A program made the translations under genes and the position numbers. Below the pieces are notes generated by a model. That model was not told where the DNA came from, did no database searches, and saw nothing but the letters and a program-made list of their open reading frames with translations. A DNA stretch of 64,000 nucleotides from Verrucomicrobiales bacterium (GTDB taxonomy: Bacteria > Verrucomicrobiota > Verrucomicrobiia > Limisphaerales > CAIMTB01): positions 1 to 64,000 of the forward strand of contig JAEUHG010000074.1 of assembly GCA_016795425.1 (NCBI GenBank). The letters are read 5' to 3'. Position 1 is the stretch's first letter; each line of letters opens with the position of its first letter. Of this stretch, positions 1-64,000 are shown piece after piece.

Positions 1-1
1 C

Positions 2-3000
2 ACCCGGTGGACGACACTTCCCGCGGATCTGGATGCGTTGACCTTTTCGGTCGAGCCGGCGGTTCTTGGAAGTGGCTACGTGATCCTGGATTCAGGAGGC
101 GGACTTCAGTCGCGGTTGACGGGTGGCAGCACCTTGGTGCCCGTGCCTGTAGATACGTTGCCGGATGACCTTCGCACGCAAGTCACGACCAATGCGGCCG
201 TGCTCCTGGCGTATCGGTTTCACGGCACTCCCTACACCCTGCCGCTTCAAGTGGGTGCGGCCGATCCTGAATCGTCGATGGTGACCCTGGATCGGTTCCA
301 GCTCCTGGGTGACCTTGGTTCGAATCAGGCCGAGTTCACGCTCTCGGCCACGGCGAAGGTGAAGAATCCGAGGGGCGGATCCCTGGAGCTCCTTTCGGGG
401 GGTGTGGCCATGCAGGAATGGACCGCGACGGACGGGTGGCGACTTCGTTTCGAGGACGGGAAATTCTGGGCTGATTTCGAGAAGCCAGGAGAGTACCCGG
501 TACGGCTTCGCTTTGGTGCGGGCGTGGTCGTGAGCAATGGATGGAGTCGCGTGCGGTTTGACATCGCGTCCGCGGCCCTGGCACCGGTTCGATTGCGGGG
601 ATTGGCGGAAGGGACCGAGGTGGAGTTTCGCGACGCGGCGCGCCCGGAGCGAACGCAACGCGAGTACGCGAGTCATCTGCCCGCGCACGGACGAGTTCAG
701 TTGGGCTGGCGGCCGGCGGTGCCGGAGACCGAGGGTCGCCTCTTCTACTCGGCGGAAGTAGCGACCTTGGTATCGGTCAGTCCGGGTTTGCTGCGCCAGA
801 CTTCGCATCTTCAGGTGAAAGTGATGCAGGGTGAATTGTCGGCAATGACACTGGATCTGGAAGGTGAGGGTGAGATTACTCGGGTTTTGGGTCCGCAGGT
901 GCTGGCGTGGTCTGTGGACCCGGGCACGGCGGGCGGGTCGCGGCGGTTGATGGTCCGGTTCAACCAACCTCAACGGGATCGGACGACCGTTCAAGTGCAG
1001 TGGCAGAGGCCGCTGGGAGCGTTTCCGCAAACCTTCTCCATCCTCCGTATTCAACCCGTGGAAGCGGCGCGTTTGAACGGCTGGGTGCGTATTGTCAACG
1101 AGGGCGCGGTGCGATTGGAAGTCGTGGAAGCCCTCGGCTTGTCCCAGATCTCACCGGAACAATTCGAACCTGCGGATGTGCCTCGGGACTTGCTGACCAC
1201 CCAAGCCACCCAGGTGTTTGCCTATCGATTTTCCGGCGCTGGCCACCGGCTTCGGGTGCAGGCCGACAACATTCTGCCCGAGCTCGCGGTGTCGGAGGTA
1301 CTGGTGTATCGCCTCGGGGAATCGGAGCTTTCGATCGACGCCGAATTCGAGATCGAGGTACGCGAGGCGCCGCTGCGGGATCTGACGGTAAGTCTGCCGA
1401 AAGGTTACTCTGTTGCCCGGGTCCAAGCGGCGGGATTAGCGGATTACTTCGTGAGCGAGACGGCAGGTGACGCTTTGGCGAAGGTGCGCTTGGTTTATAC
1501 CGCGCCGGTGCAGGGGCGGCAGGTGGTTTCCATGAGACTGGAACGGAACCAGTCCTTCACAGGAGATCGCTGGGTGTTGCCGCGGTTGGACGTGGACAAG
1601 GCGAAGTCCGTGCGTGGCCACGTGGGAGTGGCCGTCGAGGCTGGCTTTCGCGTGACCCCGGGCGTCACTTCCGGCCTGACCGAGGTGTCGACGGCCTTCT
1701 TCCCGAAGAAACTGGCGGGACTCCAGTACGCGTTGCGGATCAGCGAACCGAATTGGGAAGTCACCTTGGGTGTGGAGCGCCTGGCGCAGTCGATACAGGC
1801 CGATACCTTCCATCTGTTCTCGGTCGGGGAAGGCATCGCCTACGGCAGCAGTCTGATCAATTACGCGGTATCCGGAGCGCCAGTGGGATTGCTGCGCATC
1901 GAGTTATCCGGCGAATACTTCAATGTCGAGTTCACCGGCAAAAACATCCGCGGCTGGCAGAAGACGGAGCGCGGTTACGAGGTGCAACTCCACAGTCCGG
2001 TGTCCGGTGGGTACGCGTTGCTGGCGACCTATGAGCGACCCTTCAAGACCAGCGGCGAGACGCTGACATTTACCGGCGCGCGGCCCTTGGACGCCCAATC
2101 CGAGCAGGGTTACTCGCTGGCGGTGAGCACCTACCAGTTTCAGGTGCAACCCGTGAATGTTTCGGGGTCGCTGACGGCGTTGGAGTCGGGCGAGGTCCCG
2201 GCGGAGTACCGACTGTTCTTCGATGCCCCGATCCTGGCGGCCTATCGGTATCTCTCTCGGCCCTTCAACCTGCAACTGGCGCTGACGCCGTTGGCCCAAG
2301 GGGCCATGGTGAGCCAGGTCGTGGACCGGGCGGCACTGTCGACGCGAATCTCCGAGGAAGGGCAGGTGGTCACCGAGGCCCGGTATTTCGTGAAGAACAA
2401 GGGGGTGCCTCATCTGCGCCTTCGACTGCCCGAAGGGTCGGAACTATGGTCGGTGGTGGTGGACGGCAAGCCGGTGGTGCCGGTCAAGGATGCCACCTCC
2501 AACCTGATCCCGCTTCCGGGGCGCGCCGATCCGGAAGTGGTGATGGAAGTGGTGGTGAAGATGGCCAGCAAGGCCGCCAACGCGGGCCGCCTCACCGTGC
2601 ACGCACCCATTGTGGCGGCGCCGGTTCTGTTGGCGGAATGGCGCCTCGACCCCGCGGACGGTCGGCGACTCATGTTCCGGGGTGGAACCTTGGCGCCGGC
2701 CGGCGAAAACGCAGACCCCACTGGATTTGGTGCCGTGGGGCGGTTGCTCCACGCGGAGCATCGCCGGCAGGCCGGTGGGTTTCTGGCCCTGATGGGCGCC
2801 GGAATGATGCTGATGGTTTGGGTCTGGTCCGGAATCCGATCCGGGGGCGGGCGACGGTTTGGTCTCCGCCATGGGTTGGCCGGCGCCATGGGTGCGGCCG
2901 CATTGGTTGCGGCGATCGCGGGATTCATGGGATTGAGGCAAATGGTGGAGGGTACGGCGGCCTACGCGGAGCCAGGCCTCCGATTTGTGGCGCCCATTCA

Positions 3001-6000
3001 ACAGGCGGACGCCGAGTGGACCCTGCGATTGGCCAACGTGACGAGGGACGCATCCGGGATGTCCTGGGTGTCGTGGTTGCTCGCTCTCGGCATGGCTGGG
3101 ACAATTTGGGTGGCCTCATGGCTGACCGAACGGTCGTGGCTGCGGAGAACGGGAGTGGCGTTCGGTTGGACAGTACTGTTCTTCGCCGCACTACAGGCCG
3201 AGCAAGGGGGCACGGTTTTCGTCGACCTATGGATGGTCCTACTGGTGTTGCGTCTGGTTCTGCCCGCCTGGATCCGTTGGTGGCAGGGCACACCCATGCC
3301 CACAGCCACTGGCGCCACTCCATCGACGTCCGCGGCAATGGCGACATGGCTGGTGGCTGGCTTTCTGATGGGCGCAGTCGGACTGGAAACCGAGGCCAGG
3401 GCCCAGGCTTCGACGTCTTGGAAGCCGGCCGACTCCGAGCATTCCCTTCCTGAACTCGTGAGCCATGAGGTGGAGGTTCGGGACGACGCCATCCGGGGTA
3501 CGGCGACGGTGCGGTGGGTGGCGCGGAAAGGGCAGGTGCTGCCGTTGTTGATCGAGCCAGGGATTCTGACGCGATCCGGGCATCCGACGAACGCCGCGCG
3601 ATGGGTGACATTACGACGCGACGGTCGTTCCGTTCGGGCGCTGGTGGCGGAATCGGATCAGACCCTCGAATTCGCCCTGGACTATCAGACACGCGTGGCG
3701 CAGCGCGGGATGGATCGGGGGCTGGCCTTGCCTGTGACGCCTGGTTTGGTGCATCGCGCCCGCCTGACCTTGATCGGACTCGACGTTGAAGTGTTCTCGC
3801 CGCAAGCGATCGGGGTGCGGCGTGAGACCTCGGGTTCCAACACCGTGGCGAACCTGGTCCTGGCGCCGACGCCCGAGCCTTGGGTGAGTTGGCGGCCGCG
3901 GACCCGAGACACGCGGGGGGAGAAGCCGGTGTATTTTGCGGAATGGACCCACGGCTTTGTGCCGGGGCCGGGAGTGGTGGAGGGCCTGCACGAACTCCAA
4001 TGGCGGCCTGCCCAGGGAGAGGTGGAGGAGATGCAATTCACGGTGCCTGCCGGTGTCACGATCACGGACGTGACTGCGGTGGGCCTAGGGCAGTGGCGCT
4101 TTGATCCCGACGCCCGCCGCCTGCGGGTGCAATGGACGTCCGCGCAAGCCAAGTCGTTGACGCTGAGAATTCGTTCCCAAGTCACGGCGGGCGCATTACC
4201 CGCCGAATTGAGCGTGGAGGTTCCGCAATTGATCGGCGCATCAGGGCAGGTGGGATTGGTCGGCGTTGCCACCGGAGCCGAGGTGCAGTTGGACGAGGCT
4301 CGGGCGGAAGGCTACGCCGCCATCAACCTCGAGGATTTCCCGACTGCGGTATTGGAACCATTCCGGGCGCTCACGACCGGTCTGACCGTGCGCCGTGCCT
4401 TTCGTTATTCGGACCCCACCGGCCGACTCACCCTCAAAGCATCGGCCGTCGAGCCGGATGTGCGGGTGGAGTCGAGCCAGACCTTGTCCCTGGGCGAGGA
4501 CAGGACCGTTTTGGCGGTGCAATGGAATGTGGAGATTCTGCGCGCGGGCATCTTTCGCATGAGTTTCATTCTGCCGACGGGGCTGGATGTGGAGTCGGTG
4601 AGTGGCCCCGCCTTGAGTCACTGGACCGAACTTAAGTCGGACGGAACTCGCATCGTGACTCTGCACCTGCGTGGAAAGACGACTGGCAGTCAGGATCTGA
4701 ATCTCACTTTGGCCGGGCCTGGGGTACGGTCGACCAACGGGTGGGTGGTGCCGCGACTGGCACTGCGCGAAGCGACGAAGCACAGAGGCCAGTTGATGGT
4801 GGTGCCCGAGCAGGGACTTCGACTGCAAACCGTCGAACGCAACTCCGTCACGCCGTTGGATCCGGCGCAGCTCGGGGTGCGACAGAAGGGCGTGCTGGCG
4901 TTTCGTCTGCTCCAGGATCCCTGGTCCGTGACCCTGAATTTGGAGCGCGTGGATGCCTGGGTGCAGGTGACCAGCTTGCAGCATGCGACCTTTGCGGATG
5001 CGCAGGTGAAGGTCGTCGGGAATCTTCAGTACGAAATCGAGAACACCGGCGTCAAAGCGCTCATGGTGGCCCTGCCGGCGACCGCCGAGAACGTGCGGTT
5101 CACGGGGGAACAAGTGTCGGATTTTGTTGCCGCGACGGCCACCGGTCCCGGTGGGGTTCGAGATTGGGACGTCAAGCTCGGTCGACGCATGCTGGGCCGC
5201 TATGTGCTTCAGGTGACCTATACCTTGCCGGTCGTTGCCGGTGCGGACCAGGCGGTGTTGGACGGCATTCAAGCGCGTGGAGTGAACCTGCAGCGTGGAT
5301 TTGTGACCTTGCAGGCCGGAGGGCGGCTGCAAGTGCGAGCCGAAGCGACGGACGCATTGTCGGCAACGGACTGGCAGGTGATACCGAGGGCGCTTCAGCA
5401 GGGGCTCGAGGCGGTAGCGGCGAGTCATGCGTTTCGTATGACCGATCCGGCCTTTCGGCTGCCGGTGCGCTTGGAACGACACGAAGCGACGCGCCTGCTG
5501 CCGGCCCGTGTGAAGAGCGTTGGCCTGACGACGGTGGTTTCGGATGAAGGCGTGGCATTGACCCAGGTGCGGTTGCAGATGGTGCCGGGCGACAAGAGAC
5601 TCTTGCATCTCACCCTGCCTGCCGGGTCCCGGTTCTGGTTTGCCTTTGTGAATCAGGGCAGCGTTTGGCCCTGGCAGAGCACCAATCAGATCCTGCTGCC
5701 CATCGACCAGACCGCGCGACGGGGCGAGGACACGACGGTGGAGTTCTATTACTCGGGAAAGGTGGGGAATGGGGGGCGGCGGACCTTGGACCTGGACCTG
5801 ATGGCGCCGCGGCTGGACCTGCCGTTGGAAGACATCCAGTGGGCGGTGTATCTCGGGGAGCGGTGGGCCTTGTCGGATTGGGGGGGAGCGCTGCAATTGA
5901 AGGATCCGGGGATGGAGGTGGTGCCGGTGGCGGTGGATCTCCAGACCTACGTGCAGAAGGAATCGCAATCGCGGCAGGAAAAGACCCGCGAGGCGGAGCA

Positions 6001-6598
6001 GTTTCTCAACCTGGCCAACTCCCTCCTGGCCCAGGGCGATCCTCAGGAGGCACGCCGCGCGTTTCAGCAAGCCTACGGATTGTCGCAGCATGATCAGGCC
6101 TTCAACGAAGATGCGCGCGTGCAACTGAACAACCTTCGGACTCAACAGGCGCTGGTAGGATTGAATTTCCGCGACGCCCGCGTGATGGGCGAAGGGGCGG
6201 GCGGAGGCGGCGCGACCGCTGGTGCGCCGGCGCCCCGCGGGTTGCTGGAAAACCGGGCACCCACCTATACGCAGGAGGAAGCCCGCCAGTGGCTTGACCG
6301 CAAAGGCGCGGACGAAAACGCCGCCCAGGCGCGGTTGGCGGAGCGGATTATTCAACAGCAGGACGCGGCCCTGGCGAGTCCGGCGGCGATTCGCGCCGCC
6401 ATTCCTGAACAAGGCCGGAAATTCCTCTTCACGCGGCCATTGGAAGTGAATCCATGGGCGGAACTGAGGTTGAACATCGAGGCGAAGTCCACCGCGGATG
6501 TCTCGTGGGGGATGCGGTGGGGATTGGTGTTGGGAGTGTTTCTACTGGCCTTGGTGTTCCTCGCCGTGGGTCGGTGGGGACGCCGATCCGAGGCTTGA
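2..6598 (+). CDS. Giant internally duplicated membrane-anchored protein, 5' partial
   Basis: The reading frame is open to the left edge, so the true start lies upstream; a TTG at 38 is only the first possible start codon seen. About 2,198 residues are visible. Counted from position 38, beta-rich modules fill residues 1-900, about six hydrophobic segments follow (912-933, 945-967, 1007-1029, 1041-1054, 1058-1079, 1100-1119), then a second beta-rich block (1125-1930), a short TPR-like helical stretch near 1975-2040, and a C-terminal membrane segment at about 2156-2177. The end of the first block (about 735-830) aligns by eye with the end of the second (about 1797-1890), so the protein looks like two fused copies. 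I do not recognise a named domain. A cell-envelope role is likely from the membrane anchors. It lies upstream of the GTPase gene set but 53 bases separate it from the next start, so shared transcription is possible but unproven. Confidence 0.8.
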   Translation, partial: TRWTTLPADLDALTFSVEPAVLGSGYVILDSGGGLQSRLTGGSTLVPVPVDTLPDDLRTQVTTNAAVLLAYRFHGTPYTLPLQVGAADPESSMVTLDRFQLLGDLGSNQAEFTLSATAKVKNPRGGSLELLSGGVAMQEWTATDGWRLRFEDGKFWADFEKPGEYPVRLRFGAGVVVSNGWSRVRFDIASAALAPVRLRGLAEGTEVEFRDAARPERTQREYASHLPAHGRVQLGWRPAVPETEGRLFYSAEVATLVSVSPGLLRQTSHLQVKVMQGELSAMTLDLEGEGEITRVLGPQVLAWSVDPGTAGGSRRLMVRFNQPQRDRTTVQVQWQRPLGAFPQTFSILRIQPVEAARLNGWVRIVNEGAVRLEVVEALGLSQISPEQFEPADVPRDLLTTQATQVFAYRFSGAGHRLRVQADNILPELAVSEVLVYRLGESELSIDAEFEIEVREAPLRDLTVSLPKGYSVARVQAAGLADYFVSETAGDALAKVRLVYTAPVQGRQVVSMRLERNQSFTGDRWVLPRLDVDKAKSVRGHVGVAVEAGFRVTPGVTSGLTEVSTAFFPKKLAGLQYALRISEPNWEVTLGVERLAQSIQADTFHLFSVGEGIAYGSSLINYAVSGAPVGLLRIELSGEYFNVEFTGKNIRGWQKTERGYEVQLHSPVSGGYALLATYERPFKTSGETLTFTGARPLDAQSEQGYSLAVSTYQFQVQPVNVSGSLTALESGEVPAEYRLFFDAPILAAYRYLSRPFNLQLALTPLAQGAMVSQVVDRAALSTRISEEGQVVTEARYFVKNKGVPHLRLRLPEGSELWSVVVDGKPVVPVKDATSNLIPLPGRADPEVVMEVVVKMASKAANAGRLTVHAPIVAAPVLLAEWRLDPADGRRLMFRGGTLAPAGENADPTGFGAVGRLLHAEHRRQAGGFLALMGAGMMLMVWVWSGIRSGGGRRFGLRHGLAGAMGAAALVAAIAGFMGLRQMVEGTAAYAEPGLRFVAPIQQADAEWTLRLANVTRDASGMSWVSWLLALGMAGTIWVASWLTERSWLRRTGVAFGWTVLFFAALQAEQGGTVFVDLWMVLLVLRLVLPAWIRWWQGTPMPTATGATPSTSAAMATWLVAGFLMGAVGLETEARAQASTSWKPADSEHSLPELVSHEVEVRDDAIRGTATVRWVARKGQVLPLLIEPGILTRSGHPTNAARWVTLRRDGRSVRALVAESDQTLEFALDYQTRVAQRGMDRGLALPVTPGLVHRARLTLIGLDVEVFSPQAIGVRRETSGSNTVANLVLAPTPEPWVSWRPRTRDTRGEKPVYFAEWTHGFVPGPGVVEGLHELQWRPAQGEVEEMQFTVPAGVTITDVTAVGLGQWRFDPDARRLRVQWTSAQAKSLTLRIRSQVTAGALPAELSVEVPQLIGASGQVGLVGVATGAEVQLDEARAEGYAAINLEDFPTAVLEPFRALTTGLTVRRAFRYSDPTGRLTLKASAVEPDVRVESSQTLSLGEDRTVLAVQWNVEILRAGIFRMSFILPTGLDVESVSGPALSHWTELKSDGTRIVTLHLRGKTTGSQDLNLTLAGPGVRSTNGWVVPRLALREATKHRGQLMVVPEQGLRLQTVERNSVTPLDPAQLGVRQKGVLAFRLLQDPWSVTLNLERVDAWVQVTSLQHATFADAQVKVVGNLQYEIENTGVKALMVALPATAENVRFTGEQVSDFVAATATGPGGVRDWDVKLGRRMLGRYVLQVTYTLPVVAGADQAVLDGIQARGVNLQRGFVTLQAGGRLQVRAEATDALSATDWQVIPRALQQGLEAVAASHAFRMTDPAFRLPVRLERHEATRLLPARVKSVGLTTVVSDEGVALTQVRLQMVPGDKRLLHLTLPAGSRFWFAFVNQGSVWPWQSTNQILLPIDQTARRGEDTTVEFYYSGKVGNGGRRTLDLDLMAPRLDLPLEDIQWAVYLGERWALSDWGGALQLKDPGMEVVPVAVDLQTYVQKESQSRQEKTREAEQFLNLANSLLAQGDPQEARRAFQQAYGLSQHDQAFNEDARVQLNNLRTQQALVGLNFRDARVMGEGAGGGGATAGAPAPRGLLENRAPTYTQEEARQWLDRKGADENAAQARLAERIIQQQDAALASPAAIRAAIPEQGRKFLFTRPLEVNPWAELRLNIEAKSTADVSWGMRWGLVLGVFLLALVFLAVGRWGRRSEA

Positions 6599-6651
6599 AA
6601 CGAGATTTTTCTGGCTTTCTGACAGTCGGCGTCGATAAGGGACGTACCTGC

Positions 6652-7311
6652 ATGGGCAAGCCAGCCGTTTCTCAAGGAGGACGTCCTCGCCCGAGCCGGT
6701 CCGGGGCGAAGACCAGCACACCGGCGTTGAAGCAACCGCGAACCATGAGTGCATCCAATTCGTCGTCGGCCTCCGGGGCCACCAACCGAACCGATGAAGC
6801 CAACAACGTCGACAAGATCCGCGACATCTTGTTCGGCAATCAGATGAAGGATTACGACGCGAAGTTTGCGCGTCTGGAGGAGCGGCTCAAGGCGGAGGCC
6901 GAAGAATTGCGTGACGACCTCAAGCGCCGGTTGGCATCGCTGGAGGCCTATGTGAAGGGAGAACTGGGCGCCCTGTCCGAACAGCTTCAGACCGAAAAGG
7001 ACGAACGCCTCCAGTCGGACAAGGGTCTTTCCGTGGAACTCAAGGACCACGTCAAAGCCTGGGAAAAGAAGAACCAGCAGTTCGAGGCCCAGAACGACAA
7101 GGCCCATCGGGAGCTCCGCGAGCAGTTGCTCGGGGAAGCCAATCGGTTGGGCGAAGAGATCCGGCAAAAAACCAAGGACCTCGCCGCCTCGCTGGCCCGC
7201 GAATCGCAGGATCTGCGCGGAGCCCTCACGCCGAAGCAGCAGCTGGCCGAGATCCTCGCCCAAATGGCCCTCCAGCTGAAGGGCGACGCCCCAGAGAAGC
7301 GCGAGCGGTAA
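6652..7311 (+). CDS. Coiled-coil protein preceding OmpA/Ras-like GTPase genes
   Basis: This gene encodes about 219 residues, mostly charged heptad-like helix from the segment KIRDILFGNQ onward, rich in Glu, Lys, Leu and Gln, with no signal peptide or membrane segment. A cytoplasmic coiled coil is therefore likely. The start at 6652 has an AAGGGA nine bases upstream. A second in-frame ATG at 6745 begins MSASNSS and is equally reasonable, because the extra residues are basic and low in complexity. The gene ends 24 bases before the OmpA-domain gene, so the two are probably co-transcribed. No enzyme motif is visible. An adaptor or scaffold for the neighbouring OmpA protein and GTPase is a guess from position only. 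Confidence 0.75.
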   Translation: MGKPAVSQGGRPRPSRSGAKTSTPALKQPRTMSASNSSSASGATNRTDEANNVDKIRDILFGNQMKDYDAKFARLEERLKAEAEELRDDLKRRLASLEAYVKGELGALSEQLQTEKDERLQSDKGLSVELKDHVKAWEKKNQQFEAQNDKAHRELREQLLGEANRLGEEIRQKTKDLAASLARESQDLRGALTPKQQLAEILAQMALQLKGDAPEKRER

Positions 7312-7335
7312 TCACCCGGGAACCGGGTTCCGTCC

Positions 7336-9090
7336 ATGCTCGAGTCCCGCCCTCAACCGTCGGAGGTCCCCTCCGCGGGCGGCGATCCGCGCCAGGCCGA
7401 GGCGATGGACGAGTTGCGACGGTTGCTGCTCGGCCGGCAGCAGGAGCGATGGTCCGACCTGGCCCGGCGCGTCGAAGACCCGTCCTTGCGGGCCGAGGAC
7501 GTGAGCCGCGTCCTGCCGCAAGCCGTGGCGCGGTGTTCGAAACAGGACGGACGTCTTTCTCAGGCGCTCGCCCCGGCAGTGGAATCCGCTTTGCGCACCT
7601 CGATTCGTCGGGATCCGCGCGTCCTGGCCAACGCCATCTTTCCCATTATCGGCCCGGCGATCCGACAGGCCGTCTCGGATTCGCTTCGCCGCCTGGTCGA
7701 GACCCTGAATCGCGCCATGGAATTGGGTCTGTCGTGGCGCGGCCTGGCATGGCGGTGGGAAGCCTGGCGGACGGGACGTCCTTTGGGAGAAGTTGTCCTG
7801 GCGCATTCCCTGATCTTCCGGGTGGAGCAGGTCTTTCTCATTCATCGGCCCACCGGCCTTTTGTTGGTTGATGTCGCCGCCCCGGGGTTGGTGGCGGAGA
7901 ATCAGGACGTCATTTCCGCCATGCTCACCGCGGTGCGTGACTTCGTGAAGGATGCCTTCCGGACCACCCCGGGCGATGAGTTGTCGACGGCGCGGGTTGG
8001 GGACCTCGATTTATGGGTGGAGAGCGGGCCGCACGCGATCCTGGCGGCGGCGATCCGTGGTCAGGCGCCGGTGGAGTATCGTGAGAAGCTCCGGCGAACC
8101 CTGGAGGCGATTCACCGGGATGAAGCCTCCACGCTGGCCGGCTTTTCCGGGGACTCCGCCCCCCTGGCATTCCTGCAATCGAATCTGGAGGAATGCCTGG
8201 AAGTGCGGCATCGGACCGGGGCGGAAGGAGGAGGCCGGTCATGGAAACTCCTGGCCGTTAGCTCGGTGGCGATCCTCGTCCTCGTGGCATGGCTGGGCAA
8301 CACGTGGTGGCAGCACCGCAGGGAGGAGGCTTTCCTGGACCGATTGCGCACCGAACCGGGAATCCTGGTCACCGAGGCACGACGGAGTGGTGGGCGGCTT
8401 TGGGTGTCCGGATTGCGCGACCCCATGGCGGCCGATCCAGCGAGCCTGGCTTGGTCGGCTCGCTTGTCGCCCGACGAGGACGTCGTGTTCCGGTGGGAAC
8501 CTTACCTGGCGCTGACACCGGATCTGACCCTGCGCCGGGCGCGAGCGCGCTTGAATCCGCCGTCCGGTGTGAATCTCGATTTGCAGGGAGGCGCCCTGAT
8601 CCTGGAAGGAGTGGGATCACCGGAGTGGAATCGGGAGGCGGCGCGGTTGGGAGCATCGGTGCCTGGGGTGGACCGAGTGGATGTCTCGGGTTTGTCGCAT
8701 GACGGCGCGGCGCAGGTGCAGCGGCTGGTGGAAACCCTTCAACGCCAGACGCTTTACTTTGACACCGCCCAGACGGTGTTGGCCGGGCAGGTGCCGACCG
8801 TGAACGCCGTGGTGGAGGCGGCGCGGGCGTTGGAGAGTCTGGTGGGGCGCCTGGGGAAGAAGGCGTCGCTGGTGGTGGTGGGACACGCCGACCGGTCAGG
8901 GCGCGAGGAGCTGAACACGCGCCTCAGCCAGCAGCGCGCGGAAGCGGTGCGGTCGAGGCTGGTGGCGGCGGGATTGTCTCCTGAGTTTGTGCAAGGCGTG
9001 GGTGTGGGTTCCTCAGCGCCGTCGCGTCCGCAGTCGCCCACCGATGCGGCCAACCGCCGGGTGACATTCGAGGTGCGGTGGGTTCGGTGA
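7336..9090 (+). CDS. OmpA-domain protein with single internal membrane segment
   Basis: The 584-residue product has a large N-terminal helical domain (about 1-300), a single membrane helix at about 301-324, a BON-like region (about 340-460) and a C-terminal OmpA/MotB domain from about 470. The OmpA signature is seen in YFDTAQTVL followed by VVVGHADRSG and a run of Arg/Gln-rich helix. OmpA-like domains bind peptidoglycan. With only one membrane helix, the likely topology is a cytoplasmic N-terminal half and a periplasmic OmpA half that grips the wall, unlike a classical outer-membrane OmpA barrel. It sits between the coiled-coil gene and the Ras-like GTPase gene. The cytoplasmic half could contact the GTPase; this is inference. 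The domain assignment is firm, the partner is not. Confidence 0.85.
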   Translation: MLESRPQPSEVPSAGGDPRQAEAMDELRRLLLGRQQERWSDLARRVEDPSLRAEDVSRVLPQAVARCSKQDGRLSQALAPAVESALRTSIRRDPRVLANAIFPIIGPAIRQAVSDSLRRLVETLNRAMELGLSWRGLAWRWEAWRTGRPLGEVVLAHSLIFRVEQVFLIHRPTGLLLVDVAAPGLVAENQDVISAMLTAVRDFVKDAFRTTPGDELSTARVGDLDLWVESGPHAILAAAIRGQAPVEYREKLRRTLEAIHRDEASTLAGFSGDSAPLAFLQSNLEECLEVRHRTGAEGGGRSWKLLAVSSVAILVLVAWLGNTWWQHRREEAFLDRLRTEPGILVTEARRSGGRLWVSGLRDPMAADPASLAWSARLSPDEDVVFRWEPYLALTPDLTLRRARARLNPPSGVNLDLQGGALILEGVGSPEWNREAARLGASVPGVDRVDVSGLSHDGAAQVQRLVETLQRQTLYFDTAQTVLAGQVPTVNAVVEAARALESLVGRLGKKASLVVVGHADRSGREELNTRLSQQRAEAVRSRLVAAGLSPEFVQGVGVGSSAPSRPQSPTDAANRRVTFEVRWVR

Positions 9091-9160
9091 AACGGGGAGG
9101 CGCCGACGGGTGTCGAACTGACCGAGAGACATGCAACGCTATCAGTGGGAAGGGAATGCG

Positions 9161-9703
9161 ATGATCCAACTCAAGATCTGTCTGCTGGGCTCGTTCGCCG
9201 TGGGGAAGACCAGCCTGGTAGCCCGTTTTTCGCGGGGGATATTTTCGGACAAGTATTTGGCGACCTTGGGAGTCAAGATTGACCGCAAACGAATCCAGGT
9301 GGACGGGACAGCGGTAACTCTCATTTTATGGGACATGGCGGGGGAGGATGAGTTCGCCAAGGTGCAGATGTCTTATTTGACGGGTGCGGCGGGTTACTTG
9401 CTCGTGTTTGACGGGACTCGAAAGCTGACATTCGACCAGGCATTGATCCTGGAGGAGCGGGCGCGCACCACGGTGGGGGCCCTGCCTTTTGTCGTATTGG
9501 CGAACAAAGCCGATCTGGAGGATCAATGGGAGGTGAGCGCGGGTGACATCAAAGCATTGACGGCGCGGAAGTGGTTGGTTCAGAAAACGAGCGCTAAGAC
9601 GGGGGAGGACGTCGATGGCGCGTTCGAAAAATTAGTGAGGGGTATTCTGAGTCGACGTGGGAGTTCCGCGGGGACCCAGGCTCAGGATTCCGCCGAAAGT
9701 TGA
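9161..9703 (+). CDS. Ras-superfamily small GTPase (Rab-like, prokaryotic)
   Basis: The product is a 180-residue soluble GTPase. Motifs in order are the P-loop GSFAVGKTS (G10-S18), the switch I threonine T35 in YLATLGV, the G3 motif WDMAGED (D58-D63), NKAD at 115-118 and SAK at 144-146. This is the complete Ras-type set, with a Rab-like core. The position matching Ras Gln61 is Glu62, so intrinsic hydrolysis may be altered. An upstream ATG at 9131 is in frame, but 9161 is preferred because GGAAGGGA ends six bases before it and the P-loop then falls at the usual distance from the N terminus. There is no C-terminal prenylation-type cysteine. It lies between OmpA-domain and histidine-kinase genes, suggesting a signalling role similar in kind to MglA-like prokaryotic GTPases; the target is unknown. 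Confidence 0.93.
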   Translation: MIQLKICLLGSFAVGKTSLVARFSRGIFSDKYLATLGVKIDRKRIQVDGTAVTLILWDMAGEDEFAKVQMSYLTGAAGYLLVFDGTRKLTFDQALILEERARTTVGALPFVVLANKADLEDQWEVSAGDIKALTARKWLVQKTSAKTGEDVDGAFEKLVRGILSRRGSSAGTQAQDSAES

Positions 9704-9726
9704 CGCAACGTGGGTAACCGACGCGG

Positions 9727-10917
9727 ATGAATCAGGAGTTGTGCCAGGTATTGGTCCAAAGCGAGGGCATCTTGGTGCTCGTGCGCTTGGAGGGGAATCG
9801 GTTTCGCGTGGCGGGGCATCCGCCAGGTTGGGCCGCGGTGTTGGCGCATGGGGGCCTGCACGCGGATCAGGAGGTGGATGCCGCCGAAGTCTTCGTCTTT
9901 CTCGAACTCTTTCTTCGCGAAGCTGCCATCGTCTGGGAAGCCAATGACGGGAGTAGCGTCACGTCCGAGCCATGGACGGAGACATTGGCGACGCGTGAGG
10001 AGCTGGCATTCACGGCCACCGCGCGAAAGATCGGCGGCAAGGAGATACTGCTGGTGCGGGGCCTTGGCGTGGACTTCGACGAACGCTACAAAGTGCTGCG
10101 CAAGGCACGTGAGTTGGCGTTGTCCCACGAGAAGCTACTCAAGGAAACCAGTGAGAAGGAAACCCTGCTCCACTGCCTGGTCCACGACATTGCGGGTCCG
10201 TTGACCACGGTCGCCAATTGCTTCCAGTTGCTGGAAGCCGAGCAGGGCCTGAGCGAGGCCGGACGCGGCCTGGTCCGGTTGGGTCGGTCGGCCACCCACC
10301 GGCAGCACACCATGCTGCGTGAGATGCTGGACCTCTTTGCCGCCGAGTTGAGCACGCTGGATCAATTCTCCGTTGATGTTGCGACGGCTCCCGAGGTGCT
10401 GGATTGCGCCCATGTCGTTCTCCGATCGTTGCGTCACAGTTTCGACATGAAAGGGGTGTCCTTTCAGTTGCTCCTTTCACCGCCCGCCCTTTCGGTGTGG
10501 AAAGTGGTGGGGCAACGCGAAAAGTTGGAGCGCATCCTGTACAACCTGCTTGATAACGCCCTGCGCCACGCGCCTCCCGGCACAACGGTGACCTTGCGGT
10601 TGGAGGAAGAGGAACGCGCGATCCGTGTTTCGGTGGTGGATCAGGGGCCCGGGGTGGAGGCGGAGATGTCGAACCGACTTTTTGGGCGCTTCCAGCAGGG
10701 TGAACGCACCAAGGGCAAGGTAGGCCTGGGGCTTTTCTTCTGCCGCACCATGATCAAGCACTGGAGCGGGGAGATCGGCCACGAACCCGATCCACGCGGC
10801 GGCACGTGTTTCTGGTTTCGCCTTTCCAAGCCTGACTTTGCGTCGCCCAGGGAAGAAACCCGGGGTGATGCTGCGGTGCCCGGCGAGGGGCCGGGGGACA
10901 CTCCGGGGAACCCGTAG
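9727..10917 (+). CDS. Soluble sensor histidine kinase
   Basis: This 396-residue kinase has no membrane segment. An N-terminal uncharacterised input region (about 1-130) leads by a short coiled coil to the dimerisation/phosphoacceptor helix with H153 in VHDIAGPLT. The HATPase domain follows, with the N box LLDNALRHA (N277), the G1 motif DQGPGV and the G2 motif KVGLGLFFC. All residues needed for autophosphorylation appear present. It starts 23 bases after the GTPase gene ends, so it is probably the last member of that operon. No response regulator is adjacent, making it an orphan within this window. Co-location suggests that its input or output is tied to the GTPase or OmpA protein, which is inference. 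The C-terminal tail after about residue 375 is low in complexity and carries no domain I recognise. Confidence 0.92.
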   Translation: MNQELCQVLVQSEGILVLVRLEGNRFRVAGHPPGWAAVLAHGGLHADQEVDAAEVFVFLELFLREAAIVWEANDGSSVTSEPWTETLATREELAFTATARKIGGKEILLVRGLGVDFDERYKVLRKARELALSHEKLLKETSEKETLLHCLVHDIAGPLTTVANCFQLLEAEQGLSEAGRGLVRLGRSATHRQHTMLREMLDLFAAELSTLDQFSVDVATAPEVLDCAHVVLRSLRHSFDMKGVSFQLLLSPPALSVWKVVGQREKLERILYNLLDNALRHAPPGTTVTLRLEEEERAIRVSVVDQGPGVEAEMSNRLFGRFQQGERTKGKVGLGLFFCRTMIKHWSGEIGHEPDPRGGTCFWFRLSKPDFASPREETRGDAAVPGEGPGDTPGNP

Positions 10918-10938
10918 AGAAGGACCGGGCGCCCGTCG

Positions 10939-12456
10939 TCACGGCGCGATCATGCGCGCCAGCAGGTTGCGGGTGATTTGTTGAACACGACGGTCGGGCC
11001 CTTGCGGCGCGGTGTAGACTTTGGGGCGCAGGTAACCCGGGGGCTCGCTGAGCCCGTCTCCCCACCATATCGTGGATGCATTGAAGACCAGATTCCGTTT
11101 GGGACCTGGATAGAGGGTCGCCGTAAAGGTGCCCCCATTCGGTTCACCGGGCGCAGACTGGGTGGGACCTGTCGCCACAACCTCGAGCCCTGGAATCGGC
11201 GCTGGATCACCGTGCCATTCCCATCCCACCAGGCCTGGAATACCGTCGCCGCGTCGCAGGCCTGTTCCCTCGAACAACCAATGATCCGGCCGTGCGCAGA
11301 TCCAGTCGGCGCCACCCGTCACGGGTCCGGTGCTGTGCGCACCCACCAGTTCGTTGGCATAGGGGCGTTCGTGGGGAAGCGAGGCCATGGAAACAAAGTC
11401 GCGGGTGCCTCCGGGGGGGCCATAAACGCCGACGCGCTCAAAGGCACGCGCGCCTCGGCCGCGGGCATCCGCCGACAGTGCGATACGGCCGCAGCAGGTA
11501 TTGCCCGAGAGAAAGGCGACGTTGAGTCCGCCGCCGATGGCGCGCTGGACGTTGCGGAACATCTCGAGGGTCCAGTATTCGTCGTGTCCGACGGACAGGA
11601 ACCCACGGGCCCGGAGCAGACCCGGGGCATTCGCGTGGGTGTCGAGATTCGACTGGTAAGTGACGTCGTAGCCTTCCGACTCCAGCCAGTAGGCTGTCGG
11701 ATACTCCCACAGAAGGAACTCACCGGAACCTTGCGACAGCGGGGCGTCAAAGATCTGGCAGTAACGGCCATAGGGACGGTTGAAGGAGACCTGGACTCCG
11801 GGGCCCCAGTACCACTCGTTCTGGCCGTCGTCGTAGAGGGAGAAATGATCGGGCCATCGGTTGTAGGCTTGCCAAGTGGTGTCGCTGCACTGGAAGAGCA
11901 GATCAGCGCGGCGATCGTCGCGGACAATAAAGACGACGTAGCTCTGGGTCTGTTCGCGGAGCTCGGTCAGCTTCCCCAGGTAGACGCCACTCAGCCAATC
12001 GGCGGGAATCCGGAGGGAATGCGAGACCTCCCATTGGCAGTCCCGGACGCGTTTGGGACCTACCGGAGGATCGGACTGCGGGCGGCCGCGGAGGGGGCCG
12101 AAGGCCGCTACCTGGCGGGCCCCCTGTCCGCCATAATAACCAAGGCGATAGAGATCGAGGGTGAAGTCCGCGGCGGGTTGGGTGCTGACGTGGATATCGA
12201 TGGAGTCGCCGGCGCGGGCGCTGGTTTGGGAGCAGTAACCTTCGATCCAGGGGCAGCGCCAGCGGGTGGCGGGATCGACGCGGGTTTTCGAGAGTTGCCA
12301 GTCGCGGGTACCGGGGCGGGCGTTTTCGCGTCGGACTGGGTTATCCGTGCGTGAGGTGGTGTGGCAACCGGTGCCAGGAAAGGCGGATACGGCAGCCGCA
12401 GCGGCGAGGCCTTTGAGCAGGTGTCGGCGGTCGATCGGGGGCGTGTGATGAGGCAT
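10939..12456 (-). CDS. N,N-dimethylformamidase large-subunit-like lipoprotein
   Basis: The 505-residue protein begins with a twin-arginine signal (DRRHLLKGLAAAAA) ending in a lipobox-like FPGTGC, so it is probably Tat-exported and possibly lipidated. The rest matches the N,N-dimethylformamidase beta-subunit-like C-terminal domain family, with the characteristic stretches LYRLGYYGG, SVGHDEYWT and FLSGNTCCGR. In true DMFase this subunit carries a mononuclear iron site and works with a small subunit. No small-subunit gene is seen here, so activity on dimethylformamide is not implied, and many homologues of unknown substrate exist. It is convergent with the histidine kinase gene (21 bases apart) and is 69 bases downstream of the FG-GAP gene on the same strand. 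The family call is good; the substrate is unknown. Confidence 0.85.
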   Translation of the reverse strand: MPHHTPPIDRRHLLKGLAAAAAVSAFPGTGCHTTSRTDNPVRRENARPGTRDWQLSKTRVDPATRWRCPWIEGYCSQTSARAGDSIDIHVSTQPAADFTLDLYRLGYYGGQGARQVAAFGPLRGRPQSDPPVGPKRVRDCQWEVSHSLRIPADWLSGVYLGKLTELREQTQSYVVFIVRDDRRADLLFQCSDTTWQAYNRWPDHFSLYDDGQNEWYWGPGVQVSFNRPYGRYCQIFDAPLSQGSGEFLLWEYPTAYWLESEGYDVTYQSNLDTHANAPGLLRARGFLSVGHDEYWTLEMFRNVQRAIGGGLNVAFLSGNTCCGRIALSADARGRGARAFERVGVYGPPGGTRDFVSMASLPHERPYANELVGAHSTGPVTGGADWICARPDHWLFEGTGLRRGDGIPGLVGWEWHGDPAPIPGLEVVATGPTQSAPGEPNGGTFTATLYPGPKRNLVFNASTIWWGDGLSEPPGYLRPKVYTAPQGPDRRVQQITRNLLARMIAP

Positions 12457-12525
12457 GAGAGGGCGGCTCCGGCAATCGAAGGAATGGGTCGACCGGCTTG
12501 GGGTTGAATCGCAAACCGGGCGCTC

Positions 12526-14382
12526 TCAGCGTTCCCGGATCGCGTGGGTGGCATTGATCGGAAGGCCTTCCAGTTTCTGAGTTCCGCCGTTGGGCCACAG
12601 AATCTCGACGGCGTCGATCGTCTCCGCCTTGCCGAGGCCGAAAGTGACCGGGAGTTCGGATTGGGAAAGGTAGCTGCGGGTGGGCATGACCTGGCGGTTT
12701 TGGGTCAGTCCGCCGGCGGTCACTTTGACCCAGGCACCGATGGCATCGCGATTGGATCCCTTGCCCGTGAGGCGGAACCGGACCCAGTGATGGTTCAGGT
12801 TTTGGTCGTTGCGGAGCAATCGGGGCGGGCCGGACGCCTGGAACAGGAGGACGTCGAGATCGCCGTCGCCGTCGATGTCAGCAAACGCGGATCCGCGACC
12901 GACAATGGGCTGGAACAGGTCGGTGCCGGCCTTGCTGGTATCGATCTCGACGAACCCGCCGTCATGGGCACCGGCATTCCAGAAGAGTTGGGCGGGCTGT
13001 CGATAGGATTGGCTCTGCTGAATCTTGCTGATTTCTTCTTCGAGGTGGCCGTTGGCGGTGAGGACGTCGAGCCAGCCGTCGAGGTCGTAGTCGAAGAAGA
13101 ACAGCCCGAATTTCAGCAATCGACGGCTGGCGGGGCCGATTCCCTCGGCGATGGCTTCATCCGTGAAGATATCGCCGGATTTTGAGGCCACGTACATTGC
13201 GGTCATCTCGTTGGCGAAGTTTCCGATGCCGATGGCCATGGAATCATCATTGCGATGGCGCGCGACATCGATGCCCATGGCGCCGCGGGCATTGCCCATG
13301 GAGTCGAAGGCGACGCCCATTGAGGCCCCGGACTCGGCAAAGGTGCCGTCGTGGCGGTTGGTGAACACCATGTTCTGCACCGTGTCATTGGCCACCACCA
13401 AGTCGATCCAGCCGTCGCCATTCAGGTCGGCCGGCGCGATGCCGAGGGATTTGGCCGCTGGAACCCCCGTCGCTGGGTTCTTGATTTGAACGCCTGCCGT
13501 TGAGGAGACATCGCTGAACCGTCCGCCCCCTTCATTGCGGTAAAGGAAGGGGAAGGCGCCCTGGAAATTCATGGGCGGGCCATAGGCGCGGTTGTGGCCG
13601 TCCAGTGAGAAGCCCACCTGGAAATCGATCTCCCGCGACCATTTCACGTAATTCACCACGAAGAGGTCGAGGTCGCCGTCCCGATCCACATCGAGAAAGG
13701 CGGCGCCGCTGCTCCAGGCATCGGGGCTGCCTTCGACGCCGGCGGCGCGGGTGACATCCTGGAACTTGCCGTTGCCCAGGTTGCGGAAGAGGCGGTTGGC
13801 GCCGACGCCGGTGATAAAGACATCAACGCGTCCATCGTTGTCGAAATCCCCACAGGCGACGCCCATGCCATAGGTCGTGACGTCGAGACCGGACCCGGCG
13901 GTCACGTCGCGGAAGCGGCCATTGCCCTCGTTCTGGTAGAGGGCGTGGGTAGGCATCGGTGAGGGTGCGTTCTTGCTCCAGGGCCAGGGCGCTCCATTGA
14001 CAAAGAGAATATCCTGGTCGCCATCGCCGTCGTAATCGAGGAAAGCGCCGCCGCCGCCCATGGTTTCCGGCAGAAGCTTCTCGCCCTCCGCGCCATTGAA
14101 GTGGCTGAAGCGGATGCCGGCGACGGTGGTGATGTCGGTAAAGGCGACGGTCGGCGCCTGGGCGAGGGCCGAAGGAGCCGGGGTTGGCGCAGCGAGTTCA
14201 GTGACGCGTTGCGGTGGGGGAGGTGCTTTGCGTCCGAGCCAGAGCCACAATCCCCCGACCACCACGATACCCGCGACGGCGACCGCGATGGACCAACGAG
14301 TGGCTCGGCCGATGACCGAATCGTCGTAACGTGCGGTATCGTCCGAATGGTTGTCCGGTGAAGGTTGCGAATGGGAAGCCAT
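12526..14382 (-). CDS. CRTAC1-like FG-GAP/VCBS repeat protein with UnbV domain
   Basis: The 618-residue product has an N-terminal membrane anchor (about 30-50) and then a seven-bladed-type integrin-like propeller. Calcium-binding loops are clear in DYDGDGDQD, DFDNDGRVD, DVDRDGDLD, DLNGDGWID, DYDLDGWLD and DIDGDGDLD. The C terminus is an ASPIC/UnbV domain, seen in NHHWVRFRLTGKGSNRDAIG and ILWPNGG. Members are surface or periplasmic proteins expanded in Verrucomicrobiota and Planctomycetota, with no settled biochemical role. The N-terminal anchor faces a proline-rich linker, so the propeller should be outside the cytoplasm. It is divergent from msrP across 98 bases, which must hold both promoters, and is probably co-transcribed with the DMFase-like gene downstream. 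Confidence 0.93.
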   Translation of the reverse strand: MASHSQPSPDNHSDDTARYDDSVIGRATRWSIAVAVAGIVVVGGLWLWLGRKAPPPPQRVTELAAPTPAPSALAQAPTVAFTDITTVAGIRFSHFNGAEGEKLLPETMGGGGAFLDYDGDGDQDILFVNGAPWPWSKNAPSPMPTHALYQNEGNGRFRDVTAGSGLDVTTYGMGVACGDFDNDGRVDVFITGVGANRLFRNLGNGKFQDVTRAAGVEGSPDAWSSGAAFLDVDRDGDLDLFVVNYVKWSREIDFQVGFSLDGHNRAYGPPMNFQGAFPFLYRNEGGGRFSDVSSTAGVQIKNPATGVPAAKSLGIAPADLNGDGWIDLVVANDTVQNMVFTNRHDGTFAESGASMGVAFDSMGNARGAMGIDVARHRNDDSMAIGIGNFANEMTAMYVASKSGDIFTDEAIAEGIGPASRRLLKFGLFFFDYDLDGWLDVLTANGHLEEEISKIQQSQSYRQPAQLFWNAGAHDGGFVEIDTSKAGTDLFQPIVGRGSAFADIDGDGDLDVLLFQASGPPRLLRNDQNLNHHWVRFRLTGKGSNRDAIGAWVKVTAGGLTQNRQVMPTRSYLSQSELPVTFGLGKAETIDAVEILWPNGGTQKLEGLPINATHAIRER

Positions 14383-14480
14383 GGGACGTCTTGTTACGGG
14401 AGCGGCGCAGTAAAGAACCGACTCCCCACAGGGTGCAAGTTTTCCGTGGCGCCAGAATCAGAGAACTTCATGGTTGGGGC

Positions 14481-15428
14481 ATGCCAAACCTGATCTTGCG
14501 ACCTTCCTGGTGGCTTCCGGAGCGTGCGGTGACTCCTGAGGCGGTGGTCTTGAACCGCCGCCGATTTCTGGCGCAGTTGGGATGTGCAGGCGTGGTGGCC
14601 CAGGGATGGTCGGCGATGAGTGCGGAGCCTCCGCTCTCGGGTCCGTATGGGAAGGGCTACCCGCACGCACGAAACAAGGCGTTTGATCCCGGTTGGACGT
14701 TGACCGAAGCGAAGGCGGCGACGACCTACAACAATTTCTATGAATTCACCCTGGGGAAGGATGTGCATCGGCACGTGGGGCGGTTTGAGACCGCGCCATG
14801 GAAGATCGAGTTGACCGGATTGGTGGAGCAGCCCTTGACCCTTGATGCCGCGGAGTTGGTGGATTCGATGGTTTTGGAGGAGAGGGTGTATCGATTCCGT
14901 TGTGTGGAGGCCTGGGCGATGATCGTGCCCTGGACCGGATTCCCCTTAAACCGACTGATCGATAAGGCGAAACCGAAGCCGGAAGCCCGGTTTGTCCGGT
15001 TCGTCACGGCCTCGAAGCCTGACCAAATGCCCGGAATCCGCGGCAACCCTGAATACCCTTGGCCGTACTTCGAGGGCCTGCGGATGGACGAGGCCATGCA
15101 TCCTCTAACCTTCGTTGCGGTAGGGGTTTACGGAAAACCGTTACCGAAGCAAATGGGAGCCCCGGTGCGCCTGGTGGTGCCTTGGAAGTACGGGTACAAG
15201 AGTCCGAAGAGCCTGGTGAAGCTCGAGTTTATTGCAGAACAGCCGAAAACCTTCTGGGAGACCCTTCAACCGAGGGAATACCCATTTGAGAGCAATGTGG
15301 ACCCCGAAGTGCCGCACCCGCGGTGGTCGCAAGCCACGGAGCGGATGATCGACACCGGGGACCGGGTAAAGACCAAGAAGTACAACGGCTACGCCGATTC
15401 GGTAGCCAAACTCTATCCCCATGCCTGA
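14481..15428 (+). CDS. msrP: Protein-methionine-sulfoxide reductase catalytic subunit MsrP
   Basis: The 315-residue molybdopterin enzyme repairs oxidised methionine in periplasmic proteins. A Tat signal is visible (NRRRFLAQLGCAGVVAQGW), followed by the family motif YNNFYEF and by the molybdenum-ligand cysteine, Cys141 in FRCVEAW. Further conserved stretches are PWTGFPL and WKYGYKSPKS. The length matches YedY/MsrP. The ATG at 14481 is chosen because it places the Tat motif about 25 residues in; an open frame continues upstream but overlaps the divergent promoter region. The partner membrane haem subunit MsrQ is not in the window, so electrons must come from elsewhere. The gene overlaps the next by 8 bases, implying translational coupling to the NAD(P)HX repair gene, an unusual pairing. 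Confidence 0.93.
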   Translation: MPNLILRPSWWLPERAVTPEAVVLNRRRFLAQLGCAGVVAQGWSAMSAEPPLSGPYGKGYPHARNKAFDPGWTLTEAKAATTYNNFYEFTLGKDVHRHVGRFETAPWKIELTGLVEQPLTLDAAELVDSMVLEERVYRFRCVEAWAMIVPWTGFPLNRLIDKAKPKPEARFVRFVTASKPDQMPGIRGNPEYPWPYFEGLRMDEAMHPLTFVAVGVYGKPLPKQMGAPVRLVVPWKYGYKSPKSLVKLEFIAEQPKTFWETLQPREYPFESNVDPEVPHPRWSQATERMIDTGDRVKTKKYNGYADSVAKLYPHA

Positions 15429-16851
15429 ACCCATCCTGTCCATCGCCGAGATCCGGGACCGCGAGGAGCGCACCTGGGCGGCGGGAGTCACCCAGGAATC
15501 CGTGATTCGACGCGCCGGCGCAGCGGTGGCGGCGGTCGCCATGCGGTTGACCCGGCCGGATGCGCCGGTCCTGGTCCTGGCAGGCAAGGGCCACAACGGC
15601 TCGGACGCGGTCGTGGCAGAGGAACATCTGGCGGATCGCGACACCGTGCTGCTGCGCATGCATGAGCATGATCCGCGGGTTCTCGACTCGGCGCATCAAT
15701 GGCTCGAACAATTCAAAGGTCGGCAGGATGCCCTGATCATCGACGGTTTGTTCGGCATCGGGTTGTCGAGACCGGTGGAGGACGATTGGCGGCGATTGGT
15801 CGAGACGGTCAACGCCTCGGGACTCCGAGTGCTTTCGGTGGATGTTCCGTCGGGATTGAATGCGGATACTGGAGAACCCATGGGGGTGGCGATCGAAGCC
15901 GCGGTCACGCTGACGTTGGGCTCGGTCAAGAAGGGACTCCTTACGGAGCCGGCAACGCGATATGTTGGAAGGCTCGAACTGGCGCATGACATAGGTCTCG
16001 TGCCGGGACCCGAGTTGGCGGAGCTCCTTTGGACCTTGGATGGCGATTTCAGTGGGTATCCGCCGCGACGTCCGGAGGCCTCCCACAAAGGGACCTTTGG
16101 GCACGTGGCGGTTCTGGCTGGCAGCATGGGCTACCATGGCGCGGCCGTCCTGACCGCGCGCGGGGCGCTGCGGGCGCGTCCGGGCTTGGTGACCGTCTAC
16201 ACTGAGGAACGGGTCTACCCGGCGGTGGCCGCGCAGTTGCAAGCCGCGATGGTGCGGCCGTGGCGTGGGGATCGCCTCCCGGAGAATGTGTTCTCGGCGT
16301 TTGTCGTGGGCCCAGGCTTGGCGGCGGAGGGCCTTTCGCCCGCCATTCGGGATGAGGTGTGTCGACTATGGACCTCTGCACCGCAGGCGGTGGTGGCGGA
16401 CGCGACGGCATTGGACTGGCTGCCTCGGGCAATTGCCGCGGAGGCAGGGTATCGCGTGGTGACTCCGCATCCCGGCGAAGCGGCGCGTCTGCTCGGTGTA
16501 ACGGTGGGTGAAGTGCAATCCGACCGCGTCGCGGCTGTTCGAAGAATCTCCGCGCTATGGCGTGGGGCGGACGTGTTCACCGTTTTGAAAGGCCGCCACA
16601 CCGTCGTCGGTGGAGCTTCCGGCATTGTACACATCAATGGGACCGGCAATCCGGGACTGGCTCAAGGTGGCACCGGCGACGTGTTGGCGGGTTACCTCGG
16701 TGGATGGTTGGCCCAGCCGACGTTGCATCAGGACGTTGGGCAGGCGATTCGCTTCGGCGTTTGGCGACATGGCGCGGCGGCCGACGCCTTGGAAGCCCGG
16801 GGTTTTGCCTGGACGGCTGAGGACCTGGCGGGGGCTTTGCACGGACTCTAA
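15421..16851 (+). CDS. nnr: Bifunctional NAD(P)H-hydrate epimerase / ADP-dependent dehydratase
   Basis: The 476-residue protein repairs hydrated NAD(P)H. The N-terminal YjeF_N epimerase domain (about 1-215) shows GKGHNGSDAVV and GLFGIGLSR, plus DVPSGLNADTG. The C-terminal ribokinase-like dehydratase domain (about 225-476) shows GHVAVLAGSMGYHGA, VTPHPGEAARLLG, VLKGRHTVV and the catalytic GTGD within GNPGLAQGGTGDVLAGYLGG. The length is close to the usual 490-500. In the epimerase loop the common GNNGGDG is changed to GHNGSDA, which is a mild departure. The start overlaps the end of msrP by 8 bases. Substrate and reaction are well established for the family, and both catalytic halves seem intact, so the call is firm. 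Confidence 0.95.
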   Translation: MPEPILSIAEIRDREERTWAAGVTQESVIRRAGAAVAAVAMRLTRPDAPVLVLAGKGHNGSDAVVAEEHLADRDTVLLRMHEHDPRVLDSAHQWLEQFKGRQDALIIDGLFGIGLSRPVEDDWRRLVETVNASGLRVLSVDVPSGLNADTGEPMGVAIEAAVTLTLGSVKKGLLTEPATRYVGRLELAHDIGLVPGPELAELLWTLDGDFSGYPPRRPEASHKGTFGHVAVLAGSMGYHGAAVLTARGALRARPGLVTVYTEERVYPAVAAQLQAAMVRPWRGDRLPENVFSAFVVGPGLAAEGLSPAIRDEVCRLWTSAPQAVVADATALDWLPRAIAAEAGYRVVTPHPGEAARLLGVTVGEVQSDRVAAVRRISALWRGADVFTVLKGRHTVVGGASGIVHINGTGNPGLAQGGTGDVLAGYLGGWLAQPTLHQDVGQAIRFGVWRHGAAADALEARGFAWTAEDLAGALHGL

Positions 16852-16954
16852 CCCGCCTCATCGAGGCTTGGAAACCCGGGGTACCGGGGATTCGACGGCT
16901 CGTGCAGAATGGGCTTTCCCTGGCGCCCTGGGTTTTCCACCGTAGGACGCAGCA

Positions 16955-17377
16955 ATGGATTCGAAGAAGTTGGCGCTCCTGTGTCGGGAATTGGCGGACA
17001 ATAAGAAGGCGGATAACATCGCCATTCTGGACCTCCGCAAATTGCCAGGCGTCACCGATTTCATGGTGATCTGCACGGGAACCAGCGATCCTCATCTTCG
17101 GGCCGTCCAAGAAGAAATCGCCGACAAGCTGGCGGTCGATCATGGCCTGAAGCCTCGGGCAGTGGACGGCACTCGCAACAGCGGCTGGATCGTCCTCGAC
17201 TACGTGGACGTGCTGGTCCACGTGATGAAGGGCGAGACGCGGGCGCACTATGACTTGGAGGGGCTTTGGAACGATGCCCCGCGCGTGCGCGCGACCAAGC
17301 GCAAGTCGGCCACGAAACGCGCCAAAAAACCCGCCGTGGAGGCATCCGCTCCGACGGAAGCCGCCGACGCAACCTGA
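16955..17377 (+). CDS. rsfS: Ribosomal silencing factor RsfS
   Basis: This 140-residue Iojap-family protein binds ribosomal protein uL14 and blocks subunit joining when nutrients are low. Recognisable stretches are ADNKKADNIAILDLRKLPG, DFMVICTGTSDPHLRAV and NSGWIVLDYVDVLVHVM. The core (about 1-112) is the normal length, followed by a basic Lys/Ala-rich tail (about 113-140) that is longer than usual. The gene begins 103 bases after the NAD(P)HX repair gene on the same strand. In many bacteria rsfS sits near nadD; that neighbour is absent here. It is convergent with the large discoidin-like gene across 142 bases that contain no clear terminator. Confidence 0.95.
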   Translation: MDSKKLALLCRELADNKKADNIAILDLRKLPGVTDFMVICTGTSDPHLRAVQEEIADKLAVDHGLKPRAVDGTRNSGWIVLDYVDVLVHVMKGETRAHYDLEGLWNDAPRVRATKRKSATKRAKKPAVEASAPTEAADAT

Positions 17378-17519
17378 GCGGCCGCGCTCGGCGGGGCCCA
17401 TTTGGCCGTGGCTTTGCGAGGGCGAGAACGATCGCCCTGCGCCAACCCCGGACCGAGTTGGACAGGGCGGATGCGTCGATCGATTCGCCTCCGCACCCTC
17501 GCTCAGCCAGCGCCGCCTC

Positions 17520-19925
17520 TCACGGCGCGCGCAACCGATAGAACCGCGAATTTGCGTTGGACCCGGCTATCGTGGCGCGCGCGGATGATTCTCCCGTCTT
17601 GGTGACCACCGCTCCGGTCGCGGTCTGCCACGACTTGAGATCGTCGCTCTGTTCCACGGCATGCGCTCCTTCCGGCGTCGGGGTGGCGAAGTCGATGACC
17701 ACGCTGTCGCCCTGCTTACGCACCGAGGTGGCCCGCAGGCTCACCCCCGAGACGATTTCCCATCCGCCGGCGTCGCCGATCAGCAGCCATTGGTCGGTGG
17801 CCGAGTCATCTTCGAAGGCGCCCTCGGCGACATAGATGTCGAAGTGGGCTCCTCCGGCGCGCTGGTAGCCGATGAATTCGATCGCGTAGGTTCCCGCTTT
17901 CAGTCCCTTCAGAATACCGCGAGTGGCGGTTTCGCCGGGCGTTAGGAAGGTCATGAATTCGGGAAAATCATCGTCGCGAACCCCGGTGCCGTTGACGCTG
18001 TCGAACGGAGCGCCGATGAACCGAAGAGCGAAGCCGTCGTCGCTATGGACGCCGAGGGTCCAATCTCCAGCCCGCGGGACCTTGACGTTGGCACGAGCCA
18101 CCACCACGAAGTCACTGACCGCCAAGCCTTCACTTTCCGCTGGCAAGGGTAGGGGATCCGGGAAGAGACCGGCGGTTCCGGGATTCGAGGAAAGGGCATG
18201 GTGCACGGTGGGAACCGAGGCGTCACTGACCTTGCCAGCGAAGCCAGCCAGGGCGGCCTTCTCGGCGATCTCGACGGCGGACGACACGGAATCGGCGCGT
18301 CCGCCATTCCAGATCTGACGGAAGCCCCAGTTGCCGGCGGAGCTTGACGGGCCCTTGAGGCCGGCGAGCGGGAACGGCGGCGCAGGAAGGGTGAAGGTGG
18401 AGGAATGGGTGATGGGGGTGCCGGCTCCGTCTTGGGCGTCTACCACCAGCAGGTGCGTGGACCCTGCGACAAACGGCGCTGCCGGAACGTGGGTCGCCGT
18501 CGTCGTGGTCCCGGCCTTCGATGAGGTAACCGTCGCCACCACGCCGTCGAGGGTCAGTTTCACCGATCCCGGCGTGACCACGCTGGTCGCGGTATCCTCG
18601 AGACGTACCACCAGGTTGGAGAAGGTGGCGACCACTTCCTTGACCGTGGCGGTCACCACGTCCGGCTTGTCGGAGACGCTGATGTCGAATCGGTCGGCCG
18701 TCACCACGCCATCGCCGGCCAGGCGGATCTTCAGGACGTGTTCGCGATTGGGAAGAATGGGGCTGCTCCAGACGAGGACCTGTTCGGCGCGTTGGGCGGC
18801 TTTGTAAATGACCTTGGTCTCCGCACCACCGTCGATGCTGGCCCAACCAGTGCCGTGGTGGCTGGCGACGGTGGCGAAGACATCGACTTTGACGCCTTTG
18901 AACCGCACTTCGAAGTAATCGTTGCGATTGTTGCTGGCGTTGTAGTGATCGTTGTGGAGGTAACGGGGATCGCTGTCTGCGCCGGGCGCAAGGGTCCAGG
19001 CGCCCACGTACTGGATCTGGCCGAGCTCGGTGCCAATGTCGCGTTCATCATCGATCTTCTCGATGCGATCCGCCACGAGCTCGCGAACGCTCACATTGAC
19101 GGTGTTCCAGGCCATCTTGCCGGTGCGATCGGTGACCTCGGCGCGCAAGGCGTGGATCCCGGCGGTGGCTCCTTTGTAGACGTAGAGGTAAGGGCTCGCG
19201 GTCTTGTTGGTGAGCAGCACCTCCCCGTCATAAAATGCCACTTTCTGTATATTCGCCGCCCCGTCCTTGTCGGTGACCGTGGTGTCGATGGAGATATCCG
19301 CACCGAGCGCAATCTCGTCTCCTTCACGCGGACTATTGATGCTGATGGTCGGCACGTTCCCGACAATGTCGCCGCTTTCGAAGCGGACTTCGGCGAGGCC
19401 CACGGTGTAGCCCTGGCCCCAGTTGGAGAGGCCTTTGAGACGGACCAACCGCACACTGGTTCCGACCACATCGAAGACCTGGGCCTTCTCCCCGCCCTCC
19501 GCGAGCGACACGCGGGCGATGGCATTGAACTTCGCAGTCGCCATGTCGGTGTCCGCGGATACCTGGATCTCCACGTCTTTCATGCCGACATCGGTGGCGT
19601 CCTGGACGTTGTAGTTCCAGATATAGACCTTGGTCAGGCTGACGGACTTGCCGAGATCGAAAGTGGCGGATTCACGGATCGATCCGATGCCCGACCACAT
19701 CTCGCTGCCGGCCCGGACATGAACGGCATCCGGGCTGCCGAGGCCGGGTTCCTCGAAACCCTGGCCGTTGATCAAGGCATCCTGGGAGTCCGTGCCATTG
19801 GTCACGGAGACCGCGACGGGCTGCAGGAACTCGGCGCGGAGGGAGGGCGCGGCGGCGAGCAGGAGTGCCGCCAGCCATGGGCAGCGAGCCAGCGTATGAG
19901 GGCGAATCGGGAGATGAGTTTTCAT
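17520..19925 (-). CDS. Exported multidomain discoidin/Ig/PA14-like protein
   Basis: The 801-residue product starts with a signal peptide (CPWLAALLLAAAPSLRAE). A discoidin (F5/8 type C)-like domain covers about 30-185, judged from SATFDLGKSVSLTKVYIWNY. An Ig-like module follows at about 190-285 (VTDKDGAANIQKVAFYDGE). A jelly-roll-like region lies at about 290-430, then another Ig-like module, and a PA14-like region at about 610-745 (HSDDGFALRFIG, YAIEFIGYQRAGGAHFD). These are carbohydrate- or surface-binding folds; no catalytic residues are recognised. The C terminus resembles short sorting-like beta modules. It is divergent from the DUF4838 gene across about 320 bases, and the two may serve a common polysaccharide-related role, which is inference. 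Confidence 0.75.
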   Translation of the reverse strand: MKTHLPIRPHTLARCPWLAALLLAAAPSLRAEFLQPVAVSVTNGTDSQDALINGQGFEEPGLGSPDAVHVRAGSEMWSGIGSIRESATFDLGKSVSLTKVYIWNYNVQDATDVGMKDVEIQVSADTDMATAKFNAIARVSLAEGGEKAQVFDVVGTSVRLVRLKGLSNWGQGYTVGLAEVRFESGDIVGNVPTISINSPREGDEIALGADISIDTTVTDKDGAANIQKVAFYDGEVLLTNKTASPYLYVYKGATAGIHALRAEVTDRTGKMAWNTVNVSVRELVADRIEKIDDERDIGTELGQIQYVGAWTLAPGADSDPRYLHNDHYNASNNRNDYFEVRFKGVKVDVFATVASHHGTGWASIDGGAETKVIYKAAQRAEQVLVWSSPILPNREHVLKIRLAGDGVVTADRFDISVSDKPDVVTATVKEVVATFSNLVVRLEDTATSVVTPGSVKLTLDGVVATVTSSKAGTTTTATHVPAAPFVAGSTHLLVVDAQDGAGTPITHSSTFTLPAPPFPLAGLKGPSSSAGNWGFRQIWNGGRADSVSSAVEIAEKAALAGFAGKVSDASVPTVHHALSSNPGTAGLFPDPLPLPAESEGLAVSDFVVVARANVKVPRAGDWTLGVHSDDGFALRFIGAPFDSVNGTGVRDDDFPEFMTFLTPGETATRGILKGLKAGTYAIEFIGYQRAGGAHFDIYVAEGAFEDDSATDQWLLIGDAGGWEIVSGVSLRATSVRKQGDSVVIDFATPTPEGAHAVEQSDDLKSWQTATGAVVTKTGESSARATIAGSNANSRFYRLRAP

Positions 19926-20245
19926 GGAATGAAAGGCTTTGTAGCCGCCAGGCCGGGGTGAGAGGAGATAGGAGCAGAGCCTGGAAGGCGCGGCAAGCCA
20001 GGGCTTCGCAGTGCCCGCGGTCGTGGTCCTTCGCTCGCGTTTTTGGATGGGATGGAAGGGCGTTGAATCATCATCGTTTTATCACCTGCCAGTGGACAGT
20101 CTGCCCCGAATCCATTCTGGTTACCGGTATGACTCCCGCTGCGCGCCATCTGCCGTCAGGGCAGAACCCGATTCTCCATTGGCCAGCGCTGACTTCCGGA
20201 CTGTCGAGCAATAGAGGCGCGATCCCCAGACCCATTCTCTTGCTC
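19926..20245. other. 320-base divergent intergenic region
   Basis: This stretch separates the discoidin-like gene (leftward) from the DUF4838 gene (rightward) and should contain both promoters. An open frame runs through it on the + strand with an in-frame ATG at 20129, but its translation lacks domain character and the signal peptide only begins near 20246, so I treat it as non-coding. I see no strong -35/-10 pair, no long inverted repeat and no RNA-like fold that I can support by eye. Confidence 0.4.
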
Positions 20246-22813
20246 GTGCGCCGTCTCATTCTCTTGATCTTAGGCTTGGGCGTGGCCACGTCGACCGCCG
20301 CAGATCCGGGCGTGGAACCCAGCGGTCGTTACTTCCGTGACTGGCTTCTATGCGGACCGTTTCCGGCTACCACGGAAGCCAAACCGGACATCGAAGCCAT
20401 TCGATTGCCGGGAATGGAATCCGATCATCTTGAGGGCTTGGGAGGCGAGGCGAATGCAAGGCCAAGAGCTGGACAGAAAGTGACGGTGCCAGGTGGAGGG
20501 CGAGTCTGGAGCCCATTCAGTTCGTCCACGGACGCGCTCGACCTGGATGCGGCGGTGACGACGTCAGATCGGGTGGTCGCGTACGCCTATCGGGAGATCC
20601 TGAGCCCCGCACCGGTCGCCTGTATACTGGCCCTCGGCAGCAACGACGGCGCCCGTGTCTGGTTGAACGGGGAACTTATTTTGGATCAGCCGGGACCGCG
20701 GGGATTGAAACTGGACCACCACCTGGTTCCGGTGGCCCTTCGGCAGGGAACCAACGCCCTGATGATCAAAGTCGAGGAACGCGGCAACCGCTGGGCCTTG
20801 GCGTGTCGGTTGCTGCCGTTGACGCACCAGGACGGGTCCGAACGGTTGCGCCTGTTCGACGTGCTGTCGAAGGAGGATGGAACCGCGATCGTTCGTCCGC
20901 GTCAGTCAGCCGCCCTCACCTCACTCCTGCTGAAGTCGGCGGTGTTTGAGGCTTTCCCGGTTTCCGCCACGAACCAGGTGGTCTGGTCTGCCCCCTGGGT
21001 GGCGCGCGAAGGGCCGATTTCGATCGGGGTCGATGCTCGAACCTTTGGGCAGTATGGACTGCGGCTGAAGGCGGAGTTTGCCGACGGTAACCGGCGAGAA
21101 ACGATTCTTCCATTTACGGCGGGACGGCGGGTGGAGCATGTGCTTTTCGAACAGGGCAAGACGCGCTACCGCCTGGTGGTGGGAGCGCAGGCGTCGGAGA
21201 GTGAACGGTGGGCCGCCAGCGAATTGCGCCGGTGGATCCAGGATGTCAGTGGTGTGTCGCTGGCGGATGGCTCCGAAGCCGACGCCACTGATGACCATGT
21301 GATTGTGGTGGGTTGGAATTCGAGGTCGGAACGGCTCCTGGGGCCGGGTGCCGGTCCGTTGAAAGACGGGGATGAATCATTCACCTACCGCAGCGTGGGT
21401 CCGGCCTTGGTGCTGTGGGGGGGGCGACAGCGAGGCACGCTGTATGCCGTGATGTCGTTCCTGGAACGGGAAATGGGGGTGCGCTTCTACACGCCGCGAG
21501 TGACCGTGGCACCCAGGAAGGCGAGGTATGTCTTCACCGGGCTGTTTCACTCCGAGGCGCCTGGAGTGCGGGTCCGCAACGATTTCTATTACGAGGCCTT
21601 CGATCCGGTTTGGGCGGCGCGGAATCGAATCAATGGTTCGATGAGCCACCGCGTGCAGCCGGGCGGGGTGGAATCGTACTGGTCGGTGCACACCTTCTTT
21701 CCGTTGATGCCGCCGGAGGAGTTTTTCGAGAAGCACCCGGAATATTACAGTCTGCTGGATGGAAAGCGCACCGCCGATCATGCGCAGCTTTGTCTGACTC
21801 ACCCGGACGTGCTTCGGATCATCACCGAACGAATTCGCCGGCGCATGCGTGAGAGTCCGGAGTACCTGATCTACGACGTCTCGCAAAACGACTGGGCCAA
21901 TCCCTGCCAATGCCGAGATTGCCAGGCGATTGTCGATCGCGAAGGCAGTCAGTCGGGACCGGTCATCCAGTTCGTCAATCAGGTGGCCGACCAAGTGAAA
22001 GCGGAGTTCCCGGACAAATTCATCGGCACTCTCGCCTACCAATACACGCGCAAGCCACCTCGGACCGTGAAGCCGCGCGAGAATGTCGTGGTCCGGTTCT
22101 GCAGCATCGAATGCTGCTTCGCGCATGACTTTGAGTCGTGCCCGGAGAATCGGTCGTTTGTGGAGGACATGAACGGCTGGGCAGCCATCGCGCCACACAT
22201 TTATATCTGGGATTACGTGGTGAACTTCAGTCACTACCTGCTGCCCTACCCGAACTTCCGCGTGCTCAAGCCGAACATCCAGTTCTTCCGCGATCATCAG
22301 GCCATCGGCATCATGGAGCAGGCCGCCTACCAAAGCCGGGGCGGTGAATTCGCGGAGCTGCGTTCCTACCTGATCGCCAAGCTGCTCTGGAATCCGGAAG
22401 CCGATGTCGAGGCGGTGATCGACGATTTCATGTTCGGTTACTACGGGCGTGCCGGTCAGTTTGTGCGGGCTTACTTCCATTTGTTGCATGGCCGGTTGAC
22501 GCCGGAGACCCATATCCACCTGGGACTGCAACCGGACGACAAGCTGTTCTCGGACGATTTCGTGCGGGAGGCCGAAGCGTTGTTCGATCGGGCCGACGCC
22601 GTGGCGGATACCGAGGAAATCCGGCAACGTGTGGATTTGGCGCGGTTGCCGATTCTCTATCTGAAGTGCAAACGGGTCCCGGCGATCGCGCGCCAGGACG
22701 GGAGCTACGCCCGCTTCAACGAGATTGTGCGACGGGAGAATGTCATCAACTACGCGGAGGCAGGTGAGCCGCATCGCAAGGCGTTTCACGCCGAAGTGGA
22801 AGCCGCACCGTGA
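20246..22813 (+). CDS. Exported DUF4838 domain protein
   Basis: About 855 residues follow the proposed GTG start at 20246, which gives a clean signal peptide (RRLILLILGLGVATSTAA). An in-frame ATG at 20129 would add 39 residues without a recognisable domain and is the main alternative. An N-terminal region (about 20-190) resembles a sugar-binding jelly roll. The alpha-glucuronidase-like N-terminal fold and DUF4838 core follow, with YDVSQNDWANPCQCRDCQ, HTFFPLMPPEEFFEKHPEYY, VVRFCSIECCFAH and HIYIWDYVVNFSHYL. DUF4838 proteins are related to glycoside hydrolase catalytic barrels and are common in Verrucomicrobiota, but no activity is agreed. A polysaccharide-degrading role is plausible. The paired cysteines in CQCRDC suggest a metal or disulfide site. 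Confidence 0.88.
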   Translation: MRRLILLILGLGVATSTAADPGVEPSGRYFRDWLLCGPFPATTEAKPDIEAIRLPGMESDHLEGLGGEANARPRAGQKVTVPGGGRVWSPFSSSTDALDLDAAVTTSDRVVAYAYREILSPAPVACILALGSNDGARVWLNGELILDQPGPRGLKLDHHLVPVALRQGTNALMIKVEERGNRWALACRLLPLTHQDGSERLRLFDVLSKEDGTAIVRPRQSAALTSLLLKSAVFEAFPVSATNQVVWSAPWVAREGPISIGVDARTFGQYGLRLKAEFADGNRRETILPFTAGRRVEHVLFEQGKTRYRLVVGAQASESERWAASELRRWIQDVSGVSLADGSEADATDDHVIVVGWNSRSERLLGPGAGPLKDGDESFTYRSVGPALVLWGGRQRGTLYAVMSFLEREMGVRFYTPRVTVAPRKARYVFTGLFHSEAPGVRVRNDFYYEAFDPVWAARNRINGSMSHRVQPGGVESYWSVHTFFPLMPPEEFFEKHPEYYSLLDGKRTADHAQLCLTHPDVLRIITERIRRRMRESPEYLIYDVSQNDWANPCQCRDCQAIVDREGSQSGPVIQFVNQVADQVKAEFPDKFIGTLAYQYTRKPPRTVKPRENVVVRFCSIECCFAHDFESCPENRSFVEDMNGWAAIAPHIYIWDYVVNFSHYLLPYPNFRVLKPNIQFFRDHQAIGIMEQAAYQSRGGEFAELRSYLIAKLLWNPEADVEAVIDDFMFGYYGRAGQFVRAYFHLLHGRLTPETHIHLGLQPDDKLFSDDFVREAEALFDRADAVADTEEIRQRVDLARLPILYLKCKRVPAIARQDGSYARFNEIVRRENVINYAEAGEPHRKAFHAEVEAAP

Positions 22814-22926
22814 GAAGGAGCGCGGGGCCTCCGGACCCGCAGGGGGGGGCGAGCGGAGCGAAGGGGTGCGCCGCAGGGACGCGTCGCGGTCCGGGAAGGA
22901 GCGCGGGGCCTCCGGACCCGCAGGGG
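22814..22926 (+). repeat. Two 32-base direct repeats in intergenic region
   Basis: The same 32-base GC-rich unit begins at 22814 and again at 22895 (start GAAGGAGCGCGGGGCCTCC), 81 bases apart, and ends in a G run. The bases between contain GCGAGCGGAGCGAAGGGG. The block lies between convergent genes. It may be a degenerate intergenic repeat family member or a small duplication; no coding frame is supported here. Confidence 0.8.
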
Positions 22927-22946
22927 GTGACGTGTCCGTTCGGTGC

Positions 22947-24200
22947 CTAGAAATCCAGGCCGATGCCGAGAATGAGCCGGAAGTCGTCTGGCTTCGGCTG
23001 CACCCCGTCCTCGCCGATGCTGGGCTGCGAGATGCGGTCCCAAACGAAGGAGACGTCGAGATCGATGCGTTCGGTGATGTCGAGGGATAGCGTGGTGACG
23101 CTGTGGTGGGTGGTCTCGCCCACTTGCTGGCTGGTGTATTGTCCGCGGTACTCGGCGGTCAGTTCGACGCGCCGGGTAATGTCCCACTCGAAGCGGCTGC
23201 CGAACCAGAGTGCGGCGGCGGATTTCTGGTCGGGTTCGCCGGGTTGCGTGGAGACGAACCAGGCGTGCTGGAAGGCGGGACCGGTGGTCACGTTCCAGGT
23301 GACCTTGGGGCGATCGATTAGGTCGTACCCGACGCCGACGCCGCCCGTGGCGCGATGGTCGAGGTTCTGAAAGGGATCCCGATAGTATTCGCCGGTGGGC
23401 AGGACCAGATAGAACCGTTTGGAGAGCCAGAGATCGAACTCGACGTTGGCGCGGTGGTTGTTCGCGCTTTCGATGCCGTTGGCGCGACTGAGGTTGCCTA
23501 TGTAGTCGACGCTCAAACGGGTGGCCGGGGTGCGTCTCTGCAGATGGGCCTGCGCGTTGTACTCGTACTGCTCTGTGTTGCCGGCCCGGAGCGTCAGGCC
23601 GATGGACGCATCGCCCGACCAATGGTCCCGCTCGCGGGAACCGCCGGGGGTCAGGCTTTGCAGTCGATCCCGGGGATGGTCCGATGGGGACGCGCCCCCA
23701 ATCTGGACGCGATCCGGGGTGACCGACACGGGGCCGGTGATGCGTTCACCGTCGACGAAGAGCACGCTCAGATCACGGGGCGATCTCAACTGCCGGATGT
23801 CCTTCCAGTCGAATGTCAGGTCATCGAGTTTCTCGCTGTAGAATTCGATCTCTCGTTCCTGCATCGCCTTGATGCGTCCCTTGAGCCATTCGCCCGTCTT
23901 CAGTTGAATCCAATCGAAGGCGTCGGGGGGTGGCACCCAGTTCAGATCGGGCAGGGTGGACGAATTCAATGACGGGAGTGGGTTGGGCTCGTCAGGCGGG
24001 AGTGACGAAGGAGGGGCTTCCGGGTCCGCCACATAATTCGTCACCAGGATGATGTTGGTGACGATCACGTAATTCGTCACCACCACCGCGCGCAGGGCGC
24101 CCGGAGCGGCGGAAGCCATCGCGCCGATCATGCACAGTCCCAGGACGAACCCTGTCGCCCTGAACCGACCGACCTGGAGCGATCGAGGCGACGCGTTCAT
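22947..24200 (-). CDS. DUF481 outer-membrane beta-barrel protein
   Basis: The 417-residue product has a signal peptide (GFVLGLCMIGAMASAAPG), then an odd hydrophobic run built on repeated VTN tripeptides (VVVTNYVIVTNIILVTNYV), a proline-rich linker, and a short beta domain with LKTGEWLKGRIKAMQEREIEF. From about residue 200 the DUF481 barrel follows (GDASIGLTLRAGNTEQYEYN), with alternating aromatic strands and a C-terminal Phe (LILGIGLDF), the usual signal for outer-membrane insertion. Its function in the family is unknown; it is induced by salt or stress in some species. The start at 24200 is chosen because it overlaps the stop of the upstream gene as ATGA. It should be co-translated with that lipoprotein. 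Confidence 0.9.
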   Translation of the reverse strand: MNASPRSLQVGRFRATGFVLGLCMIGAMASAAPGALRAVVVTNYVIVTNIILVTNYVADPEAPPSSLPPDEPNPLPSLNSSTLPDLNWVPPPDAFDWIQLKTGEWLKGRIKAMQEREIEFYSEKLDDLTFDWKDIRQLRSPRDLSVLFVDGERITGPVSVTPDRVQIGGASPSDHPRDRLQSLTPGGSRERDHWSGDASIGLTLRAGNTEQYEYNAQAHLQRRTPATRLSVDYIGNLSRANGIESANNHRANVEFDLWLSKRFYLVLPTGEYYRDPFQNLDHRATGGVGVGYDLIDRPKVTWNVTTGPAFQHAWFVSTQPGEPDQKSAAALWFGSRFEWDITRRVELTAEYRGQYTSQQVGETTHHSVTTLSLDITERIDLDVSFVWDRISQPSIGEDGVQPKPDDFRLILGIGLDF

Positions 24201-25624
24201 GATTTCTGTCCGGTTCCGCGCGGCAATGGCAGGCGCGCGGCGAGAAATCGATAGGCGAGCGCGGCGGCAAGGCACAGCCCGATCAGCAGGGCCCCCCGTT
24301 GAAAGGCGTAGTCGACGACCTCTTTTCCGCCCGCCCGCGCCTGTTGCACCGCCGGTTCGAAAGTCGCCGGCAACTGGGAGAGATTGGTCGATCCGAGCGT
24401 GTCCTGAACCGACTCGACGAGGGCATGCAGTTGCCGGGCGGCGGCTTCGATACGGGCGGCTGTCTCGCCGTAGTCCTGGATTCGAAAAGGCGCAGCCGGC
24501 GGATTCGAATGTGCCGCTGGGTCCGGGTTCGGGGGCGTCGGCGGCTTTGGTTCACCCACACCGAAGCGCTTCATCAGGGCGTCGAAGGTGCCGAGGGTGA
24601 CGGTGAGCGAGGTGGACATCTGGGAGCCGGCGATGAGGGCCTGACGAACTTCCCCGGCCAACGGCGCCAAGCGGCCTTCCTGGGACTCAAGGGATTTCAG
24701 GATCTCGGCGCGTTCCTGGGCCAGTTGTGCGGGGAGTTGCTCGGCGACGCGAACGAATCGGTTCAACGAGGCGGTGAGGTCGCCGGCATTGGAGACGACG
24801 CTTTCTACGGCGGGAAGTTTTGTGGCGTGAATCGCGGTAAGCTCCGCCTGCCAACGCAGGAGTCTGGGCATGCGTTGCATCACAAAGAGGGCGCGCTCAG
24901 CGAACAAGCGGGTCCGCGCCACCTCGCGCACCGCCGGATCGACCCCGGCGAGCGGGTCGACGCCCAGCAGGCCGAAGACGCTGCCGGAGCGCGCGGACTG
25001 CTGCCGACTTCTTTGCGGAAAGAGAGCGGGTAGGTCTTCACCGCGAGCCATCAAGACATCCCGGAGGTTCACCTCGCGCTGCTCCCATTGCCCGAGAGAC
25101 GTCTCGAGTTCCGTCAATTGGTCGGCTGACAGGGCTTTTCGAGCAAGAGCGGACAGATCGCCCTCAAGCTCGCGGCAACTCGAGACCATGAACTCGACCG
25201 AATCGCCGAACGTGGCCGATTGCATCGGGTTTTCGAGGGTCTTGCGCATGACGGTGACCAGTACGGTGAGGTCGACCAGGGCGGCGAGGGAATGGGACCC
25301 GGACGCGACCGCATACACTTGGGAGGCGATGGCGACCTTGAATTGCAGCGCCTCATCGTCTTCCAGGGGCTGGTGTCCCAATCGCAATTTGTCGATACCG
25401 AGGACCATGCGGGTGGTGAAGTCATCGGCGAACCGGAGGACGTCCTGCTGCAACACCACGGGATCCACGGCGGCGCGAGACTTATCGCCGCCGGTGGCGA
25501 GGCGCACCGCTTGGGTGGGCAGTTCCACGGCCGTTTCGGCGATGCGACAGCCGGCGCTGGCGACGCAGAGAACGAGGAGAGCGCCGAAGATGATCGATGG
25601 GCGAGATCGCGGGCGGGTCGTCAC
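24197..25624 (-). CDS. Predicted lipoprotein with C-terminal membrane helix
   Basis: The 475-residue product starts with a lipoprotein signal (IIFGALLVLCVASAGC, lipobox SAGC). The body is almost wholly helical, with a stretch of long amphipathic helices (about 60-370), a proline-rich linker near 380-395 (PKPPTPPNPDP) and a hydrophobic segment near the end (GALLIGLCLAAALAYRFL). This combination of lipid anchor and membrane helix is unusual. I recognise no family. It precedes the DUF481 barrel gene and shares an ATGA overlap with it, so the two are likely partners in the envelope. The downstream edge of the DUF1254 gene is 45 bases upstream of its start, so those genes may also be co-transcribed. 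Confidence 0.75.
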   Translation of the reverse strand: MTTRPRSRPSIIFGALLVLCVASAGCRIAETAVELPTQAVRLATGGDKSRAAVDPVVLQQDVLRFADDFTTRMVLGIDKLRLGHQPLEDDEALQFKVAIASQVYAVASGSHSLAALVDLTVLVTVMRKTLENPMQSATFGDSVEFMVSSCRELEGDLSALARKALSADQLTELETSLGQWEQREVNLRDVLMARGEDLPALFPQRSRQQSARSGSVFGLLGVDPLAGVDPAVREVARTRLFAERALFVMQRMPRLLRWQAELTAIHATKLPAVESVVSNAGDLTASLNRFVRVAEQLPAQLAQERAEILKSLESQEGRLAPLAGEVRQALIAGSQMSTSLTVTLGTFDALMKRFGVGEPKPPTPPNPDPAAHSNPPAAPFRIQDYGETAARIEAAARQLHALVESVQDTLGSTNLSQLPATFEPAVQQARAGGKEVVDYAFQRGALLIGLCLAAALAYRFLAARLPLPRGTGQKS

Positions 25625-25669
25625 GGCAGGGGCGGTACCGGTGCTCCGGGTGGCGTGGGATGGGTCCGG

Positions 25670-27103
25670 CTAAGGAAGCGATTCGAGCAGTGGCGGTCTC
25701 CAGGTGCCGGTCAGGGCCTCGCTCCTGGGCCAGTAAAGCCGCATGGCGCACCAGAACGGGCCTTTGGGTGCGGGCAGCCAATTGGATTCCCGGTCCTTTC
25801 CGGGCGATTCGCTCTGGAGGTGCAGGGTGATGCCTCCATCCGCGTCCTTCTTCAACGCGGGTATCATCGGAGAATTGATCAGGTAACGATGGATGGGATT
25901 CGGGGTGAGCAAACTCGACGGCAGTTCGTACATGGTCACTGACCAGAAGGCGTGAACGGGCGGCAATTGGCCGGGCGCGAAGCGAAGCCGATAGCGGTGC
26001 GCCGAGCCGTTCAACGCCGCTCCCGTGGCGTCGGTTCGGTACATCGGATACATGGCTTCCTCCTTTGAATTTCCGAAAATGCCCAGGCCCGCAGCGGCCA
26101 TCCGATACAGGTAGTTGTTCTTCAAATACGCCCGCGTTCCGAAGACATCGCCACTGGTGACCTTGCCGGCGGCGACTTGGGTGCGGACCAAGGTCTCGTA
26201 TTCCTTCCAGGCGTCGGCCATGCCGTCACGCAGCGCCTGCTGCAGGTCGGCATTCATGCGGTCCGGCAGGAATTTCTTCCCGGCGCCGACGTTGATTTTG
26301 GCGAAGCGCGCCATCAGCTCCTTTTCGGAAGGGTGCCTCGGACAGAATTGGAGGATGAAGTTCAGGACCTTGAAGAAGTCGAGGGACGATTTTTGGGTCT
26401 CGGTCGTGAGCGGCGCGATGAAATCGATTGCCGGTGCGGGTCTTGGCGCAGGTTTTCCGAGAAATGCGGAGAGAGGTTCCACCCGGTAACCCTCCTGGAT
26501 CCGCTTCACGTGCTCGAGGTCGGCCGGTTCGAACAACTGGGTGCGGAACACGGCAAGCGCCAGTTCCGTTTCGCTGCGAACGACCCGCTTCACCCCAGAG
26601 GGCGGCTTCCCTTTCCAACGGGGACCGGCGATGAGGAAGCTTCCGCCGTCGTTCCCGGTGGAGCGGCTGCCGAGATAATCGAAGTTGTGGGTGTAGGCGT
26701 CGATCAATTGGATCGAGAAATAGCGTTCCTTCTCGATGGCCGGCACGGTGAGGACGACGGGTTCGGCGCGAAGGTCCATCCCCAGCATCGAGTAGGGGGT
26801 GTCTGAATTCGGCGTCTGCACCGCTTTGTCTTCGGACGTGAAGACCCGGGGCATGTTCCGGAGCTGGTTCCACGGTGCCTTGAACTCCGGATTCGCGCGA
26901 TCCACGAAATACGCGTGCTGGATCCGGTAGCCGTCCACCATCGGAAACCCATAGATATAGGCTTCCTTGGCGATGGCGCGAGCCTCGGCCGGAGTGACCG
27001 ATCCGGCCGCCGCTTCCTTCCCACCGGGCACCAGGATCAAGAGCAGGGCGATCCAAGGTGTCGGTCGGAAGCGTGCCTGTGATGGAGTGTCGAGAGTGAT
27101 CAT
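25670..27103 (-). CDS. Exported DUF1254/DUF1214 protein
   Basis: The 477-residue protein has an N-terminal signal-like region (PWIALLLILVPGGKEAAAG). DUF1254 covers about 40-190 (KEAYIYGFPMVDGYRI, TPNSDTPYSMLGMDLRAEP, RYFSIQLIDAYTHNFDYLG) and DUF1214 about 330-460 (YRLRFAPGQLPPVHAFWSVT, NPIHRYLINS). The two domains occur together as a standard arrangement in bacteria; the family is often exported and has no agreed biochemical function. The motif LPPVHAFWSVTMYE and the terminal NWLPAPKGPFWCAMRLYWP are textbook for this family. It is the leftmost member of a long leftward run of envelope genes, which may reflect co-regulation with the DUF3604 and sulfatase genes farther upstream. Confidence 0.92.
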   Translation of the reverse strand: MITLDTPSQARFRPTPWIALLLILVPGGKEAAAGSVTPAEARAIAKEAYIYGFPMVDGYRIQHAYFVDRANPEFKAPWNQLRNMPRVFTSEDKAVQTPNSDTPYSMLGMDLRAEPVVLTVPAIEKERYFSIQLIDAYTHNFDYLGSRSTGNDGGSFLIAGPRWKGKPPSGVKRVVRSETELALAVFRTQLFEPADLEHVKRIQEGYRVEPLSAFLGKPAPRPAPAIDFIAPLTTETQKSSLDFFKVLNFILQFCPRHPSEKELMARFAKINVGAGKKFLPDRMNADLQQALRDGMADAWKEYETLVRTQVAAGKVTSGDVFGTRAYLKNNYLYRMAAAGLGIFGNSKEEAMYPMYRTDATGAALNGSAHRYRLRFAPGQLPPVHAFWSVTMYELPSSLLTPNPIHRYLINSPMIPALKKDADGGITLHLQSESPGKDRESNWLPAPKGPFWCAMRLYWPRSEALTGTWRPPLLESLP

Positions 27104-27391
27104 CGTGACCTGCGGGCCAAAGGAATTTGAACGAGGATTATCGCGAGAAACCGGACCGCATTGAACGGGAAAGCGGTGCTCCTGGGAAGCGACGTATTTC
27201 CTTCACCGCCCTTCATGGATCATGAACCGGGACGGGCAGGGTGGGGCGGCCTCTGCGAAGGAGAGGCCGCAAGCGGGAGGATTGGGAGGTTGCGGCCCCT
27301 TTGAAGAGAGCGTCCCGCCGATGGCGGGCGGGGTTTGATGGGATTCGGCCTTCAGCCAACAGGGCGTGGTCAGTATCGGTGGCCGCGGGAA
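27104..27391. other. 288-base intergenic region with hairpin
   Basis: This separates the DUF1254 gene from the DUF4136 gene, both leftward. A perfect 9-base inverted repeat with a 7-base loop lies at 27246-27270, and a second short one (6-base stem, 3-base loop) at 27314-27328. Neither is followed by a U tract, so they are weak terminator candidates. The promoter for the DUF1254 gene should lie here, but I cannot pick one. Confidence 0.4.
27246..27270 (-). terminator. Possible hairpin terminator after DUF4136 gene
   Basis: The arms GCGGCCTCT and AGAGGCCGC pair perfectly around GCGAAGG. It lies 121 bases beyond the DUF4136 stop in the direction of transcription. No U run follows on either strand, so intrinsic termination is doubtful; it could act as an mRNA 3' end stabiliser or a protein-binding dyad. 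Confidence 0.35.
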
Positions 27392-27967
27392 TCACGGATG
27401 ACCCGGGGTGAGAGGCAGGCGTCGGACGATCTTGGTCACCGCGGACGCGACCTTTTTGGCATTGGCCTTGGCGGTGCCGACGGACCCGGTGCCGGTGCCG
27501 CGGAACACCAGCATCTTGGTCTTCGTATCCACGAAATCGAGGATTAGGGTCCCGGAAGTGTAGGTGTTGACATCGACGTAACCCACCGGAGCGCCGACCC
27601 ACATGCCGTAGGCGCCCCCGCGGTACGGCCAGGTTCCCCGGTAACCGTACCTCCAGGTCGTGGTGTATTGCTGAACATCCACTTCCAGGCTGGTGACCAG
27701 GTGAGTGACCACTTCGAGGTCCGCGGGTTGTCCTTGGGCGGCCTCGATGATGCCGCGGGCAGCCAGTTGGTCGCGCAGCGTGTCGCGCAGGGCGGCCTGT
27801 CCCGACGGCGCCATGGTGACGCCCTGGGGCGCCATTTGCAGCGAATAGGTCCGATAGACCCCGAACGAAGCGGCCTTGTCGTAGTCCGTCTGGACGGTGA
27901 CGGTGGCGCAGCCGATCGAGAGCAGACCGAGCAGAACGCAGGGTAGAAACGGAAGGAAGGCTTTCAT
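27392..27967 (-). CDS. DUF4136 lipoprotein
   Basis: The 191-residue protein starts MKAFLPFLPCVLLGLLSIGC, a lipoprotein signal with lipobox SIGC, so the mature form begins at Cys20. The DUF4136 body includes DYDKAASFGVYRTYS at the start and GTLILDFVDTKTKMLVFRG near the end, both characteristic. An aromatic Tyr/Gly/Trp-rich stretch lies in the middle (TTWRYGYRGTWPYRGGAYG). The start at 27967 is chosen for the signal; a longer frame upstream lies inside the next gene. Eight bases separate it from the next stop, so it is co-transcribed. Function in the family is unknown; members are periplasmic or outer-membrane lipoproteins. Confidence 0.93.
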   Translation of the reverse strand: MKAFLPFLPCVLLGLLSIGCATVTVQTDYDKAASFGVYRTYSLQMAPQGVTMAPSGQAALRDTLRDQLAARGIIEAAQGQPADLEVVTHLVTSLEVDVQQYTTTWRYGYRGTWPYRGGAYGMWVGAPVGYVDVNTYTSGTLILDFVDTKTKMLVFRGTGTGSVGTAKANAKKVASAVTKIVRRLPLTPGHP

Positions 27968-27975
27968 GGAGCGGT

Positions 27976-28503
27976 TCACCGGATCAGCGGCAGGGCCGCG
28001 GCGAGCTGAAGGTCGAGGGCGGCATTGAGTTGGTTCTCGATCTGGAAGAATTGGGCGGCCTTCTTCGCCGGAATCACCTTCGAGAACTTCTTGAACCAGG
28101 TGCGTTTGAGTTTCACGCGTTTGGCTTCGAGGTCGAACACCTGACGGGCCAGATTGGTGGCCTCGCGGTCGGACATGTTCTGGTAGGTGCTGACATATTC
28201 GCCGAGGATCACGAGGCGCTCGTCGAGCAGGCGGTTGAGCGCGACGTTGTACTCGCTGTGCAAGGGCCAAAACTCCGCCGCTTCGTCGGCGGTGAAGTCA
28301 ATATTCTGGGCGATGATCAGGGTCTTCTCGGTCTTGAGGTCGGCCCGGGCGAGGGCGATGAAGGCGCGGAGATTGCCGGGGTCGATGTCAGGCGCGGCGA
28401 CGCGAGGGGCAACTGACTCCTGAGCCTCGATTCGAATCGGGGCGCTGGCGAGCAGGGCAAAGGACGCAATGGCGATGGAAAGAAGGTGTTTCATGGGATG
28501 CAT
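27976..28503 (-). CDS. Exported helical protein, Spy/CpxP-like in character
   Basis: The product of 175 residues has a signal peptide (MKHLLSIAIASFALLASAP) and then a mostly helical mature part with charged, Gln/Leu-rich helices. Stretches such as FTADEAAEFWPLHSEYNVAL and KVIPAKKAAQFFQIENQLNA recall periplasmic LTXXQ/Spy-type chaperone-like proteins, including an alternation of hydrophobic and basic positions, but I do not see the LTXXQ motif itself. A second in-frame ATG three codons in (28494) gives a tidier signal peptide. It lies between the DUF4136 and glycine-zipper genes with gaps of 8 and 30 bases, so the three are one transcription unit. Role unknown; a periplasmic folding or envelope-stress role is a guess. 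Confidence 0.8.
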   Translation of the reverse strand: MHPMKHLLSIAIASFALLASAPIRIEAQESVAPRVAAPDIDPGNLRAFIALARADLKTEKTLIIAQNIDFTADEAAEFWPLHSEYNVALNRLLDERLVILGEYVSTYQNMSDREATNLARQVFDLEAKRVKLKRTWFKKFSKVIPAKKAAQFFQIENQLNAALDLQLAAALPLIR

Positions 28504-28533
28504 TTCCAGGTTGAGACGGGTGAGGCGACGGAC

Positions 28534-29322
28534 CTAGGGATGGACGGTCAACGGTTGGCTGAGATTGAACTCGAGCAGGGTGCCGGGAGGAATGGTCACC
28601 GTTTGGCCGCGTTTGAGCAGGCTGGCGGTGGCGCCAATGGCGGCCCCGGTGCCGGCGTCGCCCGCGATGGCGCCAATGGCGGCGCCCATCGCTGCCCCGC
28701 CGGCGGCCTTCTTGATCGAGGCCGCACCGGCCTCCGCGTAGTTGCTGGTCGAGATAGGGATGGGGGTTCCCGACGGAGCGATCGAGGACAGGCGGATGTC
28801 GAGGACCGACCGACCGAAAGCTCGGCCCGCCTGTTCCGATTGCATCACTTTTCCATAAATCACCGTGCCCGCCTTGATGGCAACGCGGCCGTCGACGACG
28901 AGGTTGTATTCGAGTTTGGTGGTGAAGGTTGAGCCGGGCCGACTGCGCGACGAGACGCTATCCATCATACGCACGAGGAGCATGGTTCCGGCGGGGAGGG
29001 TCATCGGGGCGGTTGCCGCGGGCGCCGCCGCTGCGGCGGTGGGACTGGGTGTGGGTGTGGGTGCCGCCGCCGGCGCGGGTGGGGGGGTGGGTGCCGCGGT
29101 TGCCGCGGGCGCCGGCGGCGACGTAAAGGTCAAGGCGATGATATCGGACGTTGGGAGGACCTGGACGCCCGCGCTGGTCTCGAAACGGACGGTGGCGGTC
29201 GATCCGCCCACGTACTTGCCGTTGATGACGGATCCGTTTTTGAGTTCGAGCACATCCGCGTGGAGAGGGACCGCGGAGGACAGCAAGAGCAAGCTGGATA
29301 CTTTGAGGATGTGTGGCTTCAT
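28534..29322 (-). CDS. Exported glycine-zipper protein with Ala/Pro-rich linker
   Basis: This 262-residue protein has a signal peptide (LKVSSLLLLSSAVPLHAD), then a short beta unit like those that sense or bind (LELKNGSVINGKYVGGSTATV). An Ala/Pro/Thr low-complexity linker (about 70-105) follows. The second half has a beta domain (TMLLVRMMDSVSSRSRPGSTF) resembling those in secretion-system VirB10-like or lipoprotein proteins, and a glycine-zipper hydrophobic stretch (AAMGAAIGAIAGDAGTGAAIG). Glycine zippers often insert in or span membranes. I do not recognise a named family for the whole protein. It heads the three-gene group with the Spy-like and DUF4136 genes. Confidence 0.75.
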   Translation of the reverse strand: MKPHILKVSSLLLLSSAVPLHADVLELKNGSVINGKYVGGSTATVRFETSAGVQVLPTSDIIALTFTSPPAPAATAAPTPPPAPAAAPTPTPSPTAAAAAPAATAPMTLPAGTMLLVRMMDSVSSRSRPGSTFTTKLEYNLVVDGRVAIKAGTVIYGKVMQSEQAGRAFGRSVLDIRLSSIAPSGTPIPISTSNYAEAGAASIKKAAGGAAMGAAIGAIAGDAGTGAAIGATASLLKRGQTVTIPPGTLLEFNLSQPLTVHP

Positions 29323-29447
29323 AATTTTGAGAACGGGATTTGGTTTGAATGATTCCCCTCGATTCGGAATCGAGCGGGAGGGTTCGGGTCACCGGGTTGT
29401 GGTCACTGCGCGCCATCAACCCGGGTGGCGGGCGGATGGGTCCGGTC

Positions 29448-31385
29448 CTAAGGGGTGTACCAAATGGGCGACGTATACGCTCGTTCCACGATCGTCATGC
29501 GGGTTCCCGGCGACGGTCGATTGCCGAAGCGCTTGGCGTCATAGGCCGTCCAGCGGGGAGTTGGGATCTCCATGACGCGGGCGTAGTAGAAGGCGCGTTG
29601 CTTGGCATCGAACGAGGGATCCTTCCACACCGTGATCAGTTCGGAGGCGCCGATGGAGTTCTTCCACGTGGCGTTTTCGACATCCACGGTGTTGCCAACC
29701 GCCGGGAGTTTGCCCTGGCTGTCGAGCGCCCGTTCACCGCTCCAGGCGACGTTGTACACCTGTTCGTGGAGTTCGCCCTTGGCGTCCATCCAGCCTTTGA
29801 TGATTTGAATGCGGTCGAGGTTGGCGCCGAACGGATCGCGGAGCGCGGCGACCAGAAAAGTGGGAGCCTTGCCGGCGGGCGCCTCGTGCAGGTCGCCGCC
29901 CATGGGCACTCCTTTGGAATATCCGATGACAGCCGGGTTGCGTGACTCCATGTCCTCAGGGCGGAAGTCCCAGCCTCCGAAGAAACGCACCACCAAACGG
30001 GAGCCGGTGGTGGCATACGTTTCCTTTCGTTGCATGGCGTCCCACAGGGACTCACGGGTGTTCTCCTGGGCCCAGACGGCGGCGTAGCCGGCCGAGCACA
30101 CTTCCCAATCCATGACTTTGACCCCCGTCTTGGGGTTGTTCATGAAGGTGGCCGCCAGTCGGTGGGGGCTGGGTTCCTGAGGCGTCGTTTTGCCGAAGAA
30201 ATTCTCCTCCTCGATGGCGGCCAATCCGGTGTGGGCGTCGGTGCTGCCGATCAGTCCGAACTTGTAGGGGTTGGAGCCGAGTTTTCCTTCCAGCATGAGA
30301 CCGAGCTTGAGGGCGGACCGGGCGTAATCGCCGGGGAGCATATCCTGGGTCTTGGCAGCACTTCCGTCGAGGTTGCCTTTGTCCCACCGCTCGTAATCGG
30401 CAAATTCGTCGTTGGGCGACAGGAAGGGGTGGGTTTCGCCGTCGCCCTTGGTCTGGGTGACTTCATAGAGCCTTTCCCATTTGGCGCGCGCTTCGGCGTA
30501 GTTGCGATCGATGGCTTTGCCGAACGCCTCAACGATCGGGAACATTTCTCCGTTGCTCAGGTTGCCGTTGTGCGCGATGGCCAACACGCTGCCGCCCGTT
30601 TTCTTCTCGTAGTTGTCCATCCATTTCCAAAGGTCCATCGGATCGGTACTGCCGCTGGGTGGAACACACGTGAAAGGCTCGACCTGAAGGGCCTTGTCGG
30701 CGTTGTCTCGGAAGATGACGTTGCGATGAAGGTTGTTGCCTTTGTTGAGGGAGGTCCATTCGTAGCCGATGAAGGCGGTAAACCGGCCGGGTTCGTTGTA
30801 AGCCTCCGCAGCATCCACCGTTTCCTTCCAGGCCCCGCGGTAAAACCGGGTCCCTGGGAAATACATGAGCTCCTTCGGAAAAGTCCCCTGAGAGAATTGG
30901 CCGATGATCTCGAGTGCCGCCTTCGCGCCGTCGCCGGATTGGATCATGTCATACCATTTGCGGCCCATGGGATGAGCCAGCAACTCGGGTTTGCCCGCGA
31001 AAAGATCGGGAAAGAAGCCCATGTTGTCCGAGTGATCGGCGACCACCAGGAAGTCGAGGGGGCGCGACAGTTTCGCTGGCTGGCCGCTCGAGGCCATGAC
31101 CTGCTCGCCGCGAGCGAACCGATAGGCATCCCGGGGAGTCAACCGGGCGCCGAATGCCCCCGCATCCATGGAGAATCCCGTGTGCAGATGGGTGTCGCCG
31201 AAGAACGGGCGAGTCGGGAAGCTTCGATCGGCGTAGGGCGAATACGGGCGCTTCTTGAACGCTGCTTCGGCTTTTTCCTGGTTGAGGGAACCGGCGTCGC
31301 CGCTGGTGGCGGGTTCAGCGGCCATTCCTGTCGCGTAAGAGAACAGCAGGGTGGTGAGTGTGGCGAACAGTGGCGGTCGTATCAT
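29448..31385 (-). CDS. Exported DUF3604 domain protein
   Basis: The 645-residue product has a signal-like N terminus (LFATLTTLLFSYATGMAAE) and a DUF3604 domain over the rest. A PHP-like metal motif appears early, in FFGDTHLHTGFS (H66 and H68), with further candidate ligands in VVADHSDNMGF and IGSTDAHTGLAAIEEENFFG. These His/Asp clusters match metal-dependent phosphoesterase-type sites, but the family's reaction is not agreed. The C terminus (about 480-640) includes IQIIKGWMDAKGELHEQVYN. It is 40 bases downstream of the HupE gene's stop, forming part of a tight leftward run. Confidence 0.93.
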   Translation of the reverse strand: MIRPPLFATLTTLLFSYATGMAAEPATSGDAGSLNQEKAEAAFKKRPYSPYADRSFPTRPFFGDTHLHTGFSMDAGAFGARLTPRDAYRFARGEQVMASSGQPAKLSRPLDFLVVADHSDNMGFFPDLFAGKPELLAHPMGRKWYDMIQSGDGAKAALEIIGQFSQGTFPKELMYFPGTRFYRGAWKETVDAAEAYNEPGRFTAFIGYEWTSLNKGNNLHRNVIFRDNADKALQVEPFTCVPPSGSTDPMDLWKWMDNYEKKTGGSVLAIAHNGNLSNGEMFPIVEAFGKAIDRNYAEARAKWERLYEVTQTKGDGETHPFLSPNDEFADYERWDKGNLDGSAAKTQDMLPGDYARSALKLGLMLEGKLGSNPYKFGLIGSTDAHTGLAAIEEENFFGKTTPQEPSPHRLAATFMNNPKTGVKVMDWEVCSAGYAAVWAQENTRESLWDAMQRKETYATTGSRLVVRFFGGWDFRPEDMESRNPAVIGYSKGVPMGGDLHEAPAGKAPTFLVAALRDPFGANLDRIQIIKGWMDAKGELHEQVYNVAWSGERALDSQGKLPAVGNTVDVENATWKNSIGASELITVWKDPSFDAKQRAFYYARVMEIPTPRWTAYDAKRFGNRPSPGTRMTIVERAYTSPIWYTP

Positions 31386-31425
31386 GGTCGTGGGGACAGG
31401 GAGTCTGGGTTCTTGGGGGTTGGGT

Positions 31426-32535
31426 TCACCAAAGGGTGGTCAGACGAGCGATCAACCAATAGGAAGCGATGGAACCAATGCCGTAGGCGGGTATTCGTTG
31501 GAGTCGCGCCGGGATGCGTGTCGCCCATCGCCGGATCAGCGCGATGGCCGAGAGAACGGCTGCGACAAACAACAGTTGGCCGAGTTCGACACCCACGTTG
31601 AAGAGCAGGAGAGCCAAAGGGATGTCCTGGTTGGGTAAACCGATTTCACCCAAGGCGCCGGCGAATCCGAATCCATGGAGCAGCCCGAATACAAAGGCCA
31701 CCAACCACGGTTGGCGTTCCGTGAGGCTGGGGATGCCGTTCCTGCGCTTCGCGACTTCGGTGGCCAGGAAGACGATGCTTAGGGCGATCACCGCCTCCAC
31801 GGGTGCCGGAGGCAGGCGAACATGGCCCAGGGCGGCGAGGCCCAGGGTGATGCTGTGCGCCACGGTGAACGCGGTGATGGTCTTCAGGATTGACGACAGC
31901 CCCCGAACCAACAGCAGCAGGCAGGCGACAAACAGCAAGTGGTCAACCCCCAGCAGGATGTGCTCGACGCCCAGCTTCAGGTAACCGCGTGCGGCCGGAC
32001 CCGCATCGGCGGCTCGAAAGATGAAAGAAGGCGCCTCCGGTCTGAGCAGGCGCGAAACCACCCGCCCGTCGGCGAGTGCGATCCGCACCAGCACATCCAC
32101 CATGGTGGCCGGCAAGCCATGCACGCGGATCTCGGAGCCTTCGAGTCCTTGGGGTCCCATACGGATGGACCATCGTCGAAGTTCCGCACCGGGCAGACGG
32201 ATCGACTGTGGGGGTGCCAGGGGCTGGGCATTCTGGAACGACGGATGAATGGGGAGCACACCGCGGGTCAATTGGGCCAACGTGGGTGCCGGACACCCGC
32301 AGTTCATGGTGTGGGGACCGGCGCCCGGTGGCTGGATGCCGGTGGTGGTTTCGTGGGGAATCTCCTCGCCAGCGATGGGTACGCCGCCCCGGGCTGGCAC
32401 TTTCCAAAGCACATCGAAGTCGCCGGATGCTCGTTCCGTCAACTCGAGGTACGCCGGCCGAACCTCATGGGCCTGAGCTTCCGCCGACGCGAAGAGCACG
32501 AGCCCAAGCAGGAGGATGGCGACAAAACGCGTCAT
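31426..32535 (-). CDS. HupE/UreJ-family membrane protein
   Basis: The 369-residue product begins with a signal peptide (FVAILLLGLVLFASAEAQA) and a periplasmic domain of about 165 residues with an unusual CGCP motif (NCGCPAP), then about six membrane segments of the HupE/UreJ type. Family marks are HILLGVDHLLFV, FTVAHSITLGLAAL and FGLLHGFGFAGALGE. Some HupE/UreJ members transport nickel; the histidines here fit a metal path, but those with a periplasmic domain often occur with DUF3604 and isomerase genes rather than urease or hydrogenase genes. Neither urease nor hydrogenase is in the window. The start overlaps the stop of the isomerase gene as ATGA. Confidence 0.9.
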   Translation of the reverse strand: MTRFVAILLLGLVLFASAEAQAHEVRPAYLELTERASGDFDVLWKVPARGGVPIAGEEIPHETTTGIQPPGAGPHTMNCGCPAPTLAQLTRGVLPIHPSFQNAQPLAPPQSIRLPGAELRRWSIRMGPQGLEGSEIRVHGLPATMVDVLVRIALADGRVVSRLLRPEAPSFIFRAADAGPAARGYLKLGVEHILLGVDHLLFVACLLLLVRGLSSILKTITAFTVAHSITLGLAALGHVRLPPAPVEAVIALSIVFLATEVAKRRNGIPSLTERQPWLVAFVFGLLHGFGFAGALGEIGLPNQDIPLALLLFNVGVELGQLLFVAAVLSAIALIRRWATRIPARLQRIPAYGIGSIASYWLIARLTTLW

Positions 32536-33413
32536 GGGGTGACCAGGGCAGTCCGGACTTCGGGGTTGGTGGCATTGAAAATCGCCCTTTCATCCACCTG
32601 GATCCGGTACCGCTGCCGGAGCCGCTCGAAGAGTTCCTGGTTGGCGAGTCGGCGACGGTCATCCTTGAAGTCCTGGATCACTTTCTCGCGAACCGTCTGC
32701 AGCGGAACCGGCTTGGTCTCCGAACGCTGGGCGACCTTTACCAGGTGGAGTCCGTAGGGGGAGGGCACGGGGCCGAACCACTTCCCGGTCGGCGCGGTGG
32801 ACAGCGGTCCAAGGAATTCGTTCCCGAAGGTGGCGGCGAGTTCCTCGGTATCCTGTTTCTCGAAGGTGTACCCGTGCAGAAACGGATCGCCAAGGGACTC
32901 ATCGCTGACGCCGGTCTTGAGGGTCTCCAGGACCTCCAAGGCCTCGGGTTCGGTATTCGTGCCCCGCCGGTCTCGACTGAGGTAGACGTGTCGGAAGGTC
33001 ACGCGGGAGGGTTGCGCATAGCGGGCGGCATTCATCGCGAAGTATTGGCGCAACGCGTGCTCCTCAGGTTCCGCAACGACCAGGAGGTCGTCCGTCAGAA
33101 ACTCCATCTTTTGCGCCAGCCGGCGGCGTACGATGCTGTCATCCTGGTCGAGTCCGAGTGCCAGCGCTTCGCGGCAGAGCACTTCCTCGCGAACGTGCGC
33201 CGTCACGAGGCCGCGGAGTGTTTCCTCGTCGGGCGCCTGTCCAAACTGCCGCTCGTAACCCAACCGCAGGCGCTCCACGACACTACCGGTGACGGCAATC
33301 GTGGTGGGGTTCTCGGACGAAGGGTTGGTGGAGTTGCGCCAGGCGTCGACGGCGAACAGGAGCGCGCCGAGGAGCAGGAAGTGCAGCAGGGGTTCCTGGG
33401 TCAGTTTGCGCAT
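32532..33413 (-). CDS. PpiC-type peptidyl-prolyl cis-trans isomerase, membrane anchored
   Basis: The 293-residue product starts MRKLTQEPLLHFLLLGALLF, a signal anchor, with a long helical chaperone-like section (about 30-130), then a parvulin domain at about 130-240 (FRHVYLSRDRRG, GKWFGPVPSPYGLHLVKV). The parvulin's typical His and the GxGLHxV pattern are present. The domain helps fold periplasmic or outer-membrane proteins. The start is chosen at 33413 because the signal anchor begins there; further upstream the frame continues into the barrel gene. It shares an ATGA overlap with the HupE gene, so co-translation is expected, and it probably assists exported products of this cluster, which is inference. 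Confidence 0.9.
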   Translation of the reverse strand: MRKLTQEPLLHFLLLGALLFAVDAWRNSTNPSSENPTTIAVTGSVVERLRLGYERQFGQAPDEETLRGLVTAHVREEVLCREALALGLDQDDSIVRRRLAQKMEFLTDDLLVVAEPEEHALRQYFAMNAARYAQPSRVTFRHVYLSRDRRGTNTEPEALEVLETLKTGVSDESLGDPFLHGYTFEKQDTEELAATFGNEFLGPLSTAPTGKWFGPVPSPYGLHLVKVAQRSETKPVPLQTVREKVIQDFKDDRRRLANQELFERLRQRYRIQVDERAIFNATNPEVRTALVTP

Positions 33414-33465
33414 GCGGAGATTGAATCGATGGATTCGATCGGAGGTCGACCGGTGGCCGAAGGTG

Positions 33466-34200
33466 CTAGAAGCGGAAAGTCGCCCCCACTTGCGGCCCAT
33501 GGCTGAGCATGTCGTAGCGGAATCGATCCCGGCCGCTGCCGGTCTCGTAATCGGTAAGGACCAGGCGATAGCCGAGATGGGTGGAGAAGGAATGGCTGAT
33601 CTGCCAGGTCAGGAAGGGGAAGGCCTGCCAGGTCAAATCCGAGCCGACCCCAAAACCGCCGACATCGCCGCGAAAATCGAAGGAGAACTTCTTGGCGAAC
33701 GGGAAATGCAGATTGGCGCCGATGATGGGGTCCCACCAGTCCTGGGTTCCGGTGTGAAAGCGGGGTGTGGGCAGGTAGCCGGGCCCGTGGATTTCGCCGC
33801 TGAGATTGTTGTATCGCACGCCGGCGAGCACTTCGAAGTTCTTGCAGAACCGATAGGCGATGGTCGGTTCCACCACCCATTGGTCGAGGTCGGCATTGAA
33901 CCCGTCCTTGTTGGCTCCCAGTCCCATGTAAATAACGTCGGCATTCAGCGACCAGCGGTCGTAGCCGACCCGCATCGAGCCCATGGCGCCGAATTCGAGG
34001 TTGTTCCAGATATCGCCGAAATCGAGGTCGAGATCCGCGTCGATAGGGCCGGCACCGACTTCGCCGGTCATGCCGGCGGCGAGGACATAGAGGGTGCTGG
34101 AGAAACTCCATGGCGAATCATCGGCGGCGAACGCGGTCGGGACGGTCAACAGCGCCGCCGCGGCCAGGGTCAGGGTCGTCGAGACGGGTGGGGTTGGCAT
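33466..34200 (-). CDS. Outer-membrane beta-barrel protein
   Basis: The 244-residue product has a signal peptide (TTLTLAAAALLTVPTAFAA) and a mature region of alternating amphipathic beta strands ending in Phe (VGATFRF), the classical outer-membrane insertion signal. Strands such as NLEFGAMGSMRVGYDRWSLN and FLTWQISHSFSTHLGYRLVL fit an eight-stranded OmpW/OmpA-like small barrel. An in-frame ATG at 34230 would add ten residues before the signal; 34200 is preferred. The stop lies 52 bases upstream of the isomerase start, and it is 51 bases downstream of the HAD gene, so co-transcription is likely. The substrate, if it is a channel, is unknown. Confidence 0.85.
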   Translation of the reverse strand: MPTPPVSTTLTLAAAALLTVPTAFAADDSPWSFSSTLYVLAAGMTGEVGAGPIDADLDLDFGDIWNNLEFGAMGSMRVGYDRWSLNADVIYMGLGANKDGFNADLDQWVVEPTIAYRFCKNFEVLAGVRYNNLSGEIHGPGYLPTPRFHTGTQDWWDPIIGANLHFPFAKKFSFDFRGDVGGFGVGSDLTWQAFPFLTWQISHSFSTHLGYRLVLTDYETGSGRDRFRYDMLSHGPQVGATFRF

Positions 34201-34251
34201 AGATGGATTGGAATTGGGGATGGGGGGCATGGGTGAAAGAAAGAGATGGTC

Positions 34252-35280
34252 CTACTCGGTCGGCTTGAGCGCGCCGCGGTAAATCTGGTTCCAGTCGGAC
34301 TTCATACTGATGACGGTCCATTTATGGGCCGCGGCCTCATCGAGTCCCTTGTCGAGTCGGCCGATGGAGGATTCACGATCATAGGCATACTCGCGCGCGG
34401 CGTCGTCGTGACGGACAAACAGGCAGAGGTGCGGAAGGGTGCTGGCTTCGGTCCATTGAAGCATTTCCAGATCCCCGTCCGAGTTTCCGCACGCGAGGAT
34501 GGGACGGCGCCCGATGTGGTGCTGGATGGCGACGGGTTTGCCGGCCTTGTCATCGATGAAGCTCAGTTCCGGAAGCTTGACCAGGGTGGCGCGTCCGTTC
34601 CGCATTTCGAAGCGGGTGCGAATGCTGGAACCGATGACTTGCTCGGGAGGGATACCGTACGTTCCCTCGGACCATGGTCGGATGAATTCAATGCCACCGC
34701 CGGAAACGATGTAGGTTTTGAACTCACGGGATCGAAGGTAAGCCAGCAGTTCGAGCATCGGCTGGTAGGTCATGTCGGTCAGCAGCCGGCCGGTGGCGGG
34801 ATGCCGTGCCGTCGAGATCCACTTCCGGGTGAGGTCGCTGAACTCCTCTGTGGTCATGCCTGCGTGCGTGGCCATGACCATTTCCACCAGCGCGTGTTCG
34901 CCTCCCGCCAGGGCGGTCCTGAAGTCCTTGCGAAGGATCGAGGCATAGGGTTCCTGGGTTTGCCACTCCGGGTGCTTCGGGGAAAGTGCCTGGACACGAT
35001 CGAAAACGAACAACGCCTGAAAATAGACCGGTTGCTCCGCCCACAGTGTACCGTCGTTGTCGAACGTGGCGATGCGCTCGGCGGCCGGAACGAAATCCCG
35101 TGTGCCCGGTGTGGTGACCTGCGCGACGAAACGCAGAATGGCGTCCTTGGTTGGACCGGGATTCCAGGAGGGCAACGGGTCGGCGGAGAACGCCGGCAGG
35201 TGTGATACCAGCAGCGCGAGGAACGGTGATGCGATGCCGGTGACGCCTGCCCGTCGGAGGAGTTGGATCAGTAAACCCAT
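34252..35280 (-). CDS. Exported HAD-superfamily phosphatase
   Basis: The 342-residue protein has an N-terminal signal (VTGIASPFLALLVSHLPAFSA). HAD motifs follow: motif I is IATFDNDGTLW (nucleophile first Asp, general acid second Asp), motif II is in YIVSGGGIEFI (Ser), the motif III lysine is probably in the DDKAGKP stretch, and motif IV is CGNSDGDLEML. The general-acid position is consistent with phosphatase activity, and export suggests a periplasmic non-specific or substrate-specific phosphatase. It overlaps the porin gene stop by 13 bases. Pairing with an OprP-like porin raises the possibility of phosphate scavenging, or of cleaving phosphate esters brought in by the porin. The HAD call is firm; the substrate is not known. 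Confidence 0.9.
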   Translation of the reverse strand: MGLLIQLLRRAGVTGIASPFLALLVSHLPAFSADPLPSWNPGPTKDAILRFVAQVTTPGTRDFVPAAERIATFDNDGTLWAEQPVYFQALFVFDRVQALSPKHPEWQTQEPYASILRKDFRTALAGGEHALVEMVMATHAGMTTEEFSDLTRKWISTARHPATGRLLTDMTYQPMLELLAYLRSREFKTYIVSGGGIEFIRPWSEGTYGIPPEQVIGSSIRTRFEMRNGRATLVKLPELSFIDDKAGKPVAIQHHIGRRPILACGNSDGDLEMLQWTEASTLPHLCLFVRHDDAAREYAYDRESSIGRLDKGLDEAAAHKWTVISMKSDWNQIYRGALKPTE

Positions 35281-36557
35281 TGAAAGCGCGTGTGAAAGCT
35301 GTCGGTAACACCGTCGAGGTTCGATCGGTCGAGCCAGGTGCGGCCCCAGCCGAAGCCAAGTTTCCAGCGCCGTGTGGCCCACCAGTTCAACCCCAAATAC
35401 GTCTTGTCGAACTCGCCGCCATCCACTGTGCGATCGTCGAGATCGACATGTGAGAAGCGAGCCACCAATTCCGGAGCGCCCCAGCGCCCCTTGGGCATGA
35501 CGCGACGCGCGTAACCCACGGTTCGGTCGTAGGGCCGGGTCTCCCCCGTGATCACCCAGCTCGCGGTGAGGTAGTATCCGGAGAACTCTGGATCCCCCTC
35601 GTTTGGGGCGTGCGTCCAGGCGTATTGATACTCTGCCAGCAACGAGAACGGGCCCTGGTTCCACAGGGCCTCGAGTCCGAGGTGCCAGGCGTGATCGCCC
35701 TCGAGGTTGCCGCTATCGACATAATTGTCGGCGACATTGGATTCGGGACGGCCCTTGTAACGGAGGGTGTTTTCGTCGGCGCCGACGTAACGTCCGGCGA
35801 TGCCGAGGTGGAGGAAGCGGGTGCCCTCCGCTTCGTCCCAGGCGAGCGCCGTGAACCGTGCCGAGGCGTCGGTACCGCTGCTGTCGAGAGGATCTCCATT
35901 GACCCAGGCATCATTGTAGACGCCGACGGAGGCGGTGGCGCGCTGTCCTTCGCCGAAAACGTGCGAGAGGCGCGCGCCGACATTGCGCGAGACGAAGAAC
36001 GGGCTGAGGACACGTTCCTGGTGGGGAAGGTTGGCGGCGTCGCCCACCATTTCGTAGGCGAAGGTCTCCTTGGTCTTGCCGAAGGTGAGTTGGGTGGCGG
36101 GACCGGCAATGGGAAACGTGGCGGAGAGATCGGTGAGACTCCACAGATCCTCCGGTTCGCTTTCGAAGCCTTTGTACTCGGCGGCGACGAGGTAGGAGAC
36201 ACGGTATTCCCTGCCGATCGTGCCGCGGAGCATCAGGCGCGCAGCGCGAGCTTCCCATTGGTCCTTCTGCTTTCCGACCTGCGTGACGCTGGCGTCGTCC
36301 TGGAGGAACGCCGAGTAATCCGCGATCGCGACAATGCCCACCTTCAGCGTCAACCAGCGCTCCCGAACGGCGATTTGGTCGGCCAGCGATTGCGGGATGT
36401 CGGGCACCAGGTACGGCTCGGTCGGCGGCGGCAAGGGTTGGGCCTCGAATTCGCCCTTGGCGGGGGCGGGATCCGACTCGGCGGACTGCCCCTGGGCCCG
36501 GAGGCTTATCAGGGAAACAGTCACCGCGGCTTGCAGCGTTCGGCGGATGTCGGACAT
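35268..36557 (-). CDS. OprO/OprP-like porin
   Basis: The 429-residue product has a short, signal-like N terminus (TLQAAVTVSLISLRAQGQS), a proline-rich stretch with a helix, and a 16-strand-type barrel with many aromatic girdle residues. Marks of the phosphate-selective porin O/P family include LMLRGTIGREYRVSYLVAAE, QLTFGKTKETFAYEMVGD, PFFVSRNVGARLSH and GYYLTASWVITGETRPYDR. The C-terminal Tyr (FQWVY) is a permissive outer-membrane insertion residue. OprP/OprO bind phosphate or polyphosphate; a charged substrate is therefore likely, but selectivity cannot be read from the sequence. It precedes the HAD phosphatase gene with a 13-base overlap and follows the sulfatase gene by 91 bases. Confidence 0.9.
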   Translation of the reverse strand: MSDIRRTLQAAVTVSLISLRAQGQSAESDPAPAKGEFEAQPLPPPTEPYLVPDIPQSLADQIAVRERWLTLKVGIVAIADYSAFLQDDASVTQVGKQKDQWEARAARLMLRGTIGREYRVSYLVAAEYKGFESEPEDLWSLTDLSATFPIAGPATQLTFGKTKETFAYEMVGDAANLPHQERVLSPFFVSRNVGARLSHVFGEGQRATASVGVYNDAWVNGDPLDSSGTDASARFTALAWDEAEGTRFLHLGIAGRYVGADENTLRYKGRPESNVADNYVDSGNLEGDHAWHLGLEALWNQGPFSLLAEYQYAWTHAPNEGDPEFSGYYLTASWVITGETRPYDRTVGYARRVMPKGRWGAPELVARFSHVDLDDRTVDGGEFDKTYLGLNWWATRRWKLGFGWGRTWLDRSNLDGVTDSFHTRFQWVY

Positions 36558-36592
36558 GAAGCGGTCTCAGGATGGAACCGACCGGTGATCCC

Positions 36593-36612
36593 CTCTCCCA
36601 GGAGCGGGAGAG
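36593..36612. repeat. Short inverted repeat between porin and sulfatase genes
   Basis: The arms CTCTCCC and GGGAGAG pair perfectly around AGGAGC. It sits 36 bases upstream of the porin start and downstream of the sulfatase stop. There is no U tract on the minus strand beyond it. It may be an attenuation point, a repeat-family remnant or chance. Confidence 0.35.
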
Positions 36613-36648
36613 AGGACCCGAGGACTGGCGGTGCCGGCCAGGTTGAAA

Positions 36649-38199
36649 CTACTGCTTCGATCCCGAGGTCACCGCTTCCATGACGCGTTCGAGGTTGAAG
36701 CTTCCGGGCTTCTGCCGGGGCGGGAATTCGCGGAAGCTTTGCAGCCATTGTCCGATGCCGGCGGCGGCCGGGGCGATCATGAACATGTGGTCGAGGTACC
36801 AGCGTTGATAACCGATGGCATGCTCGGCCTCGGCGCGTTCAAACGGGTCCATGCGCAGGTTGGTGATGAGCGGGGCGCGCAGGGTGACGAAGGGCCGCTG
36901 CCACACTTCGAGTCCTTCGCCCTCCTGCTTGAGGAAGGTGATCTTCCAGTTGCCGTAGCGCAGGGCGGCGACACTGCCATCGTCGGTCCAGTAGATGAAG
37001 TCCTTGCGGGGGAAGGGCGCCTCTCCGCGCAGGGCGGGTCCCAGGTCGTAGCCATCGAGGTGCACTTTGTAGGTGCGATCTCCGATGGTGCGGCCCTTGA
37101 GCAGGTCTTCCTTCACCGACTTGTCGCCGGCGGCGGCGAGGAAGGTGGTGAGCATGTCTTCGTGGGCGCAGATGTCATTGATGACGGTGCCGGGTTGAAT
37201 GACACCGGGCCAGCGGATGAGACAGGGAACCCGGTAGCCGCCTTCCCATTGGGTGTTCTTCTCGCCGCGGAACATCGTGGTGCCACCGTCGGGCCAGGTG
37301 AAGGTCTCCGCGCCGTTGTCGGTGGAGTACATCACGATGGTGTTCTCCTCCAGGCCGAGTTCCTTCAGCTTGTCGAGGACTTGTCCCACGTGACCGTCGT
37401 GCTCGACCATGCCGTCAGCGTAGACGCCGAGTCCGGTCTTCCCCTCCGATTCCTTCTTGAGATGGGTGAAGATGTGCATGCGGGTGGAGTTCCACCACAG
37501 GAAGAAGGGTTTGTCGGCCTTCTTGGCGCGGTCGAGGAAGTCCAGAGCCTTGACGGTGACTTCTTCATCCACCGTTTCCATGCGCTTGCGGGTGAGAGGG
37601 CCGGTATCGGTGATGCGGCCGTCGGCGAAGCTGTGAATCACACCGCGCGGACCGAACTGCTTCTTGAAGGCGGGATCCTTGGGGTAGTCGGGATTCTCCG
37701 GTTCCTCCTCGGCGTTGAGGTGGTAGAGGTTACCGAAGAACTCGTCGAATCCGTGGGCGGTGGGGAGCATGTCATCGCGATCCCCGAGGTGGTTTTTGCC
37801 GAATTGCCCGGTCGCGTAGCCTTGGGCCTTGAGCAAGGTGGCGATGGTGGGGTCCTCCTTCTTCATTCCCTCGGGCGCGCCCGGCAAGCCGACCTTGGTC
37901 AGCCCGCTGCGAATGGGTGATTGCCCGGTGATGAAGGCGGCGCGCCCGGCGGTGCAGCTTTGCTGTCCGTACCAATCGGTGAACAGCGCACCTTGTTTGG
38001 CCAGGCGGTCGATATTGGGCGTTTTATAGCCCATCATGCCGCGGTTGTAGGCGCTGATGTTGAACTGGCCGATGTCATCGCCCCAGATGACCACAATATT
38101 GGGCTTCTTGGCGGCCGCCTGGGAGGAGGGACCGGAACCGAGGAATGCCAGGCCGGCGGCCACCAGCGATAGCAGGTGGCGGATTCGATTCGAGTTCAT
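36649..38199 (-). CDS. Exported arylsulfatase (Cys-type)
   Basis: The 516-residue product has a signal peptide (HLLSLVAAGLAFLGSGPSS). The sulfatase signature is C82-T-A-G-R86 in SCTAGRAAFITG, in which Cys82 would be converted to formylglycine; the usual Pro of CxPxR is Ala, a known variant. The N-terminal metal site is IWGDDIGQFN, and the further ligand stretch is STDNGAETFTWPDGG. The enzyme would cleave sulfate esters in the periplasm. No formylglycine-generating enzyme or anSME gene is in the window, so maturation depends on a gene elsewhere. The start overlaps the stop of the upstream response regulator gene as ATGA, so its translation is coupled to a regulator. It precedes the OprP-like porin gene. 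Confidence 0.95.
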   Translation of the reverse strand: MNSNRIRHLLSLVAAGLAFLGSGPSSQAAAKKPNIVVIWGDDIGQFNISAYNRGMMGYKTPNIDRLAKQGALFTDWYGQQSCTAGRAAFITGQSPIRSGLTKVGLPGAPEGMKKEDPTIATLLKAQGYATGQFGKNHLGDRDDMLPTAHGFDEFFGNLYHLNAEEEPENPDYPKDPAFKKQFGPRGVIHSFADGRITDTGPLTRKRMETVDEEVTVKALDFLDRAKKADKPFFLWWNSTRMHIFTHLKKESEGKTGLGVYADGMVEHDGHVGQVLDKLKELGLEENTIVMYSTDNGAETFTWPDGGTTMFRGEKNTQWEGGYRVPCLIRWPGVIQPGTVINDICAHEDMLTTFLAAAGDKSVKEDLLKGRTIGDRTYKVHLDGYDLGPALRGEAPFPRKDFIYWTDDGSVAALRYGNWKITFLKQEGEGLEVWQRPFVTLRAPLITNLRMDPFERAEAEHAIGYQRWYLDHMFMIAPAAAGIGQWLQSFREFPPRQKPGSFNLERVMEAVTSGSKQ

Positions 38200-38636
38200 G
38201 GATTTGGGTGTTGCTGTTGAGTCACCGAGGGTGTTGGGAGTCCAGTCGATCGCGGCGGTCGGGGAAAATTGGTCAGCGCCAAAGCGATGGCATCGAGGAG
38301 GGTCTCGTCATTCATAGGTTTTCGCAGGTACGCCGCTGGTTGGGCCGCCATGGCGCGTGCGCGCGTCTCCGGCAGGTCGTGTCCGGTGATGACGATCACC
38401 GGCGGGGGATCCTGGAGATCATTGAGCCTCGTCTGGACGGCGAAGCCGTCAACGACCGGCATGTGGAGATCAAGCACCACGCAGTCCGGCTGCAGGGCCG
38501 GGTAGGCGTTGAGGAACGCATCGCCGGTGGGATACGACTCCACCTCCATTCCGGCGGATCGAAGCAGCCGGCTCAACGCCTTCCGTATGGATGCCTCGTC
38601 ATCGACGACGGCGATCAATGGCCTCGATCCGGTCAT
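38196..38636 (-). CDS. Single-domain response regulator (REC only)
   Basis: This 146-residue protein is one receiver domain with no DNA-binding output. Acidic pocket residues are in VVDDEAS, the phosphoacceptor is D56 in VLDLHMP, the switch residue is the Thr in VITGHD and the lysine is K106 in YLRKP. A 25-residue low-complexity tail follows. It could be a phosphate sink or a shuttle between the large kinase and FixJ-like regulator upstream. The stop overlaps the sulfatase start as ATGA. It lies 52 bases downstream of the FixJ-like gene. Its first 110 residues are strikingly similar in spacing to that gene's receiver domain, with D56 and K106 at the same positions in both, which suggests duplication. 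Confidence 0.93.
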   Translation of the reverse strand: MTGSRPLIAVVDDEASIRKALSRLLRSAGMEVESYPTGDAFLNAYPALQPDCVVLDLHMPVVDGFAVQTRLNDLQDPPPVIVITGHDLPETRARAMAAQPAAYLRKPMNDETLLDAIALALTNFPRPPRSTGLPTPSVTQQQHPNP

Positions 38637-38688
38637 GTTCCCTGCCGGTATAAACGGCGGAGGGTGGGCGCGGCTATTGGACCTTGGT

Positions 38689-39363
38689 TCAATGCACTGC
38701 GGACCGGGGCGCAGGGGAGGCGGGCGGTTCGGAACGGGACGGGAGATCGAGGCCGAGGCCGAGGCGTTCGGCGATGCGGGCGAGTTCGGCGACTGACTGG
38801 ACCTTCATCTTTTCCATGACACGGGCGCGATGGACCTTGACGGTCTGCTCCACGGTGCCGAGTTCGGCGGCGATTTGCTTGTTGAGGCGGCCGGCCACCA
38901 CGTGATGGAACACTTCCTGTTCCCGGCAGGTCAGGGAATCGACGCGGGCACGAAGTTCCTCCCTTTCCGCGAGTCCCTGGAGGTCGCGGCGGCTGCGTTC
39001 GAGAGCGGAATGGATGGCCCCCAGCAGGTGGGCGTCGCTGACAGGTTTGGTGAGGAAGTCGATGGCGCCGCGCTTCATGGCCTGGACGCTGGTGGGCACG
39101 TCGCCATTGCCGGAAAGGAAGATAATGGGAAGCAGGCACCCCTTGTGGTGGAGCGCCGCTTGCAGTTCCAGGCCGTTCAATCCGGGCATGGTGTAGTCGA
39201 GGACCAGGCAGCCGGCGCGGCGTGGTTCGACATGGGCAAGGAACGCTTCGGGACAGGAAAAGGCAACGGCTTGAAGACCGGCAGAACGCAATAGCCGCGA
39301 CAGGCCCTTCAAGACGCCAGGGTCATCATCGACAAGATAGATGGTCTGGGGGGCGGAGGACAT
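38689..39363 (-). CDS. FixJ-type response regulator (REC + LuxR HTH)
   Basis: The 224-residue protein has a receiver domain (about 5-125) with D56 in LVLDYTMPG and K106 in LTKPVSD, and a LuxR-type helix-turn-helix at about 140-205 (LTCREQEVFHHVVAG, LNKQIAAELGTVEQTVKVHR). It would activate or repress transcription when phosphorylated, probably by the large kinase encoded upstream. Within this leftward set it is the only clear DNA-binding regulator and so is the best candidate for control of the sulfatase, porin and phosphatase genes. A Pro/Ser-rich tail follows the HTH. Binding sites were not found by eye. Confidence 0.95.
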   Translation of the reverse strand: MSSAPQTIYLVDDDPGVLKGLSRLLRSAGLQAVAFSCPEAFLAHVEPRRAGCLVLDYTMPGLNGLELQAALHHKGCLLPIIFLSGNGDVPTSVQAMKRGAIDFLTKPVSDAHLLGAIHSALERSRRDLQGLAEREELRARVDSLTCREQEVFHHVVAGRLNKQIAAELGTVEQTVKVHRARVMEKMKVQSVAELARIAERLGLGLDLPSRSEPPASPAPRSAVH

Positions 39364-39488
39364 GAGATCAGCGTCCAGTGGTTCGGAAACAAGGCATTAA
39401 TGGCGTCGGGACTGGGTGCGCAGGACGGTGGGAGAATGCGCCAGGCAAGGATCTTTTGGAAGCGTTGGGAAAGACTTTTGCCATGGAG

Positions 39489-39540
39489 CACCGAGACACG
39501 GAGTGGAAGAAGTCGTGCCATTCCTCTCTGTGCCTCGGTG
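39489..39540. repeat. Imperfect 15-base inverted repeat, intergenic
   Basis: The left arm is CACCGAGACACGGAG (39489-39503) and the right arm (39526-39540) is its reverse complement with two mismatches. It lies between the kinase stop and the FixJ-like start. The wording resembles the short palindromic intergenic repeats often seen in Verrucomicrobiota and Planctomycetota, but I cannot show a second copy in the window. Confidence 0.6.
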
Positions 39541-39552
39541 GTGAAAGAAGGG

Positions 39553-42500
39553 TCATGAGAATGCTGGGGCAGGCTTCGTCGAACGATTCACCACCGCAGG
39601 CAGCATCAAATGAAAGACGGCGCCACCTCCGGGGCGATGGGTGGCCCAGAGCCGGCCTTGATGCGCCGCGACGATGGTGCGGCATACCGACAATCCCAGG
39701 CCCATGCCGCTCGCTTTGGTGGTGTAAAACGGGGCGAAGACCTGTTCCAGCTTGTCCTCGGGAATCCCCGGGCCGCAATCGGCGACCGAAAGGTGGAGCG
39801 CACCTTCCTCCGCCACGGCGGTGCTGACAACGAATCGGCGCTGGGGCCGGGCCAGGGTCGACATCGCTTCGCAGGCATTGAGAATGAGATTCAGCAAGAC
39901 CTGTTGAAGTTGAACGCGATCGCCCAGCACCGCAGGGGGGGACGGGGTGAGTTGGACGTCGGCGGAGATGCCTTGGTTGAGCAGGTCATTGCGGACGAGG
40001 CGAAGCACCTCCTGGACGATGAGATTGGGATCCAGTTCGTGGTGTTGTTCCTCCCCCTTTTTCAGCAGACCGCGGAGGCGACGGATGATCTCACCGGCCC
40101 GCTGATCCTCCTCGACGATGTCCGCGAGGATGTCGCGCAGTTCCCTGAGGTCGGGATTGGGCTGGGCCAGGTAGCGTTGGGCGGCCTGGGCATTGCTGAG
40201 AATGGAGGTGAGGGGCTGGTTGAGTTCGTGGGCCAGGGAGCCGGAGAGTTCGCCAAGTACGGTGACCCGAGACATGTGGGCCAATTCGTTGCGTTGTCGC
40301 GAAAGAACCTCCTCGGTGCGCTTGCGCTCGGCCATCTCCCGCTGCAACCGCTCCATCTCGGCCAATTCGAGTCGCCGACGCGCTCGCGAGCGCCAGGAGA
40401 CGGCGCCTGCCCCGGCCGCCGCCAGCAAGCCTCCGAACGCCACGCGAAAGGTCCGGGTTTGCCAGTAGTAAGGCAGGACGGTGAAGGCGACGGCGGCGCC
40501 GGCCTCGTTCCAGATCCCATCGTTGTTGGCCGCTCGAACATGGAAGGTATAATCACCCGGCGGCAGTTGCTCGAATCGGGCGACCCTTCGACTGCCGATG
40601 TCCTCCCATTGTCGGGTGAGGCCTTCCAGGCGAGTCTGGAACCGCAGTTGTTCCGGCGCGCTGAAGCTGGGGGCGGCGTAGCTGATCTCGATACCGTAGC
40701 AGCCGGGCGGCAGTTCGAGGCGTTCGGGCAAGGGGGCCGGAAACTGGACTGCCTTGGATGTCGTCCCGGATCCGGGCAGGTCCGCGCGAACCTCGGTGGC
40801 ACTCCGCCGCGCCGGATGGAACTCGAGCATGAGGATCTGAACGGGGGGAGGAATGGGATTGGGTTGCACCTCGGCGGGGTGAACCAAGGCAATGCCTCGC
40901 TGGGTGGCGAACCAAAGGTTGCCCCGGGCATCGCGCAAACAGGATGGCTGGCTCGATGAACCTTCGACACTCGGCAAGCCGTCCTGTCGATCGATGAGAA
41001 TGACCTCCAACCTCCGGGTGCGCCCGTCCGCAGTGGCGTGCAGGTCCGCGCGTGCCGCGCGCACGATGCCGCGCAGCGAAGGCATCCAAAGGAAGCCCAG
41101 TCCATCGTCCAGAATCGCGTGAACCGAAGCCACCGGGTATCCCTGGGAAGGTCCGAGCTTGTCCACCTGCCCGTCGCGCCATCGCCACAGGCCTTCCGAG
41201 CGCGTTCCCAGCCAGAGAGTGCCGTCCGGTTCGGGAAGCAGGCACAGCACTCCGGGAATCGGGGTGCCGTCCGCCGCGCGAACTTCCACGAATCGCCCCT
41301 GTTCGAACCGAAAGAGTCCTTTGTCGAGGGCCAGCCATAGTCGGTGTTGCGGATCCTCGGCGAACACGATGGTGTCGCTGGACGGCAGCCCTTCGTCGGC
41401 CCCAAAGGTCCGAAAGTCCTCGCCATCGAAGCGAAGCGCGCCCTGGTTGCCGGCAAACCACACATGGCCCTGGCTCGTCTCGAAGATCGAGCGCAGGTAG
41501 ACGTCCCGGCTCCAGGGAATCGGTACCTTTTCGAAGGTGTCGCCGGATCGGCGCCACCAAAGGCCGTCCTTTTCGCCGTACCAAACCCGTCCCTGGCGAT
41601 CCTCGACGACGGACAATCCGGAAGTATTCGCCGACGGCGTTTGGATAAGGTGGATGCGATGAATCTGGTTGGAAGTGAATCGGAAGAGCCCGAGTTCCGA
41701 GTTGGCGACCCATAGACCCCCTTCCTTGGCGGCCGACAGGGCTCGCGAATGGCGGTCGGCGAGCACGGTGCCTTGGGTGACATCCACGGCGCGCCGCGGT
41801 CGGAATCGGTTGAGCCCGCCACCGGAAGTGCCGATCCAAAGATTTCCTTCGCGATCCTCGACCACCGTGCGGACGCCCCGGGCCTTGAGGCCGGTGGAGT
41901 TGTCCCAGCGCCGCAACGTACCGTCAGGTGACCAACGGAAAAGGCCGCTGTCGAAACTGCAGAACCAGATATTGGAGTGGGCATCTTCCGTCATCGACCA
42001 CACGCCACCGAGGCTCACCGGCAAGGTGCGGGTCCGCACTTTCTCTCTCCCTCGAAACTCCAGGACTTCGCGACCGAGTTGGACCCAGACGCCGCCATTT
42101 TGGGATGCCGCACAACTCACCTCGGGGCGCGTGAGGTTCTTGGGCAGGTCGTGGACCGACGTCCACTGGCCGTGCTCGAGGAATCCGACGAACTGGTTTT
42201 GCACGACCCAGGTGCGGCCCTCTTTGTCCACCGCGCCAAAATAACCCCGGTCGTTCTCGCCCGGTGGAGGTGGGAGGCTGCGCACTCCGGTACCGAAGGA
42301 TTCAAGAACGTGGCCGTCGAACGTCGTGAAGACGACCTCGCCGTCGGGGCGGTCGGCGAACGTGCGCACGAACGTGCCGGCCCAGCCCTCGTTGGTTCCA
42401 CACGCGCGCCAGCCCGTGGACTCGAGAACGCACATTCCGTTCGCTGTGCTGACCCAGAGTCGTCCCCGCCGATCCGTGTGCAGGTTGATGATGGATGATC

Positions 42501-42780
42501 CCAGGAGTTCGGGGGTGTTCCTGGAATCGAGCACCTTGAATTCCAGCCCGTCGAAACGGACCAGCCCATTCCAGGTTCCAAACCAAAGGAAACCGTCGTT
42601 TCCAAAGGCGATGGCGTTGGCGGAGTTTTCCGGGAGTCCGTCCTCGGCTTCCCAGGTGTCGATGAGGTACTCCGGATCGGCACGAAAGGTCGAACGGGCG
42701 GACTGCGCTGCGAACGGAGCGAGGCAGACCCCGAGGATCGACAAGAGCCAAAGAAGCCGAAGGGACCGGGCCTCAAGCAT
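39553..42780 (-). CDS. Two-component regulator-propeller sensor histidine kinase
   Basis: The 1075-residue protein starts with a signal anchor (RLLWLLSILGVCLAPFAAQSA). Periplasmic two-component propeller repeats follow over about 30-650; clear copies are DGFLWFGTWNGLVRFDG, RRGRLWVSTANGM, REGNLWIGTSGGGLNRF, QGRVWYGEKDGLWW, QGHVWFAGNQGALRF, DGTLWLGTRSEGLWRW and RGNLWFATQRGIALV. A Y_Y_Y domain (about 655-770) precedes one membrane helix, a coiled coil and the kinase core with H851 in LAHELNQPL. The HATPase domain has NLILNACEAMS, DCGPGIPED and GMGLGLSVC. Such kinases often sense sugars or polymer fragments in the periplasm. It has no receiver domain and is not a hybrid sensor, and probably acts on the FixJ-like regulator downstream. 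The start at 42780 puts the anchor at the N terminus. Confidence 0.95.
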   Translation of the reverse strand: MLEARSLRLLWLLSILGVCLAPFAAQSARSTFRADPEYLIDTWEAEDGLPENSANAIAFGNDGFLWFGTWNGLVRFDGLEFKVLDSRNTPELLGSSIINLHTDRRGRLWVSTANGMCVLESTGWRACGTNEGWAGTFVRTFADRPDGEVVFTTFDGHVLESFGTGVRSLPPPPGENDRGYFGAVDKEGRTWVVQNQFVGFLEHGQWTSVHDLPKNLTRPEVSCAASQNGGVWVQLGREVLEFRGREKVRTRTLPVSLGGVWSMTEDAHSNIWFCSFDSGLFRWSPDGTLRRWDNSTGLKARGVRTVVEDREGNLWIGTSGGGLNRFRPRRAVDVTQGTVLADRHSRALSAAKEGGLWVANSELGLFRFTSNQIHRIHLIQTPSANTSGLSVVEDRQGRVWYGEKDGLWWRRSGDTFEKVPIPWSRDVYLRSIFETSQGHVWFAGNQGALRFDGEDFRTFGADEGLPSSDTIVFAEDPQHRLWLALDKGLFRFEQGRFVEVRAADGTPIPGVLCLLPEPDGTLWLGTRSEGLWRWRDGQVDKLGPSQGYPVASVHAILDDGLGFLWMPSLRGIVRAARADLHATADGRTRRLEVILIDRQDGLPSVEGSSSQPSCLRDARGNLWFATQRGIALVHPAEVQPNPIPPPVQILMLEFHPARRSATEVRADLPGSGTTSKAVQFPAPLPERLELPPGCYGIEISYAAPSFSAPEQLRFQTRLEGLTRQWEDIGSRRVARFEQLPPGDYTFHVRAANNDGIWNEAGAAVAFTVLPYYWQTRTFRVAFGGLLAAAGAGAVSWRSRARRRLELAEMERLQREMAERKRTEEVLSRQRNELAHMSRVTVLGELSGSLAHELNQPLTSILSNAQAAQRYLAQPNPDLRELRDILADIVEEDQRAGEIIRRLRGLLKKGEEQHHELDPNLIVQEVLRLVRNDLLNQGISADVQLTPSPPAVLGDRVQLQQVLLNLILNACEAMSTLARPQRRFVVSTAVAEEGALHLSVADCGPGIPEDKLEQVFAPFYTTKASGMGLGLSVCRTIVAAHQGRLWATHRPGGGAVFHLMLPAVVNRSTKPAPAFS

Positions 42781-42911
42781 TTCCGCTCTATCGTAGGAAC
42801 CGGCGCCGATAAGGCGAGCCTCGCTTTTCGGCGACCCTGAACTTGGCGATGGGGCCAGGGATGACGCACCATCGCCGCCACGGAATTCAATCACCCCAGA
42901 TTTCGCGTCCC

Positions 42912-43991
42912 ATGAACGTCCCTTTGAAGTCGAACTGCAAATACTCCCTCATCGTACCCACCAGCATGGGCATCCGCATCACGCCGCAGAACGGCCAGCC
43001 GGTCCATTGCGGCGGCACCTTCACCATGCAGGTCACCAGTGCCGAATCGAACGTCGCCAGCATCGCCTCGTTCCTCGGTCTTCCGGTGAAAGTTCTCACG
43101 GCATTCGTGAAGGGCAGCCCGATCGCCCAGTTGATCAAAGACAACTTGCGCAGCCGGCACATGGATTACGAGGGCATCGAAGTGCCGCAAGGCGGTCCCT
43201 GGGGGTACCGGCACCAGTTCAACATCGCCGACAGCGGTTTTGGTTCCCGTGGACCCCGGGTATGGAACGATCGTGCCGGCGAAGTGGGGCGGTTGCTGAA
43301 GGTCGAGGACTTCGATCTCGACCGGATCTTTGGCAAGGAAGGCGTGCAGATGATCCATCTCTCCGGGTTGGTCGGAGCGCTGTCACCCGAGGCGGGCCGG
43401 TTTTGCCTGGAACTTGCGCGGGCCGCGAAGAAGCACGGCACCCGGATTTCCTTCGACTTGAACTATCGCGCGTCGTTTTGGAAAGGGCGCGAGAAGGAGT
43501 TGTCGGCGATCTTCGCCGAGATCGCGAGTGTCGCGGACGTGCTGGTGGGCAACGAGGAGGATTTTCAGCTCTGTCTCGGGCTACAGGGACCCGAGAGCGG
43601 TGGCAAGGGATTGCGTGGCGAGATCGACGGGTTCAAAGGCATGATCGAGCGCGCCAGGAGGGCGTATCCCAATGCCTCCACCTTCGCGACCACCCTGCGC
43701 GAGGTGGTGGACACCAATCGCCATCTCTGGGGCGCCATCATGTCGGTCGGTGACCAGTGGCATGTGGTCGAACCCCGCGAGATCACGGTGCTCGACCGTA
43801 TCGGTGGCGGAGACGGGTTCGTCGGAGGCGTGCTCTACGCCATTCTCAAGGGCTGGGAATCGGAGAAATGGATTCAGTTCGGGTGGGCGTGCGGCGCCTT
43901 GGCAACCACCTTGATGACCGATTACGCGCAGCCTGCTGATGAAGAGCAGGTCTGGAGTATCTGGAAGGGGAATGCTCGCGTGGTGCGGTAG
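42912..43991 (+). CDS. PfkB/ribokinase-family sugar kinase
   Basis: The 359-residue product fits the PfkB family. The C-terminal signature shows GGGDGFVGGVLYAIL in place of the common GAGDxF, with the catalytic Asp kept, and the N-terminal region has FTMQVTSAESNVASIASFLG with a sugar-binding pattern. DLNYRASFW and NEEDFQLCLG are typical of 2-keto-3-deoxygluconate or similar kinases (DxNxR and NxEE). The best guess is a 2-keto-3-deoxysugar or ketose kinase, but the substrate cannot be fixed from sequence. It is divergent from the sensor kinase gene across 131 bases. The start at 42912 (MNVPLKSN) is favoured over an upstream in-frame ATG at 42843 that falls inside the divergent region. Confidence 0.88.
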   Translation: MNVPLKSNCKYSLIVPTSMGIRITPQNGQPVHCGGTFTMQVTSAESNVASIASFLGLPVKVLTAFVKGSPIAQLIKDNLRSRHMDYEGIEVPQGGPWGYRHQFNIADSGFGSRGPRVWNDRAGEVGRLLKVEDFDLDRIFGKEGVQMIHLSGLVGALSPEAGRFCLELARAAKKHGTRISFDLNYRASFWKGREKELSAIFAEIASVADVLVGNEEDFQLCLGLQGPESGGKGLRGEIDGFKGMIERARRAYPNASTFATTLREVVDTNRHLWGAIMSVGDQWHVVEPREITVLDRIGGGDGFVGGVLYAILKGWESEKWIQFGWACGALATTLMTDYAQPADEEQVWSIWKGNARVVR

Positions 43992-44016
43992 GAGGAGCGC
44001 TGATTCTGGATTTAGC

Positions 44017-45450
44017 TCAGGGTTCCTGGTTGAACTCGAGTTCCTCGCCGGGGAACGCGGGAGGCGAACCCATGCGCTTGAGCATGGCTTGGAACTCGGC
44101 TTGGAGGAGCGGGGATTTGGCCATGCCTTGCGCCAGTTCGTTGATGCGCTTCTGCATGGCGATCACTCGGTCGGGATTCTGGGGGCCGACGTTGGTGGTT
44201 TCGGAGGGATCCTGGGCCAGGTTGTAGAGTTCCGGGACCGAAGGAAGCGGCGTGCGCCACACCAATTTCCAATCGTCCTGGCGCAACCCGCCGCGGAAGA
44301 GTTCGAGGTTGTAGACCATTTCGGTGCGGGGCGACGGACGCCCGGCGCTGAGGGTCGGCCACATGTCGAGGCCGTCGAGCGGCTTGCATTTGGCCAGGGA
44401 CGCGCCCGCCAGGCCGGCCAGCGTCGGGTACATATCCACGACGTGCATCAGGCCGTCCACGACGGATCCCGACGGGATGTGGCCGGGCCAGTTGGCGAGG
44501 GCGACGACGCGGGTACCGCCTTCGTAGAGCGAGCCCTTGCCGTCGCGGTAAGGGCCGTTGTCGCACGGAATCTTGATCTTCGACATGTCGCCTTCACCGG
44601 CGAACATGGCATTGCGGGTGCCGCCGTTGTCGCTTTGGAACAGGATGAGGGTCTGCTGGCGCATGCCCTTGCGTTCCAGGGCGTCGACGACCCGGGCGAT
44701 TTGGTCGTCCATCGCAGTGATGCTGCCGGCGTACGCTCGGCGGCTGGGATCGGCAACGTGCGCGTATTGGTCCAGGTATTCCTTCGGAGCCTGGTAGGGA
44801 GTGTGCGGGCTATTGAAGGTCAGATAGAGATAGAGCGGGGTAGCGGGATCGTGTTGTTCGATGAGGCGAACGGCATCCTTGCCGAGCAAGGTGGTGGAGT
44901 AACCCTTCTCCTTGACCTTCTTGTTGTCGCGATACCAGTCGACGACGTGATGCTGCTCGTGGGTGAAGTAATCGATTTCACCGATCAACGGTCCGTACTG
45001 GTAATCGAACCCGCGTTGCCGCGGCCAAAACTTCTTGTCGGCATGTCCGAGGTGCCATTTGCCAATGATGGCGGTCTTGTAGCCGGCCTCTTTCAGCGCC
45101 TGAGGCAGCAACCACTCATCGGTGGGCAATCCGTAGGTGTGACCCGAGGGAATCACCAAGGTCTGGAGTCCGTAGCGGAAGGGGTATCGTCCCGTCATGA
45201 GGCAGGCCCGCGTCGGCGTGCACATGGGTTGGGCGTAGAATTTATCCAACCGCGCACCCGTCCTCGCCAGGTTGTCCAGCGCGGGGGTCTTGATGTCGGA
45301 TCCACGGAAGCCGACGTCCTTCCATCCCTGATCGTCGGAGACGATGTAGACGATATGGGGGCGAAGCGCGGCAGCGAAGGCGGGCGCCGTGATGAATAGC
45401 GAGGACGCCAGGACCAGGAGGGTCAGGACCGAGGAATGCAGGGTACGCAT
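44017..45450 (-). CDS. Exported arylsulfatase (Cys-type, ArsB-like)
   Basis: The 477-residue protein has a signal peptide (LHSSVLTLLVLASSLFITAPA) in the chosen frame from 45450. The sulfatase signature is C77-T-P-T-R81 in MCTPTRACLMTGRYP. Other conserved parts are YIVSDDQGWKDVGF (metal Asp pair), AIIGKWHLGHADKKFWP and FQSDNGGTRNAMF. This resembles arylsulfatase B-type S1 enzymes more than the sulfatase at 36649. In-frame ATGs at 45510 and 45519 would give a longer, Arg-rich N terminus, which is less signal-like. The substrate is a sulfate ester, perhaps of a polysaccharide. It ends convergent with the PfkB gene with 25 bases between. Again no maturase gene is present nearby. Confidence 0.95.
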   Translation of the reverse strand: MRTLHSSVLTLLVLASSLFITAPAFAAALRPHIVYIVSDDQGWKDVGFRGSDIKTPALDNLARTGARLDKFYAQPMCTPTRACLMTGRYPFRYGLQTLVIPSGHTYGLPTDEWLLPQALKEAGYKTAIIGKWHLGHADKKFWPRQRGFDYQYGPLIGEIDYFTHEQHHVVDWYRDNKKVKEKGYSTTLLGKDAVRLIEQHDPATPLYLYLTFNSPHTPYQAPKEYLDQYAHVADPSRRAYAGSITAMDDQIARVVDALERKGMRQQTLILFQSDNGGTRNAMFAGEGDMSKIKIPCDNGPYRDGKGSLYEGGTRVVALANWPGHIPSGSVVDGLMHVVDMYPTLAGLAGASLAKCKPLDGLDMWPTLSAGRPSPRTEMVYNLELFRGGLRQDDWKLVWRTPLPSVPELYNLAQDPSETTNVGPQNPDRVIAMQKRINELAQGMAKSPLLQAEFQAMLKRMGSPPAFPGEELEFNQEP

Positions 45451-45774
45451 GGAGGGGCGGTCGGCACGAGTGCTGCGGCGTGTCGCGGTGCGGCCAAGGG
45501 GGACGACCATCGTTGTCATGGTAAGGTCAAGCGGACAGTGGAACTCGAGACGGTGACGCCACCAGAACTCGGGAAGGGAACGGCCGGAGGCCGAGTGAAT
45601 GCGGGACACGAGGGCGTTTGCTGCCGATCCGGTCCCGTGTTCGCATCCTTCCAGGTCGTGGAAGCCACAGTCATCAATAGCGAATGCTTTCTGAATCGGC
45701 ACTCCGCTCGCTATTGCACTTTAGTTCAGTGCCTTTTGTCCCGGCGCCACGTATGAGAGAGATCCGACCCGGTC
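45451..45774. other. 324-base upstream region of second sulfatase
   Basis: This lies between the end of the 1765-residue gene and the start of the sulfatase gene, both leftward. The sulfatase frame stays open leftward-to-upstream to 45702 but its translation is Arg-rich without domain character, so I do not call it. It holds the dyad at 45675-45716 and a short hairpin (GCACT/AGTGC) at 45716-45732. I see no clear promoter. Confidence 0.4.
45675..45716. promoter_or_regulatory. Perfect 9-base dyad upstream of sulfatase
   Basis: CAATAGCGA at 45675-45683 is matched by its reverse complement TCGCTATTG at 45708-45716, 24 bases between the arms. It lies 225 bases upstream of the sulfatase start. It is AT-richer than its surroundings, fitting either an operator or the foot of an mRNA hairpin at the end of the upstream gene. 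Confidence 0.35.
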
Positions 45775-48700
45775 TCAGGGCGCCGGGGAAAGGCGGATTT
45801 CGTAGGCTCCGGTGACCGGACTTTCAGTGCTCCCGACGCGGAGGTGAAAAGGCGCGACGCCGTTGAGGGTGACCACGCCCGGATCCGGGCAGGCGAGGCA
45901 GGTCTGGAACAGGACTGAGCCGGTGGCATCCACCAGGCTCCAATCGATGTCCGCCATGCCGGCACCTGCGGCGACGCGGGTAAAGCGCACGCGGGCGCCG
46001 ACCGGGGCGTCCACTCGATAAACATCCTGGCTTCCCGGATGTTCGAGGCGCCCGGCCCCCGGTCCGGGTTGATCCTCGCGAATCGTGGTGGAGGGACCCA
46101 CCTCAAAGGTCTGAGGGGTGGCGTCCCAGAGCTGAAACGCGTACGGGCCGGTGGCATCGCCGTCGCCATACACTTCGAGTACGTATTCGCCCGGTTCCGA
46201 CAGCCGATGGAGGCCGGCGTTGCTTCCGCAAGCGTCGCCTCCCAGCGTTTCGTCGAAGAGCACTGCGCCGCCCGGGGCCTGGCATCGCCAGCGGAGCCGG
46301 GAGGTGCAGGAGGCTCCAGGCTCCGAGAAGAAGACTTCCGTGGCGGTCTGCGTTTGGAATCGATAGCGATCCCGTGAGCCAGGGGTTTCGATTCGTCCGG
46401 CGCCGGGAGTGGGTTGTCCGTCCTCGACGGGGTCGCCGATGGCGATCGCGAGGGGGGCAGGGGTGGGGACATCGTGGATGCCGATTTGCCACGCTTGGGT
46501 GGCGCCGGCTTCACCTTCAATGGTCACGATGTAGGAACCCTCCGCGAGGAGTGTCTTTGGTCCGGCGTCAGAGCCGCAGCCGAGTCCTCCTAGGGTTTCG
46601 TCGAAAAGCGAGGATCCGTCCGGGGCCTGGCAACGCCATCGCAGGCCACTGTTGCAGGCACCGGTCACTTCATCGAAGTACAAGGTCTGACCTGCCCGGG
46701 CCTGGAAGACCAGTTGGTCCTGGATTCCGGGACGATCGATCGCCCCGCTTTGGACCAGGGATCCACCGTTGCGGAGGTCGTGTGAGATCACATGAAACTG
46801 CCAGGACCGCGGGGCGGGGAGGGAATTCCCCGCGGGGTCGGCGACGGTCGCATCGAGCACGACACGATAGGTGCCGGCGGCCAGCGGTTGAGCGATGGCG
46901 AGCCAGGCGGTGTAGGTGTCCTCGCGATACCCCGCGGTCGCGGGGATGGTCGTCTCGACGGGGTGGCCGGCCCCGGCACTGGCGTGGATACGGAACGAAT
47001 TCGTCGTGAGCGTGCGGGCGTCGATTCGATCATGGAATTTCACTCCCACCACCAGGCGAGAGAGCGGAACCAACGTGCGTTCCGGGCCGGGAACTTCGAA
47101 GGCAATTTCGGGGGGTGTGGTATCCGCGACCAGTTGGAGGGTGCGATCTTCACTCCAACTCGAACCGCCTGCGGAATCGATGGCGCGGGCACGGAGGCGA
47201 AGGGATGTCCTTCCCGCGACGCGAAGTGGTGCGAGCATCTCGGCGCGGAAGGGATGAGAACCGGCTTGCGCGGCCAGTTGGCCGTCGAGGTAATATTCGA
47301 CGGACCGAACCAGCCCCTGGGAACTGGAGGCTCGCGCGGAGACGCCAAAGACTTGCCCTTCCGTGATCGCTGAAGGAATCGGATTGGCGGGATCGCTCAG
47401 GGTGATGACGGGCGGTGGACCGCCCACCTGCGCCGAAATGACATTGAGCACTTGAATCCCGAAGAGATCGTCGGCCACGAAGGCGAATCCCTTGGAAAAG
47501 GCCACGGCTTGAGCGATGCCCGGAGTGGACAAGGTGTTCAGGAACAGCGGCATCCCACCGGTGGCATCGAAGGCATAGACCTGAAGGTCATGATTGTTGG
47601 CGGGTGTCGAATCAGGTCCCGCCACGGCCAACGCGATCCCAGGCGAGATGGGCACCCAGTGTTTCCAGCCATACTGCGCGGTCACCACGTCGGGTAGGGG
47701 AATGGGGTGCAACGGATCGGCAAGGTCAAATGGAACGAACCCGCGCCGGTGCCCCGCGTAGAGTCGTCCGTCGGCGAGCGTGAGTCGGCGAGGTCGGAAT
47801 CCGCCGGGAATCAGGCCCGGCGCTGCAACACGAGTTGCAATGCGCAAGGGCGAGGCGTCCAGCGGCAGAACGAAGAGGTCACTCGTCGAGAGCACGTAGA
47901 GGATATGATCGGCGACCAGCAGATCCTGGAGATCGCCGCTGGCGGGTATTCGAATCCGGCCGAACTGAGTGCCGGTGAAAAGGTCGAGGGCCACCACGTC
48001 CCGTGAGTCCAAACCCGCGTACACGGTGGAACCTGCGGCGGCCACGGTTCGCACGCCGGAACCGAGTGGGATCTGTTGCCGGACTCGCCAGGGCAGTTCA
48101 CTCGCCGTATCCACGAGAGCCAATCCGCCCGGTCCATCGGCAATGGCGACGTGCCGGGCCGAAAGGGCGACGCGGCGAGCGTCACCCGCCGTATCGACGC
48201 GCGACAACAGAACGGGACGGCTGGGATTGGAGATTTGGAACAGGGCAACGCCTGCCTCTCCATCCGCGATGGCGGCGAGATCGCCGGCGATGGCGATGTC
48301 GACGGCGCGGCCGGGTGTATCCACCGCCGCGACGATGCCGGTTTGCACGGCGATTCCATCCAGCGGATTCGCTCCCTGATCCAATTCGACACCGTCCGGC
48401 ACGCCATCACCGTCGGTGTCCGCCTCGGTTCGGTGGGTGCCAAGGATTTCCTCGGCGAAGTCGGACAGGCCATCGTGGTCGCCATCGGCGGCTCGTGGGT
48501 CGGAGTCGACGAGTTGGATGGCAGGGAGCGTGAACTGGCGTTCCGTAGATTCGAAGGGAAACACCGTGGCGGTTTTCCGGGTGCGTGGATCGAGAAAATC
48601 GATGTGCAGCAGAGCGGCATCGGCCGGAATAAAGAGTTCATAAACGCCATACGACTCGGTGCGCCCGCGAATAGGGGCGAGGCCGGACGGACGTGTGACA

Positions 48701-51072
48701 GTGGCGCGGTAGAACAGCGGGTAGGCTGGGGCGTTGCCAGGGCGGTGTCCGAAGGAACGAAACGCGGCGGCGCTGGTCGTTTCGATTCGTTGTGACTCGG
48801 CTCGTGAGAAGTCCGTGGTATCGCCACCGGCGACCGTGTCGGCTTCGCTCCAATGCGACCGCACCTGTTTCAGCACATCATCGGGGATGGGGGTGTCGGA
48901 CTGGGCGTAAGGTGCGAGAAGGTCCGCCGATTGTTCGAAGAGCCAGGCGATTCGGTCGCCCGGGGCAGGCACCGACTGACCGTGGAGGGTGGCATACCTT
49001 CCTCCTTCGGTTGTGACCTCGGACCCGTTGTTGATGCTGTGCTGCGAAGGCGGAGTGGCGGCGCACCCGGCGCATTCCTTCGTATAGGCAACCTTCAGTT
49101 CGTTGCAGGCGAGTGTGGCCTGATAGTAGAGCGCGGTGTAACTCGCGAAGCAGGCTTTGGTCCGTGGATCGGCTTTGCCGTGGGCCGCTTCGAGTTGCTG
49201 GCACTCCTTCCCATACGCATCCAGACTCTCGTGTTTGTTGGCGTCACATCGATCCTTCTCTGCATTGGCGGCGGCGAGGCAGGCATCGAGTCCGCTTTCA
49301 GGACACGGCTTCGGCTGTTCGCCGCCGCCATTGCCATCGCCACCCGAACCACCTCCGCCGCCGTTACCGCCGCCACCACCACCACCACCACCTCCTCCTC
49401 CGTTGGACGGGGGAGGGTTGCTGGGGCCACCTCCGTTGGGTGTTGCGGGGCCCGAGTCCCTCGGGAACGGTCCGCTGGGGCCGCCCGCCCCGCCGTCGGA
49501 GCCGACGTTGCCGGAAGCGCGATTGAGTCCGCCGTCATTGGCGGATCCCACGTACGGCGCCGCCCCGGCTCCGTGCCATCCGGGTTGTCGGATTCCGACT
49601 CCGGGATCGGTGCAGAGGGTTTTGCCGTCCGCGGCGACGGTCATGAGTCCCATGCTCTCCCATTGACCGCGCTTGTGATTGAAGGAGACGAGGCTGCGTT
49701 TGGCGCCCGGCGGCAAGGGAGCGCCCGCGACCACTTCCGGGATATTGGGCAGGCAAACGGGAGCGGGGACATCGAGATTGCCGGCCCCGTCGGTCTGCAC
49801 GGTGAAGACCATGGAAAGATCCAGTCCTTCCGGAAGCGGACCGGGCAGGCGTTGCGGCGGCACGGGCGCGATACCGACGCGGCCTCCGCGTTGTCCGTCG
49901 TCGCGGAAGAGCGAGTTGGGAGGAACGATGACCCGGACCTCAGCCAGCGCGGGGTTGGTGGCCAGAACCTGGGAGGGGAATTGCACGTAGGTGGGCTCAC
50001 TGGCGCTGGCCACCTTCAAGGAATCTCCGCGGATGCGCGGAAGGAAGATTTCGCCGGTGCCGCCTGCCAGATTCGTCCGCACTCCGGCAACAGCGTCCCA
50101 GGCCTTGCCGACCACGGGGAAATAGATGCCATCCGGATAAGCACTGTTGGCGGCGGTGCGCCCATCGATATGGACGAAGAACCTGCCCGCGGGCACCGGT
50201 TCCAGGCGAAAAGATCCGTCGGCGGCAGACACGGCGCGCAAGGTCTCCTCTTGTCCGTCCACGGTGATGGTGACCCCTGCGATGGGCGTGGCTGGCTGGC
50301 TGGGATCCCATGCGCCTTCGCTGGTTGCAGCAAAGACGCGACCCACAACCGCAGTGCCGGCGACCGGCGTGAGGTTGAGCGTGTCAAAGCCGAATGCCAG
50401 CGTTCCGCCCGGAATTCCGTCGCCGTCAGGGTCCAAAGGCCGACCCAGGTGGTCGTACAGACCGGTTCCGGCGAGGGTGACCACGACACGGCAATTGCCG
50501 GGGAGGGGTTCCAGATAAAAGAGCGACGCTGACCGCCGATCGTGGGCCAGTTCGATGCGCGACAGGATCTTCCGGCCTTGAGCCACGGCCACAAAACGGT
50601 CGTTGCCGACCTGTGTGCCTTCAGCGAGCGGTTGGGAGAAGCGGAGGATCGTTTCGCGATACACGGAAACCTCCGTCTCACCCGCCCTCGGTGACGTCTC
50701 CACAACGTAGGCCAGGGGAAGGGCGAGTCGGTAGAAGTGGGAGGCGGCGTCCGCCGGCAGGAGCGTCGATCGCCAGGAATCCTGGATCTCCGGAAGGCGG
50801 ATCAACCGCCTCCATCCATTCGAGACGGTAAGATCAGAGGATTCTTCGAGGGCGTAGTCGGCGAATGTTTCGGGCCAGCGGAGACGGAAGGCACCCGAGG
50901 GCTCGCGGTGGATGGCTAGGCCCGCGGCGTAGGTGGGGAAACCGAGAAGAACCGCGGCCAGTGCAAGGGCAAGGGTGACCGTAAACCCATGAGTAAGGGA
51001 GCCGGCGATGCCGCGCCGCTTCGAACCGGCGAGAACGATGGCCCCGCGTCGAAAAGGAGAGGGCCTACTCAT
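45775..51072 (-). CDS. Giant exported repeat protein (LVIVD, Gly-rich, Cys-paired modules)
   Basis: The product is 1765 residues. A signal segment at about 25-50 (TVTLALALAAVLLGFPTYAAG) comes first. Ig/Big-like and carboxypeptidase-regulatory-like beta modules fill about 50-540. A glycine tract lies at about 544-581 and a Cys-rich segment at about 587-669 (CLAAANAEKDRCDANK, CNELKVAYTKECAGC). A calcium-binding DxDxDG array at about 880-925 (DGDHDGLSDFAEE, DTDGDGVPDGVE) precedes a set of LVIVD-type propeller repeats at about 927-1190. Ig-like modules follow, and the C terminus (about 1429-1764) carries three pre-peptidase-like repeats, two of which share LRWRCQAP and LFDETLGG. No catalytic motif is seen. 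It is probably a surface or secreted adhesin-like protein. The start at 51072 gives a basic n-region before the signal. Confidence 0.82.
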   Translation of the reverse strand: MSRPSPFRRGAIVLAGSKRRGIAGSLTHGFTVTLALALAAVLLGFPTYAAGLAIHREPSGAFRLRWPETFADYALEESSDLTVSNGWRRLIRLPEIQDSWRSTLLPADAASHFYRLALPLAYVVETSPRAGETEVSVYRETILRFSQPLAEGTQVGNDRFVAVAQGRKILSRIELAHDRRSASLFYLEPLPGNCRVVVTLAGTGLYDHLGRPLDPDGDGIPGGTLAFGFDTLNLTPVAGTAVVGRVFAATSEGAWDPSQPATPIAGVTITVDGQEETLRAVSAADGSFRLEPVPAGRFFVHIDGRTAANSAYPDGIYFPVVGKAWDAVAGVRTNLAGGTGEIFLPRIRGDSLKVASASEPTYVQFPSQVLATNPALAEVRVIVPPNSLFRDDGQRGGRVGIAPVPPQRLPGPLPEGLDLSMVFTVQTDGAGNLDVPAPVCLPNIPEVVAGAPLPPGAKRSLVSFNHKRGQWESMGLMTVAADGKTLCTDPGVGIRQPGWHGAGAAPYVGSANDGGLNRASGNVGSDGGAGGPSGPFPRDSGPATPNGGGPSNPPPSNGGGGGGGGGGGGNGGGGGSGGDGNGGGEQPKPCPESGLDACLAAANAEKDRCDANKHESLDAYGKECQQLEAAHGKADPRTKACFASYTALYYQATLACNELKVAYTKECAGCAATPPSQHSINNGSEVTTEGGRYATLHGQSVPAPGDRIAWLFEQSADLLAPYAQSDTPIPDDVLKQVRSHWSEADTVAGGDTTDFSRAESQRIETTSAAAFRSFGHRPGNAPAYPLFYRATVTRPSGLAPIRGRTESYGVYELFIPADAALLHIDFLDPRTRKTATVFPFESTERQFTLPAIQLVDSDPRAADGDHDGLSDFAEEILGTHRTEADTDGDGVPDGVELDQGANPLDGIAVQTGIVAAVDTPGRAVDIAIAGDLAAIADGEAGVALFQISNPSRPVLLSRVDTAGDARRVALSARHVAIADGPGGLALVDTASELPWRVRQQIPLGSGVRTVAAAGSTVYAGLDSRDVVALDLFTGTQFGRIRIPASGDLQDLLVADHILYVLSTSDLFVLPLDASPLRIATRVAAPGLIPGGFRPRRLTLADGRLYAGHRRGFVPFDLADPLHPIPLPDVVTAQYGWKHWVPISPGIALAVAGPDSTPANNHDLQVYAFDATGGMPLFLNTLSTPGIAQAVAFSKGFAFVADDLFGIQVLNVISAQVGGPPPVITLSDPANPIPSAITEGQVFGVSARASSSQGLVRSVEYYLDGQLAAQAGSHPFRAEMLAPLRVAGRTSLRLRARAIDSAGGSSWSEDRTLQLVADTTPPEIAFEVPGPERTLVPLSRLVVGVKFHDRIDARTLTTNSFRIHASAGAGHPVETTIPATAGYREDTYTAWLAIAQPLAAGTYRVVLDATVADPAGNSLPAPRSWQFHVISHDLRNGGSLVQSGAIDRPGIQDQLVFQARAGQTLYFDEVTGACNSGLRWRCQAPDGSSLFDETLGGLGCGSDAGPKTLLAEGSYIVTIEGEAGATQAWQIGIHDVPTPAPLAIAIGDPVEDGQPTPGAGRIETPGSRDRYRFQTQTATEVFFSEPGASCTSRLRWRCQAPGGAVLFDETLGGDACGSNAGLHRLSEPGEYVLEVYGDGDATGPYAFQLWDATPQTFEVGPSTTIREDQPGPGAGRLEHPGSQDVYRVDAPVGARVRFTRVAAGAGMADIDWSLVDATGSVLFQTCLACPDPGVVTLNGVAPFHLRVGSTESPVTGAYEIRLSPAP
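49325..49425 (-). repeat. Triplet repeat tract encoding glycine run
   Basis: A stretch dominated by CCR/CCN triplets on the + strand (CCGCCACCACCACCACCACC in part) encodes the glycine-rich linker of the 1765-residue protein on the - strand. It stays in frame. Tracts like this expand and contract readily, so linker length may vary among strains. Confidence 0.7.
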
Positions 51073-51365
51073 TCCCGTCGTCCCCACGTTTCCGCGCTTC
51101 CGCGCGGGAATTCGTGATTCCGCTTTGGTGGCGCATTCGCTCGAAGGGCGGGGCTCTGCCGCTCGTCGCGAAGAAATCTCCGTCCGAGTTTGAGCCAGGT
51201 TTGACCGCGGAAGCTCCCTATCCATGCCCGGCAGCCTAGGCAGCGGAGAAACGGTACTGAACTGCGCGATTCGGGCACAGGGGTGTGATTCTGGGGCACA
51301 GGGTTCGGAGAACCTTCAGACTCCGTTGACTGCGAATTCGCTCTCCGCACATCGTCCCTGAGCGC
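51073..51365. other. 293-base divergent intergenic region
   Basis: It separates the leftward giant repeat-protein gene from the rightward TPR kinase gene. A TTGACT at 51326-51331 could be a -35 box for the kinase gene, with ACATCG 17 bases later as a poor -10 match. No strong inverted repeat was found. The frame of the giant gene stays open to 51225 but without signal-like content. Confidence 0.3.
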
Positions 51366-54300
51366 ATGCCCGACACCCAAGAAATCCTCCGCGTCGCGCG
51401 GCATCTCGCGATCGATGACCGCGCAGCCTACCTCGACGACGTCTGCAAAGACGACGCGGTGCGGCGCGCACGCGTGGAATTGATGATCGAGAACGGAGCC
51501 GCCCCGCAGTCGGAGTCCGTCGAGCTGCCGAGCTTCGAGGATCCGGGACTGCGGTTGCGTCCGGAGGAATTGGCGGCGCCGGGCGAACATGAAGGCGCGG
51601 TGATTGGGCGGTACAAGCTGCTGCAACGGATCGGTGAGGGAGGGATGGGCGTGGTGTATATGGCGGAACAGGACGTGCCGGTCCGACGCCGGGTGGCGCT
51701 GAAGATCATCAAGTTGGGAATGGATACGCGCCAGGTCGTGGCCCGCTTCGAAGCCGAGCGGCAGGCACTGGCGATGATGGACCACCCGAACATTGCCAAG
51801 ATGCTGGATGCAGGGGCCACGGAGTCCGGGCGCCCCTACTTCGTCATGGAGCTGGTGCAGGGCATACCGATCACCGAGTTCTGCGACCGCAACCAACTCC
51901 CGCTACGCGAGCGCATCGAACTCTTCCTTCCGGTCTGTCGTGCCATCCAGAGTGCCCATCAGAAGGGCATCATGCACCGTGATATCAAGCCGTCGAATGT
52001 GATGGTGACCCTGCATTACGGCGACCCGATGCCGAAGGTGATCGACTTCGGTGTCGCCAAGGCCGTCAGCCAACGGCTAACCGAGAAGACCGTCTTCACG
52101 CACTATGGCGCGATGATTGGCACCCCCGCCTACATGAGTCCCGAGCAGGCGGAGATGAGCAGCATGGATGTCGACATGCGCACGGATGTGTATTCGCTGG
52201 GGGTGCTGCTGTACGAACTGCTGACCGGAAGCACGCCGTTCCCGCAGGAGCGCCTGCGCAGTCTTGGCTTCGGTCAAATCCAGCGCGTGCTGGCCGAGGA
52301 AGAGCCGGAAAAGCCCTCGACCCGGGTCAGCACCATGTGGCGAGAGAAGAAGCCCACTCCCACATGGAATCGAGGACTTCCGGGCAACGACGCGTTCCGC
52401 GCCATCACCGGCGATCTCGATTGGATCGTGATGAAGTGCCTGGAGAAGGACCGACGGCGGCGTTACGACACCGTCAACGGTCTGGCCATGGATCTGACTC
52501 GTTACCTGGCCAACGAGCCGGTGCTGGCTCGTCCACCCAGTGCGGCGTATCGGTTTCAAAAGGCGTTTCAACGTCACCGGGTCGCTTTCGTGGGGTTGGC
52601 GGCGGTCATGATCGCCCTGGCCGTCGGACTCGGATTCGCCACCCGGCAAGCCGTGCGTGCGCGACGGGCGGAGGCGCAAGCTCAGGAACGCCGCGCGGAC
52701 GCCGAAGCCATCTCCAAGTTTCTGACCGAAGTGTTTCAAAGTCCGGACCCCGAGCGCGCGGGCTACTCGTTCACGGTCGCCGAGGCTTTGGGCCGCGCGG
52801 CCGATCGGTTGGATACTGATCTTGCCAATCAAACCGAGCGTCGCGTGATGCTTCAGAAGACGCTCGGCGACACTTACGAAGGCATCGGTTTGCACCGGGA
52901 GGCCGTTCCCCTTCGGGAGAAGGTGCTGGCCCATCATCAGCAAACGTATGGTCCCGTGGATGGGCGCACGGTGGAGGCGATGGCCAACCTTGCTCATTCG
53001 CTTTCCGAGACGCATCGGTTCGAGGAAGGGCTCGCGCTATGGAAGGATGTGCTGCAGATCCAGGAGCGCACTCTCGGGCCCGAACACTTGGCGACCCTGG
53101 CCACTTCCGAAGCGATGGCCGGAGTCATGTCCGGAATGGGGCATGCCGACGAGGCCGGGCATCGATACGAACGGTTGGTCGAGACGCGCCGGCGACTTCA
53201 GGGACCGGAACATCAGGACACTCTGCGCACCTTGAGCAGCCTGGCCGTGCATTACGGACGGGCGGGCGATGACGCCAAAGAACTGGCGTTGCACGAGGAG
53301 GTGCTGCGCCTGCGCCGACAGACCCTCGGCGCGGAGCATCCCGAAACCCTGGTTTCCATTGCGAACCTGGCGGCGAATTATCATGGACACGGCCGGGTGA
53401 ATGAGGCGTTTGCCTTGCAGAAGGAACTGATCGAACTGCGTCGCAAGGTGCTGGGCCCAGGCCATGCCCAAACCCTGATGGCCATGCATTACCTCGCGTA
53501 TTTCGAACAGGATCGCCAACCCGCGGAGGCCGTGCGGCTCCACCGCGAAGTCGCCGTGTTGCGCCGCCAACACCTGGGTCCCGAGAATCCCAACACCATC
53601 CTAAGCCTGCATTACCTGGCCTTGGCCTCCCTTAAGGCAGGGCTGCCGGACGAGGCCCTGTCGGTCCGCGAGGAGGTCGTGCGCCTCCGTCGCCGGGCCA
53701 ACGGCATCGACCATCCCCACACGGTCGATGCCATGGCTCGCCTGGCCTGCAGTTACCTCGGGGCCGACCGAGAATCCGAGGCCTTGGGATTGCTTCGGGA
53801 GTGTTCCTCCCATCTGTCGGAGGACACCTGGCTCTCGCTCCGGGTGGTGTCCCTGTTGGCTTGGTACGAGCAGGAGGGACCGTACACCGAGGCGGCGCGG
53901 CGCGTCCTCTTCCATGCCTCTTCAGAAACCCAACCGTCCAAACTCGCTGCGGCGGCCGAGGCCACCCTGTTGGGGCGGGTGACCGACCCATCGGTGGCGG
54001 AGGACGCCCTGGCCATTGCACGCCGGGCGATGGAACTTGCTTCCAATCCGTCGGACCAGCAGTTCGCGCAGTATGTTCTCGGTCTGGCCATGCAACGCCG
54101 CGGACGCTACAGCGAAGCCGCGGAAGCGCTTCAGTCCGTGACCTCCGATGCCGGCGAGAGTTCTCTGGTTTGGAAAACGGCCGCCTTTCATCGCGCCTCG
54201 GCGCTGCATCGATTGGGACGGGTCGCCGAAGCCCAGGCTCTGTATGATCGCGCCGCGCGAGGTCTTCCGCAGATGCCGAACAAGGGTGACATCTCGCGTG

Positions 54301-54386
54301 ACGGCTCGGATGCCCGACGTTTGGTCGCTTGGCTGGCCCAGCGTGACGTGATGAGACTCCTTCAACAGCCGGTGGCAACGCCCTGA
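51366..54386 (+). CDS. Membrane Ser/Thr protein kinase with TPR domain
   Basis: The 1006-residue protein has an N-terminal helical region (about 1-78), a Hanks-type kinase domain (about 80-370), one membrane helix (about 406-427, [20 protein letters not shown]) and a long TPR array (about 480-860) of the tetratricopeptide 10/12 kind. Kinase motifs are GEGGMGVVY, the VALK lysine, [16 protein letters not shown] and the activation/P+1 region [10 protein letters not shown], so it should be active. The topology places the kinase inside and the TPRs outside the membrane. In related phyla such genes often follow an ECF sigma gene; none is upstream here. It lies 5 bases before the next kinase gene, so the two are almost certainly co-transcribed. 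Its substrates are unknown. Confidence 0.95.
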
Positions 54387-54391
54387 CGCTC

Positions 54392-55234
54392 ATGGCTGCT
54401 CTCAATCCCAAAGTCGGCTCCTATCGTATTCTAGGCCGGCTTGGCACGGGCGCCACCAGCCAGGTGTATCGCGCCGTGCACCTCGACGGCGGTGGCGAAG
54501 TCGCGCTGAAGATCCTCGCCGCTGACCTCATCCAGGACCGCTCGTGGCTTCGTCGGTTTCAACGCGAGGCGCTCCTGCTTCGGCACTTCCGGCACGCCGG
54601 CACGGTGGCGTTGTTGGACTGGGGGGAACACGACGGTCGTTGGTACATGGCGCTGGAGTTGGTGGAAGGACGTCCGTTGCAGGATTGGGTGGGGACGAGA
54701 CCTTCGGCCGGATTCCTGGCGCGTGTGGGGGCGCAGCTCACCACCACCCTCGCGGCGGCGCATGCCTTCGGTCTGGTGCACCGGGACTTGAAGCCTTCCA
54801 ACATCATCGTGATGAAGGAAGGCACCGTGAAGCTGCTCGATTTCGGACTGGCACGGCCGTTCCAGGGCGAACATCCCGATCTGCCGACAACCTTGCACGA
54901 ACTTACCGGGAGCGGGGTCATCATTGGTACTCCGAGGTACATGTCACCGGAACAATCCGTGGGTGGCACCATGACGACGGCCACCGATCTCTTTAGTCTC
55001 GGTCTCTGCCTGTGGGAGCTGGCCACGGGCGCACATCCCTTTGGGTCGCCCTTTCCAAAGGAGGTCATCGCGGCGATTCGCGAGACTCCCACTCCGGACC
55101 TCGCCCTGCGTCGTCCGGACCTTCCGCCGGGGTTGGTCGAGTGCATGACCCGGATGCTGGACAAGTTGCCGGCGACGCGTCCGACCGCGGCGAAGGCGGC
55201 GGTGGTCCTCTCCGCCATCTCGCGGGAATGTTGA
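54392..55234 (+). CDS. Minimal soluble Ser/Thr protein kinase
   Basis: The 280-residue product is a Hanks-type kinase domain alone. GRLGTGATSQVY is the nucleotide loop, K40 the VALK lysine, and HRDLKPSNII and DFGLARPF are the catalytic and Mg motifs, with GTPRYMSPEQS in the activation region. The glycine loop has Ala-Thr-Ser in place of the usual GlyMetGly. There is no membrane segment and no sensor domain, so it would be cytoplasmic and depend on partners. It starts 5 bases after the TPR kinase gene. A kinase pair with different localisation could form a relay; this is inference. Confidence 0.94.
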   Translation: MAALNPKVGSYRILGRLGTGATSQVYRAVHLDGGGEVALKILAADLIQDRSWLRRFQREALLLRHFRHAGTVALLDWGEHDGRWYMALELVEGRPLQDWVGTRPSAGFLARVGAQLTTTLAAAHAFGLVHRDLKPSNIIVMKEGTVKLLDFGLARPFQGEHPDLPTTLHELTGSGVIIGTPRYMSPEQSVGGTMTTATDLFSLGLCLWELATGAHPFGSPFPKEVIAAIRETPTPDLALRRPDLPPGLVECMTRMLDKLPATRPTAAKAAVVLSAISREC

Positions 55235-55311
55235 GGGAAGGACAATACCCCTATCGGGTCCGTCGTGGCGTTTGACGTTGATTTGGCGGGTGCCGCAGGA
55301 TCCCGGAGCCC

Positions 55312-56898
55312 GTGATTGCCGAACTTCAATTCGCCCCTCGTACCTTCGCCGCGCGCGTCGCCGAACTCGGCTTCACCACGCGTCTGCCCAGGGACTGGAT
55401 CAGCCATGAGTTGCCGGCGGAGCCTGTGGATTTCTCGGATCCCACGTCGTTCCTGCCATTGGCGATCGTCACCGCGCCCCATTCCGCGATCGTCTTCGCC
55501 TTCGCCGCCCGACCGGCGCACGGCGATGGAACGTTGCACGATTGGGCCTGGTACCACTTGAACCATAACGGGCTCCAGCCTCGCGCTATCGGCCAGGATC
55601 GGGTGGGCGGCGTGCCCGCCATGGTCGGTGAAGCCCTGCAGGCCTCGGAGATGGGTCCTATGGTGGTCCGCTTCGCGTTTCTGGAGGATGGCAACCGGCT
55701 GCTGAACCTCAGTTTCACGGCCCCTGAAATCCTTGCTGACGCCGTACGCGACGCATGGTTCCAAATGCTCGCCTCGTTTACTTTGGAGACCCCTCGTGGA
55801 TCCCGTTTCCAGTCGGAGTCAGGAACTGCGGCGAACCCGATCGCACCGGTCCCAGAGCCCTCGGAGGAATCGAGTGCCGCCGAGCCCGCGACCACCCCGA
55901 CTGACGAGTCGACAGAAGCGCCCAATGACCTGGAGGCGCTCCCCAACGAGACCGGGATCGATGGGGAGGCCGGGAGTGAACTTGGGAACTTCGCGCTGGC
56001 CCACCATGCGGCCACGTTAAGTCAGGTTCCCATGGTCGAAACCGGGGCTGGTTTCGACGTGTCGGGATTGCCGCCAATCGTGGTCGAGACCGATGACGAC
56101 GGGCGCCGGGCCACGGTGGCCGCGCGGTCGATTCGCGCCAAATTCGATGTGCCGTACGGATGGCACGTTCTCGACGACACGGAGAGGGTTCACATCATAG
56201 ATCCCGGGCGGCAGGTGTGGATTCGGTTGGAGCTGATCCATCGAGACGGTGGGGACGACGAAACCCTTTTGGACACCTTCGAGGCCGCGGCGCGGAGCGA
56301 GGGAGCTGGGATCGAGTGTGAGCGTGGGGATTTGGGGAGGATCAGGATCCTTCGGGTGCGGCCGAGGTCCACCGAGGCCTCGGCGCGCGGTGTTCTGGAG
56401 ATGCTGTTGCCTCACGACGAGGGCACATGGGTGCTGTGGGCCCATGTGGAGGCGATCGCCTCCCGGCTTCGAAGTGTGGAGCGGATGGTGGAGTTGATCC
56501 TCGACAACACCGTCTTCGATCCCTTGCCGCCGAACGAGCCGGCGGCCGAGCCGAGTCCAGCGGCGAGGGATGGGAAGCCCGAGTGGTGGCATCAGGCGCT
56601 GGCGCTCGAGGTTGAGGACCAGTTGGTGGCGGCGGAGACGTTGATCCGGGAGCGCTGCCCTCACATTGGCTTCGCTCATGCCACCGCCGAGATGTATCGG
56701 CTGCGCATGGGACGACTTTTGGCCGCCGGCGACCGCGCGGCCGCCCGTGAGGCCTTCCTCAAAGCGAGCGCTTTTATCAGGTACTATGCCAGCCTTGCCA
56801 CCAGCGGAGGCGAAGGATTGGCGTTGTCCGAGGAGCGAGACCAATTTCGCGCCGTTCTGGTGATGGAATTCGGCAGCGATCCGGAGGTGCCTTCATGA
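55312..56898 (+). CDS. Uncharacterised protein with two related alpha/beta domains
   Basis: The 528-residue product begins with GTG at 55312, 77 bases after the kinase. No signal peptide or membrane segment is seen. An N-terminal domain (about 1-165; LPRDWISHELPAEP, FLEDGNRLLNLSFTAPE) is followed by an acidic Glu/Thr/Ser/Pro linker (about 165-255), a second domain of like architecture (about 262-400; FDVPYGWHVLDDTERVHII, RIRILRVRPRS, VERMVELILDNTVFD) and a helical C terminus (about 425-528) with TPR-like character. Both domains resemble the LpqN/DcrB/PsbP-like folds by eye. I do not recognise a family. The stop overlaps the next gene's start as ATGA, so it is coupled with a small membrane protein. 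Confidence 0.8.
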   Translation: MIAELQFAPRTFAARVAELGFTTRLPRDWISHELPAEPVDFSDPTSFLPLAIVTAPHSAIVFAFAARPAHGDGTLHDWAWYHLNHNGLQPRAIGQDRVGGVPAMVGEALQASEMGPMVVRFAFLEDGNRLLNLSFTAPEILADAVRDAWFQMLASFTLETPRGSRFQSESGTAANPIAPVPEPSEESSAAEPATTPTDESTEAPNDLEALPNETGIDGEAGSELGNFALAHHAATLSQVPMVETGAGFDVSGLPPIVVETDDDGRRATVAARSIRAKFDVPYGWHVLDDTERVHIIDPGRQVWIRLELIHRDGGDDETLLDTFEAAARSEGAGIECERGDLGRIRILRVRPRSTEASARGVLEMLLPHDEGTWVLWAHVEAIASRLRSVERMVELILDNTVFDPLPPNEPAAEPSPAARDGKPEWWHQALALEVEDQLVAAETLIRERCPHIGFAHATAEMYRLRMGRLLAAGDRAAAREAFLKASAFIRYYASLATSGGEGLALSEERDQFRAVLVMEFGSDPEVPS

Positions 56899-57434
56899 AA
56901 CGCCTGATGACCTACTGCATCGGTCCGGAAACCGTGGTGCTTTGCCTGGCGGTCGCCACCTACTGGATTTGTGCGCGGCACAATTCGGGCCAGGGACGCG
57001 ATGTGGACCTGTTGGAGAAGCTGGTGATGGCCTTGCCGTTTGTGATCGTGCCGATCGTGTTCGCCACGGTTTTCGTGCCTGGGGCGCGAAATGGATGGTG
57101 GCTGGGGCGCGCCGTAGGGGTCACCATGGTGGGAATGCTGGTCTTAGCCGGCCGCCTGATCAGCGGCTTCGGCATGGGCGCCAAGGGACAGGACGTCGCG
57201 TTCATGATGGTCATGATTTTCGGGACTATCGGGGTCTCCTTGGCCACCGCAATCACCGGCGCAATGGTGTTGGCCGAAGTCAGGCCGGGATTTGCAGAAT
57301 GGTTTCGGGCGCGCTGGTTGTTGGGTTCCTTGCTGACGTTTCTGGCCGCGGTTCCCATTGCCGCGACCTTGGGAATCATTGCGACGGTGGGCGTGGTGAT
57401 TTACGCCGGGGTTTCGGCGGGAATCAAACGCTAG
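56895..57434 (+). CDS. Small polytopic membrane protein
   Basis: The 179-residue product has about five membrane segments: VVLCLAVATYWICAR, ALPFVIVPIVFATVFVP, GVTMVGMLVLAGRLI, FMMVMIFGTIGVSLATAI and TLGIIATVGVVIYAGV. It is hydrophobic throughout with few conserved polar residues. I recognise no family. The ATGA overlap with the upstream gene suggests that the two are made in step, and it lies in the kinase operon. A membrane component of a kinase-linked complex is a guess from position. Confidence 0.75.
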   Translation: MKRLMTYCIGPETVVLCLAVATYWICARHNSGQGRDVDLLEKLVMALPFVIVPIVFATVFVPGARNGWWLGRAVGVTMVGMLVLAGRLISGFGMGAKGQDVAFMMVMIFGTIGVSLATAITGAMVLAEVRPGFAEWFRARWLLGSLLTFLAAVPIAATLGIIATVGVVIYAGVSAGIKR

Positions 57435-57518
57435 CGATCCGCGTGCCACGCCAGCTCCTTTCCCACAGAAGCAGCGCGGTCTTTTGAAGTCTTTCCCATT
57501 CCTTACCTTCCACCCCCC

Positions 57519-58856
57519 ATGCTCCCGCTCTTGCGCTCCAGTCCAGGCCTAGCCATCAGCCTCGCCTTGATCGTGGCCGGCGTTCTGGTCAGCGGGCTCA
57601 TTGGGATCCTCTTCGCCCGTGGCGGGGCATCCCTTCGACCTGTCTTTTGGTTCCTGGGTTTTTTCATGTTGGTCGCACTGCCCCAGTTCTTCGGCCATCT
57701 ATGGCTCGCGCGGAGGGCCTGGATCCGTGAGGCCCCCCACCGCGCCGCCATCGAACAAATGGCTTCGGCAACGGTTGGTGAGGAACAGTCGGTGGCGGTG
57801 GAACGCCTGTTCGGCGCCGATGTTGATCCTCGCCTGGTCACCGATGTGCGAGCCTCGATGGGGCAGGTCTTTGCGGAGGCGGATCTGGCCCGGTTCGCGG
57901 TGTTCTCCTCCGGCGAAAGCGTGTTGATCGCCCGATTCAAGTCCAGTTCGGCGGCGGAAAAGGGATGGGTTCAATATCTGCAACAGACCGGACTCAGCCA
58001 GCTGTCGGGAACCGGGGATTCCCAGCGAGGTTATGTCGTGACTCGACCCGCCGGCGACCGGGCCTACGCCTTGCATCTGGGAACGCTGGTCGGTGTATGG
58101 ACGGGACCGGATGACGTGGCGATTCGAAAGCGGATGGCATCCGGTGGGTTCACTGTGCCCAGCCGAGCGCCGTTGGCTGCGACTGGGATGCCTGAGCCGG
58201 CTTCGACAGGCCTGACCGTACCGATCGCCGGCGGGAGCGACCTCCGGCTCGACCCGCGTTGGGTGATTCCGATCCTGGCGGTGTATTTGGGCATCGTCGT
58301 GGTCTACTACTTCAAAGGCACCGCCTGGGCGGGGACTCAGCGCGCCCGACCCGGGGTTGAGAAGGTGGGAGCCACGGAACTCGCGAGGCGGCTGGAGTCG
58401 ATCGGAACCAAAGACAGTCCGCTGCAGATCGAACGCGGTTCGACGCCCGACGAGTGGTTTGCGACCTGGCGCTATGCGGACGCGAAATGGATCGATTTGG
58501 CGCGTGCCCGCGGAATGCGTCGCACGTTTCGAATTCGCCTGCGCCTGGACGAGGCCAGCGGGGTGGTGCGGGCGACCGATTACGTGGCGGGCTGGGAGGC
58601 GTCGATCGGTCGTGGCGGCGCCCAATTCGAATGGAAGGCGGCTCTGGGACTTGTGTTTGCCCAGTATGAGCACCGACGGGTGTTTGGATTTCAATGGGAT
58701 GAGACGGGACGCCTCAAACCGGACCCTTCGTATGCCTACACGTTCAATTTGAAAGAAATGAAATCGCCGCTGGTGGAGACTGTCACGGCGTCGGGTTGGG
58801 ATTGGCGTCCGACGGTGTGGGAAGGTCCGCGGTGGCTGCGATGGCTGACCCAGTAG
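57519..58856 (+). CDS. Uncharacterised three-helix membrane protein
   Basis: The 445-residue product has two membrane segments at the N terminus (LAISLALIVAGVLVSGLIGIL and VFWFLGFFMLVALPQFF), then a soluble part of about 175 residues, a third membrane helix near 247-265 (WVIPILAVYLGIVVVYYF) and a C-terminal soluble domain (about 270-445) with LDEASGVVRATDYVAGW and FGFQWDETGRLKPDPSYAY. I do not recognise a family. It starts 84 bases after the small membrane protein gene on the same strand, so it may be in the same operon. It is convergent with the antiporter operon across 100 bases that contain only a 6-base hairpin (58915-58929). Confidence 0.75.
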   Translation: MLPLLRSSPGLAISLALIVAGVLVSGLIGILFARGGASLRPVFWFLGFFMLVALPQFFGHLWLARRAWIREAPHRAAIEQMASATVGEEQSVAVERLFGADVDPRLVTDVRASMGQVFAEADLARFAVFSSGESVLIARFKSSSAAEKGWVQYLQQTGLSQLSGTGDSQRGYVVTRPAGDRAYALHLGTLVGVWTGPDDVAIRKRMASGGFTVPSRAPLAATGMPEPASTGLTVPIAGGSDLRLDPRWVIPILAVYLGIVVVYYFKGTAWAGTQRARPGVEKVGATELARRLESIGTKDSPLQIERGSTPDEWFATWRYADAKWIDLARARGMRRTFRIRLRLDEASGVVRATDYVAGWEASIGRGGAQFEWKAALGLVFAQYEHRRVFGFQWDETGRLKPDPSYAYTFNLKEMKSPLVETVTASGWDWRPTVWEGPRWLRWLTQ

Positions 58857-58956
58857 GGAAACGGCGGCAGCGACGCCGTCGATGGCCACAGGGTGTCGGT
58901 GTCGTCTGAGGGACGAATCCGCTGGATTCAACTCCCAGGTCGCAGTCGCCGGATCG

Positions 58957-60453
58957 TCAATGGCCGAACTCGCGTTGGGCGACGAGTTTCACCCAGGCGA
59001 GAGGGCTGAAGGGTTGTTCTGCGAAGAGCCCGGCCCAAATCACCATGAGTGCGGTGACCACAGGCGGGACGACCAGTGCCCACGGCGGTTCCGTGCGCTT
59101 GGCGGACCCAGGGGCGGGATGCGGATCGGACGGTGGCTTGAACCACGCGCGCCAGAGAATGGGAATGAAATAGGCGGCGTTCAGAAGGCCGCTGACGGTC
59201 AGGATCCAGACGGCCCAGGTATCGCCAGACTCTTCGGCTCCGAGTTTCAGGTAATGTTTGGACACGGCACCGGCAAGAAAAGGCGTACCCATCATGCCGA
59301 GGGCACCGATGGTGAACGCCGAAGTGGTGAGCGGCATGCGCCGGCCCACGCCGTTCATCTCGCTGACTTTATGGATCCCGAGAGCCTCGGCGTAGTTCCC
59401 CGCGCCGAAGAAGAGGGTGATCTTCATCAGACCCTGATGGACGAGATGGACCAGGCCGCCGATCGAGGCCACCGGGCTGAGGATGGCGACGCCGAGAACG
59501 ATGTAGGAGACCTGGCTCACGGTGGAGTAGGCCAGGCGTTTTTTGAGTTCGTCCTGGAAGAGCGCTCGAATCGAGCCGTAGACGATCGTGGCGCCGGCGG
59601 CCAATGCGAGCGGTTGCAGCACGTTCAGTTCAGAAGCCGTTTCGACGCCGTAGACGTCATAGACAACGCGCACGATGCCGAACGCCCCGGCTTTGACAAC
59701 CGCGACGGCATGCAGCAGCGCGCTCACAGGTGCGGGGGCCACCATCGCCTTGGGCAACCATCCATGGAGAGGTAGGATGGCAGCCTTCACGCCGAGGCCG
59801 AGCATGAATAACACGAAGATCACCTGGAGTTCGACGCGATGACCGGCGGCCAGGGATTGGATGACGCCCCGGGCCTTGAATGCCACCGGCCCGGCAAGAC
59901 TATGCAGCCAGGCCACGGCCAGAAGCAGCAGGGCGCCACCCGCCAGGGTGTAGCCGAGGTAGATCCGGCCTCCGCCAAGCGCGTCTTTGGTCCCGCGATG
60001 AACCACGAGCGGATAGGTTGAAACCGTGAGCAACTCGAAGAAGGTGAGAAAGGTCACCAGGTTGGCCGAAAGCGCGATGCCCGTGGTGGCGGTGACGCAA
60101 AGGCTGAAGAAGCCGAAGAACCGGCTGCGGTTGGGCGAGTGCTCCAGGTATCCCACCGCGTACAGCGTGGTCCAGAACCACAACACCGTGGACAAAGTCA
60201 CGAACAGAACCGAGTTGGAATCGGCGCCGAGGGCGAAGTCGATGCCCGGTAGGAATTCGAGGGTCAGCGAATACGTCTGGCCCCGGTAGGTGCCCCAGAG
60301 CAATGCCGCGACAAGGATCAACTTGAGTCCCGCGCCGAGTAGATTGAGCCAGGTGCGTGTCCGGTGATTCTCCTCTTTCAAAAAGAAGATCGCCACTCCG
60401 GTCACGAAGGAACTGAACAGAATTCCGAGCAGTACCAGGCCGTGAACGCTCAT
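58957..60453 (-). CDS. mrpD2: Mrp/Mbh antiporter subunit, second MrpD-like (NuoL/M family)
   Basis: The 498-residue integral membrane protein belongs to the proton-conducting membrane transporter family (NuoL/M/N, MrpA/D). Marks are TFFELLTVSTYPLVVHRG (conserved membrane Glu), LGLGVKAAILPLHGWLPKAM (conserved Lys and His) and LLHAVAVVKAGAFGIVRV. About 14 membrane helices are expected. It is the last gene of the operon and stands where a full-length MrpA is found in the classical seven-gene order; here it lacks the MrpA C-terminal domain, which is encoded separately (63005-63280). The start at 60453 overlaps the previous gene's stop as ATGA. The role is proton or cation translocation. Confidence 0.9.
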   Translation of the reverse strand: MSVHGLVLLGILFSSFVTGVAIFFLKEENHRTRTWLNLLGAGLKLILVAALLWGTYRGQTYSLTLEFLPGIDFALGADSNSVLFVTLSTVLWFWTTLYAVGYLEHSPNRSRFFGFFSLCVTATTGIALSANLVTFLTFFELLTVSTYPLVVHRGTKDALGGGRIYLGYTLAGGALLLLAVAWLHSLAGPVAFKARGVIQSLAAGHRVELQVIFVLFMLGLGVKAAILPLHGWLPKAMVAPAPVSALLHAVAVVKAGAFGIVRVVYDVYGVETASELNVLQPLALAAGATIVYGSIRALFQDELKKRLAYSTVSQVSYIVLGVAILSPVASIGGLVHLVHQGLMKITLFFGAGNYAEALGIHKVSEMNGVGRRMPLTTSAFTIGALGMMGTPFLAGAVSKHYLKLGAEESGDTWAVWILTVSGLLNAAYFIPILWRAWFKPPSDPHPAPGSAKRTEPPWALVVPPVVTALMVIWAGLFAEQPFSPLAWVKLVAQREFGH

Positions 60454-61973
60454 GGCTCCATCCTTCCCTTGGCGGCTTGTGCCAATGCGGGAGCGCCGAC
60501 TTCGAGGAGACGGGCGGCTCCATCGGAAGCGAAACCCAGCAGGACCGCCAGCAACGCCAGACCGAGCGGTGTCCATTCCATGATCCGCGGCAGCGCGTGC
60601 CGCACCGTGGCTTCGCCGTCCAAGTGGGTGAACGCGTGGGTGAGCACACGGGCGACGTAGGCCGCGGCAAGCAGGCCGCCGATCAACAGGATCGCCACCC
60701 ACCACCATTGGCCCTGGGTGAGTGCCGCATTCAGCAGCAGCCATTTCCCCGCGAACCCGCCGCTGGGCGGCAATCCCACCAGACTCAAGCCGGCCAGACC
60801 GAACGCAAAGGCGGACATTGGCAAACTGCGCGCGAACCCATCGAGGCCCTGGATGCGGTCATGCCCAGTCACGTGCAAAATGTTGCCGGCGGCCAGAAAC
60901 ATCGCCGCCTTCGCGCAGGCATGCGCTCCCAAAAGCATTAGCGCGCCGCTCCAGGCCATGCCACCGCCTCCGGAATTCGAACACAGCGGCAGAAGCAGAA
61001 AGAGGTACCCGAGCTGCGCCACGGTCGAGTAGGCCACCAGCAGCTTGAGTCGCTGCTGACGTAGTGCCTGGATCGATCCCCAGAGGATCGCGCCCGCTCC
61101 CAGAACCCCAAATCCTTGAGTGACGGCGGGCGTCAGCAGGGTCGGGAAGGCTTCGAACCACAATCGCAGCAGAATGTAGAAGGGACCTTTCACCACCAGC
61201 GCCGACAAGAGGGCGCTGACCGGGGCTGGGGCGTTGGCATGCGCGGGCGGCAGCCAGAAATGCATGGGGAATAGCGCCGCCTTGGTGATGAGGCCGCCGG
61301 TCATCAAGCCCAAGGCAACCCACAAGGCGGGCCCGGACTCCCTCTGCGCGGCTAAGGATGGGAGATCGACGGTCCCGCACTGTCCAAAGACCAAACCCAC
61401 ACCGAGAAGATAGAATAGGGATGCCGACAAACTGACGGTCAGGTAGCGCAGCGCGGCGGAAAGGGCCGCCGGCCCCCCCGCCAAGGCCACCAACGTGACC
61501 GCGGCAAAGCCCAGCAGTTCGAGCGTGACATACAGGTTGAAGATGTCGGCCGACAGAAAGAGGGCGTTCAGGGCGGTCCAAAGGAACAGAAAGATCGGCC
61601 AGAAATAGTAGTCGCGATGCGTTGCTTCGTCCTTGGGCTCCTGCGGGCGATTCTGGCCGAGGTTGAGGTTGGAAGCGAAATAGCGCGTCGCGTACAGCGC
61701 CACGGCGATGCCGATGCCGGCAGTCACACACAGCATCAGCAACGCCAGGCCATCCACCCGGAGATCGATGCCGAGTGGCGCTCCCCATCCGCCCACCTGA
61801 TGGATCCGCACTCCGTGATCCCGGAGTTCGCGGAAGAGCCCCGTCACGGCGGCGCCGACCACCACCGCCGTCACGAAAGCCAAACCACGCCCTCGGCGTG
61901 GAATGACAACGGCGAGCGCCGCCGTCGTCAGCGGCGCCAGAATCAACAACGCCATGCACCACGCTGCCGTCAT
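60450..61973 (-). CDS. mrpD: Mrp antiporter subunit MrpD
   Basis: The 507-residue integral membrane subunit is of the NuoM/MrpD type. DIFNLYVTLELLGFAAV carries the conserved membrane Glu, GGLITKAALFPMHFWLPPAH the Lys/His pair, and ANAPAPVSALLSALVVKGPFY is the usual family stretch. It should take part in coupled proton/cation transport. The start overlaps the stop of mrpC as ATGA and its end overlaps mrpD2. Both MrpD copies have intact channel residues and neither carries a fused MrpA C-terminal domain. Confidence 0.93.
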   Translation of the reverse strand: MTAAWCMALLILAPLTTAALAVVIPRRGRGLAFVTAVVVGAAVTGLFRELRDHGVRIHQVGGWGAPLGIDLRVDGLALLMLCVTAGIGIAVALYATRYFASNLNLGQNRPQEPKDEATHRDYYFWPIFLFLWTALNALFLSADIFNLYVTLELLGFAAVTLVALAGGPAALSAALRYLTVSLSASLFYLLGVGLVFGQCGTVDLPSLAAQRESGPALWVALGLMTGGLITKAALFPMHFWLPPAHANAPAPVSALLSALVVKGPFYILLRLWFEAFPTLLTPAVTQGFGVLGAGAILWGSIQALRQQRLKLLVAYSTVAQLGYLFLLLPLCSNSGGGGMAWSGALMLLGAHACAKAAMFLAAGNILHVTGHDRIQGLDGFARSLPMSAFAFGLAGLSLVGLPPSGGFAGKWLLLNAALTQGQWWWVAILLIGGLLAAAYVARVLTHAFTHLDGEATVRHALPRIMEWTPLGLALLAVLLGFASDGAARLLEVGAPALAQAAKGRMEP

Positions 61974-62344
61974 GATGCCGACCCTTCCGAGTGTTCCGCC
62001 TCGATGCCCGATTTTCGGTCCGAGGATGCAGTATGGCGGTTGGCTTCACTGATCTCGCATCGATCCGTGGTGTCCTGAACGCGATCCGCCAGGGCCAACG
62101 CGAGACCGGTTGCACAGACGGACACCACGATCCCGGTCAACACCATCGCGCGCGGAACTGGATCTGGAACGGGCCCGGGAGTCTGGGAGCCGAGCGCGAT
62201 GAGGAACAGAAAGACGCCGCTTCCCATGACATTGAGAGCCATAATGCGCCGAAGGACATGCGCTTGAACCAGCAGCGAATAGAATCCGATGACAAACACG
62301 ATTGCGCTGGCAGCCAAATAGACTCGATGGTCGATCTCAGTCAT
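61970..62344 (-). CDS. mrpC: Mrp antiporter subunit MrpC (NuoK-like)
   Basis: This 124-residue protein has three membrane helices of the MrpC/NuoK type. The family pattern includes GFYSLLVQAHVLRRIMALNV and VLTGIVVSVCATGLALALA, with the conserved Glu-poor middle helix. A charged cytoplasmic tail of about 30 residues, rich in Ser/Glu, is longer than usual. It overlaps both neighbours by a few bases, showing tight coupling in the operon. The family call is clear. Confidence 0.92.
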   Translation of the reverse strand: MTEIDHRVYLAASAIVFVIGFYSLLVQAHVLRRIMALNVMGSGVFLFLIALGSQTPGPVPDPVPRAMVLTGIVVSVCATGLALALADRVQDTTDRCEISEANRHTASSDRKSGIEAEHSEGSAS

Positions 62345-63008
62345 GGCGAGGAAGGCCCCCCTTGGACGGTCGACCGCCGAGGTAGAGCAGGCCCAGTGTG
62401 AGACCGATGGAGATTAGCGCCGCCGACTCGATCACCAGGATCCACACGCCGCCCTGGCCGGAAGGAAATTGGAGCAAGCCACCCGAAAGCAGCATCGAGA
62501 GGGCGGCGGCGACGACGAAGACGAGGACTCCCAGAACCAGGCCGATTGCGAGCAGGTCCCGGCGGTTCAGAATGTGTCGGCCGCGGCCTCCGAGCACCGC
62601 CAGCACCAGGGCGCCACCCAGCAAGGCGCCGCCTTGAAACGCCCCGCCGGGAGCAAAGGCTCCGATCCATAGCAGATAACCGGCGGCCAGCACCAACAGC
62701 GGCAGCGCGACTCTCAGGAACGGCGCCAGCATTGTGAAATCGCCGCCAGCCGTCCTGGGCCAGTCGGCGCGGCGCAGCGACCAGACACCCACGATGGCGA
62801 GCAGGAGGACTCCGACCTCCAGCAGCGTGTCGTAGCCGCGAAAGTTGAGGAGCACGGCGGTGACGGGATTGGTGACGCCACTTTCGGCGAGGCGTGCCAG
62901 CGACTCTGCCGTCAGGCCTTTGGGGGCCGTCGGCAATGACCAGACCGCCCAACTCAACGCCGCGAGCAGGCACACCGAGAACGATCCGGCCATCCAACGC
63001 GGCATCAT
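62337..63008 (-). CDS. mrpB: Fused MbhE/MrpA-tail and MrpB antiporter subunit
   Basis: The 223-residue protein combines an N-terminal MbhE-like unit (about 1-85; GVTNPVTAVLLNFRGYDTL) and a C-terminal MrpB/MbhF-type domain (about 90-215; GGAFQGGALLGGALVLAVLG and ESAALISIGLTLGLLYLGG). In the archaeal Mbh order these are separate genes; in classical Mrp the first part is the tail of MrpA. Here they are joined in one frame. It overlaps the upstream subunit by 4 bases as ATGA and mrpC by 8 bases. It is a structural membrane subunit of the antiporter. Confidence 0.88.
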   Translation of the reverse strand: MMPRWMAGSFSVCLLAALSWAVWSLPTAPKGLTAESLARLAESGVTNPVTAVLLNFRGYDTLLEVGVLLLAIVGVWSLRRADWPRTAGGDFTMLAPFLRVALPLLVLAAGYLLWIGAFAPGGAFQGGALLGGALVLAVLGGRGRHILNRRDLLAIGLVLGVLVFVVAAALSMLLSGGLLQFPSGQGGVWILVIESAALISIGLTLGLLYLGGRPSKGGLPRHD

Positions 63009-63280
63009 TTGGCGGACTCCATGTGAGTTGTGGACCTCGTGTTTTCCCTTCGCCGCATTCGCAGCAAGGCGGCGAGCAGCAGGGCACCGGTCAGCCCGGA
63101 TCCCACCGCGGCTTCGGCCAGCGCCACGTCCGGCGCGTTGAGGCGAACCCAGGCCACCGACATCAACAGGCCGAGGGTGATGAACTTGATCACCGCTCGA
63201 AAGAGATCGCGGTCATTGAGTGAACGCCAGGCGAGGACGATCATGACCAAGGCCAGAATTCCGTCGAAGATCGGGAGCAT
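63005..63280 (-). CDS. DUF4040/MbhD-type subunit (detached MrpA C-terminal domain)
   Basis: The 91-residue product starts MLPIFDGILALVMIVLAW and holds about three membrane helices with LNAPDVALAEAAVGSGLTGAL, the DUF4040 signature seen in MbhD and in the C-terminal part of MrpA. As a free subunit this is the Mbh-type arrangement. The start at 63280 shares one base with the mrpG stop (TGATG), which supports it over an upstream in-frame ATG. It is translationally coupled to mrpB by an ATGA overlap. Confidence 0.9.
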   Translation of the reverse strand: MLPIFDGILALVMIVLAWRSLNDRDLFRAVIKFITLGLLMSVAWVRLNAPDVALAEAAVGSGLTGALLLAALLRMRRRENTRSTTHMESAK

Positions 63281-63588
63281 CAGGGTGTCCTCCTTGACCA
63301 TGGCTGGATGCCGCGTCGACGGGCTTCCTTGCCAATCAGGAGGCACACCGTGGCACTGGCGACAACGACCAGGATCCAGATCAGGCCCAATTGGATCACC
63401 TCCAACCCGTCATCGGCCTGGAACATGAGCGCCAACACGGTGAGGCCCAGGCCGACATTGTCCGCTTTGGTCAGCGCATGGAGCCGCGAATAGAGATCCG
63501 GAAACCGCAACAAGCCAACCGTGCCGGCGACAAAGAAGAACAACGCGGCCAAGAGCAGCAAGGTGGTGATGGCGTCACGGAGAATCAT
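63280..63588 (-). CDS. mrpG: Mrp antiporter subunit MrpG
   Basis: The 102-residue protein shows the MrpG/PhaG pattern: an N-terminal membrane helix (TLLLLAALFFFVAGTVGLLR), the motif FPDLYSRLHALTKADNVG and two further membrane helices. The start at 63588 (MILRDAI) overlaps the stop of mrpF as ATGA, preferred over an upstream ATG in the mrpF frame. It is a small subunit needed for assembly of the antiporter. Confidence 0.94.
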   Translation of the reverse strand: MILRDAITTLLLLAALFFFVAGTVGLLRFPDLYSRLHALTKADNVGLGLTVLALMFQADDGLEVIQLGLIWILVVVASATVCLLIGKEARRRGIQPWSRRTP

Positions 63589-63866
63589 GGCTTCGAATCC
63601 TCCGTCGGATCGTCCTCCGGCCATCCGCGCAGCACGAACGCCACGCCCAGGACGGCGGCGAGCAATGCTGAGACGAGGGCGATGTCGAGCACTCGGGGCA
63701 TCGACAGTCCATGGCCAAGCACCAGAGCCAGCGCGACGCCGGTACTGCCAAAGAGCAGCGCGGCCAGCAGGGTGTCGGCCCGTCCCGGTTGCCGGAAGAC
63801 ATGGGCCAATCCCAGCACCATGGTCAGAAGCAGGGCGATCGCAGCGCCCAGGTAGATCGAGTTCAT
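63585..63866 (-). CDS. mrpF: Mrp antiporter subunit MrpF
   Basis: The 93-residue product has three membrane helices, with the family features FRQPGRADTLLAALLFGSTG and MPRVLDIALVSALLAAVLG, in which the Asp in the last stretch is the conserved functional acid of MrpF. It overlaps mrpE as ATGA and mrpG by 4 bases. Length is normal. Confidence 0.94.
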   Translation of the reverse strand: MNSIYLGAAIALLLTMVLGLAHVFRQPGRADTLLAALLFGSTGVALALVLGHGLSMPRVLDIALVSALLAAVLGVAFVLRGWPEDDPTEDSKP

Positions 63867-64000
63867 GATGGGTCGGTTCGCGAGTTCGGAGGCGATAGCC
63901 TGAACAACCGGATGACGTGGTCCTCCAGTTCGCGAAGCTCCCCTTCGATTCTCGGGGAAGGATTCAGGGCATGAATCTGGATGTGACCGTCCTCGATCGC
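63863..64000 (-). CDS. mrpE: Mrp antiporter subunit MrpE, 5' partial
   Basis: Only the last 45 codons lie within the window; the gene runs off the right edge. The translated piece (AIEDGHIQIHALNP, LRELEDHVIRLF) matches the soluble C-terminal part of MrpE/MnhE, where a short beta unit with His is followed by a helix of the LE-x-x-I-x-x-LF type. The stop overlaps the mrpF start as ATGA. The upstream promoter of the operon is outside the window. Confidence 0.85.
   Translation of the reverse strand, partial: AIEDGHIQIHALNPSPRIEGELRELEDHVIRLFRLSPPNSRTDPS

Follow-up and report, generated by a model that had tools for sequence, protein, structure and literature searches.

What connects the four genes that follow one another on the plus strand near the start of the window, that is, the whole stretch of 64,000 nucleotides analyzed here from a Verrucomicrobiales bacterium (contig JAEUHG010000074.1)? 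The ORFs leave 24, 70, and 23 bases between them, in agreement with the sequence-only reading. The first gene (6652..7311, plus strand) encodes a coiled-coil protein of 219 aa with a conserved motif, DKIRDILFGNQM, near its start; the assignment comes from the ORF reading and an HMM of its homologues, and in Pfam the product has weak coiled-coil-like matches alone. The second (7336..9090, plus strand) encodes a transmembrane OmpA protein of 584 aa, and the fourth (9727..10917, plus strand) encodes a soluble histidine kinase of 396 aa, both assigned with Pfam, AF2 models, and Foldseek. Between them lies the gene of a Ras/Rab-like GTPase of the Rup type (9161..9703, plus strand), assigned with Pfam, motifs, and a tree. 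There is an in-frame ATG upstream at 9131, but the start at 9161 is favored because the homologues begin with MIQ/MLQKKIC. The upstream ORF of 2186 aa (38-6598) has no family in Pfam beyond a sub-threshold TPR match. It was considered as a part of the set and left out, since its homologue is absent near the relatives' copies. Downstream of the set, the minus strand encodes a Tat-signal protein with a DMFA2_C domain and an FG-GAP/ASPIC-UnbV protein (10939-14382; Pfam).

Has this combination been described before? The sequence-only reading knew of no such pathway, which was a mistake. Wuichet and Sogaard-Andersen described it in 2014 (PMC4316618) as the Group 1 Rup neighborhood. Its genes encode a coiled-coil protein, a protein whose unknown domain often precedes a TM segment and an OmpA domain, a GTPase, and an output protein whose N-terminal region is conserved. 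These are the same four parts as in the window. According to the same paper, the Rup GTPase lacks the G3 glutamine, and the usual output protein is a histidine kinase or a GGDEF/EAL fusion, with an invariant glutamine in its N-terminal region. This invariance was an observation on the 2014 sample rather than a criterion of the group, and the glutamine was speculated to be a catalytic residue acting in trans. The window has a GTPase without the G3 Gln, a coiled-coil neighbor, an N-domain-TM-OmpA neighbor, and a histidine kinase output, and its set almost certainly belongs to the Group 1 Rup GTPase system, as a member from Verrucomicrobiota. One new point is that Verrucomicrobiota carry a set already outlined in 2014; Verrucomicrobia are absent from the list of Rup phyla in the text of PMC4316618. 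By the account given there, no Rup protein had been characterized as of 2014. Searches of the open-licence literature turned up no studies of the Group 1 Rup system after 2014, and it appears to be still uncharacterized experimentally.

Prokaryotic Ras-like GTPases such as MglA, the example named in the sequence-only reading, are known as spatial switches. The GTPase matches Ras in Pfam (2e-33) and has the motifs GSFAVGKT (G1), WDMAGED (G3), and NKAD (G4). In the tree, it groups with GTPases of Rup-type loci, apart from the MglA-like GTPases of roadblock loci (93/88, just under the starred threshold), although the branches are long, the support is moderate, and the rows compared are the Rup-type loci of this analysis and those MglA-like GTPases. 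The window GTPase stands beside those of two relatives, L022 and L026 (100/98). The solved structures that it matches best are Rab proteins. An MglA-type GTPase was rejected on the tree and the motifs, and MglA was not the right relative for comparison. The Gln after the G3 glycine is absent in all 32 complete GTPases (WDMAGED in the window, with Glu at the position of Ras Gln61). The position of Ras Gly12 is occupied by Phe in the window GTPase and by Gly in none of the 32 sequences. Since a residue other than Gly at this position of Ras suggests slow intrinsic hydrolysis, slow GTP hydrolysis is suggested here too, and the window GTPase is probably, judging from these residues, a slow switch dependent on a partner.

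Which protein may be the partner? The OmpA protein consists of a cytoplasmic helical region (residues 18-131), a longin/roadblock-like domain (about 150-285), one TM helix within 302-339, two BON-like repeats, and an OmpA-like domain (494-578; Pfam OmpA 9e-11 for residues 494-574). Its N-domain is 40-52% conserved across phyla, and nothing significant was found for it in Pfam and PDB sequence searches. In the AF2 model (23 sequences, mean pLDDT 77.5), long helices are followed by a domain with the order b-b-a-b-b-b-a(-a) at about 150-285 (pLDDT about 55-91), a long helix with the TM segment, the BON-like repeats, and the OmpA domain. The order b-b-a-b-b-b-a fits longin domains and, with a preceding helix, roadblock domains, the class of folds to which MglB and further partners of small GTPases belong. 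When the model was compared with a viral fold library, OmpA proteins came first, and of the four best matches that followed, three were synaptobrevin/v-SNARE proteins, which carry longin domains (probability 0.96, 0.93, and 0.89); these three matches may be inflated by the long helices of the model. When the full model was compared with the PDB, the 50 matches listed were almost exclusively OmpA-domain proteins, plus one dual-BON protein and a few secretion-system proteins. The Robl_LC7 profile aligned co-linearly with the widened N-domain family over 80 columns, a length reached by none of 150 column shuffles (maximum 44) and a score reached by 3 of the 150. However, the hhalign probability was about 1%, so homology is not established by this alignment. 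Together with the AF2 topology and the v-SNARE fold matches, it places most of the longin/roadblock-like domain at 7780..8160 (plus strand). On the model, a resemblance of this domain to the longin/roadblock fold is likely. By the same modeling, the domain of Group 1 Rup systems called unknown in 2014 likely has a longin/roadblock topology. Longin and roadblock domains are recurrent partners of small GTPases (PMC10933270, PMC9481161, and PMC3521125). If the reading is true, it would supply the missing GTPase partner.

Two known systems bear a likeness to this arrangement. The MglA-MglB polarity module also pairs a small GTPase with a roadblock/longin-fold partner, as is suspected in the window, but the window GTPase falls outside the MglA-like rows of the tree, and its putative partner forms part of a transmembrane OmpA protein, whereas MglB is a free protein. 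The actinobacterial conservon (CvnA-D) also has a histidine kinase and a Ras-like GTPase in one set, together with an MglB-type roadblock protein and CvnC, and the window set may likewise have a roadblock-class partner. However, the window kinase is soluble, whereas CvnA is membrane-bound with TM helices and HAMP; the window GTPase is not MglA-like; and the OmpA and coiled-coil proteins are additional. No recognizable roadblock protein or CvnC was found in the window set, and Pfam gave no Robl_LC7 match in the set or in the whole source genome; the domain of the OmpA protein resembles a roadblock domain in topology alone. The coiled-coil protein has a link of its own to the OmpA protein. A short motif, [LIV]R.[LI]L[FL]G.[QE], occurs close to the start of both proteins (6652-6850 for the coiled coil and 7402-7440 for the OmpA protein) and of their homologues. 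In a profile comparison, the initial segments of the coiled coil (DKIRDILFGNQM) and of the OmpA protein (DELRRLLLGRQQ) scored 21.7, while 100 shuffles scored at most 18.1. From its sequence, the common motif hints at the same binding mode or at a pairing of the two helices.

The kinase consists of a PAS-like N-domain (residues 1-112), a helix, a HisKA-type dimerization region, and HATPase_c. HATPase_c was matched in Pfam at 8e-25 and HisKA below the threshold; residues 1-112 matched no Pfam family. A TM segment and HAMP were not found in the sequence, by Pfam, or in the AF2 model. In this model, the strands and helices of the N-domain come in the PAS order and are followed by a long helix, and the best Foldseek matches, over the full length, are LOV/PAS histidine kinases. 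Related PAS-like N-domains head quite different proteins: HisKA_3 kinases with or without GAF (L021, L023, and L025), SpoIIE phosphatases (L032 and L033, and by sequence also L030), class III cyclases (L090, L096, and L097), and a sigma-54 activator (L099). In cyanobacteria, the output N-domain stands alone between the GTPase and the kinase. Since related N-domains occur on HisKA, HisKA_3, SpoIIE, cyclase, and sigma-54 proteins, the output behaves as a plug-in. The SpoIIE, cyclase, and sigma-54 outputs go beyond those described in the 2014 text consulted. When the three types of output N-domain were compared profile to profile, no significant match was obtained; they are taken together because of their shared position, similar layout, and Gln motif. 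The sequence-only reading had stated that the kinase has no partner regulator. This is true of the window locus, but a relative (L023) has an adjacent LuxR-type response regulator and several kinases of a divergent subfamily carry a receiver domain of their own.

How might the four products work together? OmpA-like domains bind peptidoglycan. In the favored mechanism, which I rate at about an even chance and whose direction I infer, a signal passes from the envelope via the OmpA-longin protein to the GTPase and then to the kinase. The OmpA domain would hold peptidoglycan, with the single TM helix crossing the inner membrane, and wall strain or remodeling would move the cytoplasmic half of the protein. 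The longin/roadblock-fold domain would bind the GTPase and set its nucleotide state, with the coiled-coil protein as a scaffold. The PAS-like N-domain of the output protein would read the GTPase state and the signaling helix would carry it to the effector, which would be a HisKA kinase phosphorylating a response regulator encoded elsewhere in the case of the window, and a phosphatase, cyclase, or sigma-54 activator in relatives. A more specific version, in which the domain is a longin/roadblock-fold GTPase regulator (GAP or GEF) tethered to the wall and the PAS-like plug-in reads the switch without the trans-glutamine mechanism of 2014, is offered tentatively, at somewhat less than even chance. 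If true, a peptidoglycan-anchored GAP or GEF would set a Ras-like switch, and bacteria would sense their envelope in an unusual way, through a small GTPase linked to the cell wall.

The signal may also flow the other way. The PAS-like kinase would then sense a cytoplasmic cue and control the GTPase, and the GTPase, the coiled coil, and the OmpA protein would act as the output, which might, for instance, place an envelope machine at a site on the wall. PAS folds often bind small ligands, and a PAS fold was matched in the window kinase, which has no adjacent regulator. In addition, conservons combine a kinase with a Ras-like GTPase but have no response regulator, and PMC4316618 posits the GTPase as the output there. 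Against this, it is the fourth gene that is swapped for end-point effectors (phosphatases, cyclases, and a sigma-54 activator), while the coiled coil, the OmpA protein, and the GTPase are constant, and a LuxR regulator adjoins the kinase in one relative. I consider the reverse direction unlikely, at perhaps one chance in a few. For the favored mechanism, the joining of the OmpA protein, GTPase switch, and kinase into a module, as proposed in the sequence-only reading, is supported by the gene order in three phyla and the co-variation of the genes; the wall as the input and the kinase as the output are plausible.

Does the output N-domain itself complete the active site of the GTPase? Building on the speculation in PMC4316618, the N-domain would be a GTPase-activating partner giving the missing catalytic Gln in trans. 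The GTPases do lack the G3 Gln, and the output domain has a single near-invariant Gln, present in 29 of the 32 sequences, which span three sequence types. The exceptions are the window kinase (Arg125, codon at 10099..10101 on the plus strand, found by alignment) and those of L022 and L026, which also have Arg, with the GTPase and the kinase otherwise intact. These are three sister species of one genus, of which a fourth species (L024) keeps the Gln. In the AF2 model, this column falls within the helix that follows the PAS-like core, where conserved residues of signaling helices are commonly found. From the alignments, I infer that it corresponds to the Gln of the 2014 sequence logo. As a HisKA kinase with Arg at the putative conserved-Gln column, the window output would then differ from the Group 1 Rup outputs described in 2014. 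If the two columns are the same, the Arg in three species means that catalysis in trans by this Gln cannot be general, and the natural Gln-to-Arg change allows the proposed catalytic mechanism to be tested directly. Such a role for the output domain seems improbable.

Is the set common in other genomes? Homologues of the OmpA protein, full or partial, were found in six others among 58 related genomes and, in public genomes, in Verrucomicrobiales, three Rhodopila (Alphaproteobacteria), and the cyanobacterium Iningainema tapete. Apart from loci truncated by contig ends, almost every close homologue keeps the order coiled coil, OmpA protein, GTPase, and output, and the orientation is the same as well. 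The exceptions are the more distant loci L098-L101, where parts were not found. Verrucomicrobiota and Cyanobacteria share the order of the window, and Alphaproteobacteria have it with other outputs. The check proposed in the sequence-only reading, conservation of the gene order across phyla, came out in its favor: the order is not unique to this genome. In the window's phylum, 12 of 388 genomes have the N-domain of the OmpA protein, with five strong matches, the window's own among them. The figures are 39 of 339 for Cyanobacteria, with nine strong matches, and 8 of 289 for the class of Rhodopila, with three. With the HMM, the coiled coil was found first in the set in all three phyla. The pairwise distances of the coiled coil, the OmpA N-domain, and the GTPase are correlated over 30 loci (Spearman 0.80-0.85; none of 999 permutations as high). 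From these sequence comparisons, the distribution is patchy, yet the set travels as a unit. That four unrelated genes are adjacent by chance can be dismissed, given the same order in three phyla, the correlated distances, and the neighborhood survey published in PMC4316618.

Where the surroundings of the weaker cyanobacterial and alphaproteobacterial matches were examined, most of these matches belong to a divergent subfamily, in which the coiled coil, the N-domain protein, and the GTPase are again consecutive. This second triad was seen in L102, L104, L105, L106, L108, L113, and L115-L117. Where scanned, the triad is followed by kinases, several of them with PAS and fused receiver or Hpt domains. 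In L107, L111, and L112, which represent one verrucomicrobial family, the N-domain occurs in small proteins (open frames of 339-402 aa), and an adjacent GTPase was not found. In two alphaproteobacterial loci (L106:225-5105 and L110:6130-11630), the coiled-coil gene is flanked by two N-domain proteins.
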